A DNA stretch of 64,000 nucleotides from an uncultured Oligoflexia bacterium (GTDB lineage Bacteria; Bdellovibrionota; Bacteriovoracia; Bacteriovoracales; Bacteriovoracaceae), in NCBI GenBank assembly GCA_913058265.1, contig CAJXPQ010000001.1:1-64000 (forward strand), in the 5' to 3' direction. Shown here in pieces: positions 1-64,000 of this stretch; the first letter of the stretch is position 1; each line of letters starts with the position of its first letter. The position numbers were made by a program, and so were the translations under genes. A model generated the notes under the pieces. That model was not told where the DNA came from, did no database searches, and saw only the letters and a program-made list of their open reading frames with translations.

Positions 1-50
1 TACGAGATAGCGTAGCGTCTCGTGGGCTCGGAGATGTGTATAAGAGACAG
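1..50. other. Illumina Nextera i7 adapter remnant (not genomic)
   Basis: The first 50 bases match the layout of a Nextera library end. Bases 1-8 (TACGAGAT) are the 3' end of the P7 oligo, and 9-16 (AGCGTAGC) sit where the 8-base i7 index belongs; I recall this as the N710 index. Bases 17-50 are the Read 2 transposase adapter, ending at 32-50 with the 19-base Tn5 mosaic end AGATGTGTATAAGAGACAG. Genomic sequence starts at 51. This is untrimmed adapter at a contig end and should be removed. Confidence 0.97.
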
Positions 51-60
51 TATTATAGCT

Positions 61-513
61 TTACTTAATATCTTTCTTCCATTCAATCATTTTTTCATTT
101 CCACCCAAGGTTTTGCCAGTCTTGGAGTAGTCATGACCTTCGTTTAACGAGATCATTCTAAAGTCATCTATAGGGCAATAGTTATAAACTGAACTCACCT
201 TATTATCTCTTGCATACTCTTCATAAAAGTTTTTTATGATATGAGAGTAACCATTACCCTGATAGTTAATTTTAATCGGAGTGTTTTTGGTAAGTAAACT
301 ATTATTTTCAGATTTCATAAAAATTGCACAAATAATATCGTTATCAATCCTTACAGAATACAAGTCCCAACCGATTTTTATTTCTTTACTGATGTTTTCT
401 TTAGTCCATAAAAAATCATGAGAATCTGCAAAAGCCTTTACATTAAAATTGTAAATTTCTTCGATTTCTTTCTTTTTATTTGCCAGTTCAAAAGAGATTT
501 TCTTTTCGGCCAT
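61..513 (-). CDS. GNAT-like N-acetyltransferase
   Basis: A 150-residue cytoplasmic protein with the size and layout of a GNAT acetyltransferase, which moves an acetyl group from acetyl-CoA to an amine. Residues ~84-97 (INYQGNGYSHIIKN) resemble the acetyl-CoA loop followed by a helix. The end (SLNEGHDYSKTGKTLGGNE) resembles the usual NEk.Gf..... C-terminal strand. The canonical Q/RxxGxG/A signature is only partly kept (YQGNGYS), so the substrate and even activity are uncertain. The gene is complete but its stop codon lies 10 bases from the artificial contig end, so downstream context is unknown. Confidence 0.6.
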   Translation of the reverse strand: MAEKKISFELANKKKEIEEIYNFNVKAFADSHDFLWTKENISKEIKIGWDLYSVRIDNDIICAIFMKSENNSLLTKNTPIKINYQGNGYSHIIKNFYEEYARDNKVSSVYNYCPIDDFRMISLNEGHDYSKTGKTLGGNEKMIEWKKDIK

Positions 514-707
514 GTCTCATTTCCTTTTATTTAATAAGTTATTGTAATGATATAAAAATGCATAAGCAAATTTTTTGAGCAAAACAGTATAATTATTTTT
601 TGTCGGCTATTGAATATACGTATATCTACAAAGGGTTGTCGCCGCTATTTAGTTTGTCATTACCTAGTAAGTATGATTAATATTGTATGCTAATTCACAG
701 GATAAAT

Positions 708-2318
708 ATGAATAAAATCATAGAGTTATATTTGTACATAGAGGGAATTCTTTCGAGTGCAAAATTTGCAGTAGTCATTATCACCCTATTCGCAATTGCA
801 CTGGTTTATGGAACGTTCCAAGAGAGTTATCATGGTGCAGTCTTTGCTGGAAGATTAGTTTATAAGTCGTGGTGGTTTATGGGAATAGAAGCCTTGATGT
901 TTTTGTCTATCTTCATGGCGACAATGGTAAGATTGCCAGTGAAGAAGCGCCTATATGGATTCTATGTTATCCATGCAGGTCTTTTAACAATCTTTATTGG
1001 CTCATTCTTCACCTATGTAAACGGAGTTGATGGTTCTATTCAGTTACTACCTAATACCCCTGCTAAGAAACTCGTTATCAATGAAGATGTACTAAGAATC
1101 GACTTTATGGGCGACAATAAGTCTTTCAAGGTACCTTTACCGAAAACGGCCTTTGCCAAAGATCTTGATATTGATGTAAATGGCATTCAAATAAATACTT
1201 TTCTACCTTCTGCTGAGCTAAAAACTACCTGGATTGAAGATCCTATGATGAGTACGAGTCAGCACTCTGGACATTTTCAAATTTTTAACGATATGGTATC
1301 CCAAGAAGTGATTTTATCACTCAGCGACAAGTCTGACTTTAAATCTATGCAAAAAATGGGTCCTCTGACTCTCCACTATATGCCCTTTCTGTTAAAAGAC
1401 TGCTTTCTTAAAAAAGATCCTTCAGGATATATCATCTGGAATCTAACAAATGGTGAGTGCTTCACTCCAAAAGAGAAGTCTCTCATTGTCGACAAAACAG
1501 ACAAAGGCACAAACTTTGTCCTACTTGAAGATGGAAAAGGAAAATATATAAAGTTCTTTCCTGACTTCAGTCCCGTTCCAGTCCTTGATGACTTATCGAA
1601 AGATATGAATAGCCCGTATCGAGTATTATCTAAAAACCTTTTTAAAGATAAGCCAAATCTATTTATCTTTGGTGAGGATATTGTCTATTATAAAAAACGT
1701 AAAAAAGACTGGATAGGCCTAAGCCTTAAGGATGATATTGCAAAACTTCCATGGATGAGCTTCAAGTTACGGCTAATCAAGCATAGCAATGACAGTTTCC
1801 CTGTAGAAACACCTTCATACATTCGCCCCATACAAGATAGCGGCGAAATAGTTAAGGGCGATCTAAAAGCGGTTCAGGTCACATTAGGCAATAACACATA
1901 TTGGCTTAACTCCAACGCACCACTTGCATTAAGTAACGGAAAAAGTGAAATCAGACTCATGCTGACAGCAAAAGAGATAAAACTTCCCTACCAATTGACT
2001 CTAAATAAATTCAAGATGAATAAGAACCCAGGCACCAATAACCCTGCCAGTTATGAAAGCTTTGTTCAGCTATTAGACGGAAGATCAACTGACGGTGTGA
2101 CAAAGCATCATGTTTATATGAATAATCCATTAAAATACGATGACTTTACATTTTATCAAGCATCCTACTTCCCTATAGGCCCTGAGCAGTACGGCTCAGT
2201 GCTATCAGTTAACTATGACCCAGGAAGGTTTTTAAAGTATCTAGGGTGCTTCCTAACTGTTTTTGGAAGTATCTGGCACTACATTATTAATCGAAAAAGA
2301 AAGAAGGCAACAGCATGA
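708..2318 (+). CDS. resB: ResB-family cytochrome c biogenesis protein
   Basis: ResB/Ccs1 works with CcsA/ResC in System II cytochrome c maturation: it carries reduced apocytochrome and haem to the outside of the inner membrane. The 536-residue protein has the ResB plan: three membrane segments in the first ~115 residues, a large periplasmic domain, and one membrane segment near the C-terminus (FLKYLGCFLTVFGSIWHYII) followed by a basic tail. I place the start at ATG 708, not the in-frame ATG at 687, because AGGA at 699-702 lies five bases upstream. The stop overlaps the ccsA start as ATGA, so the two are probably translationally coupled. Confidence 0.9.
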   Translation: MNKIIELYLYIEGILSSAKFAVVIITLFAIALVYGTFQESYHGAVFAGRLVYKSWWFMGIEALMFLSIFMATMVRLPVKKRLYGFYVIHAGLLTIFIGSFFTYVNGVDGSIQLLPNTPAKKLVINEDVLRIDFMGDNKSFKVPLPKTAFAKDLDIDVNGIQINTFLPSAELKTTWIEDPMMSTSQHSGHFQIFNDMVSQEVILSLSDKSDFKSMQKMGPLTLHYMPFLLKDCFLKKDPSGYIIWNLTNGECFTPKEKSLIVDKTDKGTNFVLLEDGKGKYIKFFPDFSPVPVLDDLSKDMNSPYRVLSKNLFKDKPNLFIFGEDIVYYKKRKKDWIGLSLKDDIAKLPWMSFKLRLIKHSNDSFPVETPSYIRPIQDSGEIVKGDLKAVQVTLGNNTYWLNSNAPLALSNGKSEIRLMLTAKEIKLPYQLTLNKFKMNKNPGTNNPASYESFVQLLDGRSTDGVTKHHVYMNNPLKYDDFTFYQASYFPIGPEQYGSVLSVNYDPGRFLKYLGCFLTVFGSIWHYIINRKRKKATA

Positions 2319-3799
2319 AGAAAACTATCTTAGGCTTATTTTTTGTTATTTTCAGTTTACAAACAAGTGCAAATATTTGTGATAGTTTTAAAGAAGAACT
2401 TCCCCTCCAGGCGGGTGGTAGAGTTAAACCTTTATTTGTACTAGCAAAAGAGAGCGTGAAGTTCTTAACAGGAAAATCAAAGTATAATAATGAACCTCAA
2501 GTTGTTACCTTTTGTAAGCTAACACTAATAGATCAATACCCAGAGTATAAGAATATTCCACTTTTAGTAGAACACATAGAGTCTAAAGAACTTGTAGGAC
2601 TACCTATTGATGAAAAATTTATGTCTGCAGACAAATTACTACTTAAAAAAGATCTCATTCGATCAGAGATAATGAAGCAAAAGCAATCAACCCCCTTCAA
2701 GAAGGATTTAAATAAGCTATATTCTAGAGTTGATACTTATGAAAAAATTATAACTAAAAAAACTCAAATGTTTTTTTCAACTGAAACAAAGACATGGGTT
2801 AGCCTTAATGAGATTTCTTCTCTAACAAATGAAACACTTCCTACGGTTCTTAAGAATAATATGAAGGACTATATTGAATCCGAGGGCGATCACTACCTGC
2901 TTGAACTCACATACGTAAAGAGCCATGTTTACTCGTGGGCACTTCTATTATGCATCATTGGTATTATTTTAACTGTTTTATTAAAAAGTATGAAGCTAGG
3001 CATCTCTTTTGCTCTGGCGACGATCTTTCTAGAGATAGCTGGAATGACTATGAGAATATTAGTTTCGGGTAGAGCACCAGTCACGAATATGTACGAGACA
3101 GTCATGTTTTCAGGCTTTGGTGCATTAGTCATATCATTAGGAATTCTTTATATTCGTAGAGACAAGGTCTTTTTACTGGCGGGTTTTGGCTATAATATCT
3201 TGTGTTTATTTATGATGATGTTTGCCAATAATATGTTATCAAGTTCCATTTCTCCGCTTGTACCCGTTCTACGTGATAATTTTTGGCTCTCAACACATGT
3301 AACAACGATTATACTTAGCTATGCAGCACTCGCTTTAAGTTGGATGGTAGCAAATATAACAATCTTTAAGATGCTGGCAAAGAAACTAACTAAGAAGGAA
3401 TATCGCTATTACCAAGATCTTACCTATACCTGCATAAAAGTAGGAATCGTTCTGCTTGCAATCGGAATTATACTCGGCGGCGTCTGGGCCGACTATTCTT
3501 GGGGAAGATTCTGGGGATGGGATCCGAAAGAAACTTGGTCTCTAATTGTTCTGCTATTTTACATAATAATTGTCCATGGCAGATATACAAGCTGGCTGAC
3601 AACTCATCGATTTATTTTAATGAGTGCCGGTGGCTTTATGACTGTTATGATGGCGTGGTTTGGAGTTAACTATATACTAGCTTCAGGACTACATTCTTAT
3701 GGCTTTTCTGAAGGTGGTGCCATATTCCTAGGTACATTCTTTGCTATTCAGACGGTTATATTAATAATCGCCTACAAGCAAAGACATAAAGAGATATAG
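2315..3799 (+). CDS. ccsA: CcsA/ResC-family cytochrome c assembly protein with N-terminal periplasmic extension
   Basis: This is the haem-handling partner of ResB. A signal-like segment and a periplasmic domain (about residues 20-205, starting with the LPLQAGGRVKPL motif seen in the extracytoplasmic part of CcsBA fusions) precede about eight membrane segments. The haem-binding tryptophan-rich WWD motif is clear: WGRFWGWDPKETW (DNA ~3499-3537). At 494 residues it is longer than plain CcsA (~320) because of the extension, which looks like half of a CcsBA fusion, although resB is separate here. The ORF overlaps resB by four bases and the next lipoprotein gene by one (TAGTG), so all three form one operon. 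Confidence 0.92.
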   Translation: MKKTILGLFFVIFSLQTSANICDSFKEELPLQAGGRVKPLFVLAKESVKFLTGKSKYNNEPQVVTFCKLTLIDQYPEYKNIPLLVEHIESKELVGLPIDEKFMSADKLLLKKDLIRSEIMKQKQSTPFKKDLNKLYSRVDTYEKIITKKTQMFFSTETKTWVSLNEISSLTNETLPTVLKNNMKDYIESEGDHYLLELTYVKSHVYSWALLLCIIGIILTVLLKSMKLGISFALATIFLEIAGMTMRILVSGRAPVTNMYETVMFSGFGALVISLGILYIRRDKVFLLAGFGYNILCLFMMMFANNMLSSSISPLVPVLRDNFWLSTHVTTIILSYAALALSWMVANITIFKMLAKKLTKKEYRYYQDLTYTCIKVGIVLLAIGIILGGVWADYSWGRFWGWDPKETWSLIVLLFYIIIVHGRYTSWLTTHRFILMSAGGFMTVMMAWFGVNYILASGLHSYGFSEGGAIFLGTFFAIQTVILIIAYKQRHKEI

Positions 3800-4047
3800 T
3801 GAAGACCATATTGCTTTTAGCCTTAGCTACCGGATGTGCAACTACACAAAATTCAAGGCCCATGGAAGAAGATACGTTCTCAACAGGAAGTGTCTTAACA
3901 TTGGTGCAAACAAGCTATATAAGAGGTTGTATTGAAGGTATGAATGATCTTATGCCTAATAAAACGAAAGGTGTAAAGCTTGATCGCTGCAAAGCACTAT
4001 CTACAAAACATGAAGGTGATATAAGGGAGCTCTTGCAAGCTCCCTAA
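3799..4047 (+). CDS. small predicted lipoprotein in the cytochrome c assembly operon
   Basis: An 82-residue protein starting with GTG; its first base is the last base of the ccsA stop (TAGTG). It begins with a short hydrophobic stretch ending in LALATGC, a plausible lipobox, so it is probably lipidated at Cys13. Two more cysteines (in RGCIEGMND and LDRCKAL) lie in the mature part. No family is recognised. Its place directly after ccsA suggests a role in cytochrome c or envelope maturation, but that is inference only. A hairpin overlaps its last codons. Confidence 0.65.
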   Translation: MKTILLLALATGCATTQNSRPMEEDTFSTGSVLTLVQTSYIRGCIEGMNDLMPNKTKGVKLDRCKALSTKHEGDIRELLQAP

Positions 4048-4050
4048 TTA
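4025..4050. terminator. probable bidirectional terminator
   Basis: GGGAGCT (4025-4031) and AGCTCCC (4038-4044) form a perfect 7-bp stem with a 6-base loop, followed by TAATTATTT on the plus strand. It overlaps the end of the small lipoprotein gene and sits between two convergent genes. The U-tract is weak, so efficiency is uncertain. Confidence 0.55.
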
Positions 4051-4051
4051 T

Positions 4052-5254
4052 TTACTGAATATATGGATTCATTAACTGTGCTTTAATCTTTTTTGCCATA
4101 ACAAAATTATTATTGATTTCAAAGTGTGCTACAAGCCCACCCTCTAATCTTTTTTGCTCAACATAATAAGACTTAATGAAACTTTCAACCTGTCCTTTCA
4201 ACCAACCTGGTAAAGGCAAGAAGCCAAGACCAACTTGCCCTAAGTTTAGGAGTGATCTAAATCTTTTAACTTCATTTGGCTTGTCGTAGTTATAAGCAGT
4301 CGCCATTTTCTTTGAGAATGAATGCTTCTTAACAAATAAGTTCTTAACAACAGTCTCACCGTCTTCAACGGCATCAAAAAAGGCATAACTTAACCTATCT
4401 CCAACTTCATCAAGATCACCAGTATTTCTTCTCATAGTATTATTACCCATTCTAACCATGGCATAAAACTTATCAAGACCATATCGATCCCAGTTATTAG
4501 CAGCACTATTAGACTCTGGAAGATTAATAGCAGAAATTCTAGACTCATAGATTGAAGAAAAAACGTGATCAGCTTCGCTTACCGTTAATCCTAACTCAGC
4601 TTCTGATACATTTTGAAGGTAATGAAGAAGCATGTTCTGATGAAATAATCTTTGCTCAAGTACTAGCTCATGAACTTCAACCATAACAAATGAAACAAGA
4701 TTTAAAAGAGGAACGTTATCTAATTTTGACTTTGCAAAATCAATTACTCTCTTAACAACTTCGTAAGTGACATTTTTCTTATAAAAATATCTCGCATCTT
4801 CGGTTGAGGCCACTACTGATAAATCTAATAGCATCAATGCATCTTTAAGCTCACGGCTAAACTTATCCATGATTCCAAAGCTGTTTAACTTTGAGAAGAA
4901 AGCATCAACATCAACATCTTTTAAATTTTTAAGTGATTTTCTGACTGCATAAATATTTTCAGCAAGCTCTTCTGACTTATCAGAACCCTCTTCCAGCTTA
5001 GCAAGAAATTGTTCTAACTCTCCGTCATAAGACTTAGACTGCATTCTACTAATCTCACTCTTAAGGTCTGATAAAATTTGTGTCAAATAAGGCTTTAAGC
5101 TAAATTTACTCACAAAGTTCATACGTACATAAGTCACATCCCCTGACTCATTCTTTACAATATTAAATCTTTTTGTGAATCCATCCAGGTTTTGTGAAGC
5201 AAAAACCCCTGTGCTAAATGTAAGCAATAATGCCATACAGATAAAACGTAACAT
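4052..5254 (-). CDS. exported protein of unknown function
   Basis: A 400-residue protein with a clear N-terminal signal peptide (MLRFICMALLLTFSTGVFA, cleavage near residue 19-20). The mature part is mostly predicted helical and hydrophilic with heptad-like stretches (for example residues ~45-100), and I recognise no domain. It lies alone on the minus strand, convergent with the cytochrome c operon and downstream of the fadD terminator. It is probably periplasmic. No catalytic motif was seen. Confidence 0.75.
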   Translation of the reverse strand: MLRFICMALLLTFSTGVFASQNLDGFTKRFNIVKNESGDVTYVRMNFVSKFSLKPYLTQILSDLKSEISRMQSKSYDGELEQFLAKLEEGSDKSEELAENIYAVRKSLKNLKDVDVDAFFSKLNSFGIMDKFSRELKDALMLLDLSVVASTEDARYFYKKNVTYEVVKRVIDFAKSKLDNVPLLNLVSFVMVEVHELVLEQRLFHQNMLLHYLQNVSEAELGLTVSEADHVFSSIYESRISAINLPESNSAANNWDRYGLDKFYAMVRMGNNTMRRNTGDLDEVGDRLSYAFFDAVEDGETVVKNLFVKKHSFSKKMATAYNYDKPNEVKRFRSLLNLGQVGLGFLPLPGWLKGQVESFIKSYYVEQKRLEGGLVAHFEINNNFVMAKKIKAQLMNPYIQ

Positions 5255-5363
5255 ACGAAACTCCTTTTCATTATGTATTTCTTATATTCTAGGAGATTTT
5301 GAATTTTTTGCTAGTATGGAATTGTAGATGTAAGAATTTGTTTTATGTTGAGTGATACTAGAC

Positions 5364-5397
5364 AAAAAAAGGCCGAGAAAACTCGGCCTTTAATTTT
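5364..5397. terminator. strong intrinsic terminator after fadD
   Basis: GGCCGAG (5371-5377) pairs with CTCGGCC (5382-5388) around an AAAA tetraloop. On the minus strand the hairpin is followed by seven T residues (plus-strand A-run 5364-5370), so it should end fadD transcripts. The plus-strand side also has a T-rich tail. Confidence 0.88.
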
Positions 5398-5423
5398 ATT
5401 AATTTTATTTTTGACATTAAAAT

Positions 5424-7103
5424 CTATGCTTTTTTGGACAGCTCTTCATTGCGTAAATCTTTTCTTAGAATCTTTCCAACTGGCGTTTTAGGTAGCTCTT
5501 CTCTGAATTCAACAATTTTTGGTACTTTATAACCCGTGAGAACTGTCTTTGCGTATTCGACAATATCGGATTCAGTTAAATTTTTATCTGTCCTTACGAC
5601 AAAAATCTTAACAGCTTCCCCAGATTTTTCAGAAGGAACACCTATCGCCGCAACCTCCAAAATACCTTCATGACCAACAATGGCATCTTCAACTTCGTTA
5701 GGATAAACATTAAAGCCAGATACTAAAACCATATCTTTCTTCCTATCAACGATTTTAAAGTATCCCTTCTCATCCATAATACCGATATCACCAGTCTTAA
5801 AGAATCCATCACTTGTCATAACAGCAGCTGTATCTTCAGGACGATTATAATATCCTTGCATAACTTGTGGACCTTTAATGGCGATCTCACCAGTCTCTCC
5901 TTGGGCCAGTTCGTTGCCATCATCATCAAGCACTTTAACTATTGTAGAAGAAATAGGAAGACCAATCATTCCATTAAACTCTGACATATTCAGCGGATTC
6001 ATACATGCAGCTGGTGAAGTCTCAGTCAGACCGTAAGCTTCGATCAAGACTATTCCGGTAACTTCTTTCCACCTTTCAGCAACTGACCTCTGAACGGCAG
6101 TTCCACCCCCCAGAGAAAGTTTTAATGCTGAAAAGTCCAGGTTTCTAAAAGCATCGTTATTTAAAAGTGCATTATAAAGAGTATTAACTCCAGTGATTGC
6201 AGTAAATTTCCATTTAGATAGCTCTTTTACAAAGCCATTGAAATCTCGAGGGTTTGTTATAAGAATATTTTGCGCTCCAACAGAGCAGAAAACAAGGCAA
6301 TTCGCAGTCAAAGAAAAAATATGATAAAGCGGAAGAGGTGTAATGATTATCTCTTTACCAGGTTCAATCCCAGACCCAATCCAAGACCTAGCTTGGAGCA
6401 TATTAGCAATAATATTTTTGTGAGTTAATACAGCACCCTTAGCAACGCCAGTTGTACCACCCGTATACTGCAAGAAGGCGATATCATCATGACCTACATC
6501 TTGCTTTTTAAACTTACTTTCATCACCTATGGCAAGAGTGTCGTTAAAATTAATATGACTTGGTATATCCCATGCAGGAACCATTTTTTTTACATTTTTA
6601 ATAACAAAATTTACTAATAACGATTTTGGAAAACTCAAAAGATCACCAATCTGAGTAACCATTACATGCTTAACTTTGGTCTTAGGAAGAACTTTTTGAA
6701 GAATATGAGCAGAGTTAGCAAAAATAACAATGGCGTCAACGCCAGCATCATTTAATTGATGTTCAAGCTCTCTCTCAGTATAAAGTGGATTAACGTTTAC
6801 AGCAATTAATCCGGCACGAAGAATTCCAAACAAAGCAATGGGATATTGAAGTATATTTGGCATCATCAAGGCAACTCTTGAGCCCTTACTAAGTTTAAGA
6901 TCGTTTTGTAAGTACGAAGCAAACTTCTTACTTAAATTATCTAGCTCACCGTATGTGTATGTTTTCCCCATACATGTGAATGAAGGATTATTCTTAAATT
7001 TTGAGAAAGATTGTTCAAAAACATCAACAACACTTTTGTATTCATTAATATCAATTTCGTGTGGAACTTGATCTGGATAACTTGAAAACCATGGATGTGA
7101 CAT
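5424..7103 (-). CDS. fadD: long-chain fatty acid-CoA ligase (FadD-like)
   Basis: An acyl-adenylate-forming enzyme of 559 residues, close to E. coli FadD (561). It activates fatty acids to acyl-CoA with ATP for beta-oxidation or lipid synthesis. Visible motifs are the P-loop YTGGTTGVAKGA (~residue 213), the GLTETSPA motif (~355), the TGDIG and DRKKDM hinge motifs (~435-455), and the C-terminal lysine motif in TPVGKILRKDLR. An AAAGGGG ribosome-binding site lies about six bases before ATG 7103. It is monocistronic by appearance, with its own terminator. The exact chain-length preference cannot be read from sequence. Confidence 0.92.
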   Translation of the reverse strand: MSHPWFSSYPDQVPHEIDINEYKSVVDVFEQSFSKFKNNPSFTCMGKTYTYGELDNLSKKFASYLQNDLKLSKGSRVALMMPNILQYPIALFGILRAGLIAVNVNPLYTERELEHQLNDAGVDAIVIFANSAHILQKVLPKTKVKHVMVTQIGDLLSFPKSLLVNFVIKNVKKMVPAWDIPSHINFNDTLAIGDESKFKKQDVGHDDIAFLQYTGGTTGVAKGAVLTHKNIIANMLQARSWIGSGIEPGKEIIITPLPLYHIFSLTANCLVFCSVGAQNILITNPRDFNGFVKELSKWKFTAITGVNTLYNALLNNDAFRNLDFSALKLSLGGGTAVQRSVAERWKEVTGIVLIEAYGLTETSPAACMNPLNMSEFNGMIGLPISSTIVKVLDDDGNELAQGETGEIAIKGPQVMQGYYNRPEDTAAVMTSDGFFKTGDIGIMDEKGYFKIVDRKKDMVLVSGFNVYPNEVEDAIVGHEGILEVAAIGVPSEKSGEAVKIFVVRTDKNLTESDIVEYAKTVLTGYKVPKIVEFREELPKTPVGKILRKDLRNEELSKKA

Positions 7104-7186
7104 TGTTAAAACCCCTTTAAATTAATTTAATAGTTACCATATTTTACGTTGCTATTAGGAAAATGAAAATAAAGAAAACATGGCCG

Positions 7187-7924
7187 TTAGCCGAGTCTTA
7201 CACTCAGTCTTGCGGTATGGGGAAGGTAGTTCGCAGGATAATCACTATATTCAACAAAGGGGTTAATAGAAAGTTCAGAGTGATAATATAAATAATCAAT
7301 AGTAAGACCTTGAGCTTTAAATTCATTTTCTAATTCTTGGAACTTTAGAAGTTTTCTTATAGGAATATCACCTCCGTTAACCTCTTTAGTGATCTCGGAT
7401 GATTCATTATAACTATATCCAACTGGTAATTTAAGGCCTTTTTGAAAAACCATAGATTCACAGATGAAGCGGCCATCAGATGCTAAGTACTTTTTAATAA
7501 ATTCAAAATACTTTTTCCTATCTTCTCCTGTGAGGCAATGGAGCAAATGTGAATCAAAGATAAAGTCATATGTTTTACCTAGGTTAATGTCAGAGCAAAC
7601 GTTTCCACACACATACTCTCCAGACAAAGCTCTAAAGCCTTGATAGTCCCTGGCAATACTTATGGCCATATTTGAAAAATCAAAACCTGTATAGAGAGCA
7701 TTCTTGTCATTGAAATATTTAATGAGCCCGCCTGCACCACAGCCAACTTCGAGTATATCTTTACCGTAAAAATTGATTTCAGGAAATTGTGCACAAAAAG
7801 AACTTAGAAATCTAAAATGTGCATCGTTTGTTAATTCTAAATGGGCATCAAGCTTATTGGAACTAATAAAGTCTGGGGTCATATGCTTATAAGCAGCATT
7901 ATATAATTCTAAATTTCTATTCAT
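7187..7924 (-). CDS. class I SAM-dependent methyltransferase
   Basis: A 245-residue protein with a Rossmann methyltransferase core: motif I is ILEVGCGAGGLIKYF (about residues 56-70), followed by the acidic end of strand 2 (YTGFDFSN) and a motif IV-like FIFDSHLLHCL. Post-core strands are present. The substrate is not evident; the C-terminal part resembles no named subfamily that I recognise. It is divergent from the mnmD-like gene with only 38 bases between them, so they may share a promoter region. Confidence 0.8.
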   Translation of the reverse strand: MNRNLELYNAAYKHMTPDFISSNKLDAHLELTNDAHFRFLSSFCAQFPEINFYGKDILEVGCGAGGLIKYFNDKNALYTGFDFSNMAISIARDYQGFRALSGEYVCGNVCSDINLGKTYDFIFDSHLLHCLTGEDRKKYFEFIKKYLASDGRFICESMVFQKGLKLPVGYSYNESSEITKEVNGGDIPIRKLLKFQELENEFKAQGLTIDYLYYHSELSINPFVEYSDYPANYLPHTARLSVRLG

Positions 7925-7962
7925 AATGATATATTATAAACCTTAAAGGACTTTTTTACAAA

Positions 7963-8712
7963 ATGAACAAAAAAGCAAATCAATACGATATTATTCTTAC
8001 AGATGATGGCAGTGAGACTTTATTCTCTCACTTGTACAATGAAAGCTGTCACTCTGCATCTGGGGCAAAAGCAGAAACAAAGCTTCATTATATTGAAGGC
8101 TGTAGAATTGAGCAAGCGGTCAAGAATAAATCAGAGCTTGCAATCCTAGAAGTTGGTTTTGGAACAGGTATCGGTTTCGATGAGACTTGCATAGCTTTAG
8201 GGGGGTTTGATATACCTATAACATTTGTAAGTTTTGAAATTGATCGCCAATTAATTGATCGTTATCAAAACAAAAATCAAGAAACATTTATATTTTACGA
8301 AAATAAGGCAACTCTCCTTAAAGGTAATATAGAACTTATTATCTATATTGGTGATGCCAGATTAAATATCAAATCAGTTATGCATAAGTTCGATGCTATC
8401 TATCAGGATGCCTTTTCACCGAAAAAGAATGCTGACCTCTGGACAACTGAGTGGTTTAGAGATTTAAAGCAACTTGCAAATGAGGAATGCATTATGAGTA
8501 CCTACTCAGCCTCTTCCTCAATAAGAAAATCCATGGTGGCGGCAGGCTGGAAATTGTCTATGGGGGATCAATTTGGAAATAAGAAATCCTCTACCAGAGC
8601 AAAAATAACAGGGACTACGGAATCTGGTATAACTCAACAATTAGAAAGATCACCCGCGCCAGAAATTACTGACAAAAACTACAAGGATTACCAGGAAGGA
8701 AAACTATCATGA
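7963..8712 (+). CDS. mnmD: MnmD-like tRNA wobble-uridine methyltransferase (DUF752)
   Basis: Stand-alone counterpart of the N-terminal methyltransferase domain of MnmC, which methylates nm5(s2)U34 of tRNA to mnm5(s2)U34 with SAM. Family features are the opening TDDGSETLFS, then YNESCHSASGAKAETKLHYIEGC, motif I (LEVGFGTGIGFDE, ~residues 62-74), the signature YQDAFSPKKNADLWT (~147-161) and CIMSTYSASSSIRKSM. The FAD oxidase half of MnmC is absent, as in many bacteria. The stop overlaps the next gene as ATGA, so they are coupled. Confidence 0.85.
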   Translation: MNKKANQYDIILTDDGSETLFSHLYNESCHSASGAKAETKLHYIEGCRIEQAVKNKSELAILEVGFGTGIGFDETCIALGGFDIPITFVSFEIDRQLIDRYQNKNQETFIFYENKATLLKGNIELIIYIGDARLNIKSVMHKFDAIYQDAFSPKKNADLWTTEWFRDLKQLANEECIMSTYSASSSIRKSMVAAGWKLSMGDQFGNKKSSTRAKITGTTESGITQQLERSPAPEITDKNYKDYQEGKLS

Positions 8713-9653
8713 AGCAAACGAAGCTATGCGCTGAGCTCAATATCAAATACCCAATAATACAAGCTGGAATGGTTTGGGTCTCTGGCGCAAAGCTCGCGGC
8801 CGCAGCTGCCAATGCAGGTTGCCTAGGTGTCATAGGTGCAGGTTCCATGAAGCTAGATCTTCTCAGGTCACAAATACAAAAAGCAAATAGTCTTACCGCA
8901 AAACCTCTGGCAATAAACCTCCCTCTTCTTTACAAAGATATTGAGAAGCAAATTGAGATATCTATTGAAGAAGGAATTAAAATATTTATCACTAGTGCGG
9001 GAAGTCCAAAAAAATTCACAAAATATTTACAAAACAAAGGTTGCTATGTGATTCATGTAACTAGCTCCTTTTTGCTCGCAAAAAAGTGTGAAGACGCCGG
9101 AGTTAATGCCGTTATCATTGAAGGCTTTGAAGCCGGAGGTCATAATGGTAGAGCAGAGCTAACTTCCCTAGTCCTAATACCAGAAGTTTCGAAACAATTA
9201 TCTATTCCCGTCATCGCTGCTGGAGGCTTTTCATCTGGAGCTTCAGTTCTAGCAGGACTCACAATGGGAGCGGAAGCGATTCAAATTGGAACTCGCTTTA
9301 TGATGACCACTGAAAGTAGTGCCCACGACTCATACAAAAATCTATTAGTTGAATCTGGAGAAGAAGATACCTTCTTGCGTTTAAAAAAGCATGTACCCGT
9401 AAGGCTTCTCAAGAATAAATTTGAAGCTGAAATTGCAGAGCTCGAAGACAAAGGTGCTAACAAGCAAGAACTAGAGAATCATCTAGGTCGAGGACGTGCA
9501 AAATCTGGAATGCTTGAAGGAGATATCAAAGATGGTGAATTAGAAGCCGGTCAAATCTGTGGATTCATTAAAGACATTAAACCGCTTGCGAAAGTAGTTG
9601 AAGATATTTTAAGTGAGTACGACGAAGCCTATAAGCGGATCTACAATCCATAA
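8709..9653 (+). CDS. nitronate monooxygenase / FabK-like FMN flavoprotein
   Basis: A 314-residue TIM-barrel flavoprotein of the 2-nitropropane dioxygenase family. Features are the N-terminal YPIIQAGMVWVSG, the EGFEAGGHNG motif (~residues 137-146) for FMN phosphate or substrate, AAGGFSSG (~171) and GAEAIQIGTRFM (~186). Members act either as nitronate monooxygenases or as enoyl-ACP reductase II (FabK, also ~315 residues). The motifs do not separate the two. AGGAAGGA precedes the ATG, which lies inside the mnmD-like stop. The gene ends in a 13-base convergent overlap with the PLA2-like gene. Confidence 0.82.
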   Translation: MKQTKLCAELNIKYPIIQAGMVWVSGAKLAAAAANAGCLGVIGAGSMKLDLLRSQIQKANSLTAKPLAINLPLLYKDIEKQIEISIEEGIKIFITSAGSPKKFTKYLQNKGCYVIHVTSSFLLAKKCEDAGVNAVIIEGFEAGGHNGRAELTSLVLIPEVSKQLSIPVIAAGGFSSGASVLAGLTMGAEAIQIGTRFMMTTESSAHDSYKNLLVESGEEDTFLRLKKHVPVRLLKNKFEAEIAELEDKGANKQELENHLGRGRAKSGMLEGDIKDGELEAGQICGFIKDIKPLAKVVEDILSEYDEAYKRIYNP

Positions 9654-10096
9654 TCAACACGAAGCTTTTCTCGAGCTTCAAGACTGAGATTTAGCTCATC
9701 AATCTGTTTAGTTATATATGATCTCTCAGACGGCATCAATGGCAACCAAGGCTCACGATTGATCCAACCCCAACCCCATTTATATTTATTTTTAATAGGA
9801 GAATAGTGACCGGCCCTAATTGCTGTATACATAACTGTGGCGAGAAATGTACCTGCGACCTCGCCAACACAACTTTTAAGATTTTGATCCGCTTCAAGCT
9901 CATCATCCTTAGTTCCACCAAACCAATAACGAATATCGTGTAGATCACAGCAATGTCTCCAAAGATTTGGGTTGGCACTTGTCCCCTCAGAAAAGAGAGT
10001 ACAACCATCACCTTCAAAAGCATGCAGTTCAGCTGTATAATCAGCTTTTGCATGCCCTGAAATAAGAATGAGTAAAAAAGTGAGAACGCTTTTCAA
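9641..10096 (-). CDS. secreted phospholipase A2-like protein
   Basis: A 151-residue protein with a signal peptide (cleavage near AKA, residue ~18). The block from Cys31 to Cys76 carries a PLA2-type core: GDGCTLFSEG (calcium-loop-like), then CCDLHDIRYWFGGT with Cys49, Cys50 and the His53-Asp54 pair, then Asp70 and a cysteine. The CC..HD..YW pattern followed by a second Asp is what prokaryotic PLA2-like proteins show, so hydrolysis of phospholipid acyl chains outside the cytoplasm is plausible. It lies 11 bases from htpX in the same direction. Confidence 0.72.
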   Translation of the reverse strand: MKSVLTFLLILISGHAKADYTAELHAFEGDGCTLFSEGTSANPNLWRHCCDLHDIRYWFGGTKDDELEADQNLKSCVGEVAGTFLATVMYTAIRAGHYSPIKNKYKWGWGWINREPWLPLMPSERSYITKQIDELNLSLEAREKLRVDYGL

Positions 10097-10107
10097 TTAA
10101 TTATGCC

Positions 10108-11004
10108 TTATCTTGATTGCTCAAGCCTAGCAATCCTCAAAGAAAGCTTAGGGTGAGTCGACATAAGAGCTCTAATCCCCGTAGGTCTTGAAGAGATTTT
10201 AAATGCATTCATATTTTCATTTTTAGTATCAAAGACACCGTTACCTTCATATTGAGTTTCAAGGCGCTTAAGGGCAGCGATCATTTTATCACGACCAGCT
10301 AGCTTTGCTCCACCAGCATCTGCCTTATACTCTCGAATTCTTGAATAAGTAGCTAGAACCATTGCACCAACAATTCCAAAAATCACATCAAATACCATCG
10401 CCGTTAAATAATAAGACCAACCACCAACTGATGACTCATCGTCATCGGATCTCAAAGCATTCTGAATCGCAAAAGCGGCAATTCTAGCAAAGAACATAAC
10501 AAAGGCATTAATAACACCTTGAGCGAGTGCCATCGTTACCATGTCCCCATTGGCCACATGAGCGACCTCATGAGCAAGTACTCCTTCAACTTCATCATCA
10601 CTCATACTTCTTAGTAGACCTGTAGAGACAGCAACTAAAGAATTAGATTTTGAAGGACCTGTAGCAAATGCATTAACTTCAGGTGAATCATATATTCCAA
10701 CTTCTGGCATTTTTGTTAAGTTTGCCGACCTCGCAAGTCTGTGAACAGTATTCACCAAGCCTGCATATTGACCATGAGCTTCAACGATTTGAACACCCAT
10801 CATCTTCTTGGCCATCCACTTAGATAAAGAAAGTGATATAAAAGAACCTACCATACCCCAGACAAGGCAGAAGATCATTAAAGATTGATAGTTAATTCCA
10901 TTCTGAGTTAAATAAGGCTGAACATTGAAAATTGATAAAACAATATTTACCATTAGAATTACAGCGATATTCATCGCAAAAAATAGACCAAATCGTTTAA
11001 ACAT
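10108..11004 (-). CDS. htpX: HtpX membrane zinc metalloprotease
   Basis: M48-family protease that degrades misfolded inner-membrane proteins. At 298 residues it matches E. coli HtpX (293). Two N-terminal membrane segments (residues ~5-25 and ~40-60) precede the zinc motif HEVAHVANGDMVTM (HExxH at 145-149). Two further membrane segments follow (~155-220), then the third zinc ligand in SRIREYKADAGGAKLAG. The C-terminal STHPKLSLRIARL motif is also typical. An AGGAG-type site precedes ATG 11004. Expression is often stress-controlled in relatives; no operator was identified here. Confidence 0.93.
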   Translation of the reverse strand: MFKRFGLFFAMNIAVILMVNIVLSIFNVQPYLTQNGINYQSLMIFCLVWGMVGSFISLSLSKWMAKKMMGVQIVEAHGQYAGLVNTVHRLARSANLTKMPEVGIYDSPEVNAFATGPSKSNSLVAVSTGLLRSMSDDEVEGVLAHEVAHVANGDMVTMALAQGVINAFVMFFARIAAFAIQNALRSDDDESSVGGWSYYLTAMVFDVIFGIVGAMVLATYSRIREYKADAGGAKLAGRDKMIAALKRLETQYEGNGVFDTKNENMNAFKISSRPTGIRALMSTHPKLSLRIARLEQSR

Positions 11005-11142
11005 AAAGTGCTCCTTTAAATTAGCTACCTAACTAAGATAGTGTGTGTATTTTAAACGTCAAGCCTAGGATTTTAGATTGTAATTTGGCATAGAAAAATA
11101 TATTGTTTTTTCACTGTTTCACCTTTGAAAACGAGTAGACGC

Positions 11143-12348
11143 ATGGCACAATTAACATTAATGATCCTCTCTTCTCTACTAATATTTATGCAAAGTTCTC
11201 ACGCAGATACGATTAAAGTCCTTCACTACAATATCAAAGAACTTGACTCTCAAAAGTTAAATCAAAGCAATGAGCAAGTGAAGAATGTAAAATCCATTAC
11301 AGATAATTACGATTTCGATATTCTTTCTATAAATGAACTTCAGTACGATTTAACAGGTGTCCCTAATGACAGCTTTAAGACTGATGGAGAAAATCTAGAT
11401 AAATTGGCAAAACTCCTGGGCTTAAAGCCAAATGTTACGGTTTTTGGACCAGCAAATACTGGAATGAATGCGAGAATAGGTCCTAATGGCGAGTATTACA
11501 GAAATGCCAACTCAGCTGAGGCGAGAAGCCATGCCGACCAACTGAACTTTGGAACTATGCCAGGACAATACTCCACAGGGGCGATGCTAATAAACGGAAA
11601 ACTACTCTCTACAAAAATTATCTCTAAGCTTAAGTGGAAGGACTTTAATTCTTCAGCTGATTTTAGTGAATTTAAAACAGCAGATGGAAAATCAATACCT
11701 GAAGATATGCTTCTTTTTGATAAAAACTTTACCCATATGAAGATAGAATTTAAAGCAAAGGAAGTTCATGTCCTTCTACTTCACACTGTACCATCTTATT
11801 ATTTTGGCAATAAGTTCTCTATCAATGACTACCGCAATGCTGAACAGCTAAGGTTTATGGAATGGTACATGACAGGCTCAACAGACTTCAAGGTGCAACT
11901 TAAAAGCATAACCCCCATAAATGAAAAAAAATACATTATCGCTGTTGGCGATCTAAACGTTGCACCGACAGAATCTGGCGGCGAAGGATCTCTGGTCATA
12001 AATAACTTGATTAAAAAAGCTACCCCTTGGATCAAGAAGTCTGCCATGAATTTCACGAGTGAATCCAGTGGCTACCGAAAAGACCCAAATCGCTTTATGC
12101 TAGACTATATTTTCACAAGTAAGTTACTTAAGCCTGTTAAAGGAAAAATAATTCACCCCAATTTTGAATGGATCGATGCTGAATGCGCGGGAGAGGAAGA
12201 ATCAAAAAATCCCACCCCAAATATCTATGCAAAAATCCTCTTCAAGAAAGGAACCAAAGACTGTTATGCCTATACACGACATGATTATGTCACATTAAAA
12301 AAAGCGAGTGATCATTACCCAATTTATGGAGAATTTGAATTTTTATGA
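11143..12348 (+). CDS. secreted endonuclease/exonuclease/phosphatase (EEP) family protein
   Basis: DNase I-like fold protein with a signal peptide (MAQLTLMILSSLLIFMQSSHA). Catalytic motifs appear in order: LHYNIKEL (Asn), SINELQYD (Glu, metal), LLHTVPSY (His), AVGDLNVAP (Asp/Asn) and C-terminal ASDHYPIYGEF (Asp-His). I prefer ATG 11143 over the in-frame TTG at 11125 because a GAG lies at a workable distance and the signal peptide then has a normal n-region. It could be an exported nuclease or a phosphodiesterase. Its stop overlaps the next start as ATGA. Confidence 0.78.
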   Translation: MAQLTLMILSSLLIFMQSSHADTIKVLHYNIKELDSQKLNQSNEQVKNVKSITDNYDFDILSINELQYDLTGVPNDSFKTDGENLDKLAKLLGLKPNVTVFGPANTGMNARIGPNGEYYRNANSAEARSHADQLNFGTMPGQYSTGAMLINGKLLSTKIISKLKWKDFNSSADFSEFKTADGKSIPEDMLLFDKNFTHMKIEFKAKEVHVLLLHTVPSYYFGNKFSINDYRNAEQLRFMEWYMTGSTDFKVQLKSITPINEKKYIIAVGDLNVAPTESGGEGSLVINNLIKKATPWIKKSAMNFTSESSGYRKDPNRFMLDYIFTSKLLKPVKGKIIHPNFEWIDAECAGEEESKNPTPNIYAKILFKKGTKDCYAYTRHDYVTLKKASDHYPIYGEFEFL

Positions 12349-12944
12349 GATTTTTAACGTTAACATTAATATTTTTAACACTTACTTCCTGTGCATTAGC
12401 TCCTTTTGGTCCAACAACGACTGGGAGATCATATGGAAAAGGTAAGATGTTTGCGGCCGTTGGAAATTCGAATTCAACTTATCACCTAAAATTTGGACTG
12501 GGTGTAAGTGAGGATCTAGATTTTGGATATGTTATGGAGTTTGGTCCTATATCCACTTCTGCTATTTATCTCAAATATGCTGTTATCAATAATTCAGTAG
12601 GCCCAGCACTAGGCTTTGAATTTGGATTTGGCTCAACTGAAACCACAGAGATCATGTACCTAGGCTCAACTGGGTCTCTCGCCTTTACTGAACAACTAGA
12701 AATATTTACAAACCTAAGGGTTAACAAAGTCGTTACCGATGAAACCGATATAGAAAAAGACGAATTTAACGGGAACGTAAAAATACTTGCGTACGACCTC
12801 ACTTACTTCCAGTTTACATACGGATTAAATTTATTCTTTAGTGGGTCAGCAGGTATATCCATATACTCAACGTATTATAAGGGCAACGACTTAGAAACCC
12901 TAGAAGACAGCGTCTTTGGAACTTCATTATTATTTAAATTTTAA
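12345..12944 (+). CDS. lipoprotein with predicted beta-barrel-like mature part
   Basis: A 199-residue protein with a lipobox at LTLTSC (Cys16). The mature part alternates short strands rich in Gly, Tyr and Phe (KFGLGVSEDLDFGYVMEFG and similar) and ends in an aromatic residue (LLFKF), which is typical of outer-membrane barrels. Lipidation combined with a barrel-like sequence is unusual but seen in exported proteins of this type. Translation is coupled to the upstream EEP gene by an ATGA overlap, so they may act together at the outer membrane. No family name is recognised. Confidence 0.68.
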   Translation: MRFLTLTLIFLTLTSCALAPFGPTTTGRSYGKGKMFAAVGNSNSTYHLKFGLGVSEDLDFGYVMEFGPISTSAIYLKYAVINNSVGPALGFEFGFGSTETTEIMYLGSTGSLAFTEQLEIFTNLRVNKVVTDETDIEKDEFNGNVKILAYDLTYFQFTYGLNLFFSGSAGISIYSTYYKGNDLETLEDSVFGTSLLFKF

Positions 12945-12958
12945 AACATAGGATCAAA

Positions 12959-13831
12959 ATGAAAACATTACTTGCAACATTACTTCTTTTAACATTAAAC
13001 GTATTTGCTGGACCAGCACTTGAGACAAATACCTTTAAGGACATCGATAAGATGGCCAGTAAACTTGCCAAAAAGTACGGTGCTAAAAATGTATTAATTG
13101 TACTCGATATTGATAATACTGTTCTAAAAATGAAAAGTAATATTGGAAGTGACCAATGGTTCAATTGGCAATCAAAAAATTGTTTAGGAAAAAAATCTCC
13201 AGACTTTTGCGCAGCAAAAACATTTGACGGTCTACTTTACGCTCAAGGTGTACTTTTTGAAATTTTACCAATGATGCCAACAGAAGAAATAACTCCAAAA
13301 ATTGTTAATAAATTGCAAAAGAATTCTCATCCACTATTTCTTTTAACTTCTAGAGGTGCATCATACAGAGCAGGAACTCAAAGAGAATTAAAAAAGAATG
13401 GTTATAAAATTAAAAACTATATAGGGCCAAAGCATGGGTATCCTTCTACCTATAAGCCTTTTGATGTTAAAAATCCTAAAAAGTATAACCTAACAAAAGA
13501 AGATATTATTATTGCAAAACTTAAAAATGCCAGATCAATTAGTTATATGGATGGTGTAATGATGACTTCAGGGATGAATAAAGGAATCATGCTTAAAACA
13601 ATTCTTAACAAAACAGGAATTAACCCAAAAGCTATCATTTTTGTTGATGATCATCTTAAACATACAGTGAGAGTTCAAGCCATTATGGGAAATATGAAGG
13701 GCCTAGAGATGGTTACTTTCCGCTATGGGGCAGTAGATAAAGATGTTAAGGCCTTTAAAAAGTCAAACAAAGCTCTTGAAATCAAACAATACAAACTGCT
13801 AGATACAGCTATAAACTCAATGGTCAAGTAA
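12959..13831 (+). CDS. exported HAD-like phosphatase (DUF2608)
   Basis: A 290-residue protein with a signal peptide (MKTLLATLLLLTLNVFAG) and a haloacid-dehalogenase core of the DUF2608 type. Motif I is VLDIDNTVLKM (DxDxT, about residues 49-59), motif II is LLTSRGASY, and motif IV is IIFVDDHLKHT. The DxDxT motif suggests phosphomonoesterase activity in the periplasm. AGGA lies six bases before the ATG. The C-terminal region is lysine-rich. It follows the lipoprotein gene after 14 bases and is probably co-transcribed. Confidence 0.78.
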   Translation: MKTLLATLLLLTLNVFAGPALETNTFKDIDKMASKLAKKYGAKNVLIVLDIDNTVLKMKSNIGSDQWFNWQSKNCLGKKSPDFCAAKTFDGLLYAQGVLFEILPMMPTEEITPKIVNKLQKNSHPLFLLTSRGASYRAGTQRELKKNGYKIKNYIGPKHGYPSTYKPFDVKNPKKYNLTKEDIIIAKLKNARSISYMDGVMMTSGMNKGIMLKTILNKTGINPKAIIFVDDHLKHTVRVQAIMGNMKGLEMVTFRYGAVDKDVKAFKKSNKALEIKQYKLLDTAINSMVK

Positions 13832-13886
13832 AACACACCAGTTTAATCAAATTGCTACTGGGCCTAAATTCTATTAGGATTATATT

Positions 13887-14795
13887 ATGAATATAAGTAA
13901 ATTTGAAAATATTATTGAGCATTCAGACCAATTCTTAAAAGGAAAAAAAGAACAAGTTAAGCTTGTTCTTTGCAACCTTCTCAGTAGAGGACATACTCTC
14001 ATCGAAGATGCACCAGGTGTGGGTAAAACAACACTAGTAAAATACATTGGAAAATCAATAGGGCTAGAAGTCTCCCGTATCCAATTCACAAATGATCTAC
14101 TGCCAGCTGATATTCTCGGTACCTCTATCTTTCACAAAGAAACATCAAATTTTGAACTTCACAAAGGTCCATTGTTTGGAGAACTTATCCTCGCTGATGA
14201 ATTAAATCGTGCTCCGCCAAAGACACAGAGTGCACTTTTGCAGGCGATGGAGGAAAGACAGATTACAATTGATGGAACCACTTATGAACTTCCTAAGCAC
14301 TTCACTGTTATGGCCACTCAGAACCCCCAGATGCAGGTTGGCACATTTAACCTGCCTGAGTCACAGTTAGATCGGTTTTCCATGAAAATTAAAATGGGCC
14401 ATACAAACGAAGCTGTAACTATTGAGCTTTTGAAGGCAAGTACATTACAAGTTGATCTATCGAATATAGAAAGCATAATAAGCATTGATGAGTTACTAAA
14501 GTCACAAAAAGAATTAGACACTATTCATACTAGTGATGAAATATATCAGCTTATCTACAAATTACTTGAATCTACCCGTACCAACAAAGACTTAATTGCG
14601 CTTAGTAATAGATGTGGCATTGACCTAGTCAATGTATCAAAGGCCTGGGCATACCTAGCTGGCAGAGACTATGTGATACCAGATGACGTCCACCATATAT
14701 TTAAATACGTAGCAGGACATAGGTTAGTTCATCCGGAGAACTCTGATGTGGACTTTGAACATAAGATGGCGGCAAAAGTATTGGCCAATGCTTAG
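13887..14795 (+). CDS. MoxR-family AAA+ ATPase
   Basis: A 302-residue AAA+ chaperone-like ATPase. Walker A is EDAPGVGKTTL (~residues 40-50), Walker B is ELILADELNRAPPKTQSALLQAMEE (acidic pair near 109), sensor 1 is VMATQNP and the arginine region follows in LPESQLDRF. The C-terminal lid domain is present. MoxR ATPases usually sit with DUF58 and transglutaminase genes, as here, and are thought to help mature or activate partner complexes. The end overlaps the DUF58 gene. Confidence 0.92.
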   Translation: MNISKFENIIEHSDQFLKGKKEQVKLVLCNLLSRGHTLIEDAPGVGKTTLVKYIGKSIGLEVSRIQFTNDLLPADILGTSIFHKETSNFELHKGPLFGELILADELNRAPPKTQSALLQAMEERQITIDGTTYELPKHFTVMATQNPQMQVGTFNLPESQLDRFSMKIKMGHTNEAVTIELLKASTLQVDLSNIESIISIDELLKSQKELDTIHTSDEIYQLIYKLLESTRTNKDLIALSNRCGIDLVNVSKAWAYLAGRDYVIPDDVHHIFKYVAGHRLVHPENSDVDFEHKMAAKVLANA

Positions 14796-15690
14796 GCTTA
14801 ATTATTTTATAAAAAAATTCGAAAATGCCACTCAAAACAAAAAACAAGTCTATATCATCCCAACACGCGCAGGCTTCAAATACTTATTTATAAACTTCAC
14901 CGTGTTCTTAATGGCCATGAGTTACACCAATAACCTCTGCCTTCTCATATCATTTATAATGATCGCATACTTTATTCTTAAAATGCTTGATACTCATAAA
15001 ATAATTCAAGATATTAAACTCAACAGTATCGACGTACAAAGTGATTACATTGATAAAATTCACATTGATATTAAACTTGGAACTAAAACACATAAGAGTA
15101 TTGCAAAATATATAAACGTCGAATTACAAAGTGTAGATAGAAAGCTTGAAACAAAAGAATTAGTACAAACTAACTCCAAGTCTTTGTACATGAGTCTTAG
15201 AAATATAGTGAGAAATCGCTATTCTTTTAATAGAGTTAAGTTTTTCACAACAGGAAGCAGTGGCTTCTTCTATGTTTGGAGGTATTACAATCAAATAATT
15301 GATTTTCATGCATACCCAATAAAAACGTTTGCAAAAGATTTTACATCCAATAAGAATACCAATACCACATCAAATCAAGAGTCTGAATTTTCGGAACATG
15401 TCCCCTATCAAAAAGGAATGAACTCAAAGAGAATTGACTGGAAGATTTTTTCAAGAGTTGACCTGTTATACATAAAAAAACATATCGATTACAACACAGA
15501 TATTATTGAAATTAACTTTAATAAATTAGAAGGCGAAAAAGAATTACGATTTTCTTGCATGAGCTATTTAATTGCTAAATGCTTTAATGAGGGAAAGAGC
15601 TGGAGATTAGTTCTTCCAAGTACAGTGCTTGAATCAAACAAGGGACAAAATCATTTCCAGAAATCTATGGAGAAAATTAGTGAGGCATAG
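14746..15690 (+). CDS. DUF58-domain protein
   Basis: A protein of up to 314 residues with two membrane segments (around residues 40-80) and the DUF58 signature SEFSEHVPYQKGMNSKRIDWKIFSRVDLLYIKK (written here only as its key parts: Y..G...K.IDWK.FSR). DUF58 proteins partner with MoxR ATPases. Two starts are possible. ATG 14746 has GGAGAA five bases upstream but overlaps moxR by 50 bases. ATG 14788 gives an 8-base overlap but no good ribosome-binding site. I list the longer form because of the site. Confidence 0.82.
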   Translation: MWTLNIRWRQKYWPMLRLNYFIKKFENATQNKKQVYIIPTRAGFKYLFINFTVFLMAMSYTNNLCLLISFIMIAYFILKMLDTHKIIQDIKLNSIDVQSDYIDKIHIDIKLGTKTHKSIAKYINVELQSVDRKLETKELVQTNSKSLYMSLRNIVRNRYSFNRVKFFTTGSSGFFYVWRYYNQIIDFHAYPIKTFAKDFTSNKNTNTTSNQESEFSEHVPYQKGMNSKRIDWKIFSRVDLLYIKKHIDYNTDIIEINFNKLEGEKELRFSCMSYLIAKCFNEGKSWRLVLPSTVLESNKGQNHFQKSMEKISEA

Positions 15691-17545
15691 TACACCAAGA
15701 TATCTCACATTACTACCTGCTCTCTACTTGTCTTATGATTTTTTACCATTATGGTATATTGGATTAAATACATTAATTATCTGTTATATAAGTTATTTTA
15801 AGACACATAAGTTCTTTGCTTACCTAAACTTCTTTAGTGTTTTCTTTATATTTAATGAAGTCGGACGCAGAATCATTCCAGAAACGATGGTTCCTATTAT
15901 GTGCACATTTGTCTTATCTCAAATTATTATTAATAAATCAAAAACAAAAGAAGAGAATTACCTACTATTTCTTTGGTTCGGAGCATTTTCACTTTTTTCA
16001 TCCGGCTTTTACTATCTCACCTACTCAATAACATGTTTTCTACTACTTCTAATTGTTCAAGGTCAGGATGACCTAAATTTTAAGCGAGCCATGCAAGGAG
16101 TTCTTCAAAATTATAAACAGTTTTTAATAACAATTACACTTACGGTCTTTCTTTTTGTTTTTTTTCCAAGGTTTAATAATTTTCTACCAAGTGCAAATAA
16201 TCTGATTCAAGGGAAAATTGGGTATAGTAAGGAAGTGAATAACTCTACAACCAATAGTCTTCAGCTATCGTCACAACTTGCTTTTTATGCCGAACTCTCA
16301 GAAAGGATCTCCCAAGAGAAGCTCTATTGGCGTGGAAGAACGCTGGTCGCAACAGACGGGTATAATTGGCGAAAAGCAGAGCTGGCCCCTCAAAGAGTTT
16401 TAAAATCAAGATCAACAGGTGCTATAAAACAATTTCTTAAATACGAGCAGGACTTCAACAAGGATATAATACTTTTAAATCATGTCCAGAACATCCTACA
16501 GACAAACTTAAACACCTATCACATACCTATTAATAATGAATATCGTACTTACACTAAAATGAAAAAATCATTTGTTGAGGCATTCTCGAACTTAAATACA
16601 TTCCCAGAAATTAAGCTAAAAAATCAAAACATTAAACTACTAACACAATTACCTGAGTTCACCCCAAATGCTTTAAAAGAATTCATGCAAGATATCCCCA
16701 AGGATGACCCTGAAAGTATCATCTCTAAATTTAAAATGAAGATTTTACGTGACAAGTACTCCTATTCACTTTCCCCAGGCCCTATGCCAACTATGGCGAG
16801 CTTCCTTGAAAAAAAAATTGGGTTCTGCACCCACTTTGCATCTTTAATGGGGGTAGTATTGAGAGGCCATGGAATCCCAACAAGACTGGTAAATGGGTTT
16901 CAAGGTGGAAAGTATAATAATATTGGAAATTTTTATGAAATAAAATCAAATGATGCCCATACCTGGGTTGAATATCACCATAACAATAAATGGCATATGG
17001 TAGATCCAACAGGCTTTATTGCACCTGATCGAATCAATCTTGGGGGACAAGAATTTCTAAGCCCCTCCTTAATACCAAATGCTGCAGAAAATGATACCAA
17101 TTTTTTTAAATATTTATATAGAAGTAAACAGTACCTTGATATTTTAAACTACAGAGTCAGCTTGCTTCTAGATAACTACAATAAAGATGAACAGAAGAAA
17201 CTGTCGAAAGCCCTAAAGATTAACCTCAAAGCATTCTTCATTGCTGGAATTGCTTTAATCGTATTCTTCCTTTGGGCCTACTATTTTCTAACAGGTAAGA
17301 CGAGAAAGAAAAACATAAATAAAGTCGACAAGATACTAATAAAGCTTGGCAAGAAATTAAAAGTGAACTTGAGTGAAGTGAGAACGATAGCGGAAATAGT
17401 AACATTAACGAAAGTTCATGAATCACAAGAACTAACTAATTTCATAAGACTTTATCAAGAAATTAAATATGGCAAAAGTGAAAATTACACTGAGCTTCTA
17501 GAAATATTCAATTTAATAAAGGTTAAAAATGCAAAGAATATTTAA
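15680..17545 (+). CDS. membrane-anchored transglutaminase-like protein (TgpA type)
   Basis: Several membrane segments fill the first ~180 residues (DUF3488-like), then a periplasmic transglutaminase-like domain and one C-terminal membrane segment (AFFIAGIALIVFFLWAYYF). The catalytic triad is visible with this start: Cys383 (GFCTHFASL), His427 (NDAHTWVEY) and Asp442 (MVDPTGF). I choose GTG 15680 because GGAG at 15669-15672 lies seven bases upstream; the longer frame from 15629 would start far inside the DUF58 gene. It overlaps DUF58 by 11 bases and the Nramp-like gene by 17. This trio is a known module. Confidence 0.87.
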   Translation: MRHSTPRYLTLLPALYLSYDFLPLWYIGLNTLIICYISYFKTHKFFAYLNFFSVFFIFNEVGRRIIPETMVPIMCTFVLSQIIINKSKTKEENYLLFLWFGAFSLFSSGFYYLTYSITCFLLLLIVQGQDDLNFKRAMQGVLQNYKQFLITITLTVFLFVFFPRFNNFLPSANNLIQGKIGYSKEVNNSTTNSLQLSSQLAFYAELSERISQEKLYWRGRTLVATDGYNWRKAELAPQRVLKSRSTGAIKQFLKYEQDFNKDIILLNHVQNILQTNLNTYHIPINNEYRTYTKMKKSFVEAFSNLNTFPEIKLKNQNIKLLTQLPEFTPNALKEFMQDIPKDDPESIISKFKMKILRDKYSYSLSPGPMPTMASFLEKKIGFCTHFASLMGVVLRGHGIPTRLVNGFQGGKYNNIGNFYEIKSNDAHTWVEYHHNNKWHMVDPTGFIAPDRINLGGQEFLSPSLIPNAAENDTNFFKYLYRSKQYLDILNYRVSLLLDNYNKDEQKKLSKALKINLKAFFIAGIALIVFFLWAYYFLTGKTRKKNINKVDKILIKLGKKLKVNLSEVRTIAEIVTLTKVHESQELTNFIRLYQEIKYGKSENYTELLEIFNLIKVKNAKNI

Positions 17546-18758
17546 ACTTCTAGGTCCAGGTCTCTTATATGCAGCAGCGGCGATAGGTGTTAGCCACCTT
17601 GTTCAGTCCACAAGAGCTGGTGCAGACTTTGGTTTTCAACTCCTGTGGGTAGTCATCATTGCCAATATCCTTAAGTATCCTTTTTTTAAAATAGGTCCAA
17701 AATACACAGCTGTAACAGGTAAAAGTCTTTTGCATGGGTGGCAACAAAATGGACCTTATGCAATAAAGCTCTTTTTCATTTTAACCATTTTTACTATGTT
17801 TACAGTTCAAGCAGCAGTAACTCTAGTGACCGCTGGAATCTCACTACACTTATTTAATTTAGACTTTTCTGTTTCTATGATGAGTGCCTTCTTGTTACTT
17901 GTATCTGTCATTATTCTACTTATTGGTAAGTTTAATGTACTTGATAATCTTATAAAGATTGTCGTTATCATCCTAACCGTTGCAACCTTAATAGCTGTCG
18001 CACTTGCCCTGACAGAAAATAATTCTTATACCACACCAGCAGTTCCGTTTAATTTTGACAATAAAATACATATATTTTTCCTAATAGCTTTGATTGGATG
18101 GATGCCAGCACCTATGGATGTACCCATATGGCACAGTCTTTGGTCAGTAGCAAAAAATAATGAGAATGAGGGAAACAAGACGACTCTAAAAGATTCAATG
18201 CTCGACTTTAATATAGGTTATATTGGAACTGCAATTCTTGCATGCTGTTTCCTCACTTTAGGTGCACTTGTTATGTACAGATCGGGTCAAATTTTCTCAG
18301 GGTCAGCACTCACCTTTTCCACTCAACTTATAGGTATGTACACTTCGATACTTGGTGAATGGGCCTTTATATTTATTGCAGTGGCATCATTTGCAACAAT
18401 GTTTAGCACGACCCTGACTTGTCTTGACGCATTTCCAAGGATACTCAGTGAAGCATATAAGATAGAAAGAAAGACTGAAAGAAATACTTATACCCAATGG
18501 CTTCTTGTCACAGGGGCAGGTTCACTTTTAATTTTATTTTTATTTATTTCAGACATGAAGGTGATGGTAGATTTTACAACAACTCTATCATTTGTTGTAT
18601 CACCGATTTACGCCTATTTAACTTATAAGGCGATGAATTCAAAGTATATCTCAGAAGAGCACCATACTAAAGGTGTAGAAAAATACATTGCATTTGTTGG
18701 ACTCACATTTTTCACAATATTTACAATATATTTTATTTGGCTAAAATTCTTATCTTAA
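17529..18758 (+). CDS. Nramp-related transporter lacking canonical metal motifs
   Basis: A 409-residue integral membrane protein with about 11 segments and an N-terminus (LLGPGLLYAAAAI......TRAGADFGFQLLW) that aligns with Nramp Mn/Fe transporters. The two metal-binding signatures are changed: the TM1 DPGN position reads GVSH (residues 20-23) and the TM6 MPHN position reads MPAP (192-195). Transport of Mn or Fe by the classical site is therefore doubtful; another ion is possible. AAAGG precedes the ATG. The 17-base overlap places it in the transglutaminase operon. Confidence 0.8.
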   Translation: MQRIFKLLGPGLLYAAAAIGVSHLVQSTRAGADFGFQLLWVVIIANILKYPFFKIGPKYTAVTGKSLLHGWQQNGPYAIKLFFILTIFTMFTVQAAVTLVTAGISLHLFNLDFSVSMMSAFLLLVSVIILLIGKFNVLDNLIKIVVIILTVATLIAVALALTENNSYTTPAVPFNFDNKIHIFFLIALIGWMPAPMDVPIWHSLWSVAKNNENEGNKTTLKDSMLDFNIGYIGTAILACCFLTLGALVMYRSGQIFSGSALTFSTQLIGMYTSILGEWAFIFIAVASFATMFSTTLTCLDAFPRILSEAYKIERKTERNTYTQWLLVTGAGSLLILFLFISDMKVMVDFTTTLSFVVSPIYAYLTYKAMNSKYISEEHHTKGVEKYIAFVGLTFFTIFTIYFIWLKFLS

Positions 18759-18771
18759 GTTTTACTCTAAT

Positions 18772-19683
18772 CTATGTTGTTGAAGAACAACTCGCACCAC
18801 CAAGAACGCAAAATTTGGCACAGAACTCATGATTGAGATATACATCCTTCTCACTCGATTCAAGAGTATCGCCTAATTCAAACTCTCTATCATATGCAAG
18901 TAGAGTACAAGGTAGAACGACTGCAGCTTCAGAGCCCTTTCTACGAACAATCATTCTTTCAGAAGCACACATCTGATCGTCTGGGCTTTTACTTAATATA
19001 TCCCAACATGCAGTGGTGATCTCCGGGACATCTTCACCTGAAATCATCTCAGGAAAAATGACTAGTTTTTCATGGAGATTGATATTAACATTATTTTTAA
19101 TCAAAAGCACTGAGTACTGCTGTTTTGAGTCTGCTATTGATTCTTCAGATAGGCTTCTTCCCGCAATAGAAATATTAAAGCCATTATCAAAGAGCCACTT
19201 TATTTCGACTAATGTTTTATCAAATGTATTTACCCCTCTCTCTTTCTCATGAACGATTTTTGTATGATGATCGAGAGATATTCTTAAGTGCAGCTTATGA
19301 TGATAGCTCTCTTTTAAAGATAATAAACTATTATGGTGACGTTTTAATATATTAAAAGCATTTGTTAAAACCAACACATCTCTACCTGTTTCCAGTGAAG
19401 ATTCTAGCAGAGAAATCATATTTGGGTTAATGAATGGCTCACCACCTGTAAAAGCAATCAAGTCAGTATCAGGAGTAAGTTCTGCTAAAAATGGAGTAAT
19501 GTCATTTTGGGTTAAATATATCAGACGATCATTTTGTGGACTTGATTCAATATAACAATTTCCACAAGCAAGATTACATTGTGTTCCGGTATTAAACCAT
19601 AAGGTCTTTAGGCTTTTTAAACTTACAAAGGCCCTAGGTTCTTTCTTAGCAGTTAATGTTTTGTTATTAAATTTAGTCATCAT
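18772..19683 (-). CDS. radical SAM protein of the arsenic-associated type
   Basis: A 303-residue radical SAM enzyme. The [4Fe-4S] motif is CNLACGNC (Cys36, Cys40, Cys43), preceded by LWFNTGTQ. GGEP (FTGGEPFINP) is the SAM-binding motif. Additional cysteines near the end (MCASERM, LPCTLL, FCAKFCVLGGASCSS) may bind an auxiliary cluster or substrate. It lies 40 bases downstream of the arsM-like gene in the same direction, so a role in organoarsenical chemistry is likely by context. The product, for example an arsenosugar precursor, is not established here. Confidence 0.82.
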   Translation of the reverse strand: MMTKFNNKTLTAKKEPRAFVSLKSLKTLWFNTGTQCNLACGNCYIESSPQNDRLIYLTQNDITPFLAELTPDTDLIAFTGGEPFINPNMISLLESSLETGRDVLVLTNAFNILKRHHNSLLSLKESYHHKLHLRISLDHHTKIVHEKERGVNTFDKTLVEIKWLFDNGFNISIAGRSLSEESIADSKQQYSVLLIKNNVNINLHEKLVIFPEMISGEDVPEITTACWDILSKSPDDQMCASERMIVRRKGSEAAVVLPCTLLAYDREFELGDTLESSEKDVYLNHEFCAKFCVLGGASCSSTT

Positions 19684-19723
19684 GCCTCTATTTTTGTCCT
19701 ATGTCCGTCATTACTGCTTAGCC

Positions 19724-20770
19724 TTAGCAACAAGCAAGGTCTCCATTCAAATTCTGTGCTGCAAAAGGAGAATTTTCACCGCAACCCTCAAAAATACCAT
19801 GGTGTGTATTCATATCACCATAAAAATCGAAACTATCTTTATAACGAGAGTCAGATAACATCAATGAAGTATTTCCACATACAGGCATGATACGGCCCTT
19901 AGGGAAATAGTGATGTGAATCAAGTTTAAATCCATGAACAGACTCTTCAATATTTCCATTATAGCAAACTGCTTGTCCATAATCTTCACAGGATGATTCA
20001 AGATTATCCATTTTAAATAGTCTGTATGTAACAGAGAAGAACTTTATGTCACCAAGCTTATCTTGAAGCTCTGTATTCTCAACAGTGATAGGTTTATCTT
20101 CAAATGCTCTTGGATCCAAAAAACCTGCATCAACAGATAGTCTCAAGAAATCATTCCAATAAAGTGCGCCACTTAAACATTCACCCCATAAGACTTTATC
20201 TTCCTGAAGCTCTTTTGATATTCTTCTATCTGAATATACATCGGAGAAGAACATCTCTCCACCAGACTTAAGAAGAGAATAAGCATCCTTCAAAACTTTT
20301 AACTTATCTTCTGCGAGATTAATAACACAATTTGAAATTATAAGATCAAATGAGTTTGGCTCCAGGGCAAGATGATCAAGCTTCTCAATATTTCCTTCAA
20401 GAAAAGTTACATTCTTAAATCCAAAAGTATCTGCATGATGATCAATATAATCATTAGCAACCTGTAATTGTTCTGCAGTCATATCCACACCAACAATACT
20501 ACCACTTTCACCAACAAGCTGAGCTGCTATATAACAATCTCGACCAGATCCTGAGCCAAGATCAAGAACTCTAAGACCGCTCAACTTATCAGGAATAGTA
20601 AGACCACAACCATAGTACTTCGCCTGAACAGTATCATGTACATTGCGAAGGGCATTCATAATATGAGTTGGTGGTGCAACTAAAGTACAACAGGCATTAG
20701 TCTTCAAGTCAGAGGATGACTGCAACTCTTTACCATAATAATCTTTAACATCATTGTTTATACTGCTCAT
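19724..20770 (-). CDS. arsM: ArsM-type arsenite methyltransferase
   Basis: A 348-residue SAM-dependent methyltransferase. Motif I is LDLGSGSGRD (~70-78) and motif II is GVDMTAEQL (~94-102). Cysteines sit at 27, 28, 55, 148 (ISNCVINL) and 198 (WGECLSGALYW). The 50-residue gap between Cys148 and Cys198 equals that between the arsenic-binding Cys174 and Cys224 of Cyanidioschyzon ArsM. The protein ends in Cys-Cys. The likely reaction is stepwise methylation of As(III). GGGGG lies four bases before the ATG. Flanking radical SAM and TetR genes support an arsenic operon. Confidence 0.85.
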   Translation of the reverse strand: MSSINNDVKDYYGKELQSSSDLKTNACCTLVAPPTHIMNALRNVHDTVQAKYYGCGLTIPDKLSGLRVLDLGSGSGRDCYIAAQLVGESGSIVGVDMTAEQLQVANDYIDHHADTFGFKNVTFLEGNIEKLDHLALEPNSFDLIISNCVINLAEDKLKVLKDAYSLLKSGGEMFFSDVYSDRRISKELQEDKVLWGECLSGALYWNDFLRLSVDAGFLDPRAFEDKPITVENTELQDKLGDIKFFSVTYRLFKMDNLESSCEDYGQAVCYNGNIEESVHGFKLDSHHYFPKGRIMPVCGNTSLMLSDSRYKDSFDFYGDMNTHHGIFEGCGENSPFAAQNLNGDLACC

Positions 20771-20779
20771 AAGGCCCCC

Positions 20780-21385
20780 TTATTTATAAATCAAAATATT
20801 TAAATAGTTTTTTATCGTATTCTTGAAATTATTATGGACCTCAGACCTATCCTCTCTTGCAAGAATTTGGAAAATAACTCCATTGACATATTGCTGAACT
20901 ATTACTGACAATTCCACCAGACTAAATGTTTGTGCAATCTGTCTTTCCTCGTTGATTAATACCAGCGCATCAAAGACTAAAGCACGACCATTATCAATTG
21001 TCCCAGTCGCAAGCTTTTTGAAATCAGAATCTGATGTCGCGAAGTTAAATAGCATAATTAAAACCTGTGCATCCTTTGGGTATTTCATCGCCCAATTGAT
21101 GTTCGACTCAAGTAAAAACACGAGCTTTTCAAACTCTGTTAGACCATCTGCTTCTCTTAAGTTTAAAGCAAAGTATTCTCTATTATTCAGGATAACTTGT
21201 GATAATAGGCTTTCAAATAATTTTTTTTTGTTTTTAAAGTGATAAAAAACTGTGGTCTGGGAAATATTGCATCGATCTGCAATTTCTTGCACAGAAGTTC
21301 TAGCGAAACCTTGTTCCGAAAATAAATCTAGAGAGGCGGTAAGAATTCGATGCCTACTAATATCTCCCTTAGATCTTTTAATCAT
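20780..21385 (-). CDS. TetR-family transcriptional regulator
   Basis: A 201-residue repressor-like protein. The N-terminal helix-turn-helix is typical: RILTASLDLFSEQGFARTSVQEIADRCN followed by QTTVFYHFKNKKKLF (shown only as landmarks, residues ~10-60). The C-terminal ligand domain is helical. No cysteine pair diagnostic of direct arsenic sensing was noted in the ligand domain. I start at ATG 21385, which overlaps the upstream stop as ATGATTAA; a TTG at 21394 is an alternative. It lies nine bases upstream of arsM and probably regulates that operon. Confidence 0.85.
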   Translation of the reverse strand: MIKRSKGDISRHRILTASLDLFSEQGFARTSVQEIADRCNISQTTVFYHFKNKKKLFESLLSQVILNNREYFALNLREADGLTEFEKLVFLLESNINWAMKYPKDAQVLIMLFNFATSDSDFKKLATGTIDNGRALVFDALVLINEERQIAQTFSLVELSVIVQQYVNGVIFQILAREDRSEVHNNFKNTIKNYLNILIYK

Positions 21386-21821
21386 TATCTTCAATTTTCT
21401 GGATTGAGTTCTTACAAGTGAACTTAGTGGCCTTATTCTTAATTAATATTTTGCCAATATGATTATCTTTGCCAATATACTTAAAAGGCTTTGCGACTAA
21501 ATTAACAATGTCACCGTTAGAGCAATCAAACAGGTTAGCACGTTTTAACCAATTAATAGTATACATAGAGACTGAGATCTTATAATCACCGTCAGTAATA
21601 TCAAAGTTTACAATATTAGAGCGCGCTCTAATTGATTTTTTTATATTTTCTATAACACCATCAATATTAATTTCTTTCTTATTTTGATCTTTAAAATAGT
21701 TCTTACTTTTGCCAAATGGACTATTTGCTAAGATGTCTTCAGAGCCAAGAACATGGCCAGAAAAGCTCGAAATGGTCATAAAAAGTAAAAGTGTTAAATT
21801 TCTGATACATAGCATAGTCAC
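21378..21821 (-). CDS. small exported protein of unknown function
   Basis: A 147-residue protein with a signal peptide (CIRNLTLLLFMTISSFSGHVLG). The mature part has two cysteines (FDCSNGD and FTCKNS) that could form a disulfide, and a lysine-rich strand-like C-terminus. I recognise no family. It is the first gene of the run leading into the TetR, arsM and radical SAM genes and overlaps the TetR gene by eight bases, so it is probably co-expressed. Whether it has an arsenic-related role is unknown. Confidence 0.65.
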   Translation of the reverse strand: MTMLCIRNLTLLLFMTISSFSGHVLGSEDILANSPFGKSKNYFKDQNKKEINIDGVIENIKKSIRARSNIVNFDITDGDYKISVSMYTINWLKRANLFDCSNGDIVNLVAKPFKYIGKDNHIGKILIKNKATKFTCKNSIQKIEDND

Positions 21822-21988
21822 CTAGCAATATTACTTGTCGTTAATAGTGGTTAATATTGATTTTCACTCTATAACCCAGATTACCTAAAGGCCATATAAC
21901 TAGTTAAAATTGATAAATTTCAACGGTTTTTAAGGAAAAAATACCTATTTTAAGATTAAAAGTTCAAAATAAGGTAAAATATGAATGT

Positions 21989-23041
21989 ATGAAGTCTCTA
22001 GTGTTCCTCCTACATTCTCTTATCATGGCCTCTTGTGCTGGCCCAACGACTCCATTTGGAGGAGATATTCTTATAAGTGAGAACTTTGTGGTAGATAAGA
22101 ATTTTCAGCACAAAGATATTCATATTAAAACTACTCCTGAAAGACAGTATTATAATTCTCCTTATAACCTAAAACTTAAAATATTTGACCCAAATTTTGA
22201 TCTTAATAATTTTCGATATGAAATCATTTATAATAATAAGAGACTGAACAGATGGTTCAAGTCAGAAGATATAAAAGTTCCCAACAACAAGGATGAGCCC
22301 GTTGAGATAAGTTTTAAAAATTTATCTCTTCTACCAGGGCATATAAACAAAGTGGCATTTGTGTATTACCCAAATGGTTCAGAAAAGCCTATAGTTCACT
22401 CGTTAAAAGTTCCTGAGTGCATAAGAAACTTAAAGATAACAGATTTAAATATTGCACCTTTTAATGTAAACCAGAAACTTGAAGACAAAATTATAACTAT
22501 TGCTAAAAAGTATGATCATAATCCCTCGCTTATTGCTGCTTTAATAGCGCAGGAGTCAGGATTCAAGTCCCATGCTTTAAGCTACGCAAAGGCACTGGGT
22601 CTAACTCAAGTCACTCCTGTCGCCCACAGAGAAATACAGAGATTTAGAAAAGACTGGAATATCTACCCAAAATTTGAAAAGACACCCTTTTATAAATTAA
22701 AAACAAAGCTACTGACAAAAGAGATTAATCATAAGAATGATTGGCGTCTTAATCCTGATCGATCAATTGAGGGTGGAATAATCTATCTTGAATATTTAAA
22801 AAAATATTGGTCGACACCGGATAAGCAGGCGATACTTTCTAAGGCGTTTCCTCAAGATATACCAAAGCTTGATATATTATTGGCGAGCTATAATTCTGGT
22901 GCTTTTAGAGTAAAGAAGTCTATAATTAAAAATGAAGATAATTGGCTTTTTGATAAGAACTTAAATGAAGCAAGAAAATATGTAATGAATATTAAAAGTT
23001 ACTGCTATGCTTTTCACAAAGGAAAGAATGATGCTAGATAA
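21989..23041 (+). CDS. lytic transglycosylase lipoprotein (SLT domain)
   Basis: A 350-residue lipoprotein (lipobox LIMASC, Cys16). The C-terminal half is an SLT transglycosylase domain: catalytic Glu in ALIAQESGFKSHALSYAKALGLTQVTP (only its key part ESGF..........GLTQ is needed), followed by INPDRSIEGG-like and ASYNSGAFRV motifs. It should cleave peptidoglycan glycan strands from the outer membrane side. The N-terminal ~150 residues are an uncharacterised beta-rich region. Its end overlaps the PilZ-like gene by about 14 bases. Confidence 0.85.
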   Translation: MKSLVFLLHSLIMASCAGPTTPFGGDILISENFVVDKNFQHKDIHIKTTPERQYYNSPYNLKLKIFDPNFDLNNFRYEIIYNNKRLNRWFKSEDIKVPNNKDEPVEISFKNLSLLPGHINKVAFVYYPNGSEKPIVHSLKVPECIRNLKITDLNIAPFNVNQKLEDKIITIAKKYDHNPSLIAALIAQESGFKSHALSYAKALGLTQVTPVAHREIQRFRKDWNIYPKFEKTPFYKLKTKLLTKEINHKNDWRLNPDRSIEGGIIYLEYLKKYWSTPDKQAILSKAFPQDIPKLDILLASYNSGAFRVKKSIIKNEDNWLFDKNLNEARKYVMNIKSYCYAFHKGKNDAR

Positions 23042-23741
23042 ACCGTTGTATTTAAAACTATACCCTATACTTGCCCTTGGGATTGCACTGAGCTTTCCCA
23101 TTCAAATTATGCACCTCTACCAGATACCATTTAGCGATATGGAAAAGCTATTCTCCATGCTTACGCCTATGAATATTTTAACTATGGTGACTTTAATCGC
23201 TTCGGCCATACTAACCTTTACTCTACACAAATATGTCTACAAGGTTATCCCTATTCTACTTTTGGTTATTTTTTCAAACAACGCAATTGTTGGGCTTTAC
23301 GGAACAGACTACACAGTGATCCAAGTGGCAATGAGCTTCGTATTATTTGGACTCTCTCTCAAGCCTTTATACAATACTGAAATAAAAGCCGTTATCTATA
23401 ATCCTGAGCTTAGATGGTGGCTGACACCCAAAAGATATTCTCTTGAGAAACAGGTTCAACTCAATTCAGATATTCTCGATGTCTATTCCGACACAGTAAA
23501 TGTTTCTGTTACAGGTGTTTTTGCAAAGATCGCAGATGCTTCCCTCATAAAGAAGCTGCCATTGAATTCTATTATTGATGTTAAGCTTATGGCCGACAAT
23601 CCGATTCCCTTAAAGGCAAAGATTGTTCGTGTTACAAGTCCATCAATGAATCAACCACTTGGTTGCGGGTTAGAAATCGTTCAAGACGAAAACTATAAAA
23701 CAAATTATCTACCTTGGTTTAAAAGTGAGATTAAAGCGTAG
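23028..23741 (+). CDS. membrane protein with degenerate PilZ-like domain
   Basis: Four membrane segments in residues ~5-115, then a cytoplasmic domain with the second PilZ motif NVSVTGVF ((D/N)xSxxG) and the CGLEI strand typical of PilZ folds. The first motif (RxxxR) is not well preserved, so c-di-GMP binding is doubtful. The start is ATG 23028 or 23031, directly after GGAAAGA; the ATG at 23007 has no site. The gene overlaps the transglycosylase gene upstream and converges by 11 bases with the ABC-F gene. Confidence 0.7.
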   Translation: MMLDKPLYLKLYPILALGIALSFPIQIMHLYQIPFSDMEKLFSMLTPMNILTMVTLIASAILTFTLHKYVYKVIPILLLVIFSNNAIVGLYGTDYTVIQVAMSFVLFGLSLKPLYNTEIKAVIYNPELRWWLTPKRYSLEKQVQLNSDILDVYSDTVNVSVTGVFAKIADASLIKKLPLNSIIDVKLMADNPIPLKAKIVRVTSPSMNQPLGCGLEIVQDENYKTNYLPWFKSEIKA

Positions 23742-25353
23742 CTTTCTTATCTAGATAATATTGATAATTACCAGGGTATAAATGTATATGTCCTTTATCA
23801 ACTTCCAATACTTTCTCTGTAAGCGCATGCAAGAAGTATCTATCATGGCTTACAAATATTAAAGTCCCATCAAAACCCTGAAGAGCTTCTAGTAAAATTT
23901 CACGAGATTTTATGTCGAGGTGATTGGTAGGCTCATCTAAGACAAGGCAGTTATTGTTTTGAGATAAAAGCTTTGCCATGATTAGGCGAGATTTCTCTCC
24001 TCCAGATAGGTATTTAACTTTTTTATGAACATCATCACCACGAAACATAAACGCTGCAAGCAAATTTCTTATATGTCCATCACTGGCCAGAGGTAACTCT
24101 CCACGTATGAGATCAAAAATAGACTCATCAGGCTTTAAGACATCTAATGAAAACTGACTAAAGTATCCAATTTTTATAGAAGGTCCAATTCTGACAACTC
24201 CTGAACTTGCCTCAGTATTCTGAGTCAAAACTTTTAGTAGTGTCGATTTACCAGCACCATTGACTCCAACAACAGCAATGCGCTCTAGTCTTTTTATTAG
24301 ACAGGAAAGTTTAGTGAAAATTTCATTTTCTTCACCCTTAGAGTTTTTCCAAGTCTTAGAAATTCCTTCAGCAATAATTACATCATCTCCACCTCGAGGA
24401 GGGTTCGTAAATTCAAAGCTAATTGTTTGATCATCTGGGGGTAGCTCAACTCTGACTATCTTTTCAAGTTTTTTAACCCTAGATTGCACCTGGGCAGCAT
24501 GTGAGGCACGGGCCTTAAATTTAGCAATAAAATCTTCTTCCTTCGCCAACATATCTTGCTGACGAGAATATTCAGCTTTGACTTGTTCTAGGCGGATATC
24601 TTTTTCTTTAATATAAAAATCATAATTACCTGAATACATGGTGGCTTTCTTATAGCTAAGATCAAGAATCTTTGTACAAACATTATTCATAAAATCTCTA
24701 TCATGAGTTGTCATGAAGAATGCACCCTTAAAATTACGCAACCATTCCTCAAGCCAAAGAATAGTTTCAATATCTAAATAGTTTGTAGGCTCATCCATAA
24801 GAATAACGTCAGGAGACATAACAAGAACTTTAGCTAGTGCAATTCTCATCTTCCATCCACCACTAAAGTCTTGTACCATTTTGGTGTGATCAGATGGCGC
24901 AATACCGAGGCCAGTCAAAACTTCTTCCGCCCTTGATTCTAAATCATATCCACCAACTTTTTCAAACTCTGTCTGAACGTCTCCCATCTTCATAAGGACT
25001 TTATTCATTTCGTCAGGATCCATATTTGGATCACATAATTGTTCTTCATACTTCCTAAGTTTCGATTGCATCTGAGAGACTTTCTCATCTCCTTCAATAA
25101 CTTCCTGAATAGCTGTTTTACCGGCCATTTCCCCTACATTTTGAGAGAAATAAGCAAGACGAACACCGTCAGGTAGACTTACTTGTCCCTGATCTGGTCT
25201 CTCTTCACCGATAATAATTCTAAAGAGTGTCGTTTTACCTGCGCCATTAGGTCCTACAAGACCAACCTTTTCCCCCGGATTTATCTGAAAGGTGACATTA
25301 TTATATAGGGCTTCTCCCCCTTGGATCTTTGAAATATTCGAAATATTAAGCAC
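23731..25353 (-). CDS. ABC-F family ATPase (ribosome-associated type)
   Basis: A 540-residue soluble protein with two ABC domains and no membrane segments. Domain 1: Walker A VGPNGAGKTT, signature FSGGWKMR, Walker B VILMDEPTNYLD. Domain 2: VGVNGAGKST, LSGGEKSR, LVLDEPTNHLD. A charged linker with KFKARASHAAQVQSRVKKLEK lies between them, as in Uup/YheS/EttA relatives. ABC-F proteins bind the ribosomal E site and influence translation or protect it. All motifs are intact in both halves, unlike the second ABC-F gene in this window. Confidence 0.9.
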   Translation of the reverse strand: MLNISNISKIQGGEALYNNVTFQINPGEKVGLVGPNGAGKTTLFRIIIGEERPDQGQVSLPDGVRLAYFSQNVGEMAGKTAIQEVIEGDEKVSQMQSKLRKYEEQLCDPNMDPDEMNKVLMKMGDVQTEFEKVGGYDLESRAEEVLTGLGIAPSDHTKMVQDFSGGWKMRIALAKVLVMSPDVILMDEPTNYLDIETILWLEEWLRNFKGAFFMTTHDRDFMNNVCTKILDLSYKKATMYSGNYDFYIKEKDIRLEQVKAEYSRQQDMLAKEEDFIAKFKARASHAAQVQSRVKKLEKIVRVELPPDDQTISFEFTNPPRGGDDVIIAEGISKTWKNSKGEENEIFTKLSCLIKRLERIAVVGVNGAGKSTLLKVLTQNTEASSGVVRIGPSIKIGYFSQFSLDVLKPDESIFDLIRGELPLASDGHIRNLLAAFMFRGDDVHKKVKYLSGGEKSRLIMAKLLSQNNNCLVLDEPTNHLDIKSREILLEALQGFDGTLIFVSHDRYFLHALTEKVLEVDKGHIHLYPGNYQYYLDKKATL

Positions 25354-25475
25354 TTAGGAACCTCAAACTAAATAGAAGATGTTTTTACAATATAAAAAAA
25401 TTGCATAAGTCTGATATAATAATTCATAGGAGTTAATAAGAAAAGTAAACTCTCAAAGGAAGAAGTATTAACCGA

Positions 25476-26703
25476 ATGATTTTAATGTATATACTGTTAT
25501 TTAGTGTTTCATCAAACGCTATCGCTATCGCTATCGCTATAGAGCAGTTTTCAGCAAAATAAGAACTTAAAGAAATAGTTAAAGGTAACCTTGTAAGTTC
25601 ATATCAATCTTTTGTTAAGAGACTCTTCAAGAACTATAAGAAAGATTATAATAAAAAATCATTCACAAGGAACTGGCATTTTTAAATGTCAAAGCTTCAC
25701 AAGTAGCAAGTCGACCTGAAACAGCGATAATTAAAAACTGTGAGCTTCATATACCTGGCCTAAATGTTAAAATTACAGCAAGAAATTATTTAGATATATC
25801 CATAACACTAAAACGAAAAAAGAGTGTTTAGTTCAATTTATCGCTGCATCTAAAACGAAGAAGACCTCAAACTTTATGAGATTTAATATTATCTCAAGTA
25901 CCTATGTCAATGATGACTTCGATGATTTTATTAATAACAAGACTATAAAGCTTTTGAGTACTTTGATATCAGTAGACCGCGCAAGTACATACCCTAACGG
26001 TAATATAAAAGTTGTTGAATGGTTTGTATTTTGCGATGATGATAGAAAGGCGAATGCTACCTCTAATCTTGATGAACCTGAAAGTACTATCGATAAACAC
26101 CTTAGTAGCTGTAATAAAGCTCAGCCTTACACCTCCTGGCCACAAAAAAAATTAAGCTACTCCCAAGCAAGCTATCTAGATGGTGTATCCGAGGACTTTA
26201 TGGCGATATTTAGGTCTCTAGCAACTACAAAAGAATGCTCAGGATTTTCTGTATCTAGACAATTATGAGATAACAGATAGAAATATTCGAAAATTTACTT
26301 GTTCAAATCTTTACGGGACTATATATGATGCTCCAGAATGATATGATACTTTTAAATCACAATTCTCTGAAAAACTAACAGCTCTAACTAAGGCTCAAAA
26401 ATACTATGGCTACCTCTCAAGTTACCTTGACCAGAATATTAGCAGCGTTAAAAGTGCTAAGGAAAAATTAAATAAGCTACAAGATGAAATGGAAAACCCG
26501 GATTTTAAAATAATATGAGTTATTTTAAAGAAGAAACAGAATACTGCTCCAAGGTGAATCTTCTAAAACAATCTTTAAAAGAAGTCTATGCATTTGCTGA
26601 CCAAGATAAGGCGAGTATCTCCGATACAAATCTTAAGGAATAAACAGAAGAGACGAAAGAAGCATTTAAGGGGTATCATAACGGCAGTGCTATAGCAGAG
26701 TAA
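25476..26703 (+). pseudogene. decayed gene for an exported protein
   Basis: Conceptual translation gives one long protein broken many times. It opens with a signal-like segment (MILMYILLFSVSSNAIAIAI) and meets TAA at 25560. It continues in the same frame to another TAA near 25680. After frame changes it resumes as FLNVKASQVASRPETAII, then as the open stretch 25876-26268, then as YEITDRNIRKFTC with TGA, and then as YFKEETEYCSKVNLL with TAA before ending at 26701-26703. Each piece has sensible composition. No family is recognised. The library is Illumina-type, so homopolymer error is an unlikely cause of all these breaks. Confidence 0.75.
25518..25540 (+). repeat. GCTATC hexamer tandem repeat
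   Basis: Nearly four copies of GCTATC lie inside the signal-peptide region of the pseudogene, encoding alternating Ala-Ile. A six-base unit keeps the reading frame, so length change by slippage alone would not have broken the gene. Confidence 0.9.
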
Positions 26704-26752
26704 TTATACTTAAATATATAGTCTTCTATTAAATAATCTGATTAAATATCTT

Positions 26753-27106
26753 ATGAAAACGATTTATCTATATTTAAAAAACCAATACTTGTACATTTTG
26801 ACTGCTGTTGTTTTTATAATCGCCCCATTTACTGCATGTGTAACATATCTACCTGAGATTCCACATACACAATATTTGTTTTTGATTGTACTCGTCTTAG
26901 TTAAGTTGTTAGTCTTCAACGATCACCATAGAAAGCAAAAGCTAAAAACAAGAGTTACAAATGAGTTAACCAAAGAGATGGGTAAGCCACCAAGCACTAA
27001 AATTATCTTTAAAAGAAATCAATTTTATCTTTTATCTAGAGATATAACGATTATGCTGACAGGGCTTTACTTGATCATTTTCAGCATACTATTTAATCGA
27101 TTTTAG
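26753..27106 (+). CDS. small integral membrane protein
   Basis: A 117-residue protein with three hydrophobic segments (residues ~12-30, ~40-57 and ~95-113) separated by a basic region (NDHHRKQKLKTRVTNELTK). No family is recognised. It lies just downstream of the pseudogene and converges with the NADAR gene, overlapping it by 14 bases. It appears intact and is probably expressed, but a function cannot be given. Confidence 0.55.
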   Translation: MKTIYLYLKNQYLYILTAVVFIIAPFTACVTYLPEIPHTQYLFLIVLVLVKLLVFNDHHRKQKLKTRVTNELTKEMGKPPSTKIIFKRNQFYLLSRDITIMLTGLYLIIFSILFNRF

Positions 27107-27755
27107 AATCACGGATATCCATCAAAATTTTATGATAGAAGTATGACTTTGGTTTATTCGCACCTTGCTTATGATCTGGCATAAGCTTTAAGCCTTTTGT
27201 TTGGTTTAGAAGTCTTAGCATGTTTTTATCCGCCATCACTTTAGCAAGTATTGCTCGCTTCATAATTTGGTAATGATACTCGGATCCAACGGCGTGATCT
27301 TTATAATCAAATGTTTTTTTCTGGTAACTTATAATACTCTTTAAATCATACTTTTTATTTATAACATTTGCGGCGTCACCAGCTCTCTTGGATTCAAAAC
27401 CAGACAAAAGGTATACTTGTTCACGAGTAAAAGGAAATTCACTAGCAAAGTCCATACGAACATCATTAGTATCTGAAAAATCTGGATACTTCATCATCTG
27501 CCAAAGTGCTTCCACAGAGTTATAGTGGATACCATCTAATTTAAACGGAGCGTATGCAAGATTACTAAAAACACCAAGCTCGTTACGTTTTGAGAGAATC
27601 AACTCTCCATTTTTGGCCTCATGAGGAAGTATCTCCCAGCTACCCTGCCTTTGAGTTTCAGGTATTTGCTCCCACCAATGAGTGGGATAATCAGCCTGCA
27701 TAGTTGCGCAGGCGACATTAGAAATCAGAGTTAAGGATAGAAAGAATGAACGCAT
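27093..27755 (-). CDS. exported NADAR-domain protein
   Basis: A 220-residue protein with a signal peptide (MRSFFLSLTLISNVACA); the NVAC sequence could be a weak lipobox. The rest is a NADAR (YbiA/DUF1768) domain: GVFSNLAYAPFKLDG, YNSVEALWQMMKY with the conserved Glu, then KRAGDAANVINKK and a DRLL-like C-terminal helix. NADAR enzymes act on N-glycosidic bonds of nucleotide derivatives, and some remove ADP-ribose from guanine. They are normally cytoplasmic, so an export signal is unusual. It lies two bases after the EEP gene, in one operon. Confidence 0.75.
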   Translation of the reverse strand: MRSFFLSLTLISNVACATMQADYPTHWWEQIPETQRQGSWEILPHEAKNGELILSKRNELGVFSNLAYAPFKLDGIHYNSVEALWQMMKYPDFSDTNDVRMDFASEFPFTREQVYLLSGFESKRAGDAANVINKKYDLKSIISYQKKTFDYKDHAVGSEYHYQIMKRAILAKVMADKNMLRLLNQTKGLKLMPDHKQGANKPKSYFYHKILMDIRDSKID

Positions 27756-27757
27756 AA

Positions 27758-28834
27758 TTATAATTTAAATTCTACAGCAACTGGAAGGTGATCAGAGAAA
27801 CCAGAACCTGTTAATGGATCGAATCTAGCAGGAATATTTTCTGAGATATTGGTGTTTCCAGTGTCTGTATCTTGCCACTCTAAGTCTTTAACCATAAATG
27901 GAAGATAGACAATATCGAAGGCACTATAATTAACACTTATGCCTTTTTTAGTTAGTGATTTTTTAGCAACAAAAATCTTATCTAGTGATTCCCAGTTACC
28001 TCTCCACCAGTGAGTCCCATCAACAACAACATTACTCATGCGACGCCCTTGAACTTCAACGTCCTCATAAATAGGAAGAACGTTAAGAGTAATACCATTA
28101 AGGGCATCATCAGAAGAAGTATTAAAATCACCTGTTGCAATAACTAGATCTGATTTTGATTTTGCAGTGGCTTCTTTTAATACGTTTGAAGCAATTACTC
28201 TAGCTTCATCTGGATTTGCCTGACTTGGCCAATGATTACCAAAAACAGTAACTGACTTACGACCAACTTTATAATTTACTTCAAGAATACCTCTAGTACT
28301 TCTAGTACTATGAGGAGCAAGATTGATTGTATGATATTTCTGAGATTTAACTGGATACTTTGAAATCATACCAACATCAATCCCTCTGGAGTCGGGGCCA
28401 TCAAATAAAGTGATATATGAGTAGCCCTTGCTTTTTAAACCTTTAGAGACAAGCATTTTTAAAACATTAAGATTTTCTACTTCTTGAAATACAAGGATAT
28501 CAGCTCCCTTTCCTTTGTTATAAGAAAGAATAACTTTTGCCATATTTTTAATTTTTTTTCTTAGAACTGAGTTTGACCAGTCAAGACCAAGGCATGATTT
28601 CTTGTAGTATTCGTTAGAAAGGCCATTACAGTAAGCTTGTACTTCAGCTGATGAATTCTTTACTTTTAAAGGAAGGTACGTCCAATCTTTTTTACCTTTG
28701 TCGTGTTTGGTATCAAAAAGATTTTCAAGGTTATAAGTCATAACAGACAGAGTTGTTCTTTTTGCGTTTGAACCACTACTAAATGCTGAAAGTGAAAATA
28801 ATAAGACTAAAACGCTTGCTAATAATTTTGTCAT
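27758..28834 (-). CDS. secreted EEP-family nuclease/phosphatase
   Basis: A 358-residue DNase I-fold protein with signal peptide MTKLLASVLVLLFSLSAFSS. Motifs in order: MTYNLENLFD (Asn), LVFQEVENL (Glu), DVGMISKYP, VFGNHWPSQ (His), IATGDFNTS (Asp, Asn), GTHWWRGNW and the final SDHLPVAVEF. All catalytic positions are present, so it is probably an active extracytoplasmic nuclease. ATG 28834 is chosen over the longer frame from 28870 because AGGA lies five bases upstream and the signal peptide then begins properly. It is co-directional with the NADAR gene. Confidence 0.85.
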   Translation of the reverse strand: MTKLLASVLVLLFSLSAFSSGSNAKRTTLSVMTYNLENLFDTKHDKGKKDWTYLPLKVKNSSAEVQAYCNGLSNEYYKKSCLGLDWSNSVLRKKIKNMAKVILSYNKGKGADILVFQEVENLNVLKMLVSKGLKSKGYSYITLFDGPDSRGIDVGMISKYPVKSQKYHTINLAPHSTRSTRGILEVNYKVGRKSVTVFGNHWPSQANPDEARVIASNVLKEATAKSKSDLVIATGDFNTSSDDALNGITLNVLPIYEDVEVQGRRMSNVVVDGTHWWRGNWESLDKIFVAKKSLTKKGISVNYSAFDIVYLPFMVKDLEWQDTDTGNTNISENIPARFDPLTGSGFSDHLPVAVEFKL

Positions 28835-28979
28835 AACATTCCTTTTTATAAGTTGAGAATATTCTGACAAGATGAATACGATATTGCAAAGTTTTTTTTA
28901 AGTAAAAATAATGACACCCATAAGTTCAGCTAATAGGTAACGCGATGATATCGAGGGATTTATGTAAATAACGTCTAAA

Positions 28980-29002
28980 GACGCGACTTATTAAGCCGCG
29001 TC
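28980..29002 (-). terminator. possible terminator at the end of the UDG-like gene
   Basis: Bases 28980-28989 and 28993-29002 form a 10-bp stem (one G-U pair) with a 3-base loop. The hairpin covers the last codons and stop of the UDG-like gene. On the minus strand only a short TTTAG follows, so it may act as a weak terminator or as a 3' stabilising structure. Confidence 0.5.
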
Positions 29003-31522
29003 ATTAGAATTATTATTTAGTTCAATCATATTTTCTATATTTAGAATCAAAGCTTTATCTGCATTTTCTATTCTTTTAAGATACTTTGGAATAGATTCGT
29101 AAGGTAGTGGAAGACCATTAGATTCTAGAACTTCTATTAACTTACTAACACCAGATTTTTGTGAACTACTCATTTTAAGCTCTTGCTTGTATGCCCAACT
29201 TGGAACAACCTCTGCAAATGCCAATCCTTTATATTTAATTCCATCAGATGTGATTACTCTATCACCAGAAGTACCTTCCCAGATTCTTGAGTAAAAACTT
29301 AGGTGAGATCTAGGGATATTTTCCATTCGTGCTTTAAATTCACCACTAACAGAGAAGATATTTCTACTTTTAATCTCGGCAACTACATCTGTAATACCTG
29401 AGCTAGCAAGATTACCTCTAGAGATGGTAACAACTTTTATCTTTCTATCTCCAACAATTCTCTTAATGGATTTAGCTGCACTCGCACCGTCAGCAATAAT
29501 AAGTTTTGTATTTCCTTTATCAAGAACAGTATTAATCATATTCTCTCTATATTCTTCTGTTTGGGATAAAACAGCATCCCACTCTTTCTCATTTGCCCCA
29601 TCCATTCCAAATGGGACCGTTTTTAAAACAAGGTAATCATCAGCAATATTTAAAGCATCCATCGCACTTTGCAAGTATTGACCTCTAGAACCTGTTAATG
29701 CACGGGCCGTAACTAGGTCATCAACACCATGTGGGTCCGCTAAGATAAGAACCTTAGCATTATCAAATTTTCCACGGTAATGACCAAAGTCTGAAACACT
29801 TGGATGAGTTTTGATATTATAAGCATCGATACCATCTTTATCAAAAGACATCTGACGGACAGTTTTCTCTTCTGAGTCGGCACAGTTAACTTCAGAGATA
29901 TTATCCACTAAAGAAACTTCAGCTCTTGAAGTCACTTTACCATCTTCATCTTCACAACTAACTTCTGATTTCTCTGTATAAATTGAATCAAAGTCTAAGC
30001 TTGTAATCATTAACTTTGCCATCTCAGCTCCTGGACCAGCATCGAATACATAGCGAGATTTTTTAGCAGAAGGTCTAGCAATAAATAGTTGATCTTCCTC
30101 TATTCCAAAAGCTGCTCTAGCATTAGTCATCTCTTTGATCGCTGATTTAGAAAATTTACCATTATCTCTTGTTCCGATAATAACAACGTTTGCGTTTACA
30201 CTCATACGCTTAGCGGTAGACTTAGAAACCATTCTATTTGCTGGTGTACCAAAGTCATAAAACTCTGGACCGATATCTGATCTACCATATTGGTAATTCT
30301 CACCTTTAGCATAAAAATTTACTTTTCGTGGATCAGCTTCAATTTCCCATCCATCTTTTGCATATTTTTCTAACTTCTTTACATCTCTCATAACTCTTTT
30401 AGAAGCGGCAATTAAACCTTCAGCATATGAACCAGCATCCATAACTGTTCGAGAAAGACTAGAAGGATGCGGCAATGAAACAACAATAATATCATTTTCG
30501 ATAATTGTTCCATCGTCTAACATTAATCCTTTTAAAGATCTTGTGGTAACACCATTAACGTTCATTCTATCAAGATCATAACCCCCTAGCTGGGCAGGGT
30601 TTAACATTCCATTCTTATGTTCTCCACCTTTTGTAAAAACCATTTCTTTTAAATATTCATCAAGGTTGGCCTTAAGATGTGAAACAACTGCTTTCTGATC
30701 TTTAGATTTTGTGTAATCTAGCTTTCTTCCTAGCATTTTTTCATATAAGTCACGGCCATCTTTTCCAACAAGACTTGGAAAAGTATTATTACCACCAGCA
30801 TACTCAATTTTAGTTTCAGCAATTTGAATTTGATCTAGTTTCTTATCATTTCTAGTTCCTACTGTGGCCCCTTTTGATCGAGCATATGTAGCAACAGCGT
30901 CTCTTGCAGCACCACCAAAAAGAACAATAAGCTTCATGGAATCTTTATTATTTCTAATAATCCAATCTACAAGATTATTTCTCCACTTAACGATTGGAGA
31001 TTCAAGATTATTTGATATCGCCCAAAAGTTATTGTCTACATAGTTGGCCATTTGAACTTTTGATTTATCACCTTTAGTCACTATATAAGGAGTATTATAA
31101 ACTCCATACTGACCCTTAATCGTGAATGAATAAGCATTTAAGAAGGCAGCACCTTCATTTACTCCAAAGTAATTGGCAAAGTCTTGTGCTCTACCACCGA
31201 AACCTGCAGTTGCTGGTCTACCGGCGGCCTCAGCTATATGAGTACCGTCTTGTCCCATAAAAAGTATCTTTACGGCGTTCTTCTCTTGTAACATTCTCCA
31301 AGGAATAGGGCCGAAAGCTGGTCTAAACTTTTGCTTTCTACCTACAATCTCTCTTGAAATAGAAGGCATATCTGGAATACTAGCTGTAATATCAATTAAC
31401 TCTCTACCCATCTCTGTTTGAGGGTCAGGACCTGCATCATATGACCAGAGGGGCAACTCTGCTTGAGCTAGAGGTGACACGGCAAAAGCCATTGAGAGTG
31501 TTAGGGATACAAATTTTCTCAT
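28991..31522 (-). CDS. exported protein with two uracil-DNA-glycosylase-like domains
   Basis: An 843-residue protein with signal peptide MRKFVSLTLSMAFAVSPLAQA. Domain 1 resembles UDG family 4/5: strand and loop KILFMGQDGTHIAEAAGRP..AGFGG at 85-109, LIVLFGGAARDAV at ~198-210 and an HPS motif (VSLPHPSSLS, 352-354) like UDG motif B. A second similar block starts near residue 588 (KVLILADPHGVDD...ALTGSRGQYLQ, then KLIIADGASAAKSI). ATG 31522 has AGGAA seven bases upstream; the ORF extends to 31591 without a signal peptide. Export of a DNA-glycosylase fold is very unusual. Activity on uracil is not shown. Confidence 0.75.
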   Translation of the reverse strand: MRKFVSLTLSMAFAVSPLAQAELPLWSYDAGPDPQTEMGRELIDITASIPDMPSISREIVGRKQKFRPAFGPIPWRMLQEKNAVKILFMGQDGTHIAEAAGRPATAGFGGRAQDFANYFGVNEGAAFLNAYSFTIKGQYGVYNTPYIVTKGDKSKVQMANYVDNNFWAISNNLESPIVKWRNNLVDWIIRNNKDSMKLIVLFGGAARDAVATYARSKGATVGTRNDKKLDQIQIAETKIEYAGGNNTFPSLVGKDGRDLYEKMLGRKLDYTKSKDQKAVVSHLKANLDEYLKEMVFTKGGEHKNGMLNPAQLGGYDLDRMNVNGVTTRSLKGLMLDDGTIIENDIIVVSLPHPSSLSRTVMDAGSYAEGLIAASKRVMRDVKKLEKYAKDGWEIEADPRKVNFYAKGENYQYGRSDIGPEFYDFGTPANRMVSKSTAKRMSVNANVVIIGTRDNGKFSKSAIKEMTNARAAFGIEEDQLFIARPSAKKSRYVFDAGPGAEMAKLMITSLDFDSIYTEKSEVSCEDEDGKVTSRAEVSLVDNISEVNCADSEEKTVRQMSFDKDGIDAYNIKTHPSVSDFGHYRGKFDNAKVLILADPHGVDDLVTARALTGSRGQYLQSAMDALNIADDYLVLKTVPFGMDGANEKEWDAVLSQTEEYRENMINTVLDKGNTKLIIADGASAAKSIKRIVGDRKIKVVTISRGNLASSGITDVVAEIKSRNIFSVSGEFKARMENIPRSHLSFYSRIWEGTSGDRVITSDGIKYKGLAFAEVVPSWAYKQELKMSSSQKSGVSKLIEVLESNGLPLPYESIPKYLKRIENADKALILNIENMIELNNNSNDAA

Positions 31523-31682
31523 AAAAAGATTCCTGTTTTTTATGTTAATTAGTAGTGGATCATTAATCTCACATATCTCGGTGCGCAACAATATCTATGC
31601 TTTAGTCATGTAAAATATTCATAATATTGGGGATAAACTGAAAACAAAAACAACATATGAATTAGTATGTTAGAGTATTTAT

Positions 31683-32321
31683 ATGAATTCTATTTATATT
31701 GAAACACGAAAAAATGAAGAGCTTGTTAATGTGATCACTCACTTACCAGGTGTCTTGTTTGGAGTTGTTGCTACTATACTATTATTGCTCAAATCTACTA
31801 ATGAGCCCCTATCTCATATGATCTCTTATATAGTTTATGGCCTCACAGTAGTGCTCATTTATGGAGCATCATCAATTTATCACAACTGTAAAAGTGATAA
31901 GATTAAAGACCTTTTTAAAAAAATTGACCATGCTTGTATCTATATATTTATGGCCGGATGCTATACACCTTTTGTTATTGTTAATATGGAGGAGCCGTTG
32001 AAATACTACTTTCTAGCTCTAGTATGGACTGTGGCCATCGTAGGTGTTGTTTATAAGTTTTTATCGAAATATAAGAACCAGTATTTCTCTGTGGCACTAT
32101 ACCTAGCATTTGGATTTATGTGCTTTGGCGCCAAATCTCAGTTCCTAGACCTAATTCCCGACTTATCCTTCAAATTTCTAGTATATGGTGGAGTAATGTA
32201 TGGAATTGGAGTTATCTTTTATCTATACAGAAAAATTCCATATCACCATGGAATATGGCATATCTTTGTTATCTTAGGTTCAGCTTGTCACTTCTACGCA
32301 ATATTTAGAACAACAAGCTAA
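31683..32321 (+). CDS. hemolysin III / PAQR family membrane protein
   Basis: A 212-residue protein with seven membrane segments. The family motifs are clear: EELVNVITHLPG near the N-terminus, YGASSIYHN (Ser/His), KKIDHACIYIFMAGCYTPF (His) and the C-terminal HGIWHIFVILGSACHFYAI. These are the Zn-binding positions of PAQR proteins. The bacterial members (YqfA-like) affect membrane lipid and fluidity homeostasis; haemolytic activity is historical naming only. No partner gene is evident. Confidence 0.88.
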   Translation: MNSIYIETRKNEELVNVITHLPGVLFGVVATILLLLKSTNEPLSHMISYIVYGLTVVLIYGASSIYHNCKSDKIKDLFKKIDHACIYIFMAGCYTPFVIVNMEEPLKYYFLALVWTVAIVGVVYKFLSKYKNQYFSVALYLAFGFMCFGAKSQFLDLIPDLSFKFLVYGGVMYGIGVIFYLYRKIPYHHGIWHIFVILGSACHFYAIFRTTS

Positions 32322-32330
32322 GATTACTGT

Positions 32331-33125
32331 TTATTTTTTGCTTTTTAATATCGGTGCAAGGATAATTCCGAATCCAATTAACGCCATCGCCACACTAAGA
32401 AGTTGCCCCATATTTAGTGCCATTCCTTGCTCAAACGCTACCTGATTCTCTTTAAAGAATTCTGTAAAGAATCTCCAGCTCATCCCACACATAAGAATTA
32501 AGCCTATAAAGCGTCCACGAGGCCATGTCTTATGGAAGCGAGAATAAAGATAAAAGACAACTAATGAAATGGTGAAGTACCCAACCGCCTCATATAACTG
32601 GGCAGGGTGCCTAGGTATACTATCTACCCGACTGAAAATCATCCCCCACGTACCATCTGTAGGTTTGCCGAGAATTTCTGAGTTCATAAGATTACCAATA
32701 CGGATATATGAACCAGTTATTAATGAAGGAGCTGCAACAAGATCAAGCAACCAAATATAATTTATCTTTTTAACATTTCGATTAAAGAGCCATACCGTAA
32801 ACATGACCCCCAAAAATCCACCATGAGATGCTAAACCACCCTCCCAAACTTTAAGAATAAGCATAGGGTTTGAAAGGTAGTAACTTGGCTCGTAGAAAAG
32901 ACAATGACCAAGCCGTGCACCAATAATACAACCAAGAAGCATATGGGTAAAAAGTGAAGAGACATCTTTCTTTGTATATCCATTCTTAAGTAGATAGCTT
33001 CCGACGTACTTCTCTCCTAAGAAAAAACCAAGCACGAATGCAAGTCCATAGTATCTAGGAGCAAGGTTGAAGCCCATTAGAGTAATATTAAAAATTTCGG
33101 GATCTATATTCCATTCAAACATCAT
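32331..33125 (-). CDS. lgt: prolipoprotein diacylglyceryl transferase
   Basis: Lgt moves diacylglycerol from phosphatidylglycerol to the lipobox cysteine of prolipoproteins at the inner membrane. The 264-residue protein has seven membrane segments and the hallmark motifs GGLASHGGFLG (~residue 96-106), SYIRIGNLMNSEILG (Lgt signature, ~138-152) and RHPAQLYEA (~170-178). This fits with the many lipoproteins encoded in the window. It follows the papain-like exported protein gene after 11 bases, so they share a transcript. Confidence 0.95.
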   Translation of the reverse strand: MMFEWNIDPEIFNITLMGFNLAPRYYGLAFVLGFFLGEKYVGSYLLKNGYTKKDVSSLFTHMLLGCIIGARLGHCLFYEPSYYLSNPMLILKVWEGGLASHGGFLGVMFTVWLFNRNVKKINYIWLLDLVAAPSLITGSYIRIGNLMNSEILGKPTDGTWGMIFSRVDSIPRHPAQLYEAVGYFTISLVVFYLYSRFHKTWPRGRFIGLILMCGMSWRFFTEFFKENQVAFEQGMALNMGQLLSVAMALIGFGIILAPILKSKK

Positions 33126-33136
33126 AAAAGGATAAC

Positions 33137-33877
33137 TTATAAGCTTATCAATGTATAGGAATTCAAGATAACGGGATAGGACTTACCAACATTATATGAC
33201 CACTCAGAAAAAATATCACATGGTACTTTATATTGATTATCCCAATGATTCACAATCAACTCACAAGAGTTGGGTCTAGAAATAATATCTACTATCATTA
33301 CCCAGTGAAGGTAATTTCCGCCTGGGTTCTCAATCAGGGCGGCAACAGGATTTCGCTTAAACTCGAGGCCATCTCTATTTAGTGTGATCAGGTTTTTTGC
33401 ACTATAGTTCGGAATAAGCCGACTTTTGATAGCAGTGATATAGTCTAGTTCATCTCTATAAGATTCCTTACTCCACTTATTGGTGCCTTCAAGACAAGAG
33501 TTCTTAGAAAAAATCTTATTTAGGCCCTTAACAAGAGTTCCAGGTCTCACTCCAGGAGTTAGATCCCGAAAGTACTTCTCAAAGTATACGTCTGGATCTA
33601 CCTTTTGCTGACAAATAGTATAAAGAGCATTGGCCCCGAAAGTTTGACCACACTTACCTTCCCAGCCACCTGCACCCCGAGAGGGAGGTTGTACAAAAGA
33701 TGGAGATCTATCCTTACAGACTTTAAAACCGGACCTGTTAGCTGATTGACACGAGTCTATATGGTATGAACTCCAAAGCTGCTCACCTGTGAATAGAGCT
33801 CGCTCAGATAACTCATAACCATGCCCATAAGAAAGAGGAAGTAACGATATAATGAATAAAAAGATAGATTTCTGCAT
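33137..33877 (-). CDS. exported papain-fold-like protein, putative cysteine peptidase
   Basis: A 246-residue protein with a signal peptide (MQKSIFLFIISLLPLSYGHG). GGWEGKCGQTFGANALYTIC places Cys76 at the start of a helix, as in papain-like and C39-like folds. NYLHWVMIVDI has a His in the expected strand and VNHWDNQY an Asn/Asp candidate. The triad order Cys-His-Asn is right, but I cannot name a family. Several other cysteines may form disulfides. It lies 11 bases upstream of lgt. Confidence 0.6.
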   Translation of the reverse strand: MQKSIFLFIISLLPLSYGHGYELSERALFTGEQLWSSYHIDSCQSANRSGFKVCKDRSPSFVQPPSRGAGGWEGKCGQTFGANALYTICQQKVDPDVYFEKYFRDLTPGVRPGTLVKGLNKIFSKNSCLEGTNKWSKESYRDELDYITAIKSRLIPNYSAKNLITLNRDGLEFKRNPVAALIENPGGNYLHWVMIVDIISRPNSCELIVNHWDNQYKVPCDIFSEWSYNVGKSYPVILNSYTLISL

Positions 33878-34013
33878 AAAGCTATTATGTAAAATAGATT
33901 GGAATAAATCAAATTTACTTAGAGATAATTAAAGAAGTTTAAACATCATGAGTTAAAACTTTTCAAATCCGCTAAATTCAGCTATATAACTTGCCATACA
34001 AAAGGAAATTTTT

Positions 34014-35597
34014 ATGCTCAGTACTCACAATATAAGCCTAAGTTTTGGTGGAAAAAAACTCTTCGATGACGTCTCAATCAAATTCATCCCTGGAAATTGC
34101 TATGGTTTAATTGGAGCAAATGGGGCCGGAAAATCTACTTTTGTTAAAATACTCTCAGGAGACTTAGAACCTAACACTGGATCTGTTGATATAACTCCAG
34201 GTGAACGTCTTTCAGTCCTAAAGCAAGATCACTTTAAATTTGATGAGTTCACAGTCCTTCAAACGGTTCTAATGGGTAATGAAAGACTTTATAATATTAT
34301 GCAAGAGAAAGAAGGCCTGTATGCAAAAGAAGATTTCACAGAAGAAGATGGCCTAAAATCTGCTGATCTTGAAGCAGAATTTGGGGAGATGAATGGCTGG
34401 GAAGCCGAATCTGATGCGGCGATTATGCTTTCAGGACTTGGTCTTGGGGAAAGCACTCATAATAAGCTCATGAGTGATATGAAGGGTTCAGATAAAGTAA
34501 AAGTACTTCTAGGACAATCCTTATTTGGAAAACCTGACATACTTTTACTAGATGAGCCTACAAACCATCTAGATATTAAAGCAATTAAGTGGTTAGAGCA
34601 CTTCCTACTCCACTTTGAAAATACTGTTATTGTGGTTTCCCATGATAGGCACTTTTTAAATAAAGTCTGTACTCATATTGCAGATCTCGACTTTAAAAAG
34701 ATTACCATTTATGCAGGTAACTATGAGTTTTGGAAAACTTCAAGTGAGTTGGCGCAAAGACTTAGAATGGACCAAAAGAAGAAGACTGAAGACAAAGCAA
34801 AAGAACTTAAGGCATTCATCCAGAGATTTAGTGCCAATGCCTCAAAATCTTCTCAAGCAACATCAAGGCAAAAACAACTTGATAAACTAGAGCTACATGA
34901 CCTCCCAGCATCCACAAGAAAGTACCCCTTTATTCACTTTGAGGAAGAAAGAGAGGCCGGTAAAGATATCTTAAGAGTAGATGGGATATCAAAAACAATA
35001 GATGGCATTAAAATTCTAGATAACGTGATATTTACGGTTAATAAATTCGATAAGGTCGTTTTTTTAAGTGAAAATGACCTATCCATCTCAACTCTATTCT
35101 CCATTCTTGCAGGTGAAATGGAGCCAGACGCAGGTACTTATACTTGGGGCATCACAACCAATATGGCCTACTTTCCACATAATAATGATAAGTACTTTGA
35201 TGGGAAGGAAAACTTAGTTGAATGGCTAAGAGGCTTCTCTAAAGATCCTAATGAAACCTATGTTAGAGGCTTTTTAGGTAAGATGTTATTTTCTGGAGAT
35301 GATGCTCTAAAAATGACAGATGTTCTATCTGGTGGAGAGAAAGTTCGCTGTATGCTATCCAGAATGATGCTTGCTGAGCCAAACGTCATTATGCTCGATG
35401 GACCTACTAATCACCTGGATCTCGAGAGTATATCTGCTGTGAATGAGGGAGTTGAAAGATACAAAGGAACAGTACTGCTAACAACTCACGATCATCAGTT
35501 TATGCAGACTGTAGGTAATAGAATTATAGATATTGACTCAAAGATTGTTGAAGATAAAGAGATCTCCTACGAGGCTTACCTCGAAGAAAAACTATAG
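34014..35597 (+). CDS. ybiT: ABC-F family ATPase (YbiT/YkpA-like)
   Basis: A 527-residue ABC-F protein. Domain 1 has Walker A IGANGAGKST and Walker B ILLLDEPTNHLD but an altered signature (SDMKGSDKVKVLLG). Domain 2 keeps LSGGEKVR but its Walker A position reads FLSENDLSISTLF and Walker B reads VIMLDGPTNHLD, with Gly in place of the catalytic Glu. The Walker A change is, as I recall, shared with YkpA relatives. The linker AKELKAFIQRFSANASKSSQATSRQKQLDKL (key part FSANASKS) matches YbiT. AAGGA precedes the ATG. Confidence 0.88.
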   Translation: MLSTHNISLSFGGKKLFDDVSIKFIPGNCYGLIGANGAGKSTFVKILSGDLEPNTGSVDITPGERLSVLKQDHFKFDEFTVLQTVLMGNERLYNIMQEKEGLYAKEDFTEEDGLKSADLEAEFGEMNGWEAESDAAIMLSGLGLGESTHNKLMSDMKGSDKVKVLLGQSLFGKPDILLLDEPTNHLDIKAIKWLEHFLLHFENTVIVVSHDRHFLNKVCTHIADLDFKKITIYAGNYEFWKTSSELAQRLRMDQKKKTEDKAKELKAFIQRFSANASKSSQATSRQKQLDKLELHDLPASTRKYPFIHFEEEREAGKDILRVDGISKTIDGIKILDNVIFTVNKFDKVVFLSENDLSISTLFSILAGEMEPDAGTYTWGITTNMAYFPHNNDKYFDGKENLVEWLRGFSKDPNETYVRGFLGKMLFSGDDALKMTDVLSGGEKVRCMLSRMMLAEPNVIMLDGPTNHLDLESISAVNEGVERYKGTVLLTTHDHQFMQTVGNRIIDIDSKIVEDKEISYEAYLEEKL

Positions 35598-35676
35598 TAT
35601 AAAGATTACACTCGTAATGCATCGCATCAAAAAATAATATATATACACTCTATAAACTTATAACTTGGAGTGCATA

Positions 35677-36154
35677 ATGAAAACCTATCAAAAAAACAAC
35701 TTATTACCGCTTTATTGCTTGTAATAACACCAACATCAGCTTTTGCATGTGATAGAGACGGAGATAACAGACGAAGAGACCGCTACAGAGAAAGATATAA
35801 AGACTAAGACCAACAATTTCAACAATCCAATCTGAGCTAAGAGGTCTTGAACATAGCAGATCTCAAAGTGCTGTTGCCTATAATGAAATTGAAGAAGAAT
35901 TCACAAGACTAGAGTTTAGAGAAGAGAAATGTGAAGATATGAAATACAACGCAAGGAAGGCGAGATCATTCAAAAATTCACTCAGACAATTTGCTAGAAA
36001 TAACCTTGACGGATGTAATGACTACAGAAGCCTAAGAAGAAACTCTAGAAGTGGACGACCACAACTAGATGGTATTGAGGAAGCATACGACTTAGTATGC
36101 CAGTCTGATATATTAGTTAGAGAAGTTAATACATGTAATGCGCCAATAAACTAA
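35677..36154 (+). pseudogene. frameshifted gene for a small exported Arg-rich protein
   Basis: ATG 35677 has TTGGAG six bases upstream, but its frame stops after 14 codons. After a shift in the A-run near 35690 the frame gives a perfect signal peptide (KKQLITALLLVITPTSAFA) followed by CDRDGDNRRRDRYRERYKD and TAA. After a second shift near 35808 it gives SELRGLEHSRSQSAVAYNEI and runs to the stop at 36152. The original protein was about 155 residues, rich in Arg. No family is recognised. Confidence 0.7.
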
Positions 36155-36177
36155 TTGAATAAAAAAACAAAATCGAA

Positions 36178-36208
36178 GGATCTCAATCAATATGAGGCCC
36201 TTTTGTAT
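36178..36208 (+). terminator. possible terminator
   Basis: GGATCTCA (36178-36185) and TGAGGCCC (36193-36200) form an imperfect 8-bp stem with a 7-base loop, followed by TTTTGTATT. It would end transcripts from the pseudogene before the OsmC-YcaO gene. Confidence 0.5.
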
Positions 36209-36226
36209 TAAAGAAAGTGAAGTGCC

Positions 36227-38410
36227 ATGCAAATAAACGTACGTTTTCTAGATAACTTAAAAGTAGAAGCAAGCTTTGACGACTTCAGCATTATTGCAGA
36301 TCAACCTATTCGCTACAAAGGTGATGGGACTGCTCCGGGCCCGTTTGATTATTTTTTAGCTTCATCTGCATTATGTGCGGCCTACTTTGTAAAAGTCTAC
36401 TGTGTGGCGAGGGATATACCTACAGAAGACATTAAAATATCTCAAGACAATATCATTGATCCTGAGAACAGGTATAAACAAATATTTAATATAAAAGCAG
36501 AGCTCCCTGAGAGTATTTCAGAAAAAGATAAAGAAGGAATACTTAAATCAATTGAGCGCTGTACAGTAAAAAAAGTTATTCAACAGCGACCAGACTTTCA
36601 AATTAAATCTGTAAATACACTAGGAAAAGATGCAGGGTTAATCTACAAGGGTTCAACAGACGAAAACCAGAGGACCATGATTACTGGTAAGGACTGTGCA
36701 CTTGAAGAAACAATCCAAAAGATGACAACTCAGCTTGCAGAACTTGGAATAAAAATTGAAATCGCTTCATGGCGAAACCCTGTTCCTCATGTTTGGTCTG
36801 TTCATGTTAGAGATGCAGACTCTCCAATATGCTTTACCAACGGTAAGGGTGCCACAAAAGATGCTGCTCTTTGCTCGGCGCTTGGTGAGTACTTTGAAAG
36901 AATAAGTAATAACTACTTTTATAATGATTTCTATCTAGGAAAAGATATATCAAACGCTCCATTTGTTCATTATCCAGATGAAAAATGGTTCGCCCTCACA
37001 CATGACGAGTCACTACCAAATGGCTTGATGGATGAAAACTTCGTAGCAACTTATAATTGTGATGATGAATTAAAGGCCAGTCACTTAGTTGATAATAATT
37101 CGGGAAATATTGAACGAGGTATTTGTGCACTCCCCTATGTCAGGGAGTCTGACAAAAAAAGTGTCTATATTCCTGTAAACTTAATTGGTAATTTATTCGT
37201 AAGTAATGGAATGAGTGCTGGAAACTCAAAGTATGAAACTCGAGTTCAATGTTTATCTGAAATATTTGAACGAGCTGTAAAAAATAAAATAATTGCAGAA
37301 GAGATTGCGCTTCCAAATGTGCCAACAGAAGTATTAAGCAAATATCCAAGTATCCTTGCTGGAATTAAAAAGCTTGAAGATCAAGGTTATCCAATAATAG
37401 TTAAAGATGCATCGCTAGGTGGGAAATTTCCCGTAGCATGTGTAACACTTATGAATCCAAAGATGGGTGGTGTCTATGCATCTTTTGGTGCACATCCAAA
37501 CTTCGAAGTGGCGCTAGAGAGAAGTTTAACAGAATTGTTGCAAGGTAGAAGCTTTGAAGGTTTAAAAGATATCCCTATTCCTACATTTAGCGAACAAGCA
37601 GTAGCTGATCACAATAATTTAGTAGACCATTTTATTGATTCAACAGGTATCGTATCTTGGAAATTCTTTAGTACGAAGTCTGATTATGATTTCACTCACT
37701 GGGACTTTACAGGGACAACAGAGCAAGAGAATGAGTACCTAATGAGTATTCTCAAATCTATGAACAAAGAAGTCTATATCAGAGATATGAGTGACCTAGG
37801 GGTGCATAGCTGTAGAATACTTGTCCCTGGTTTCTCAGAAATTTATGAAAAAGAAGATCTAGTTTGGGATAATCATAATAGGGCCAATCTTTTTCGTGAA
37901 GATATCTTAACCATTCATTCTCTTGATCAAAGTCAAAGAGAAGAGCTTTTAGAAAAACTAGAAGAGTGCGAACTGGATCACTACACACCGATATCCGAGC
38001 TAATTGGGATTGCTTATGATGAAAATACTGTTTGGGGACAACTTAATATAGGTGAGCTTCGGGCCCAGCTATATCTATCACTAAATCAATATGAAGAGGC
38101 AAAAGATTCAATTGATATATTTCTAGCATTTACAGAGAATACCCCTGAAAGAAAACTATACTATCAAGCAGTCAATACCATCCTACACATTCAACTTGAA
38201 GATGACCTTAATACTGAAGACTATGCTCCAAGTCTAGTGAGGATGTTTGGTGAAGAGATGACACAGAATGCTTTAGACTCTGTTTCTGGTAAGGTTCAAT
38301 TTTTTGGAATGACAACAACCAATATGAACCTAGAAGGACTTGATAAACATATAAAGCTTATTGAGAGCTATAAGAAATTAATGTTAGCCAGGAAAAAGAA
38401 TTACTTGTAA
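36227..38410 (+). CDS. ycaO: OsmC-YcaO fusion protein
   Basis: A 727-residue fusion. Residues 1-135 form an OsmC-like domain with the two redox cysteines Cys50 (SSALCAAY) and Cys112 (ERCTVKKV), which in the family reduce peroxides. The rest is an E. coli-type YcaO domain: ITGKDCALEETIQKM, FTNGKGATKDAALCSALGEYFERIS (ATP/Mg site), ending with a C-terminal helical region. E. coli YcaO assists RimO in beta-methylthiolation of ribosomal protein S12. No azole-peptide precursor or partner gene lies nearby, so a housekeeping role is more likely than RiPP synthesis. Confidence 0.9.
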   Translation: MQINVRFLDNLKVEASFDDFSIIADQPIRYKGDGTAPGPFDYFLASSALCAAYFVKVYCVARDIPTEDIKISQDNIIDPENRYKQIFNIKAELPESISEKDKEGILKSIERCTVKKVIQQRPDFQIKSVNTLGKDAGLIYKGSTDENQRTMITGKDCALEETIQKMTTQLAELGIKIEIASWRNPVPHVWSVHVRDADSPICFTNGKGATKDAALCSALGEYFERISNNYFYNDFYLGKDISNAPFVHYPDEKWFALTHDESLPNGLMDENFVATYNCDDELKASHLVDNNSGNIERGICALPYVRESDKKSVYIPVNLIGNLFVSNGMSAGNSKYETRVQCLSEIFERAVKNKIIAEEIALPNVPTEVLSKYPSILAGIKKLEDQGYPIIVKDASLGGKFPVACVTLMNPKMGGVYASFGAHPNFEVALERSLTELLQGRSFEGLKDIPIPTFSEQAVADHNNLVDHFIDSTGIVSWKFFSTKSDYDFTHWDFTGTTEQENEYLMSILKSMNKEVYIRDMSDLGVHSCRILVPGFSEIYEKEDLVWDNHNRANLFREDILTIHSLDQSQREELLEKLEECELDHYTPISELIGIAYDENTVWGQLNIGELRAQLYLSLNQYEEAKDSIDIFLAFTENTPERKLYYQAVNTILHIQLEDDLNTEDYAPSLVRMFGEEMTQNALDSVSGKVQFFGMTTTNMNLEGLDKHIKLIESYKKLMLARKKNYL

Positions 38411-38439
38411 TTTTGAGACAATAAAACTCTATAATTGGT

Positions 38440-38640
38440 ATTGTCCAAAAAGTGGATATTGTCCCATTACTGTGGTGTAAGCCATTACTCCAAAACTCAA
38501 GAGCTTTTTTTATAATATGATAAGAATACAGGTTGTCGGCTAACACCGAGTCTTTTACATGCTTTTGTGATATTTTTTAGTGTGTCTGCAAATTCAACTA
38601 TGTTGAGCTTGCGATTAATGAGATACTGTTGTTGAGTCAT
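38440..38640 (-). pseudogene. transposase remnant (helix-turn-helix N-terminus)
   Basis: From ATG 38640 the minus strand gives MTQQQYLINRKLNIVEFADT, then LKNITKACKRLGVSRQ, a helix-turn-helix start typical of rve-type (IS481/IS3-like) transposases. The frame then breaks and continues in another frame as YHIIKKALEFWSNGL before losing similarity. Only about 65 codons survive and no DDE core is seen, so it is dead. Confidence 0.7.
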
Positions 38641-38707
38641 GCGTTCTTCATTTTGTTAAAAATTGTTTTGTCGTTATTACAATTTTAACTAAGAACGCAT
38701 GACTCAA
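38632..38707. repeat. 17-bp inverted repeat forming a long hairpin
   Basis: Bases 38632-38648 and 38691-38707 are perfect 17-base reverse complements. An inner pair, 38655-38666 with 38679-38689, matches except for one extra A. The left arm contains the start codon of the transposase remnant, and the right arm repeats the same ATGACTCAA on the plus strand. It may be two inverted element ends brought together. Confidence 0.85.
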
Positions 38708-38771
38708 AAATTATCGGCAATTTTTAGTCAAGTGATTGTAAACGCAATTCGTGTTACTTCCATATTATGAT

Positions 38772-39629
38772 CTAGTTACATATTCTTTTTAGCGAAACAT
38801 TATCAATATATCCACCAACTGTGTCTGCATCATGCTTACCAATAAACTCTAAGCGTTGGAGTTCTGAAATCGATTTCACTTGAATTGAGTAGCTTTTCCA
38901 TCCCACTGTATTATTATTTAAATTAGCAATTTTCTTTCCATTCCAAAAAACTCGAGCTTTATTTGTTTTTCTATCGCTTGCAACTCTTGCGGAGTAATCA
39001 AAGCTTAGAACATATGTTTCATCTGCTTTATCAACAATATCTTGTACAAGTACAACATCACTCTTTGTAAATCCGTCTTTATCATGTGAGTCTAACTCAA
39101 CCTTTGCAGTGCCATCACTTGGAGCGATTCCTCCGATACCCATTCCACTTTGTACTTCGATTGCTGCATCTCTTCTTAGTGTATTTGCGTACCAACCTGG
39201 AAGGTTTGTAAATAGGCCCCATTTATTATTACCAAGCCCATGACCCTCTTCAAAACTTCCATTAACTACAAGTTCATCTTCAACACAATCAGAGTTTTCT
39301 TCGTTAATTATTTCAATGTTAGGCCCAACAACTTCCTCTTCCTCTACAAGTTCAATGTCTGAAATATTACCTTCAGCAAATAAACCATCATTATGTAATA
39401 AATAAGACTCACCACTCTCACAAGAAATGACAGCAACGACACTTCCAATATCTTGAGGGTAGAGAATATCGCAGCCTTCTTCTTCTAAAACTTCAGGAAA
39501 TACCTCTTGAATAATCTCTTCAACTGGTGGTTTATTACCACCACCACTACTTGATTGATTCCAATGAGGCATCTCTTTTCCGCAAGAAATAAATGTAAGA
39601 AGTAACAAAGTGCTTAGAAAATTTTTCAT
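38772..39629 (-). CDS. lipoprotein with galactose-binding-like C-terminal domain
   Basis: A 285-residue lipoprotein (lipobox TFISC, Cys16) with a Ser/Gly linker (NQSSSGGGNKPP), an acidic middle region, and a jelly-roll-like domain from about residue 112. That domain begins ELVVNGSFEEG and contains LPGWYANTLRRDAAIEVQ, VVLVQDIV and YVLSFDYSARVA, and ends in YIDNVSLKRIC; this pattern resembles DUF642/CBM-like carbohydrate-binding modules. It is probably displayed on the outer membrane and binds glycans. It stands alone beside a transposase remnant. Confidence 0.72.
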   Translation of the reverse strand: MKNFLSTLLLLTFISCGKEMPHWNQSSSGGGNKPPVEEIIQEVFPEVLEEEGCDILYPQDIGSVVAVISCESGESYLLHNDGLFAEGNISDIELVEEEEVVGPNIEIINEENSDCVEDELVVNGSFEEGHGLGNNKWGLFTNLPGWYANTLRRDAAIEVQSGMGIGGIAPSDGTAKVELDSHDKDGFTKSDVVLVQDIVDKADETYVLSFDYSARVASDRKTNKARVFWNGKKIANLNNNTVGWKSYSIQVKSISELQRLEFIGKHDADTVGGYIDNVSLKRICN

Positions 39630-39964
39630 GTTAAGTCCTTTTTAGGCCGTAGTCATTGCAGCAAATATTCTAGCTTCTAAGAAGCAAGAAATAGGCCATA
39701 GATACTCATGTAAAATTGGGATGTTAGGTATAAGGGTATTGCACGAAGTGTGACCATATTGACAACTTTTTAAACAGAATATGTGGGACTACCAATTATT
39801 TGCTAGAAAAGTAAGAACTGTAAATCTTTAGTATTCATTTGTTTAAGTGAGCTCTCATCTATTGCAAGTATATTATTTGAGACGTCACGCTTAGTTTGCT
39901 GAAGCTTAATAAGCTTCTCCTAAGAAACCCCTATTATCCAAAAGCAAAAAAATCAAGGTGAGAG
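39630..39964. other. gene-free stretch
   Basis: About 335 bases without a convincing gene. The minus strand at 39803-39919 keeps an open 38-codon stretch (EKLIKLQQTKRD, NNILAIDESSLKQMNTK) with no start codon or ribosome-binding site, which may be a remnant of a lost gene. No strong terminator or known repeat was seen. Confidence 0.5.
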
Positions 39965-40660
39965 CTATAGAAAATTAATATCTATTAGGACAAATTCTTT
40001 AGAAGGTAAAATATCTATTTTCTTATCTTGCATAAAAAAAGAGGCCTGATTATTTCCAATCACTTTTACTATGCCCTCCTCAATCGAAATCGCAGTGTCC
40101 TCATGTAAAGCAAGTACAGGATAACCATAACTTTGAGAAAACTCTTTTATCTCAACATCATGAGTACTCTCATAATGACAATGGAGAGCAATAGGACCCA
40201 AAAAGTTTAGGCCCTGATAGCTAATAACCTCGGAATCGTTATCATCACCGCCGTCCCCAATATGTGCCGTCTCGAGGTGGGATCCCAAAACGATTGCACC
40301 TGCACTATCTCCATTGATAACACCACCAGAATGGAGAAATCGATGCAGTAATTCATAAGTATGCGTATCTCGAATATGAGACATCAATTTAAAAGTATTA
40401 CCGCCATCAAAATAAATAGCGTCAAAAACGGATAAATAAGCCCAGTCAAGAATACTCAAATCTATGCACATCTTAATATCAGAGAAAACGATTGTAGAGA
40501 AGACTCTCTTAATACGATCAAGCCCATAGGCATAGTCAGCTTCGTCTCCTGCTAAAGGAATATAAAGAAGCTTAGGCTTAGCACCTAAAAGATTAATAAA
40601 GTGATTATCGATGGCATTGAAATGCTCGGAATCACCACCACCTGTCATAATAAGTTTCAT
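39965..40660 (-). CDS. S51-family peptidase (peptidase E / cyanophycinase-like)
   Basis: A 231-residue cytoplasmic protein of the class I glutamine amidotransferase-like fold. Signatures are KLIMTGGGDSEHF at the start, AIYFDGGNTFKLM (~102) and GVINGDSAGAIVLG with the nucleophile Ser (~117-130). A His (LHCHYEST) and the ALHEDTAI segment follow. Peptidase E cleaves Asp-X dipeptides; other members cleave cyanophycin. The four-base ATGA overlap with the upstream metallopeptidase-like gene implies coupling. Confidence 0.82.
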   Translation of the reverse strand: MKLIMTGGGDSEHFNAIDNHFINLLGAKPKLLYIPLAGDEADYAYGLDRIKRVFSTIVFSDIKMCIDLSILDWAYLSVFDAIYFDGGNTFKLMSHIRDTHTYELLHRFLHSGGVINGDSAGAIVLGSHLETAHIGDGGDDNDSEVISYQGLNFLGPIALHCHYESTHDVEIKEFSQSYGYPVLALHEDTAISIEEGIVKVIGNNQASFFMQDKKIDILPSKEFVLIDINFL

Positions 40661-41289
40661 GGATTAATTATATCGAAATCTTTATAATAAGCATAGCGAA
40701 GGGGTACATTTGCGTAAGAGCGATAAATATTTTCAAAAAGTCTTACAGCGCGAAATTCTTCCTGCTGAATTCTCTCTCTGCTATAAATATAGGTTACCCC
40801 TCCAGTCTCCAGTCTTGCTTCAACAAAACTTTCAATTTCCGGAAGATTAAATGAAGCTCTGCCAAGAGCAGTATGACCTATTTCATGAGCAATTAAGGAA
40901 GCCAATGAAGAAAATTCAAGATTTGATCCTAAGGGCAGCTCCCAATCAATTTGAATATGAACGTACCAACCAGATACATCAAGATGGTAATAGATTTGAT
41001 TTTCTTCAGCGGTGAAAGCATCATCAAGATGGGCAACCTGAGTAAATTCAAAATACTCACCAAGCTCGCTAGATGTTATGATGATATTTGCCCCCAAAGG
41101 TGAATAAAGAAGACTCTCTAAAGCGAATCTAAGCCTATCAGGTACACCTATAAGGTCTGAGTCAAGATTTGAGTATTTGCAGTTGTTAATGAATTGATCT
41201 ATTTCACATTGGTAATCACATGAATCTTTTGAATAAGAATTCATTGAAATAAAGAGAAGAATACTAATGATACACAAGTTTTTAAGCAT
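40657..41289 (-). CDS. exported zinc metallopeptidase-like protein
   Basis: A 210-residue protein with a signal peptide (MLKNLCIISILLFISMNSYS). The HExxH zinc motif appears in SLIAHEIGHTALGRASF (about residues 131-147), followed by a Glu-rich helix (NLPEIESFVEARLE) that may supply the third ligand. An N-terminal cysteine pair (CDYQCEID) may form a disulfide. The domain is small and I cannot name a MEROPS family. It is coupled to the S51 peptidase gene by an ATGA overlap, suggesting paired proteolysis outside and inside the cell. Confidence 0.65.
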   Translation of the reverse strand: MLKNLCIISILLFISMNSYSKDSCDYQCEIDQFINNCKYSNLDSDLIGVPDRLRFALESLLYSPLGANIIITSSELGEYFEFTQVAHLDDAFTAEENQIYYHLDVSGWYVHIQIDWELPLGSNLEFSSLASLIAHEIGHTALGRASFNLPEIESFVEARLETGGVTYIYSRERIQQEEFRAVRLFENIYRSYANVPLRYAYYKDFDIINP

Positions 41290-41417
41290 AATATCGCCCC
41301 CTAAAGCTGGACTATGCCATAAATAGAATTTAATTGTGAAAAATTGTCAGAATTACAGAGTATAAATTGCTTTGCGCAGATGCATAAGTAAGTATAATAA
41401 AAAGAAAGGATCATTAA

Positions 41418-42740
41418 ATGAATATAAGCCCAAACCTAAAAGTACAAATTAAGATTATCTCATCAATGTATCTGGCCTATGGTGCAATCATGGTCTTAAG
41501 ACAAATGATCACAATCCTAGGACCTGCTATGCTTGCGGATGAAAGCCTTGGTCTCACTAAAACAGATTTAGGGGATTTTGCGGCATATGGAACAATTGGG
41601 GCCTTGATAGGTAAACTAATATGGGGACCACTAACAGATAAAATTGGTGGTCGTAAGACATTTTTAATTGGAATAGTTTTAACAGCTATTTTTGTCATTG
41701 CTTTTGGCTTCACTGCAAATATCATGATTCTTACCATTTTCAGTGCTTTGATCTATTGCTTAAAGTCATCCGGTTGGCCTGCACTCACAAAACTTATTGG
41801 TAATTGGTTTCACCCGTCACGCTACGGTACTGTTTGGAGTATCCTCTCAACAAGTTCAAGAGCATCTGTTGTGATTGGGACCTTATTCTTTGGTTGGTTA
41901 TTATCATTTCTAAGTTGGCAAACAGTAGCAGTTATCTCCGCAGGGATAGCTTTTACGATATGTATAATTTGTTTCTTCACTATGGGTGAAAAGCCTAGCG
42001 ACGAAGCGTTTATTGCCGAACAAGCTCCTAAAGAAATAAGTCATGAGCAATCAGAAGAACTTAAAAAGGCTGAAGAAAACTTAAGCAACCACCCACTTAA
42101 AAACACAAATCTCCAGCAAGGAATTTTTGCCTTTATTAAAAATAATAGATTTTGGCTCATCGTTGTGATGATGATGATGCTTACCTGTGCCATGGCATTC
42201 CTAGATTTTGTAAGTATCTATCTCATGGAAGTCTACAAATTAACACCATCTAATGCAGCAATGGTATCTTCAGTTTTCCCGATGGGATCTCTTGGTGGGC
42301 TTATAGTCAGTATCTTTTTTTATGATCGTTTTTCCAAAAAATCTTTAACAAGAATACTTACAATAAACTTAGCAGTGGCAACGCTAGCGGTAGTAACGTT
42401 AAAGTATCTTCCAGGATTTGGTCTAGATAACTCGATAAACTATATGATTGCAATTGCTTGTATCTTTGTATTTGGATTCTGTATCTCTCCAGCATACTAT
42501 ATCCCCATGAGTGTCTTCTCAATTGAGTTCGGTGGACCCCACTCAGCGACTCTAGTATGTCTTTTGGACGCCTTTGGTTTTGCCGCAAGTGCTTCATTTG
42601 GTTTTATCGGTGGAAGGCTTGCAGATAGCTCAGGCGGCTGGGACAGCTTTATGAATATGATTATTCTCATTGCTTTAATATCAACACTCTCCGTTTGGGG
42701 ATTTATGAACGCTGAATATAAAGCGTCTCACAAGAGCTAG
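41418..42740 (+). CDS. MFS transporter (OPA/GlpT-like)
   Basis: A 440-residue transporter with 12 membrane segments and a central cytoplasmic loop (residues ~195-235). The loop 2-3 motif GKLIWGPLTDKIGGRKTF is a clear MFS signature, and the N-terminal layout (MVLRQMITILGPAM) resembles organophosphate:phosphate antiporters and related anion transporters. The substrate cannot be assigned. AAAGGA precedes the ATG at seven bases. The next gene starts four bases after its stop, so they are co-transcribed. Confidence 0.85.
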   Translation: MNISPNLKVQIKIISSMYLAYGAIMVLRQMITILGPAMLADESLGLTKTDLGDFAAYGTIGALIGKLIWGPLTDKIGGRKTFLIGIVLTAIFVIAFGFTANIMILTIFSALIYCLKSSGWPALTKLIGNWFHPSRYGTVWSILSTSSRASVVIGTLFFGWLLSFLSWQTVAVISAGIAFTICIICFFTMGEKPSDEAFIAEQAPKEISHEQSEELKKAEENLSNHPLKNTNLQQGIFAFIKNNRFWLIVVMMMMLTCAMAFLDFVSIYLMEVYKLTPSNAAMVSSVFPMGSLGGLIVSIFFYDRFSKKSLTRILTINLAVATLAVVTLKYLPGFGLDNSINYMIAIACIFVFGFCISPAYYIPMSVFSIEFGGPHSATLVCLLDAFGFAASASFGFIGGRLADSSGGWDSFMNMIILIALISTLSVWGFMNAEYKASHKS

Positions 42741-42743
42741 CGT

Positions 42744-43604
42744 ATGAGCGATAAACTCCCAATACATACTATAAAAAAAGGTCGTTACAAAGGCCTTGAA
42801 ATTGATAGTCGAACTAGAAGATCAATAAAAATTATTAAAGAAGTTGAATCGTTCTACATAGTGGATTATTTTTTTCATAACGGTGATTTTTATACCGCAA
42901 AAATTCCTAAAAATTCTATTTGTGAATTGTGTGGTCAACGATTTAATTTTTCTAAGTACAACCCCCTTGTTAACCACGCACAGATTCGAATGACTTTAAA
43001 AGAAGGCCACTTCATTGAGCTTTTTGAATTGGGAGAATATGAAGGAGAAAAGCCACTAACCACCATTAATGACTTTGTATACTCAATAGAGGTGACAGGG
43101 CCCATGGGAAAATCGTGGTCACTTAAAGATGCGTTCGGAGCCTTTGTATCTGCCCATAGGTTTATATCAACATCAGAAGTTGTTTTTGAAAGAGTCACAT
43201 TAGGCAAATATGAAATGAACCAGTCTCCCCCCATAAAGTTTAATGATAAGCAGTTAAAAATGGCCTTAGACTTAATCGTAAACAGGGCGGGAGAAGCTGC
43301 CGATATGAGTGAGAGATATTACTTAATAAATCTTTTTTTTGGCGCCGCAAATTGCACCTCCGAAATGTTCAAGATGCTAGATAAAATAAAAAAGACTGAG
43401 TACACCATGACTCAAAAACTTCTAGCAAAATGTTTATGGCGTCTACCTTTCGCACTAAAGCTCTATCTCAGAGTACGAGGAGTTGTGGATTATTCTATTG
43501 AGAGAAAAACCCTTAACGAAGAGTTTGCAGAACTTGCGCAAAGTCATGAGTTTCAAAACCGTGTTAAAGTAATCAAAGCACGTGGTATTAATATTCAGAC
43601 TTAA
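42744..43604 (+). CDS. protein of unknown function downstream of MFS
   Basis: A 286-residue protein without signal peptide or clear membrane segments. A CELCGQRF motif (~residue 53-60) might bind metal. The segment YYLINLFFGAANCTSEMFKMLDKI is vaguely like the NC motif of DUF4105 proteins, but this is too weak for a name. It lies four bases after the MFS gene and converges with pdxY by 17 bases. Co-expression with the transporter is the only functional hint. Confidence 0.6.
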   Translation: MSDKLPIHTIKKGRYKGLEIDSRTRRSIKIIKEVESFYIVDYFFHNGDFYTAKIPKNSICELCGQRFNFSKYNPLVNHAQIRMTLKEGHFIELFELGEYEGEKPLTTINDFVYSIEVTGPMGKSWSLKDAFGAFVSAHRFISTSEVVFERVTLGKYEMNQSPPIKFNDKQLKMALDLIVNRAGEAADMSERYYLINLFFGAANCTSEMFKMLDKIKKTEYTMTQKLLAKCLWRLPFALKLYLRVRGVVDYSIERKTLNEEFAELAQSHEFQNRVKVIKARGINIQT

Positions 43605-44460
43605 CTTGCACACCTTTATATAATTTGGGAGCATTTAAAAGAATCTCTCTTGATCCAATAATATCTAATTCATACCTATTCTTCTTTATAGTATTTTCAA
43701 TTATTCCATAGATCTTAGAGACAGAGTTCTCTAACGCCAATTCATAGGGTTCACCACTTAAGACATGCCCAAGAAATAAAGAAGAAATAAGATCTCCTGT
43801 ACCTACGAGCATTTTATCATGAGTTGATTCAAGAAAAGGAGTTACGATTTTATATATTGAGTTGGGTCGAATCAATATGACTTCGATTGAATTAGTTGGA
43901 GTTTCAGGACCTACGAAGCTAGTTAACAAGATTGAACTCACACCTTGCTCGAAAATCTTCTTAGACTCTCTTGCAATATCTTTATAGCTTCCTACTTTTG
44001 AGTCCGTTAAGAATTCGAACTCAAAGTGGTTTGGTGAAATATGATCAGCTAATGGGATTATATGTTTCTTAAAATACTCTGGAATACCTTCTCGAACATA
44101 AAATCCTCGACCTCTATCACCCATAACTGGGTCACAAAAATATAACGCCTCAGGGTTTTCTTTCTTAATTCTAGTAATAATATCTTTAATTGATGAACCA
44201 ATAGCCTGGTCACCCATATACCCCGTCAATATTGCTCTACAATCATTATAAGAAGTAACCTCAAATATACCTTCAGCAATATCTTGAATACTCTTTGCTG
44301 AAAATACATCCCCACCCCACTTGCCATAACCTGTATGGTTCGAGAACTGAACTGTATGAATAGGCCAAACTTCATGCCCAAGGGTCTGAAGTGGAAAAAC
44401 AGCTGAGCTATTACCTGCATGGCCAAAAGAAACATGTGATTGAATTGATAGTACTGACAT
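43588..44460 (-). CDS. pdxY: pyridoxal kinase
   Basis: PdxY phosphorylates pyridoxal to pyridoxal 5'-phosphate with ATP in vitamin B6 salvage. The 290-residue protein carries ribokinase-fold signatures: SIQSHVSFGHAGNSSAVFP (start), QFSNHTGYGKWGG, YFCDPVMGDRGRGFYV (~123) and the catalytic LVGTGDLISSLFLGH (~225-240, with the anion hole GTGD). The perfect GGAGGA site places the start at ATG 44460, not the in-frame ATG at 44493. Confidence 0.93.
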   Translation of the reverse strand: MSVLSIQSHVSFGHAGNSSAVFPLQTLGHEVWPIHTVQFSNHTGYGKWGGDVFSAKSIQDIAEGIFEVTSYNDCRAILTGYMGDQAIGSSIKDIITRIKKENPEALYFCDPVMGDRGRGFYVREGIPEYFKKHIIPLADHISPNHFEFEFLTDSKVGSYKDIARESKKIFEQGVSSILLTSFVGPETPTNSIEVILIRPNSIYKIVTPFLESTHDKMLVGTGDLISSLFLGHVLSGEPYELALENSVSKIYGIIENTIKKNRYELDIIGSREILLNAPKLYKGVQVKSEY

Positions 44461-44606
44461 ATAAGTCCTCCAAAAAGTGGATTTCACCACCAATTTAGAG
44501 GAATGTATAGTCAGACAAAGATTAGCAGTAATTTAATCAGTTTCTTATGAAATGAAGAAACACGATACAAAGTGATAACAATTTTAATAGATTTAAAATC
44601 CCGTTA

Positions 44607-44783
44607 CTATAAATAAGAGAGACACTCATCATTAATCTCTAACAATGACCTTCTGATAAAATTTAGAGGTTCAACTTTAGTTTCGTCAAAGTCTTCCAAC
44701 AAATCTTGTTTATCAGACACTATATTAGTGTCTAAATCACTACTCTCAATACTTTTTCTTTGAATTATTAAGGACTTATGCAT
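44607..44783 (-). CDS. small acidic protein
   Basis: A 58-residue reading frame starting at ATG 44783 with GGAGA five bases upstream, a strong ribosome-binding site. The composition is acidic and hydrophilic (SSDLDTNIVSDKQDLLEDFD), ending in NDECLSYL. A longer frame from 44819 has no such site. There is no known homology. It sits between pdxY and the lysR gene, and the strong site makes a real small gene likely. Confidence 0.5.
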   Translation of the reverse strand: MHKSLIIQRKSIESSDLDTNIVSDKQDLLEDFDETKVEPLNFIRRSLLEINDECLSYL

Positions 44784-44870
44784 TAGATCTCCTTTGCTAA
44801 GTACATAAATACAATACATGATAAAGAGTAAATACTGAATATATAAAAGATCAAATAAGGTAAAGCCGAA

Positions 44871-45830
44871 TTAGCGTAATTTATCGTCAGAAACCTCTGA
44901 GACTTCAATCTGGAAGTCCACGTCCTCATACCTGAATGGCACGTGAGAAATAGTGGATTCGATTAGCTGCTTAAGAAGTTTAATTGATATCAATGACTCT
45001 TCAGACTTCTTCCAGATAGCATACAAAGAAACTTTGATAGGCTTATCTAGATGAAATGTTTTAAGACCCTCATAACTTTCAAGTGGATTAAATGGCAGAA
45101 ACATCACACATCTTCCACGCCTACAGAGGTTCTCTACAAAACCAATATGGTCAGAGCAAATCTTCTCCTTAGGTACAACGGATTGTGAACGTAAATACTT
45201 ATAAATAAGCTTGTTAAGTGACTTGTCCCAACTGCTTTCAACAAATGGTATATTGATTAAGATATCTTTTTTATCTTTAAATTTATCATAAAGCTCACTC
45301 GAGCAACAAAAAACAATTTCAAAAGAGCCAATTTCGGCATAATCAATGGACTTTCTTTTTGGCTTCCTAACAGAAATACCCCAATCAATATTCTTAAGCA
45401 TTAAGTTATCTACTAGAGACTCATGACTAACTTGTTTGAGGGTGTTTACTGAGCCATATTGAGTATACAAATCCCAATACTGAGAAGCAAACTCTGTGGC
45501 AAGACTAGAAGAAATTGTCTCTTCAATACCAATGGATACAGCATAGCCACCGATGGTGTCGTTAGAATAGTGTTCCAAAAGCTTGTTACCTTCATCAAAT
45601 ATGGCGGTAGCTCGCTCAAATAGCTTTGTGCCTTCTACAGTCAAGGTTAGACCTTTTGAACTACGGAGAAACAGCTGAGTTTGGAAGCTATCTTCGAGTC
45701 TTTTAAGCTGCTCACTCAAGGTTGAAGACGCAACATTAAGATTGTTAGCGGCCTGTTTTAGAGACTGTGCTTTAGCAACTTCATAAAATGCATACAGTTG
45801 GTTCCAATTAATATCCTTAAGACTTTTCAT
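44871..45830 (-). CDS. LysR-family transcriptional regulator
   Basis: A 319-residue regulator. The N-terminal winged helix is plain: WNQLYAFYEVAKAQSLKQAA, then NVASSTLSEQLKRLEDSFQ and LFLRSSKGLTLTVEG (residues ~9-68). The effector domain follows. It resembles NhaR-type members more than amino-acid regulators, but the target is not known. GGGAG lies nine bases before the ATG. It is divergent from the cold shock gene, and an 8-base inverted repeat lies in the shared intergenic region. Confidence 0.88.
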   Translation of the reverse strand: MKSLKDINWNQLYAFYEVAKAQSLKQAANNLNVASSTLSEQLKRLEDSFQTQLFLRSSKGLTLTVEGTKLFERATAIFDEGNKLLEHYSNDTIGGYAVSIGIEETISSSLATEFASQYWDLYTQYGSVNTLKQVSHESLVDNLMLKNIDWGISVRKPKRKSIDYAEIGSFEIVFCCSSELYDKFKDKKDILINIPFVESSWDKSLNKLIYKYLRSQSVVPKEKICSDHIGFVENLCRRGRCVMFLPFNPLESYEGLKTFHLDKPIKVSLYAIWKKSEESLISIKLLKQLIESTISHVPFRYEDVDFQIEVSEVSDDKLR

Positions 45831-45858
45831 AAGATGACTCTCCCATAAACATGATAGA

Positions 45859-45950
45859 ACTGTCTAGATTTCGAATACTTAGCATTATAGATATAAAGAA
45901 TTATGAATATCCTTTACTTCAAGGCATATACACCGTACAAATTAGACAGT
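45859..45950. promoter_or_regulatory. inverted repeat in the lysR-csp intergenic region
   Basis: ACTGTCTA at 45859-45866 and TAGACAGT at 45943-45950 are perfect reverse complements 76 bases apart. They could be LysR-type operator halves or pair within the csp 5' leader. Both readings are speculative. Confidence 0.35.
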
Positions 45951-45987
45951 CCATCATGTGATGCGATCAATCAAACGAGGAAATAAT

Positions 45988-46182
45988 ATGAGTACAGGTA
46001 AAGTAAAGTTTTTTAATGATTCAAAAGGTTTTGGATTTATTACTCCAGACGACGGTGGAAAAGATCTATTCGTTCACACTACAGCGATAGAGCACGGATC
46101 ATTAGGTGATGATGACAAAGTTGAATTTGAAGTTGGTGAAGGTCAAAAAGGTCCTTGTGCTGTTCAAGTTAGAAAAATATAA
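45988..46182 (+). CDS. csp: cold shock protein
   Basis: A 64-residue single cold shock domain. RNP-1 is KGFGFITP and RNP-2 is DLFVHTT, with GKVKFFND at the start. These proteins bind single-stranded RNA/DNA and melt RNA structure. ATG 45988 has GAGGAAA upstream, so it is preferred over the in-frame ATG at 45958. The leader back to the divergent lysR gene is about 160 bases, long enough for a temperature-responsive 5' UTR. A strong terminator follows. Confidence 0.95.
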
Positions 46183-46206
46183 TTAAATTTTAATTTAAAT
46201 ATTTTT

Positions 46207-46236
46207 GGAAGGAGGCGCAAGTCTCCTTTTTTATTA
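46207..46236 (+). terminator. strong intrinsic terminator after csp
   Basis: AAGGAGGC (46209-46216), a GCAA tetraloop and GTCTCCTT (46221-46228) form an 8-bp stem including one G-U pair, followed by a T-run to about 46232. Confidence 0.9.
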
Positions 46237-46260
46237 TAACAACCAATTAGGAAGCTTAGC

Positions 46261-46515
46261 ATGACATTTAAAACACCAGAAAAACCTGACAACTCTTTTC
46301 GTATAACTCTTGAGCTTGAACAGAGTACACCAAGACTAGACACAGTCCTTCTGGAAGCACTTCACAAACAAACAGAAAACACAGAGTTAAAAGAAATTTC
46401 TAAAGCACATTTAAAAAGATTGTTCACAGAAAAGAAAATTCTCATAAAAGGTCAAAGTGCCAAGGCCAAATCATCTATAAACTCAGGCATTACATATATT
46501 GATATTTTACTATAA
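46261..46515 (+). CDS. S4-like RNA-binding mini-protein
   Basis: An 84-residue protein. Residues ~45-84 (ISKAHLKRLFTEKKILIKGQ, then KSSINSGITYIDILL) follow the S4 RNA-binding pattern: helix, loop, strand and a final GxxYIxI strand. It resembles the N-terminal S4 part of RluA-type pseudouridine synthases without any catalytic domain. AGGA precedes the ATG. It may act on ribosomal RNA or mRNA; no partner is evident. It is downstream of the csp terminator and so likely has its own promoter. Confidence 0.65.
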   Translation: MTFKTPEKPDNSFRITLELEQSTPRLDTVLLEALHKQTENTELKEISKAHLKRLFTEKKILIKGQSAKAKSSINSGITYIDILL

Positions 46516-46552
46516 TATATTTGAAGCTTTTAATTAACAGAATGGAGTCTCT

Positions 46553-47410
46553 GTGAAACAAATCCTACTCTTTACTTTCATTGCCCTTATATCGTCCTCA
46601 GCTCAACTGCAGGCCAGAGTAGTCATAGATAAACTACAACTCATAACCTCATCTGAGATTGAATCAATCAATGTCTTTAGACCTAGTAGAATTTCAAATC
46701 AGAAGCAATTGCCCTTGATCCTTAACTTACATGGATACACGAATACTCCCAGAGGGCAGCATATTGTCATGCCTTTTAAGAGTCTTGTTGATAAGAAAAA
46801 ATTCATCCTTATAAATCCTGCTGGTATTCGTGATGACAAAGGAAACACTTACTGGACAGCAGAAAACTGCTGCGGCACGGTCAAAAACCCGAACGACAGA
46901 AGAGACGATGTTGCTTACTTAAACTCAATAATCGACGCTCTTTTGGTTAAATATCCAATCGCAATTGATAAAATTTTTATTGCGGGACACTCAAACGGTG
47001 GATTCATGGCAAACAAATTGGCCTGTCATCCTAACAGCAGAATAAGCGGCATAATAAACTATGCAGGAGCTGGATATTCCAGACCTGAAAACTGCAAAGT
47101 TCCAAAACCAATCAAAGTTCTACATATTCACGGTAATCTAGATACAGTTATCCGCTACGATAATAGCAGTGATTGGCACCCAAGTGCTCTCGCCTCTTCG
47201 CTTCAATGGGTCAAAAGAAATAAATGTGACCTAAACTTCGTGGCAGGAAACCTTGCATCGAGACCTAGATCAAACAAAAGGATCACGACTCAAGAGTGGA
47301 ATAACTGTGAAGATAAAAGCAAAGTATCTCTATGGACAATACTTAGCGGTAGCCATACTGAGCTAATGAGTAAAAAACTGATTAGTGACATAATAGATTA
47401 TTTACTCTAA
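46553..47410 (+). CDS. exported PHB-depolymerase-type esterase
   Basis: A 285-residue alpha/beta hydrolase (LpqC/PHB depolymerase/feruloyl esterase group) with signal peptide MKQILLFTFIALISSSAQLQA. The oxyanion loop is LILNLHGYTNTP, the nucleophile elbow is IAGHSNGGFMAN (Ser ~146), an Asp is in HIHGNLDTVIRY, and the His is in LSGSHTELM. ENCCG contains a vicinal Cys pair. The start is GTG 46553 with GGAG nine bases upstream. It probably hydrolyses an ester polymer or glycan ester outside the cell. Confidence 0.83.
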   Translation: MKQILLFTFIALISSSAQLQARVVIDKLQLITSSEIESINVFRPSRISNQKQLPLILNLHGYTNTPRGQHIVMPFKSLVDKKKFILINPAGIRDDKGNTYWTAENCCGTVKNPNDRRDDVAYLNSIIDALLVKYPIAIDKIFIAGHSNGGFMANKLACHPNSRISGIINYAGAGYSRPENCKVPKPIKVLHIHGNLDTVIRYDNSSDWHPSALASSLQWVKRNKCDLNFVAGNLASRPRSNKRITTQEWNNCEDKSKVSLWTILSGSHTELMSKKLISDIIDYLL

Positions 47411-47546
47411 TTTTACCCGACTACTAAACTCCGGTATCATTTGCCAAATGTTAAATATTCTAACATTTGAAGCATAACGCCCCTAATACCTAGACTTACA
47501 TATTCTCACAGTATAAAATTTTGGTTCACAAGAATGACAGGATGTT

Positions 47547-49853
47547 ATGAAAGCCAGAATTATTAAACTTATTGAGAGTAACGCCACGACTCTTATTTGT
47601 CTTTTGACACTTATGGCAGTTGGATTATCGATTGGTATTGGCAACTTAGAACAAGAATACTCTCAAAAGTCTTGGTTTAAAGATGGCGATCCACTAGTAA
47701 CACAATATGAAAAATTTAAGGATGAGTACGGTTCAGACACTAGTCTAATGATAGTTCTTGCGTTCAAAGACAATGTATTTCTTGAAAGAAATTTAAAAAG
47801 AATATATCAAATAACAGATGACCTATGGGAGATTCCCCACTTCCTTAGAATAGACTCCCTCACAAACTATTCTCAAACGTGGGGCGAAGGCGATGAGATA
47901 AATATCTCCCCGCTTATACGTAATCCATCTGAAGAGCCGTGGGACGAGAAATACCTCAATAACAAGATGGTTAGTTCAAAAGATATTAAGCAAATTCAAA
48001 ACTACTTAATATCTGAAGATCAGAAAACAGTGGTCATTTATGCTTTTTTACAAAATAGAGTTGGTCAAGAAAGCATGACTGCTAAGAATGCTATTAAGAA
48101 TATAAATAATATTATTATTCCAAAGTATAAAGGGAGTGATCTAAATATCATGATCACAGGTGCCGCCAGCATTGGTCATGCTTTTGAAAAAGAATCTCTG
48201 AATGATCTTCTACTAATATTGCCAATAGCATTATGTGTCTTATTTGCGATTCTTTTTATGTTCTTAAGAAACTTGGTTGCAACAATCATCTCCTTGGGAA
48301 TGATTGCAATTACACTACTATCAGTTCTCGGACTTCAAGGATGGCTCGACATAAAAATGGGACTCATAACAGGTATGTGTCCACTTATCATCATTGCAAT
48401 ATGTGTCGCCGACCTTGTTCATATTTTTTCTAAGTACTTAGAAGCGTATCAAGCTGGAAGCAAGACTCCACTTAGAGATTCATTAAATAAAAATATTTTT
48501 CCAACTTTCTTAACATCTGTAACTACAATTATAGGCTTTTTAAGCTTTCTACCTGCAAAACTTTATCCTATTGCAGATATGGGTATAGTGGCCGCCAGCG
48601 GTATTGCCTTGGCCTGGATTTACTCTATTTTTCTCATATGCCCACTCATCCATCTGATTCCAATTGAGCCAAAATTTATGAAGTCCCGCGAATTTAATTT
48701 TATTAATTTCAACTTCGTACACAAGATTGTTACAACAAGAGCAAAGTCTGTCGTTCTCTTCTTTGGAAGTCTTACTGCCTTGGCGATTTACCTAAGTTCA
48801 CAGAACGTAATAGATAGTAATATGCAAAATTACTTTGTGAAATCTACTGATTTTCGAGTCGCTACAGATTTTGTAGAAAAAGAAATAGGTGGGACAAATA
48901 GTGTAGAGCTCATTTTAAAGAGTAATAGCTCTGATGGAGTTAAGGATCCTACTTTCCTAAAAAATGTTGATCAACTTATTAAGAATATTTATAAAATACC
49001 CGATGTCACAAAAGTAAACTCTCTGCTATCACCTCTCAAAGAAGTTCACCAAGTATTAAACGGTGGCAAGGAGTCAGAATATAAAATAGCTAATAATAGC
49101 AGTGAAATCGCACAGGAATTATTTTTCTTAGAAATCAGTCTTCCACCTGAAAAAAGTATAAACTCATTATCCAGTACAGATAAAAAGGACTTAAGAGTAT
49201 CAGTGCTATGGCACAAATCAAGTTCAGTTGATGTAGCTCATGGATCGAAACAAATAATGGCACTAGTTGAACAACAAGGTTTAAAAGGTCATATAACAGG
49301 CCTTACGCCACTGATACTTGGACTTGATAAGTATATCGTAACCTCTTTTGTAGAATCGATGCTCATTGCCTCATTCTGTATAACTATCTTTATGATGATT
49401 GTTTTTAAGTCGGTGTTTATTGGGCTATTAAGTTTGATACCGAATATAATTGTCCCAACATTTGGTGCGGCAATACTTTATTTATTTGGAAGAACATTAG
49501 ATGCCTCTAGCGTACTTATTTTCAGTATATGCTTAGGAATTGCAATCGATGACACGATATATTTTCTTACTAACTTTCAAAAAGCAATTGAAGAGAAACT
49601 ATCCATTGAAGATGCCATTCAGAAAGTTTTATCTCAAGCAGGAAAGACCCTAAGCTACACAACATTCATACTCATCTGTGTATTTGGCCTATTTTCAATT
49701 GGATCATTTGTTCCAAATCAAAACTTTGCGATTGCAACGACAGTGGTTATGGGATCCGCATTAATTCTTGACCTAACATTTCTGCCATCAATTATCGTCA
49801 TCTTAAATAAAAGTAGATTCACACCAAAAAGATTCTTAGTAAAAATAAGTTAA
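47547..49853 (+). CDS. RND superfamily (MMPL-type) transporter
   Basis: A 768-residue transporter with the RND plan of two repeats, each with one membrane segment, a large periplasmic loop (residues ~45-215 and ~415-600) and five further segments. The TM4-type motif CVADLVHIFSKYLE (~residue 288-301) and the matching IAIDDTIYFLTNF near 672 carry the proton-relay Asp residues. MMPL/HpnN-type members move lipids or hopanoids. ACAGGA precedes the ATG. It converges with the outer-membrane barrel and LolA-like genes, which often accompany such transporters. Confidence 0.88.
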   Translation: MKARIIKLIESNATTLICLLTLMAVGLSIGIGNLEQEYSQKSWFKDGDPLVTQYEKFKDEYGSDTSLMIVLAFKDNVFLERNLKRIYQITDDLWEIPHFLRIDSLTNYSQTWGEGDEINISPLIRNPSEEPWDEKYLNNKMVSSKDIKQIQNYLISEDQKTVVIYAFLQNRVGQESMTAKNAIKNINNIIIPKYKGSDLNIMITGAASIGHAFEKESLNDLLLILPIALCVLFAILFMFLRNLVATIISLGMIAITLLSVLGLQGWLDIKMGLITGMCPLIIIAICVADLVHIFSKYLEAYQAGSKTPLRDSLNKNIFPTFLTSVTTIIGFLSFLPAKLYPIADMGIVAASGIALAWIYSIFLICPLIHLIPIEPKFMKSREFNFINFNFVHKIVTTRAKSVVLFFGSLTALAIYLSSQNVIDSNMQNYFVKSTDFRVATDFVEKEIGGTNSVELILKSNSSDGVKDPTFLKNVDQLIKNIYKIPDVTKVNSLLSPLKEVHQVLNGGKESEYKIANNSSEIAQELFFLEISLPPEKSINSLSSTDKKDLRVSVLWHKSSSVDVAHGSKQIMALVEQQGLKGHITGLTPLILGLDKYIVTSFVESMLIASFCITIFMMIVFKSVFIGLLSLIPNIIVPTFGAAILYLFGRTLDASSVLIFSICLGIAIDDTIYFLTNFQKAIEEKLSIEDAIQKVLSQAGKTLSYTTFILICVFGLFSIGSFVPNQNFAIATTVVMGSALILDLTFLPSIIVILNKSRFTPKRFLVKIS

Positions 49854-51101
49854 ATTGGCATAGATATGATTTGTTTCATCTAGATCATCCAGAGGTGGGT
49901 TATAGCTTTCAGTATTTAAATAAGAAAGTATGCCAATTGTATACTTAAAGTCTGACAAATACCTGCGAGAGAAATCTGCCTGAACAAATCCTTCTTCATT
50001 TCCAGATACATCATAGGTCATAGCTGTTTTAATCTCAGTGCCAGTAGGATCATTAAAATTTAACTTCCATGCGAGAAAAACATCATTCTGAAGAGCACCA
50101 GTGGCACTTACAGAATCAGGAATAATTTTTTGATATTCCACAAATACAGTAGAGTCAAATCCATTTGCATGTGAAATAGGGACTTCAGCTCCAAGAACTA
50201 ATTCAGAATAATCCTCAAATGATGTAAGACCAGAATTAGTTAAGATTTCCGTATCGGGTATATATGTGTGAGAGGCAAAGCCGCTCTTAACCTGAAATGA
50301 TTCAAAGTTATAAACAACAATCGCCCCCGTAATGAGCTGTTCTGAAAAATAAAGAGCAAAATCAGCATCTGCCTTTGGAAATATATTTCCCGATATCTCC
50401 TGATAGTCAGTTGTCCCTACTAGTACTTTTCTGCGGTCAATATTTTTTGATACTAAAAATTGAGCGTCAAAACTATCAAAAGATCTCTCAAAGCTAAGTA
50501 AGAAGTGGTCGTCCCATTCTGAAGAGTCTACATCACCACCAAGCCAAGCGACAGATACTTGATCAAGGTCTGCCCTTAACCTAGAACTAGAGCTAGGAAA
50601 ATAAGGTTTAGCAGGTCTAGGCAATAAGTACAGTTTTAGATCTCCATCAAAAACATATGTCTCAAGGCCAAGGCTTAACTCTCCCATTTTTTCAGCATTT
50701 AAAATAGAAGTGTCATACTGGCGAGCATTCAAAATATCTAGTGGATTAAATGCTTCCATATATGAGTAATTAAAGATTTGATAACCCACAACAAATTTAA
50801 AACTTTGATTTTTTTGATAGAAGTATAAATCTTCCGGCCATGTAATATTTCGCTTATGGTCCTGATCGTCATAACGACCTTTAACACCAAAGACTAGACC
50901 ATTACTTTCTTCAACAACTTCTGTTTTATGCTCCCACAGTAATGAACGTTGATTTTCATAAGTGCCATCATCACCATCAGATTCAAATTGACGAGTCTCA
51001 AGTGTAAACGAGCCTTCATTAGAAGTCTCCCCCATTGCATGAGATACAAGAACAATAAAGAAAACAGAAATGGTATAAAGAGAATGAAATAAAGCCTTTA
51101 T
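49836..51101 (-). CDS. outer-membrane beta-barrel protein with probable AUA start
   Basis: A barrel-like protein rich in alternating aromatic strands and ending in NLTYFY. The first in-frame ATG (51035) follows a signal peptide rather than preceding it. Reading upstream, 22 codons give KALFHSLYTISVFFIVLVSHA, and the only fitting start is ATA at 51101, which overlaps the LolA-like stop as ATAA with AAAGG nine bases upstream. No ATG, GTG or TTG exists upstream before a stop. It probably acts with the LolA-like protein and RND transporter in lipid or lipophile traffic. The family name is uncertain. Confidence 0.7.
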   Translation of the reverse strand: MKALFHSLYTISVFFIVLVSHAMGETSNEGSFTLETRQFESDGDDGTYENQRSLLWEHKTEVVEESNGLVFGVKGRYDDQDHKRNITWPEDLYFYQKNQSFKFVVGYQIFNYSYMEAFNPLDILNARQYDTSILNAEKMGELSLGLETYVFDGDLKLYLLPRPAKPYFPSSSSRLRADLDQVSVAWLGGDVDSSEWDDHFLLSFERSFDSFDAQFLVSKNIDRRKVLVGTTDYQEISGNIFPKADADFALYFSEQLITGAIVVYNFESFQVKSGFASHTYIPDTEILTNSGLTSFEDYSELVLGAEVPISHANGFDSTVFVEYQKIIPDSVSATGALQNDVFLAWKLNFNDPTGTEIKTAMTYDVSGNEEGFVQADFSRRYLSDFKYTIGILSYLNTESYNPPLDDLDETNHIYANLTYFY

Positions 51102-51868
51102 TTTAAGGAACCTTTTTGAAAAACACTTTTATTTATCCGAACTCCAATTTTTCTCTCTGACCAAATTAAAATAGAACTCTTCTTCGTTTGCAAGTTCCTC
51201 ATTACGATTCTACCAGCTCGCCACATAGTCTTGTTTTTAACTTGGAATTGCTTGAAATTGCTAAATTCAGCGACCTTCAGTTTCTCACCACTACGATCGA
51301 AATATTCAATCTTTACAATATTCATGTACTTTTTGGAGACAGTCACTATTTGCTTAGAGTAACCACTTTTTTTGAGAGACTTTCGATTATATTTCCAAAG
51401 AATATCATTGTCTTTTTTTAATTCAGAAAGATTGCTGTATTCATATTTTTTAATACCAGAGTTTCTCAAGTCCTCAAAAGTAAACTCAGACCCCATAAAC
51501 GATGAAGAGCTACCGCTAGAAGTAATTCTCTTTACCCGCCTAAGACTCGGAAGGTATATCCACTGAGAGTCATCTTTTGATTCAAAAGACCATGTAAGTA
51601 ACTTGGTCCCCCTAACATCTTTAGGTATTTCAAATACCAAAAGTGTTCTATTCTCATCGGGACTCACCTCTAGACTCTTAGAAACCATTAGTCTTTTAAT
51701 TTCTTGATTCTCTAACTTAAGAATCATTTCCATCTTACCTTGTTCCCCAACAAAACCTGTATTACTCTCTTTTACTAATTGTGCAATACCAAGTGCTGTT
51801 TGATCAGCAGAGTATGAAGAGAGAACGAATGAAGAAAAAAACAAACAAACTAAAAATAAATTACCCAT
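51098..51868 (-). CDS. LolA-like outer-membrane lipoprotein-sorting family protein
   Basis: A 256-residue periplasmic protein with signal peptide MGNLFLVCLFFSSFVLSSYS. The rest matches the LolA_like (PF17131-type) fold: MEMILKLENQEI, LLVFEIPKDVRGTKLLTWSF, QWIYLPSLRRVKRIT, SSSFMGSEFTFEDL and the closing RAGRIVMRNLQTKKSSIL. Members are usually encoded next to RND transporters and an outer-membrane protein, exactly as here, and may carry lipids between membranes. It is the first gene of the pair with the barrel gene. Confidence 0.87.
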   Translation of the reverse strand: MGNLFLVCLFFSSFVLSSYSADQTALGIAQLVKESNTGFVGEQGKMEMILKLENQEIKRLMVSKSLEVSPDENRTLLVFEIPKDVRGTKLLTWSFESKDDSQWIYLPSLRRVKRITSSGSSSSFMGSEFTFEDLRNSGIKKYEYSNLSELKKDNDILWKYNRKSLKKSGYSKQIVTVSKKYMNIVKIEYFDRSGEKLKVAEFSNFKQFQVKNKTMWRAGRIVMRNLQTKKSSILIWSERKIGVRINKSVFQKGSLK

Positions 51869-51950
51869 AACATTCCTGATTGAAAATTCTTGAAAATTAT
51901 AGCCCAGAGTTTTTCAAAGGTATTCAAAAATATCAAACAAAGTTTATAAG

Positions 51951-52070
51951 TCAGGTATCTTTTTTTGGCAGGTAATTCTTTTGTGATTTCTGTTTTTCTT
52001 TAGTTCTTAATAATTCTTCTATCATAGAGATATTCTTCAGTATCCACTCAGAATTTCTTATAACGGCCAT
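51951..52070 (-). CDS. possible small protein (39 residues)
   Basis: A 39-codon frame from ATG 52070 with GGAGGGAGA four bases upstream, the best ribosome-binding site in the area. The product starts MAVIRNSEWILKN and has a basic tail (TKEKQKSQKN). No homology is known. Evidence rests on the site and an isolated position between genes. Confidence 0.4.
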   Translation of the reverse strand: MAVIRNSEWILKNISMIEELLRTKEKQKSQKNYLPKKDT

Positions 52071-52191
52071 AAACTCTCCCTCCCAGTTCGACATGCACCA
52101 CACATGTTTGATACACCAAACATTATCGCCCAAATGACCATATTAATAAAGAAAAAAGTAAAATTATTTTAGAGAGTAAAAATGCAAAGCA

Positions 52192-52908
52192 TTATTTCTG
52201 AATTATGAGCTTGTCGAGACTGAGACCAGTATATTTTTTAATAATGAAGTTTGCCCGCCACATTATAAAAGATAACATCACCATACTAGGGGCCAAAATC
52301 ACAATATAGCTCTTCCATGTAAGGTCTGCAATTTGTTCATTTCTAATTTTAAGTCTAGCGGCATCTGTAATTTCTGGTGGGATCTCTATGACTATATTAG
52401 TTGTAACAATAAAGTTTAAAATAGCACTAGCAAGAAAGGTAGAAGCAAAATAGAGAGTTAAAATCTTTAGCTCTCTGTCGAACTTTGCAGAAACATCGGC
52501 GTCTAGAAGCTGCTCCTCTATCAAATCAACATTAATTATATCTCTATTAGATAGAAATCTTTTAACGAGTGGTTTAGCAGTAAATACAGTTGAAACAATA
52601 CCGATTCCAATCGCAAGAGGAATACTAGCCTCCTTAACAGCAAACCAAAAACTATTAAGCTCAAAGAGAGCAAAGCAACCAGTCAAAAGTATATTCACAA
52701 ATCCAAGGATGGAGATAATGCTAACGTGTTTAGAGCTAATCCAATCCCAAAGAAAATATCCAATAGGAAAACTAAGCGCCACACATAATGCAATTAAGGG
52801 GCCCTTATCGCCAAACTTATCACTTAGCTTACTAAGAAGTATTACAGGCAATACGATATTAAAAATAAGTTCGTAGAGTGAATTTTTATTCGATTTCTTT
52901 GCAGTCAT
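52192..52908 (-). CDS. VC0807-family membrane protein
   Basis: A 238-residue protein with six predicted membrane segments. The N-terminal LYELIFNIVLPVILLSKLSD and GYFLWDWISSKHVSIISI match the VC0807-type family as I recall it (septation-protein-A-like fold). A conserved soluble loop (residues ~118-150) is acidic and basic mixed. No function is established for the family. It stands alone with its own upstream space. Confidence 0.7.
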   Translation of the reverse strand: MTAKKSNKNSLYELIFNIVLPVILLSKLSDKFGDKGPLIALCVALSFPIGYFLWDWISSKHVSIISILGFVNILLTGCFALFELNSFWFAVKEASIPLAIGIGIVSTVFTAKPLVKRFLSNRDIINVDLIEEQLLDADVSAKFDRELKILTLYFASTFLASAILNFIVTTNIVIEIPPEITDAARLKIRNEQIADLTWKSYIVILAPSMVMLSFIMWRANFIIKKYTGLSLDKLIIQK

Positions 52909-52968
52909 GATAATCCATATTGATAAGTCGTTTTAGTTATCATACTAGCATAAATATCAAAATTGAAT

Positions 52969-53253
52969 TTAAAGTTCTATTCTTTCAGCTTTATCAGACA
53001 TTATCTGGGCAAGAACATCTCTTTGGTTTTGTGAGAAATTAATCATACCAGAACTAAGTCCATCTAAAACCTTTGTCGAAACAGTGGGGTCATCTGGATT
53101 ATTATGTGAGATTTTAAAGAAGGGCTTCTGTGTCGATTGAAGTTCAAGTCGGTCATCTGTGACTTTATGGGGAGCTTTCTTAACCTCCCCCCCAACGCGA
53201 CTATTCTTGTCAGGTTTATGCGAATTATAATTTGAACCAGTACTTACCTTCAT
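52969..53253 (-). CDS. small cytoplasmic protein of unknown function
   Basis: A 94-residue protein with a basic, disordered N-terminus (STGSNYNSHKPDKNSR) and a more ordered C-terminus (PFFKISHNNPDDPTVSTKVLD, then INFSQNQRDVLAQIMSDKAERIEL; landmarks only). The C-terminal helix is amphipathic. FlgM was considered because of size and layout, but its motif is not there. No partner gene is evident. Confidence 0.5.
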   Translation of the reverse strand: MKVSTGSNYNSHKPDKNSRVGGEVKKAPHKVTDDRLELQSTQKPFFKISHNNPDDPTVSTKVLDGLSSGMINFSQNQRDVLAQIMSDKAERIEL

Positions 53254-53352
53254 AGCTCTATTATATAAAAATTAGTTAAATAATATAGCTATGGGCAAGA
53301 TTTAACGTGTGCAAGTACCTGACACCAGCTTAATGAATATTCAAATTACATA

Positions 53353-55187
53353 TCAATTACAAGCAAAAGTGAATGAGTCTACATAAGCTTGAGATAGATA
53401 TGTATTTATATGAATAGGTACTCTATTTGCAGATTTTAACTTAATATACAGATCCGGTCCGCTAGAATAGTATGCACTTCTTGAATTTTCAGATCGAAGC
53501 TCCGCAACAGAATTCATTTTTTGGATTGAACCACCATAATTACAAAGATTTTTATCATGGAATGCCATCCAAAAGCCACTTCCATCTGAGCCGGAAGCAA
53601 TATTGCCCGAAACATCATTATCAGGATTTGAGATCCAATATGTTGATGGTGCAGGAAATCTATCAGCGACACCATGAAAGTCTGAAAGGAGTAAAGCCTT
53701 ACATTTACCAGATTTTAAATAGGCACTTATCTTAGCATTTGAATTGACTTCACCAGCAGAAATATTACATGCCTTCTTACTAACCAGACCAAGATTATTC
53801 TTAATGATACTCTTTCTTTCATCACCATTGTCTAAAAAGTATCCGTGCCCAATATGATTATAACAAAAATTATTTTCTACCGTAGCGTAGTTAATGCCAT
53901 GAATAGTGATACATCTTTGAAATGAATCATAAACAGATAAGTTCTTAACAAACTGTCCTTTAGCATCACCTACACGGTGCCAATGGGATGGGTACCTTGC
54001 CAAGACTCCCAGTTGTCCCACATGACGAAATTCAACTGAGTCCACATAAACCTTAGAACCACTCATGGACATCATGTGAGCACCAATTTGATTTTGTAAA
54101 AAATTTCCATCTTTAGGCTGAATTCTAATATTACGTCGCAAGTTTGCCACAGTCACCCTTAAATCAAGTCTGTGAACCTTTCTACCAGCATCAAAGTTCT
54201 GAATATTACCATAATGACTAAAGTTAATAGCCTTATTTACAGTTACCGTTATACTGTCGCTTGAAATAATAGTAATAGTTCTTTTTTCAGCTTCATTCAT
54301 ATCAAATGAAGTTGATGAAACAACAATTTCATCACCAACACTCCAACGAACGCCGTCGGATAAAACAGTAGTTCTACTACCAGCATTGATACTTCGATTT
54401 ATTCTTTGCCAACCAGTATTGGAGTCATCACCAAAGAAGCTAACAAACAAGACCTCCGCTATGAACAGCAAAGGCCCTCTCACCTTGACTATGACTATTC
54501 ATTGAAACATTTAGACCTGCCTTTAAATATAGATCTAGGCGCCCCTTGAATCGATCACCCTCACTACCGCATATAAATCTTCCCATGACAGAGATTAATT
54601 TTGCTGTGATGGAAAAATTCTTACTATTATCACCACATCTTAATTCTCCCATAACTTTTAAATGCTTTACTTCAATATTCTTATCAATTTCAAAGATTTC
54701 TCCCCATTGTAATCATAAGATCACTGCTAACTGAAGATGATAGCTCACTAAGCATTCTAATGGGACCTGTCGGATCAGTTGGTGGCATGGGAGTGGTATC
54801 ATCAGCAACTAGTCTACACATACCTTCATTTCGACCATGGTCATTATAGTGTTGAATCGCATCAATACCAGCAACTTGTACATCTAGTCTCAGTCTATAA
54901 TACTCCGCAATTGTACATGTTCCATCATCACTTGGTAGAACTTCAGGCAAAGGTAAAGGCGTAGTTGTAACTCCAATTGGACGACACATCTCCTCATTAA
55001 TTCCATTATTATTATAATGATCAATAGGATCGATTCCTGCCCGTGCGACACCTGGTCTTCTCTCTAAGTATTCTTCTGGAGTACAGGTTTCACTTGAAGC
55101 AAGTGAAGTAAAAGTGAAAAGAGCAGATAAAACGGTAATTAATGAATGCAGGCAAAAAGAAACAGATAGAAAAAAAGAATTAAGTAT
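53353..55187 (-). pseudogene. broken G8-domain surface protein (CEMIP-like)
   Basis: Three overlapping minus-strand pieces make one protein of about 600 residues. Piece 1 (to 54690) has a signal-like start without any ATG, GTG or TTG and two repeats of the type YLERRPGVARAGIDPIDHYN and YYRLRLDVQVAGIDAIQHYN. After a shift near 54706 piece 2 holds the G8 core start EIFEIDKNIEVKHLKVMGEL and FICGSEGDRFKGRL. After a shift near 54455 piece 3 (to 53353) holds WSVGDEIVVSSTSFD, GQLGVLARYPSHWHRVGD and RCITIHGINYATVENNFCY. Such proteins bind or cut polysaccharides. Two frameshifts and a lost start imply inactivation. Confidence 0.8.
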
Positions 55188-55206
55188 CTGTAGTTGAAGA
55201 GTATGC

Positions 55207-56337
55207 CTAGGATCTAACCAAGAAGCATAAGACCTCTAAGTGACCAGTCAAAGGGAACATATCTACTGGAGTAATAGATTCTACTTTATACTGAATACTA
55301 AGTATCTCAATATCAGCGGCCAGTGAAGTAGCATTACAAGAAGAGTAAACAAGGAATTTAGGATTTATTTTATTAATCAGATGGCATAAGTCTTTACCAA
55401 TACCACGTCTTGGAGGATTAACCACAAGTAGATCAACAGCTTCGGAAATATGATTTTGAAAGTTATTGGCATCGTCGCAAATAAAGCTGATATTACTTAT
55501 ATTGTTTTTACTCGCTGAATATTTAGCACAAGCAATTGCCACAGAGTTTATTTCAATACCATATACATTTTTAGAAAAGCGTGAGATTTGCTGTGCAAAA
55601 CCACCGACGCCACAAAAAAGATCTACAGAGGATCCAATATCTTCAGTACAAAACCTATCAAAGACTTTTTGATATAATTGTTCGGCCACATGTGAATTTA
55701 CTTGAAAGAAATTAGAGGTTGAAGATGCTAGCTCAACCGCACCAAAACGATGATGAATATACCGACTCTCACTAATCAACTTTTCTTCACCTTCGAAAAC
55801 GGCAGCATGCTTTGCCTGAACATCAAAGGCAAAAACCTTAATATTACTATTTACTGAGGTTAGAAAGCTATATAGTTTTTTAACTCTATCAAAACTCTCC
55901 AAGCTTCTCATCCCAAGTCGAATACTAAGCTCCTCCGTTTTATATCCTTCAGAAATAATGATATATTTTAACTCACCTGTTTTTGATTCCATATCATAAG
56001 GTGTTAATCGATATTCAGAAATGCTATCCCTAATAAGAATTGCAATTTGATTGATTTGAGAAGAATGGAGTGGACAGTCCGTAAGCTGAGAAATTTGATT
56101 TTTATTAAAAGGACTTGGTATTCCAACAATAGGATTATCTAAGTCTCCACCGACAATAAACTTACCTTTATTACGATAGCCTTCAATGACTTCAGATTTA
56201 ATTGATTTTTGAATTAGAGAGGCATTAAAGAATTTAGCAATCTTTTCAATCTTAAGATTCAAGCCCTCTTCATAGGTCAATTTAATAAAGTCACATGACT
56301 TACATCTATCGGAATCAAAGGCCAGGCAACTAATCAT
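55207..56337 (-). CDS. rlmC: 23S rRNA (uracil-747-C5)-methyltransferase
   Basis: RlmC (RumB) methylates U747 of 23S rRNA with SAM and carries a [4Fe-4S] cluster. The four cluster cysteines are Cys4, Cys12, Cys15 and Cys88, matching the spacing of the family. The SAM site is VDLFCGVGGFAQQIS, the NPPRRG motif is present (LLVVNPPRRGIG), and the nucleophile Cys is in YSSCNATSLAADI. At 376 residues it is of normal length. Its ATG overlaps the crtZ stop by one base (TAATG), so this rRNA-modification gene is expressed with the carotenoid operon. Confidence 0.92.
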   Translation of the reverse strand: MISCLAFDSDRCKSCDFIKLTYEEGLNLKIEKIAKFFNASLIQKSIKSEVIEGYRNKGKFIVGGDLDNPIVGIPSPFNKNQISQLTDCPLHSSQINQIAILIRDSISEYRLTPYDMESKTGELKYIIISEGYKTEELSIRLGMRSLESFDRVKKLYSFLTSVNSNIKVFAFDVQAKHAAVFEGEEKLISESRYIHHRFGAVELASSTSNFFQVNSHVAEQLYQKVFDRFCTEDIGSSVDLFCGVGGFAQQISRFSKNVYGIEINSVAIACAKYSASKNNISNISFICDDANNFQNHISEAVDLLVVNPPRRGIGKDLCHLINKINPKFLVYSSCNATSLAADIEILSIQYKVESITPVDMFPLTGHLEVLCFLVRS

Positions 56338-56819
56338 TAGGTTTTTGATCTAGAGAGATGTTTCTTTCGTGCTCGAGTAAAGTAAATCATTGGAACAATG
56401 AGCATACCAAAATTAGTTGCACCATGCTTATCCCTTACAGAGTGATGTATTTTATGAGCGGCGTTAACAGCTTCAGAATACCAGTGAGTACTTCCTTTTA
56501 TAAATTTCAGGCGCCGATGAATCATAACTTCATGAACAAAGAAATAGGCCGCACCGTAGGCCATAATTCCAAATCCAATAGCAGCATTAAGTGGCATGCC
56601 CCATAAGTGATTTGAAAGAATTAATAAGAAGCTGGGCACAGCAAAAAAGAAAGCAAAGAAGTCATTATACTCCCACCATCTCTCTTTAACTGGCACATGG
56701 TGGTCTTTATGTAAGCTCCAAAGAAAGCCATGCATAACATACTTATGTAGAAACCATGCATTGAACTCCATAATGATAAAAGTCAAAATAAAAATTGAAA
56801 TCCACTCTATAGCAGTCAT
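56337..56819 (-). CDS. crtZ: beta-carotene hydroxylase
   Basis: A 160-residue membrane di-iron hydroxylase of the CrtZ type, which adds 3-hydroxyl groups to the rings of beta-carotene to give zeaxanthin. The histidine clusters are HKYVMH (25-30), HKDHH (~37-41), HEVMIHRR and HKIHH. Four hydrophobic segments are visible. ATG 56819 overlaps the lycopene cyclase stop as ATGA. Together with crtB, crtI and the cyclase it predicts a yellow carotenoid such as zeaxanthin. Confidence 0.9.
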   Translation of the reverse strand: MTAIEWISIFILTFIIMEFNAWFLHKYVMHGFLWSLHKDHHVPVKERWWEYNDFFAFFFAVPSFLLILSNHLWGMPLNAAIGFGIMAYGAAYFFVHEVMIHRRLKFIKGSTHWYSEAVNAAHKIHHSVRDKHGATNFGMLIVPMIYFTRARKKHLSRSKT

Positions 56820-57562
56820 GATATTAACTTCCTTTTAAAGTCTAAAGCCTTTCCAACAAGCTCCTCCATAACAACAAATAGAATTAATCCTTGAGCGACC
56901 ATTAAATTTGTAATTAAGAAAAATGTTGCTTCTTCAAGGGGCAAGGGCCCTACTCCCCAACCTATAGTATAAACAGTTGAGATATCCCAAATTTTTAAAT
57001 ATATTGCTAATCCATCTGCAAACCAAAAATAAACAGTTGGAACCATAAAGGTTGTGATAAATATTTTTGCATTATTGATTAAGTACTGCCCGCCTAATAC
57101 CCATTGCAGTATAAGTACAGGCATCGCCCAAGCTAAAATTAAGCCGAGATACCTCATCTCGGTAACAAATAGTCCGTAAACACCCAAACCGAATAAGGCA
57201 AAATATAAAATTGTAACAAATAACTTAATCGGGCTTTTAGCAGGTGACTTCTTTAGTGGAAAACTCTTTTGAAGATAAAAACACCACAGACCTGTTAGTA
57301 TCGTCTGTAAAACAAAGAAGCCATACTCTTCAACAGGTACATAGCCGATAGTTCCTAACACTCTGTCAGGCCCATAAGTCCAAACATTGGTCATTACTAA
57401 ATAATTATCCCAAGGAGTTGTATAACTTACTGCGAGGAAAACCAATACAGCAATTCCCCAGAAGAATTCCGTTTTGTGTGGGAGATTACTTTTTCTATAG
57501 AAGCGAATGGCAAAAATTAGCGGTAGACCAAGGAATATAATCAAAAATTGCAAATAAGTCAT
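56816..57562 (-). CDS. crtYcd: lycopene cyclase, fused CrtYc-CrtYd type
   Basis: A 248-residue protein with about seven membrane segments and two copies of the lycopene cyclase domain motif: GYVPVEEYGFFVLQTILTG (~88-106) and GVGPLPLEEATFFLITN (~206-222). These are the archaeal/myxobacterial CrtYc-CrtYd type, here fused in one chain, and unrelated to plant-like CrtY. It cyclises lycopene ends to beta-ionone rings. Overlaps at both ends (ATGA with crtZ; four bases with crtB) show tight coupling. Confidence 0.9.
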   Translation of the reverse strand: MTYLQFLIIFLGLPLIFAIRFYRKSNLPHKTEFFWGIAVLVFLAVSYTTPWDNYLVMTNVWTYGPDRVLGTIGYVPVEEYGFFVLQTILTGLWCFYLQKSFPLKKSPAKSPIKLFVTILYFALFGLGVYGLFVTEMRYLGLILAWAMPVLILQWVLGGQYLINNAKIFITTFMVPTVYFWFADGLAIYLKIWDISTVYTIGWGVGPLPLEEATFFLITNLMVAQGLILFVVMEELVGKALDFKRKLIS

Positions 57563-58500
57563 GAATTCGTTCCTGGAAGTTCATTAATAAGTGTATGCAG
57601 TGAAGATGTATGATTTTGAGGTTTCCAAAAACAAAGAGATATTAATTTCCCCATGGTTTTAAAAGTTACAAGTATTTTCTCAGTAAAAGAAAGATAAGTT
57701 CTGCCACTAAGAACCTGACAATTATTTTTTCTAATCTTTATTCCAATATGCCTGTAAATTTCTCCCGCCAAGAGAATAACGACTCTTGGACGAAAGGGAA
57801 TATAAGCAAGGCCACTATAACCACTCAAATAATACTGATCGGCCTGATCAAGTGTTTTACGTACTAATAGACTTAGCTCTTTTGGAGTTTCAGCTTTCTG
57901 GAGTTCAGTAATAGATAGGCCTGACTGAGTGACTTCATCCTCTGGAAGGTAAATTCTATTCATATGAGCATCTTGTAGAACATCACGGCAAATATTTGTA
58001 AGCTGCATCCCTAGACCAAGATCAATGGCGTGAGGATGGCCTTTCTTATCCTTAACACCAATAAGTGGACACATCATTAAACCAACAACACCAGCAACCC
58101 GGTAGCAATAAAGCATAAGATCGGCAGACGTAGAAATTTTTCCACCTTGGGCATCAAATTGAGCGCCAATAACAAGTTCCTTAATATAAGAGCGCTCGAC
58201 ACCCCAAGAGACAACTTCAGCGACAAGTTGATTGAACTTAGTATCATTTGCTTCATTGTTGAGATCATCAAGAATAGACTTTATAGCTGCTTGAGATTCC
58301 AAGTCAGGTAATTCATCAGCGCAATCATCGATAAACCGGCATAAGCGATAAAGCGTAGCTATTTTGAGTAGTCTTGCTTTTGAAAAAATCATACTAGCAA
58401 AGTAAAAACTTTTTCCATGCTTTGCCATTAATTCTCTAGGGTCGGCCTTTAAATATTCTTCTGTCAGTGAGACATAAGTAAGATTATTCAATATGAGCAT
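57559..58500 (-). CDS. crtB: phytoene synthase
   Basis: CrtB condenses two geranylgeranyl diphosphates to phytoene. Features are HGKSFYFASMIFSKAR, the first Asp-rich motif in YRLCRFIDDCADE (DDxxD), and the second in LGLGMQLTNICRDVLQDAHMNRIYLPEDE. Length about 313 residues is standard. The start is uncertain: ATG 58500 directly follows GGAG, while TTG at 58491 has the better spacing and TTG 58524 has no site. All overlap the crtI end. Confidence 0.92.
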   Translation of the reverse strand: MLILNNLTYVSLTEEYLKADPRELMAKHGKSFYFASMIFSKARLLKIATLYRLCRFIDDCADELPDLESQAAIKSILDDLNNEANDTKFNQLVAEVVSWGVERSYIKELVIGAQFDAQGGKISTSADLMLYCYRVAGVVGLMMCPLIGVKDKKGHPHAIDLGLGMQLTNICRDVLQDAHMNRIYLPEDEVTQSGLSITELQKAETPKELSLLVRKTLDQADQYYLSGYSGLAYIPFRPRVVILLAGEIYRHIGIKIRKNNCQVLSGRTYLSFTEKILVTFKTMGKLISLCFWKPQNHTSSLHTLINELPGTNS

Positions 58501-60028
58501 CTCCGCTGTTTTTCTTTTTATCAAATAAACCGTGATCAGGAACAGTATGGAATCCCTTTGAAGCGTTTGGTATAACTTTTTCTAAAACTTTTGCTGAATT
58601 TAGAACTCCTGGTACACCCGCTCCTGGATGAGTATTAGCGCCGACAAAAAATAGCCCAGCAACATCTTCCGAACGATTATGAAATCTAAAATAAGCAGAT
58701 TGTCTAAATGATGGCTCTATACCAAAAGCGGCCCCTTTCTCACTCTGAAGCTCATTTTCAAAAAAATCAGGTGTAATAGAGAAATCCACGGTAAGGTTGT
58801 CTGTTAAACCAGGTAAATGGTTTTTGTCAAGCCAGCGATAAATTTTTTCTTTATATTTACTCTCCTCTTCCTTCCAATTGGTTACACCATCTTTATTTGG
58901 AACAGGTGAAAGGACATAAAAACACTCATGTCCGTCTGGTGCCATTGTCTTGTCTGTTCTGGTAGGCGCATGGAGATAAAGAGAAAAGTCGTCAGATAGC
59001 TTTTTCTTAGTAAAGATATCATTTAAAAGACCTTGATAGCGAGGACCCATAAGTATAGTATGGTGTGCAAGATCTGGATATTGTTTTTTAGTTCCAAAGT
59101 ATGCAACAAATAAACTCATTGAGTGCTTCTTCAGTCCAAGACGAAAATCACTATGTTTAGAGCGATGAGTAGTATCAATCATATCTCGATAAACTCTTAC
59201 TGGATCGGCATTAGAAACAATCACGTCACAGTCAAAAACTCTTTCATCTGTTGTAATAACACGTTTAACTTTTCCATATTCAACTTCAATTTTTTTAACT
59301 GAGGCATTAGTATGAATAGTTGCCCCCTTCTTAATTAAAAGTTTTCTAAATGCTTCAACAAGAGCATTGGTTCCACCTTTTGCAAAGTAGACTCCCCACT
59401 TACGCTCTAGCCAATGAATAAGGAGATAGATGGATGTAATTTTAGTTGGATCACCACCAACAAGAAGAGGCTCAAAGCTGAATGCCATTCTTAAACGCTC
59501 ATCTTTAATATATTTAGAAACTAAGCTATAAACAGATCTGTAATTCTGTAGTCTAACCATATCAGGTACCGCCCTCATCATTGATGCAACAGTATCAAAA
59601 GGCTCATCTGCTAATTTAGTGTACCCGACATCAAAAATATCCTCACAATGCTTAGCAAGCTTTCTATAGCCATCTACATCTTGTGGGGAAAGACTTCTAA
59701 CGTTTTCAATAATACGATCTTCCTCACCAACATAATCAAATTTTGAACCATCATCAAAAATAATTCTATAAAATGGATCAATAGGAAGTAATTCATAATA
59801 ATCTTTAGGGTCTTCTCCTAAAAGTTGAAATAATTCATCAAGAAGATAGGGAGCAGTAATAACAGTGGGACCTGCATCAAAAGTATAACCATCTTCTTTA
59901 AAAACACCTGCCCTTCCTCCGAGCTGATCTCTTGCCTCAAGAAGGGTAACATCATATCCTTTATTAATTAAGCGTACAGCGGATGCCAGACCGCCAAAAC
60001 CAGAACCCATTACAATTGCTTTACTCAT
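58484..60028 (-). CDS. crtI: phytoene desaturase
   Basis: A 514-residue FAD-dependent CrtI-type desaturase that converts phytoene to lycopene or a related product. The FAD-binding motif is IVMGSGFGGLASAVRLINKG (N-terminus), followed by LLEARDQLGGRAGVF, FDAGPTVIT and the C-terminal FFVGANTHPGAGVPG. Length and motifs are normal. ATG 60028 overlaps the hydroxylase gene by eight bases, and the 3' end overlaps crtB. Number of desaturation steps cannot be read from sequence. Confidence 0.94.
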   Translation of the reverse strand: MSKAIVMGSGFGGLASAVRLINKGYDVTLLEARDQLGGRAGVFKEDGYTFDAGPTVITAPYLLDELFQLLGEDPKDYYELLPIDPFYRIIFDDGSKFDYVGEEDRIIENVRSLSPQDVDGYRKLAKHCEDIFDVGYTKLADEPFDTVASMMRAVPDMVRLQNYRSVYSLVSKYIKDERLRMAFSFEPLLVGGDPTKITSIYLLIHWLERKWGVYFAKGGTNALVEAFRKLLIKKGATIHTNASVKKIEVEYGKVKRVITTDERVFDCDVIVSNADPVRVYRDMIDTTHRSKHSDFRLGLKKHSMSLFVAYFGTKKQYPDLAHHTILMGPRYQGLLNDIFTKKKLSDDFSLYLHAPTRTDKTMAPDGHECFYVLSPVPNKDGVTNWKEEESKYKEKIYRWLDKNHLPGLTDNLTVDFSITPDFFENELQSEKGAAFGIEPSFRQSAYFRFHNRSEDVAGLFFVGANTHPGAGVPGVLNSAKVLEKVIPNASKGFHTVPDHGLFDKKKNSGDAHIE

Positions 60029-60848
60029 ATGATTTCCCCATATTACTTAGTTGATTATTTGTATTATTGTTGTGGGCCTCTGTACCCATAATACGGTCTA
60101 TAAATGTATAATATAAACCATAGTTTATTTTCATTTTTCTATGATGCTTTGAGTGATGTTCACCTGAAATGAATAATTTTCTTGCCCATTCAAAAGGAAT
60201 GACCTCAACACCTAAATGGTTTGAAATAGCTGTTATAGTCATAAAAGTTAGATAACAAATAACGACTAAAGGGTGAATTGGTAACCATAAAACCATCACG
60301 GGTAAAAAGGCGGCATGAACAATGGCCTCCAGGGGGTGAAACGAGAATGAGGCCCAAGGTGAAATTTTGACTGAAGCGTGATGAACAGCGTGCACTTTAC
60401 TATATATAGAAGGCTTATGCATCCAAACATGAGTGAAATAGAAGTAGAACTCATGTACAAGAGTATACAAAAAGAAACTTAAGGGTAAATACCAAAGTCC
60501 ATACTGGTCAAACTTCACATAAAACTGAGTAAAACCAGCTTGCCACAATAGTCCTAGAAAAACTCCAGAGAAAGCAAAAATGAAACTAGAAACTAAAGAC
60601 CATTTGATCTCATTTTTTATTTGTTCAGTGGGTAAGCTCTTATCATGAAGAATAAAACCAGGCAGTGAGAAAGGCTTATTTTTCCAATAGACTGAGTAGG
60701 CCCCGCCTACCATCAGAAAGTATCGAACAAGTATAAAAGACAGAACCACAGCAAAGGCAATAATAAAACCTGTGAATGAAAGTAAATTTACAGGTATATA
60801 TGAATCTATCTTCTCATAGTGTTCTAAAGTTAAACTCTCCAAGATCAT
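60021..60848 (-). CDS. fatty acid hydroxylase / sterol desaturase-like membrane protein
   Basis: A 275-residue protein with several membrane segments and the three His clusters of the fatty acid hydroxylase superfamily: HEFYFYFTHVWMH, HAVHHASV and GEHHSKHHRKM. A di-iron oxygenase on a lipid substrate is expected. Its place between crtI and the GHMP kinase gene suggests it acts on a carotenoid or an isoprenoid lipid, but crtZ already supplies ring hydroxylation, so the substrate is open. Overlaps with both neighbours (8 and 4 bases). Confidence 0.82.
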   Translation of the reverse strand: MILESLTLEHYEKIDSYIPVNLLSFTGFIIAFAVVLSFILVRYFLMVGGAYSVYWKNKPFSLPGFILHDKSLPTEQIKNEIKWSLVSSFIFAFSGVFLGLLWQAGFTQFYVKFDQYGLWYLPLSFFLYTLVHEFYFYFTHVWMHKPSIYSKVHAVHHASVKISPWASFSFHPLEAIVHAAFLPVMVLWLPIHPLVVICYLTFMTITAISNHLGVEVIPFEWARKLFISGEHHSKHHRKMKINYGLYYTFIDRIMGTEAHNNNTNNQLSNMGKSYE

Positions 60849-61732
60849 CCTATATCCTTCAACCTAAGTTCAATCCAGTCTATAGGAGGGATAAATTCCT
60901 TTTTAAAACTAAAGGCAAGATAAAAGCCACCACCACCAGCTCCACAAAGCTTGAGGAAGAAATCTTTGCATTCAAGACCTCTCAACCACAATGACTTTAT
61001 CTCAGGAGACATAGAGTCCTTAAAGATTGAAAATTGTGATATAGAGAGCTGTTCAAAAGTGGAAGACAAGTCAGCCTTTTGCTCCAAGAAACTGTCAATA
61101 CAGGAATTATTTAGTGGGATATAGTCCTTGTTATAATCATTAGAGAAAACTTCATTTTTCATCTTTTCCATGAAGTCAGCAATAACTTTTGCACCTTTTC
61201 TCTCTTCACCGGTTGGGACTAAGTAAATACTAATCTCTCCCCTCGTTTTTGGAAGGGAAATAGATTCAACGGCACCGCTGGCAGTTTTGAGAAGAGTGTT
61301 ATTAAGACAGCAAACTAAGGGATCAAAGCCAGAGCTTTTACCGTGAAAGTAGGACTCAATAAGCCCAAGAATATTTTTTAGTTCTAAGCTGTCCATACTA
61401 TCAATATTAAGCCCATAAGATTTCACTAATGCTGCAGTCACGGCAGCAGAAGAGCCCATCCCCTGTCCCATAGGAATTGATGAGTCAAAGTAAAGACCTT
61501 CATCAATCGCCATATTTAATTTATCAAAATCAATATTAGTAAAATTATTATCCATCAGATAGCTTCTAAGTGCCTTGATGATTTCGTGACTTTCAGTGTG
61601 AAAACCATTTAGTTTCAAAGTACCAGAGAAGCCATTATAGGGTACAATAAGTCCCTTAGACTTAAAGAGAATAGAATATTCTCCAAACAATAAAACCTTA
61701 CCTGGTACAGTTTCAAAATTAACTTGATTCAT
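60845..61732 (-). CDS. GHMP kinase, mevalonate-kinase-like
   Basis: A 295-residue small-molecule kinase. KVLLFGEYSILFKSKGL is the N-terminal motif 1 and IPMGQGMGSSAAVTAALVKS is the ATP-binding motif 2 (~90-105). Motif 3 near LKLCGAGGGGFYLAF is also clear. This pattern fits mevalonate kinase and related enzymes, which would supply isoprenoid precursors by the mevalonate route. No other mevalonate genes are in the window. The gene overlaps the hydroxylase gene (ATGA) and lies one base after the prenyl synthase gene. Confidence 0.83.
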   Translation of the reverse strand: MNQVNFETVPGKVLLFGEYSILFKSKGLIVPYNGFSGTLKLNGFHTESHEIIKALRSYLMDNNFTNIDFDKLNMAIDEGLYFDSSIPMGQGMGSSAAVTAALVKSYGLNIDSMDSLELKNILGLIESYFHGKSSGFDPLVCCLNNTLLKTASGAVESISLPKTRGEISIYLVPTGEERKGAKVIADFMEKMKNEVFSNDYNKDYIPLNNSCIDSFLEQKADLSSTFEQLSISQFSIFKDSMSPEIKSLWLRGLECKDFFLKLCGAGGGGFYLAFSFKKEFIPPIDWIELRLKDIG

Positions 61733-61733
61733 T

Positions 61734-62789
61734 CTAACTTACCTTAATATGATTTATAGGGTTCAAAACTTTCTCCACAAGTGAGACAATAAGTTTCTTA
61801 AGCAAAGGGTTTTGTTCTAGATACGTATTCGCAAGTAAAACATCGACACGTTCTTCAAGGTTTGTAATTGCAGTCCTAAGAGTTTTATTAGCTTTAAAGT
61901 GCGCCTTAATCTTGATCACATCAGCATCTGTCGTAAGATTACGGTCTTTCTGTAAAATATCTTGTATATACTCAAAGTCATCGGGACAACTTTCAAGATG
62001 AGTAACAATCAGATAACTAATCTTTCCTTCCTTGATATCGCAGCCTAACTCCCCTCTCAACTTATCACCATAGAGATCAAGGATATCATCTTGCATCTGA
62101 AAGATATGACCTAGCTGGAAAAAGATAGATTCGATTTCAACAGAATTTTGTCTAGTTTCTTGGGCAATGAGAGAAACACCTAAAGCAAGACCAGAAAAAA
62201 GAGTTGAGGTCTTCCCTGATATACAATGTTGATATTGCTCCATAAGGTTTTCAAGTTGAAAAGTCCTATTAAGTTCAAATTCATTAACTTGTCCAGCAAC
62301 AACTCCTGCACTCATACGAGTAAAGAGATGAAGGAGCTGCTCTTTATTTTTATTCGGTCCAAGAATTATAGATTGAGGGGCGATCATAAGTAGAAAATCA
62401 CCAACATTAATTGCTTGCTCTGGCCCATAAATTTTCCATAAAGTAGGTGCGCCTCTTCTGACTTCATCACCATCTTGTAGATCATCATGAACTAAAGTCG
62501 CATTATGTAAAATCTCACAAGATATTGCCCAATCCAGAACATCTGACAATTCTAAATTAAGAGATAAAGCCAACTCTCTTATAAACATAGGCCTTATCAA
62601 TTTACCTTTGGATTTAAAATGCTTAAGTGACATAGTTTCAAGCGGACCTTGAGTGTTTCTGGAAATAACTTGCTCAATCTGAATACAGACTTCATCTAAA
62701 AAATTTAAAGAATTAATATCTGACACTAAATGCTTAGAATTTTCTAACTTAGGCCGTATTGAATAAGAACTTTCTACGAAATTTTGCAT
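61734..62789 (-). CDS. crtE: polyprenyl diphosphate synthase (GGPP synthase-like)
   Basis: A 351-residue trans-prenyltransferase that makes the C20 substrate for CrtB. The first Asp-rich motif is LVHDDLQDGDEVRRG (DDxxD) and the second is FQMQDDILDLYGD. The start is ATG 62789 because AAGG lies six bases upstream; the longer frame from 62852 lacks a site. It heads the eight-gene operon, and GGPP is the probable product given the context. Chain length was not determined. Confidence 0.88.
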   Translation of the reverse strand: MQNFVESSYSIRPKLENSKHLVSDINSLNFLDEVCIQIEQVISRNTQGPLETMSLKHFKSKGKLIRPMFIRELALSLNLELSDVLDWAISCEILHNATLVHDDLQDGDEVRRGAPTLWKIYGPEQAINVGDFLLMIAPQSIILGPNKNKEQLLHLFTRMSAGVVAGQVNEFELNRTFQLENLMEQYQHCISGKTSTLFSGLALGVSLIAQETRQNSVEIESIFFQLGHIFQMQDDILDLYGDKLRGELGCDIKEGKISYLIVTHLESCPDDFEYIQDILQKDRNLTTDADVIKIKAHFKANKTLRTAITNLEERVDVLLANTYLEQNPLLKKLIVSLVEKVLNPINHIKVS

Positions 62790-63008
62790 ACATAACCTTG
62801 AGTGAGTATTGGAGACAGCATAGCTGTATTTTACAAAGCAAGAGTATGCCATTTATGTTAAAATACGACAACTTATAACGACTCGAGTTGGACAGAAAGC
62901 CAACGTGATAACAATGACTTGGCCAGAATTCCATGAACATCTTATTGATACAGCTTTGAAAATTACATAAATCTTGCAAACGTATAAGGCTAGATGTATT
63001 TCAAGTGA

Positions 63009-63812
63009 ATGAAAAAAGTAATATTCAAACTCATTTTCACAACAATATTAGTTAATTCTTTCCAAGTTTTGGCCAGCACAAAAGATCCTGTTGGTTTTAT
63101 TGAAAATAAACTTGATTATGAAATCAACTATGAAGAACTAAAAGCTGGCAATTACCAATATTTCTACTGTCTACTGAAGCAATCAAATGAGAATGGGCGC
63201 TTCTACTTCAAAAATCTTATATCAGAACAATCTGAAACGAAAGTAGAGGAAATCGTGAAAACTTTTTTACCTCTTGATACTAAAAAACTTTGGAGTCCAG
63301 AAGATAAAAACTACCTCGCAGTCGCAAAATTCAATTATATTTTGCCCATAAACATTAAGACGATTAATGAAGAAAAATTCACAGGTACAAAGTACCTTCA
63401 AAGTACGCTTCCCCTCTATAAAGTAACAAAACTTGAACGGCATTATCATATTGGTGGCTCCTTCATCACTCCTGACTTCAACCTCTATCTTAATTTTATT
63501 AATTTTGAGCATCCAGATGCAAACTTAATAGAAGGTATAGACAAGCAGAAAATGAGAGAAGGAAAGATCAAGATCTCAATTATGCATCAAGATACTTTTG
63601 GAAGAGTTATGTTTTTTAGAACTGCTAAAATGGCCACTGCTATAATCGTTTATGAAGAACATACGAGTAATCAAACCCTTGTGACACAATATATTTTGTC
63701 CAACATAATTAACGTTCCAACTAAAAGCTTAATAAGAAGTGGAATGATAGAAAATCTACAAAACGTTGTGAAGGGTTCTAGAGAAGCAGTTCTAAACTTA
63801 AATTCTTTATAG
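63009..63812 (+). CDS. exported protein of unknown function
   Basis: A 267-residue protein with a signal peptide (MKKVIFKLIFTTILVNSFQVLA). The mature part is strand-rich with many Tyr and Phe and no visible catalytic motif; one Cys (FYCLLKQ). I recognise no family. It is divergent from the carotenoid operon with 220 bases between starts. A T-tailed hairpin at 63863-63900, inside the antisense helicase gene, may end its transcript. Confidence 0.65.
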   Translation: MKKVIFKLIFTTILVNSFQVLASTKDPVGFIENKLDYEINYEELKAGNYQYFYCLLKQSNENGRFYFKNLISEQSETKVEEIVKTFLPLDTKKLWSPEDKNYLAVAKFNYILPINIKTINEEKFTGTKYLQSTLPLYKVTKLERHYHIGGSFITPDFNLYLNFINFEHPDANLIEGIDKQKMREGKIKISIMHQDTFGRVMFFRTAKMATAIIVYEEHTSNQTLVTQYILSNIINVPTKSLIRSGMIENLQNVVKGSREAVLNLNSL

Positions 63813-63814
63813 GA

Positions 63815-64000
63815 CTAGGTAACAAGGCCAACTCGGAAGTGACGATTCTTAATCCTTCCCTCAGAAAGCTTGGTTATAGCTTGATGTGAGCTTTCTTTTT
63901 TAATAGCAACATAGGTCACTATTGAGAGTATTGTTATATCACCTACATCGCTAGGCTCCAATAACGCTTCCTTAACTAGTGCACCAAGAATATCTCCAGG
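63815..64000 (-). CDS. dbpA: DEAD-box RNA helicase, DbpA-type C-terminal domain (partial)
   Basis: Only the last 61 codons are present; the gene continues beyond the window. The sequence is the DbpA RNA-binding domain: PGDILGALVKEALLEPSDVG, then ITILSIVTYVAIKKESSHQA and RIKNRHFRVGLVT. DbpA helicases use this domain to bind 23S rRNA hairpin 92 during large-subunit assembly. The stop is TAG at 63815-63817, two bases from the convergent gene. Confidence 0.85.
   Translation of the reverse strand, partial: PGDILGALVKEALLEPSDVGDITILSIVTYVAIKKESSHQAITKLSEGRIKNRHFRVGLVT
63863..63902 (+). terminator. probable plus-strand terminator inside dbpA
   Basis: AGAAAGCT (63863-63870) pairs perfectly with AGCTTTCT (63889-63896) and is followed by TTTT and AA. 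It lies about 50 bases after the exported-protein gene and antisense to the helicase coding region. Confidence 0.5.

Follow-up and report, generated by a model that had tools for sequence, protein, structure and literature searches.

A predicted exported protein with two uracil-DNA glycosylase folds in a Bdellovibrionota bacterium, and its putative partners in nucleic acid or nucleotide breakdown

The window analyzed here, a stretch of 64,000 nucleotides from an uncultured Oligoflexia bacterium, contains a gene for a protein with a predicted Sec signal and two uracil-DNA glycosylase (UDG)-fold domains. We propose, with a probability of about one half, that this protein is an exported and internally duplicated glycosylase of the BdiUng type, active through its N-terminal domain and belonging to a set of enzymes for nucleic acid or nucleotide breakdown. 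Within this set, it would most likely act outside the cytoplasm as an N-glycosylase that uses a single active site. To our knowledge, UDG-fold enzymes are regarded as intracellular repair proteins or, lately, as intracellular defence proteins, and no report of an exported UDG was found in the open-access papers searched. The features of the gene and its neighbors are collected in Table 1.

Table 1. Position in the window of the tandem UDG-fold gene, its domains and motifs, and the adjoining genes
Feature	Position	Strand	Evidence
Tandem UDG-fold protein with signal peptide, 843 aa	28991..31522	-	ORF, Pfam, AlphaFold, Foldseek, HHalign
Predicted Sec signal peptide, residues 1-21; AQA/E cleavage site by eye	31460..31522	-	Sequence; signals in Bdellovibrionota homologues
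N-terminal domain of UDG fold, approximately residues 22-502, including family insertions	30017..31459	-	BdiUng profile E 1.5e-20; homologous to C-domain
N-domain motif A GQDGTH, residues 90-95	31238..31255	-	Acid at 92 D or E in 56/56
N-domain Asn129, equivalent to the Asn that contacts uracil in UDGs	31136..31138	-	56/56
N-domain motif B HPS, residues 352-354	30461..30469	-	His and Pro 57/57
C-terminal UDG-fold domain, modelled as residues 562-815	29078..29839	-	PF03167 above gathering; pLDDT 90.4; BdiUng E 1.7e-12
C-domain motif A counterpart ADPHG, residues 595-599	29726..29740	-	Asp596 55/55, position of family-4 Glu
C-domain GTSGD loop, residues 750-754; HP motif B absent	29261..29275	-	Alignment
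EEP-family nuclease/phosphatase (PF19580), 358 aa, signal-bearing, directly downstream of UDG gene	27758..28834	-	Pfam; linkage; active-site residues
NADAR/gp30.3-like N-glycosidase, 220 aa, signal-bearing, start 2 bases after EEP stop	27093..27755	-	Weak Pfam/NCBIfam matches; residues; co-occurrence

The Protein Is an Internal Duplication of a BdiUng-Type Fold

The Pfam UDG model PF03167 matched residues 586-749 above its gathering score (29.5 versus 24.3 bits) and gave a match at E<=0.01 in 40 of the 57 homologues; the N-terminal half lacked a Pfam match because it is too divergent. When the family profile of the N-domain was compared with BdiUng (Blr0248, PDB 5gn2), E values of 2.8e-20 and 1.5e-20 were obtained. 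The mature protein was modelled with AlphaFold using 57 homologues (mean pLDDT 94.8, pTM 0.92), and a Foldseek search with the whole model returned BdiUng as the top PDB match (E 8e-10), followed by UdgX, family-4 UDGs, SMUG1, and TDG. Since the match table of the whole model does not say which half matched, the C-domain was also modelled alone (residues 562-815, pLDDT 90.4), and BdiUng was again its top PDB match (E 1.7e-12 over 252 columns, TM 0.66/0.62). Both the whole model and the C-domain model have the UDG alpha/beta/alpha fold. The two halves matched each other by HHalign with a probability of 97% (E 2.8e-11), and the middle region of the protein gave no match in the HHalign comparison. 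Since the halves are homologous and both are BdiUng-like, the protein contains a UDG fold of the BdiUng type in internally duplicated form. Profiles, AlphaFold models, Foldseek, and the alignment of one half against the other thus bore out the two UDG-fold domains of the original prediction, and a chance motif match was ruled out by profile, structure, and internal homology. In a separate observation, several phage family-A DNA polymerases were among the BFVD matches to the UDG fold, and PDB 9qhs is a further such match, which suggests UDG-like domains fused to polymerases.

Family 4/5 UDGs had been named in connection with the protein; its nearest class is instead BdiUng, a broad-specificity class, with Blr0248 being the closest relative in both sequence and structure. 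The motif A is GQDGTH and not the GE[A/G]PG or GLAPG of families 4 and 5, the FeS cysteines are missing (the only two cysteines, Cys 523 and 547, lie in a window-specific insertion), and structure matches to family 4 UDG/UdgX are weaker (E about 1e-5), which ruled out the family 4/5 assignment. Family 4 UDG and UdgX have the same fold, the stretch from motif A to GRP aligns gaplessly by eye, and the acid of the C-domain sits at the position of the family-4 Glu; however, the window protein lacks the R-loop KRRIH. BdiUng of Bradyrhizobium diazoefficiens, which we take to be a dimer, shares the GQD motif A and the conserved Asn counterpart, but it is a single 272-aa chain of one domain, whereas the window protein has two copies per chain and, in addition, large insertions, a motif B of the form HP[S/T/G], and a signal for export. 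BdiUng-like enzymes have a wide base specificity (PMC8307549).

The N-Domain Keeps a Canonical Active Site and the C-Domain an Altered One

In the N-domain, G90, Q91, the acid at position 92 (Asp in 31 rows and Glu in 25), N129, H352, and P353 were invariant over 56-57 alignment rows reaching down to 22% identity with the query. This domain therefore has the motif A acid, the base-contacting Asn, and the motif B His (D/E92, N129, and H352) at the positions described for UDGs (PMC10359453). The original coordinates of the gene and its motifs were accurate: the ORF spans exactly 28991-31522, HPS lies at 352-354, LIVLFG forms a strand around residues 198-204, and the beginning of the second block falls at about 586-599. 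The motif A region that had been proposed proved to contain GQDGTH at residues 90-95. In the C-domain, the Asn position is mostly occupied by Lys or Arg (K/R634) and there is no HP motif; on the other hand, R738 is invariant and a W-x-G-T-S-G loop is conserved. Since the set is complete in the N-domain and altered, yet conserved, in the C-domain, the protein has one canonical and one altered site. The second similar block noted earlier is thus a genuine UDG fold, although the two domains are not equivalent, the canonical active site being complete in the N-domain only.

Residue 104 is presumably the counterpart of the uracil-stacking Phe54 of Thermus UDG, according to a gapless alignment by eye. 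Most members of the long subfamily, the window protein (Ala104) among them, have Ala or Gly here; the short subfamily has Phe, as do loci L072 and L100. Because Ala104 occupies the uracil-stacking position, the predicted substrate is either a base that exceeds uracil in size or a wide variety of bases, and the base pocket would be larger or broader in the long subfamily. The Ala104/Phe104 split between subfamilies yields a direct prediction of specificity.

The altered C-domain, without the Asn and the HP motif, and the occurrence of membrane-anchored lipoproteins among the homologues would suit an exported binding or scaffold protein whose catalysis has been lost or changed and which binds DNA or nucleobases, for instance in uptake, biofilm, or surface attachment. 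We consider this unlikely, since the canonical polar catalytic residues of the N-domain are kept without exception over very divergent sequences and the linked genes code for enzymes with intact active sites (see below).

Predicted Export and Distribution of the Family

The ATG start codon of the gene is preceded 5' by a ribosome-binding site (CAGGAA), and the signal peptide, read directly from the sequence, is MRKFVSLTLSMAFAVSPLAQA followed by Glu. The hydrophobic N-terminus agreed with the signal peptide first proposed, and this type of signal is conserved in Bdellovibrionota, in kind and not in sequence. Both features whose absence would have spoken against the original prediction, a UDG fold and a signal peptide, were thus found, and export is predicted. 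The same genome has a family-1 Ung (C3:152150) that shares with the N-domain the GQD acid position and the HPS motif B, but this enzyme is canonical (GQDPYH and HPSPLS), has one domain, and lacks a signal peptide. House-keeping repair is therefore covered by a separate enzyme, and this, together with the ribosome-binding site before the start codon of the signal, ruled out a house-keeping repair enzyme misread as exported. The net charge of the mature protein is 0 (+6 for residues 22-402), unlike that of many DNA binders, which are strongly basic, and this speaks against the proposed activity.

The UDG gene is patchily distributed, being present in 58 of the 242 Bdellovibrionota genomes. Full-length homologues from this phylum have a hydrophobic signal at the N-terminus, which in a sizeable share of them includes a lipobox, and tandem proteins from Acidimicrobiia, Dehalococcoidia, and Woeseiaceae records start directly at the conserved domain; the signal is absent in the tandem relatives outside Bdellovibrionota of L098, L099, L102, L120, L121, and L122. 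In a maximum-likelihood tree, the eight non-exported rows formed one supported clade within the short subfamily, and since the tree was midpoint-rooted, the direction of the change in export is not settled. Most sequences come from metagenome bins and taxon labels outside Bdellovibrionota carry a risk of contamination, which is made less likely by a two-gene order that is identical in eight loci. No relatives were found in phages, plasmids, or viral contigs, nor single-domain relatives in plasmids; a mobile or phage origin was ruled out by the absence of phage, plasmid, and viral-contig relatives.

Linked EEP and NADAR-Like Genes

The EEP gene adjoins the UDG gene in the window and in L084, L089, L091, L093, and L094, and the trio of UDG, EEP, and NADAR-like genes also occurs, in another orientation, in L089, L091, and L094. 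The EEP active-site residues N35, E37, E118, H201, D236, N238, D348, and H349 are invariant. The UDG stop codon is followed by a gap of about 157 bases with a possible hairpin, so that a single transcript for the three genes is not established. Since EEP genes of the general kind are common (135 of the 242 genomes), only the linked EEP subfamily was counted, and general EEP co-occurrence was dropped as evidence. Another exported protein, at 11125-12348 of the window and not near the UDG set, resembles an EEP-type enzyme by eye.

The NADAR-like protein of the window scored under the curated cut-offs (22.9 versus 35.1 bits in Pfam and 29.9 versus 73.7 in NCBIfam), and family membership is therefore not claimed. 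All nine NADAR-like sequences matched PF08719 and PF08010 weakly, with E82, K89, and D194-H195 invariant in them. The E-x6-K spacing of E82/K89 is the same as in NADAR/YbiA/gp30.3 proteins, the catalytic residues of E. coli C7 NADAR being E88/K95 (PMC11543638); unlike these, the window protein is predicted to be exported, and a terminal PDH replaces the usual last-strand motif. This divergent exported NADAR/gp30.3-like family was present in 80 of the 242 Bdellovibrionota genomes, some of them without the UDG gene.

Among these 242 genomes, 54 carried both the UDG gene (58 genomes) and the NADAR-like gene (80 genomes; Fisher p 5e-29), and by genus the NADAR-like gene was found in 38 of the 40 UDG-carrying genera (p 6e-23), p-values that are inflated by genome relatedness and corrected only in part by collapsing to genera. 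Pairs no more than 5 kb apart were formed by UDG and NADAR-like genes in seven genomes, by UDG and EEP in five, by EEP and NADAR-like in 12 (in 11 of which 35 bases or fewer separate the two), and by UDG and the amidohydrolase described below in 13. The NADAR-like and EEP genes are thus often one unit that co-occurs with the UDG gene, even when the latter lies elsewhere. None of ten non-Bdellovibrionota genomes contained the NADAR-like gene, and it is therefore not known as part of the cytoplasmic version of the set.

An Amidohydrolase Linked to UDG Genes

In the short subfamily, an exported amidohydrolase is coded near or next to the UDG gene (L078, L079, L081, L083, L084, L087, L088, L090, L095, and L096), whereas the tandem UDG genes for cytoplasmic proteins have beside them a gene for a cytoplasmic amidohydrolase, in most cases as a fusion with an S41 peptidase-like domain. 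The location of the amidohydrolase therefore tracks that of the UDG, both being exported together or both staying inside. Its invariant residues H108 and H110 (HxH), H311, E314, H343, and D394 form a deaminase-type set, and among solved proteins it came closest to atrazine chlorohydrolase and MTA/SAH deaminase, while guanine deaminase ranked lower. The gene was present in 27 of the 242 Bdellovibrionota genomes, 25 of which had the UDG gene; no amidohydrolase of the UDG-linked set was found in the genome of the window, which weighs against the proposed set. A cytoplasmic amidohydrolase also adjoins the single-domain BdiUng-like genes L123:2446-3399 and L124:7225-8172, whose products have about 316 aa and an N-terminal extension. 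Literature on UDG-amidohydrolase neighborhoods, Bdellovibrio glycosylases, and secreted glycosylase effectors was searched, and nothing relevant was found.

Further genes were observed at these loci. Long amidohydrolase ORFs (about 1180-1310 aa) lie beside a BdiUng-type gene in L099 (L099:4453-8052), L101, L102, L103, L105, L120, L122, and L124; Pfam detected an S41/tricorn-like peptidase domain in that of L099, and in L098 the amidohydrolase and the S41-like part are separate ORFs. Two exported families without a Pfam match, represented by L096:11804-12361 (about 185 aa) and L096:12395-13285 (a lipoprotein of about 296 aa), separate the short UDG gene from the amidohydrolase gene in several loci.

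Of all partners, the amidohydrolase is the one found most constantly in different phyla, and it accompanies single-domain BdiUng-like proteins as well; this is in keeping with a metabolic enzyme that would hydrolyze the N-glycosidic bond of a nucleoside, nucleotide, or secondary metabolite and feed the amidohydrolase, leaving DNA untouched; NADAR relatives acting on riboflavin intermediates (PMC11125620) would fit as well. The best solved relatives of the protein are nevertheless DNA glycosylases, and we regard this proposal as improbable, slightly less likely than a binding or scaffold function.

Least likely of all is an extracytoplasmic anti-phage factor, excising modified bases from incoming phage DNA for the EEP enzyme to cut at abasic sites: the patchy distribution and the larger base pocket that A104 would give the long subfamily are compatible with it, cytoplasmic glycosylases are reported to act in this way against phages with modified bases, and a glycosylase defence against hydroxymethylcytosine phages is reported (PMC13160076), but no member of the set matched PADLOC models (the NADAR-like protein only at E 0.0096), which ruled out a known anti-phage defence system, no relatives came from phages, plasmids, or viral contigs, and no evident defence genes lie beside the UDG gene.

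Discussion

The genomic evidence points to a breakdown set over a stand-alone weapon. The attack on prey DNA suggested at first may occur, but none of the findings links the protein to prey in particular. In such a set of exported enzymes, the N-domain would act outside the cytoplasm, flipping a base out of DNA, another nucleic acid, or a nucleoside and hydrolyzing the N-glycosidic bond, with Asp92 probably serving to stabilize the water or the charge and Asn129 and His352 in binding of the base and leaving group. The C-domain would not perform standard uracil chemistry and may complete a pseudo-dimer with the N-domain, holding the substrate or setting specificity. The EEP enzyme would then cut the abasic product, the NADAR-like protein would strip N-linked groups such as ADP-ribosyl, and the freed bases would be deaminated by the amidohydrolase in those genomes that have it. 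Taken together, the set would break down or detoxify nucleic acid of foreign or prey origin. Instead of DNA, the enzyme might use a nucleotide or a modified nucleoside as its substrate.

A bolder extension of this proposal, which we put forward tentatively and hold to be doubtful, is that Bdellovibrionota possess a base-excision pathway outside the cytoplasm, in which exported glycosylase, EEP enzyme, NADAR-like protein, and deaminase unmake foreign or prey nucleic acid one base at a time; the glycosylase and the deaminase, which other phyla keep as a pair in the cytoplasm, would be used outside as a unit. The exported lineage is conserved, keeps an intact active site, and has an amidohydrolase predicted to be exported with it; if this is true, the fold works outside the cell's own genome. 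In this marine relative of Bdellovibrio, a chemistry known as intracellular DNA repair may thus act outside the cytoplasm.
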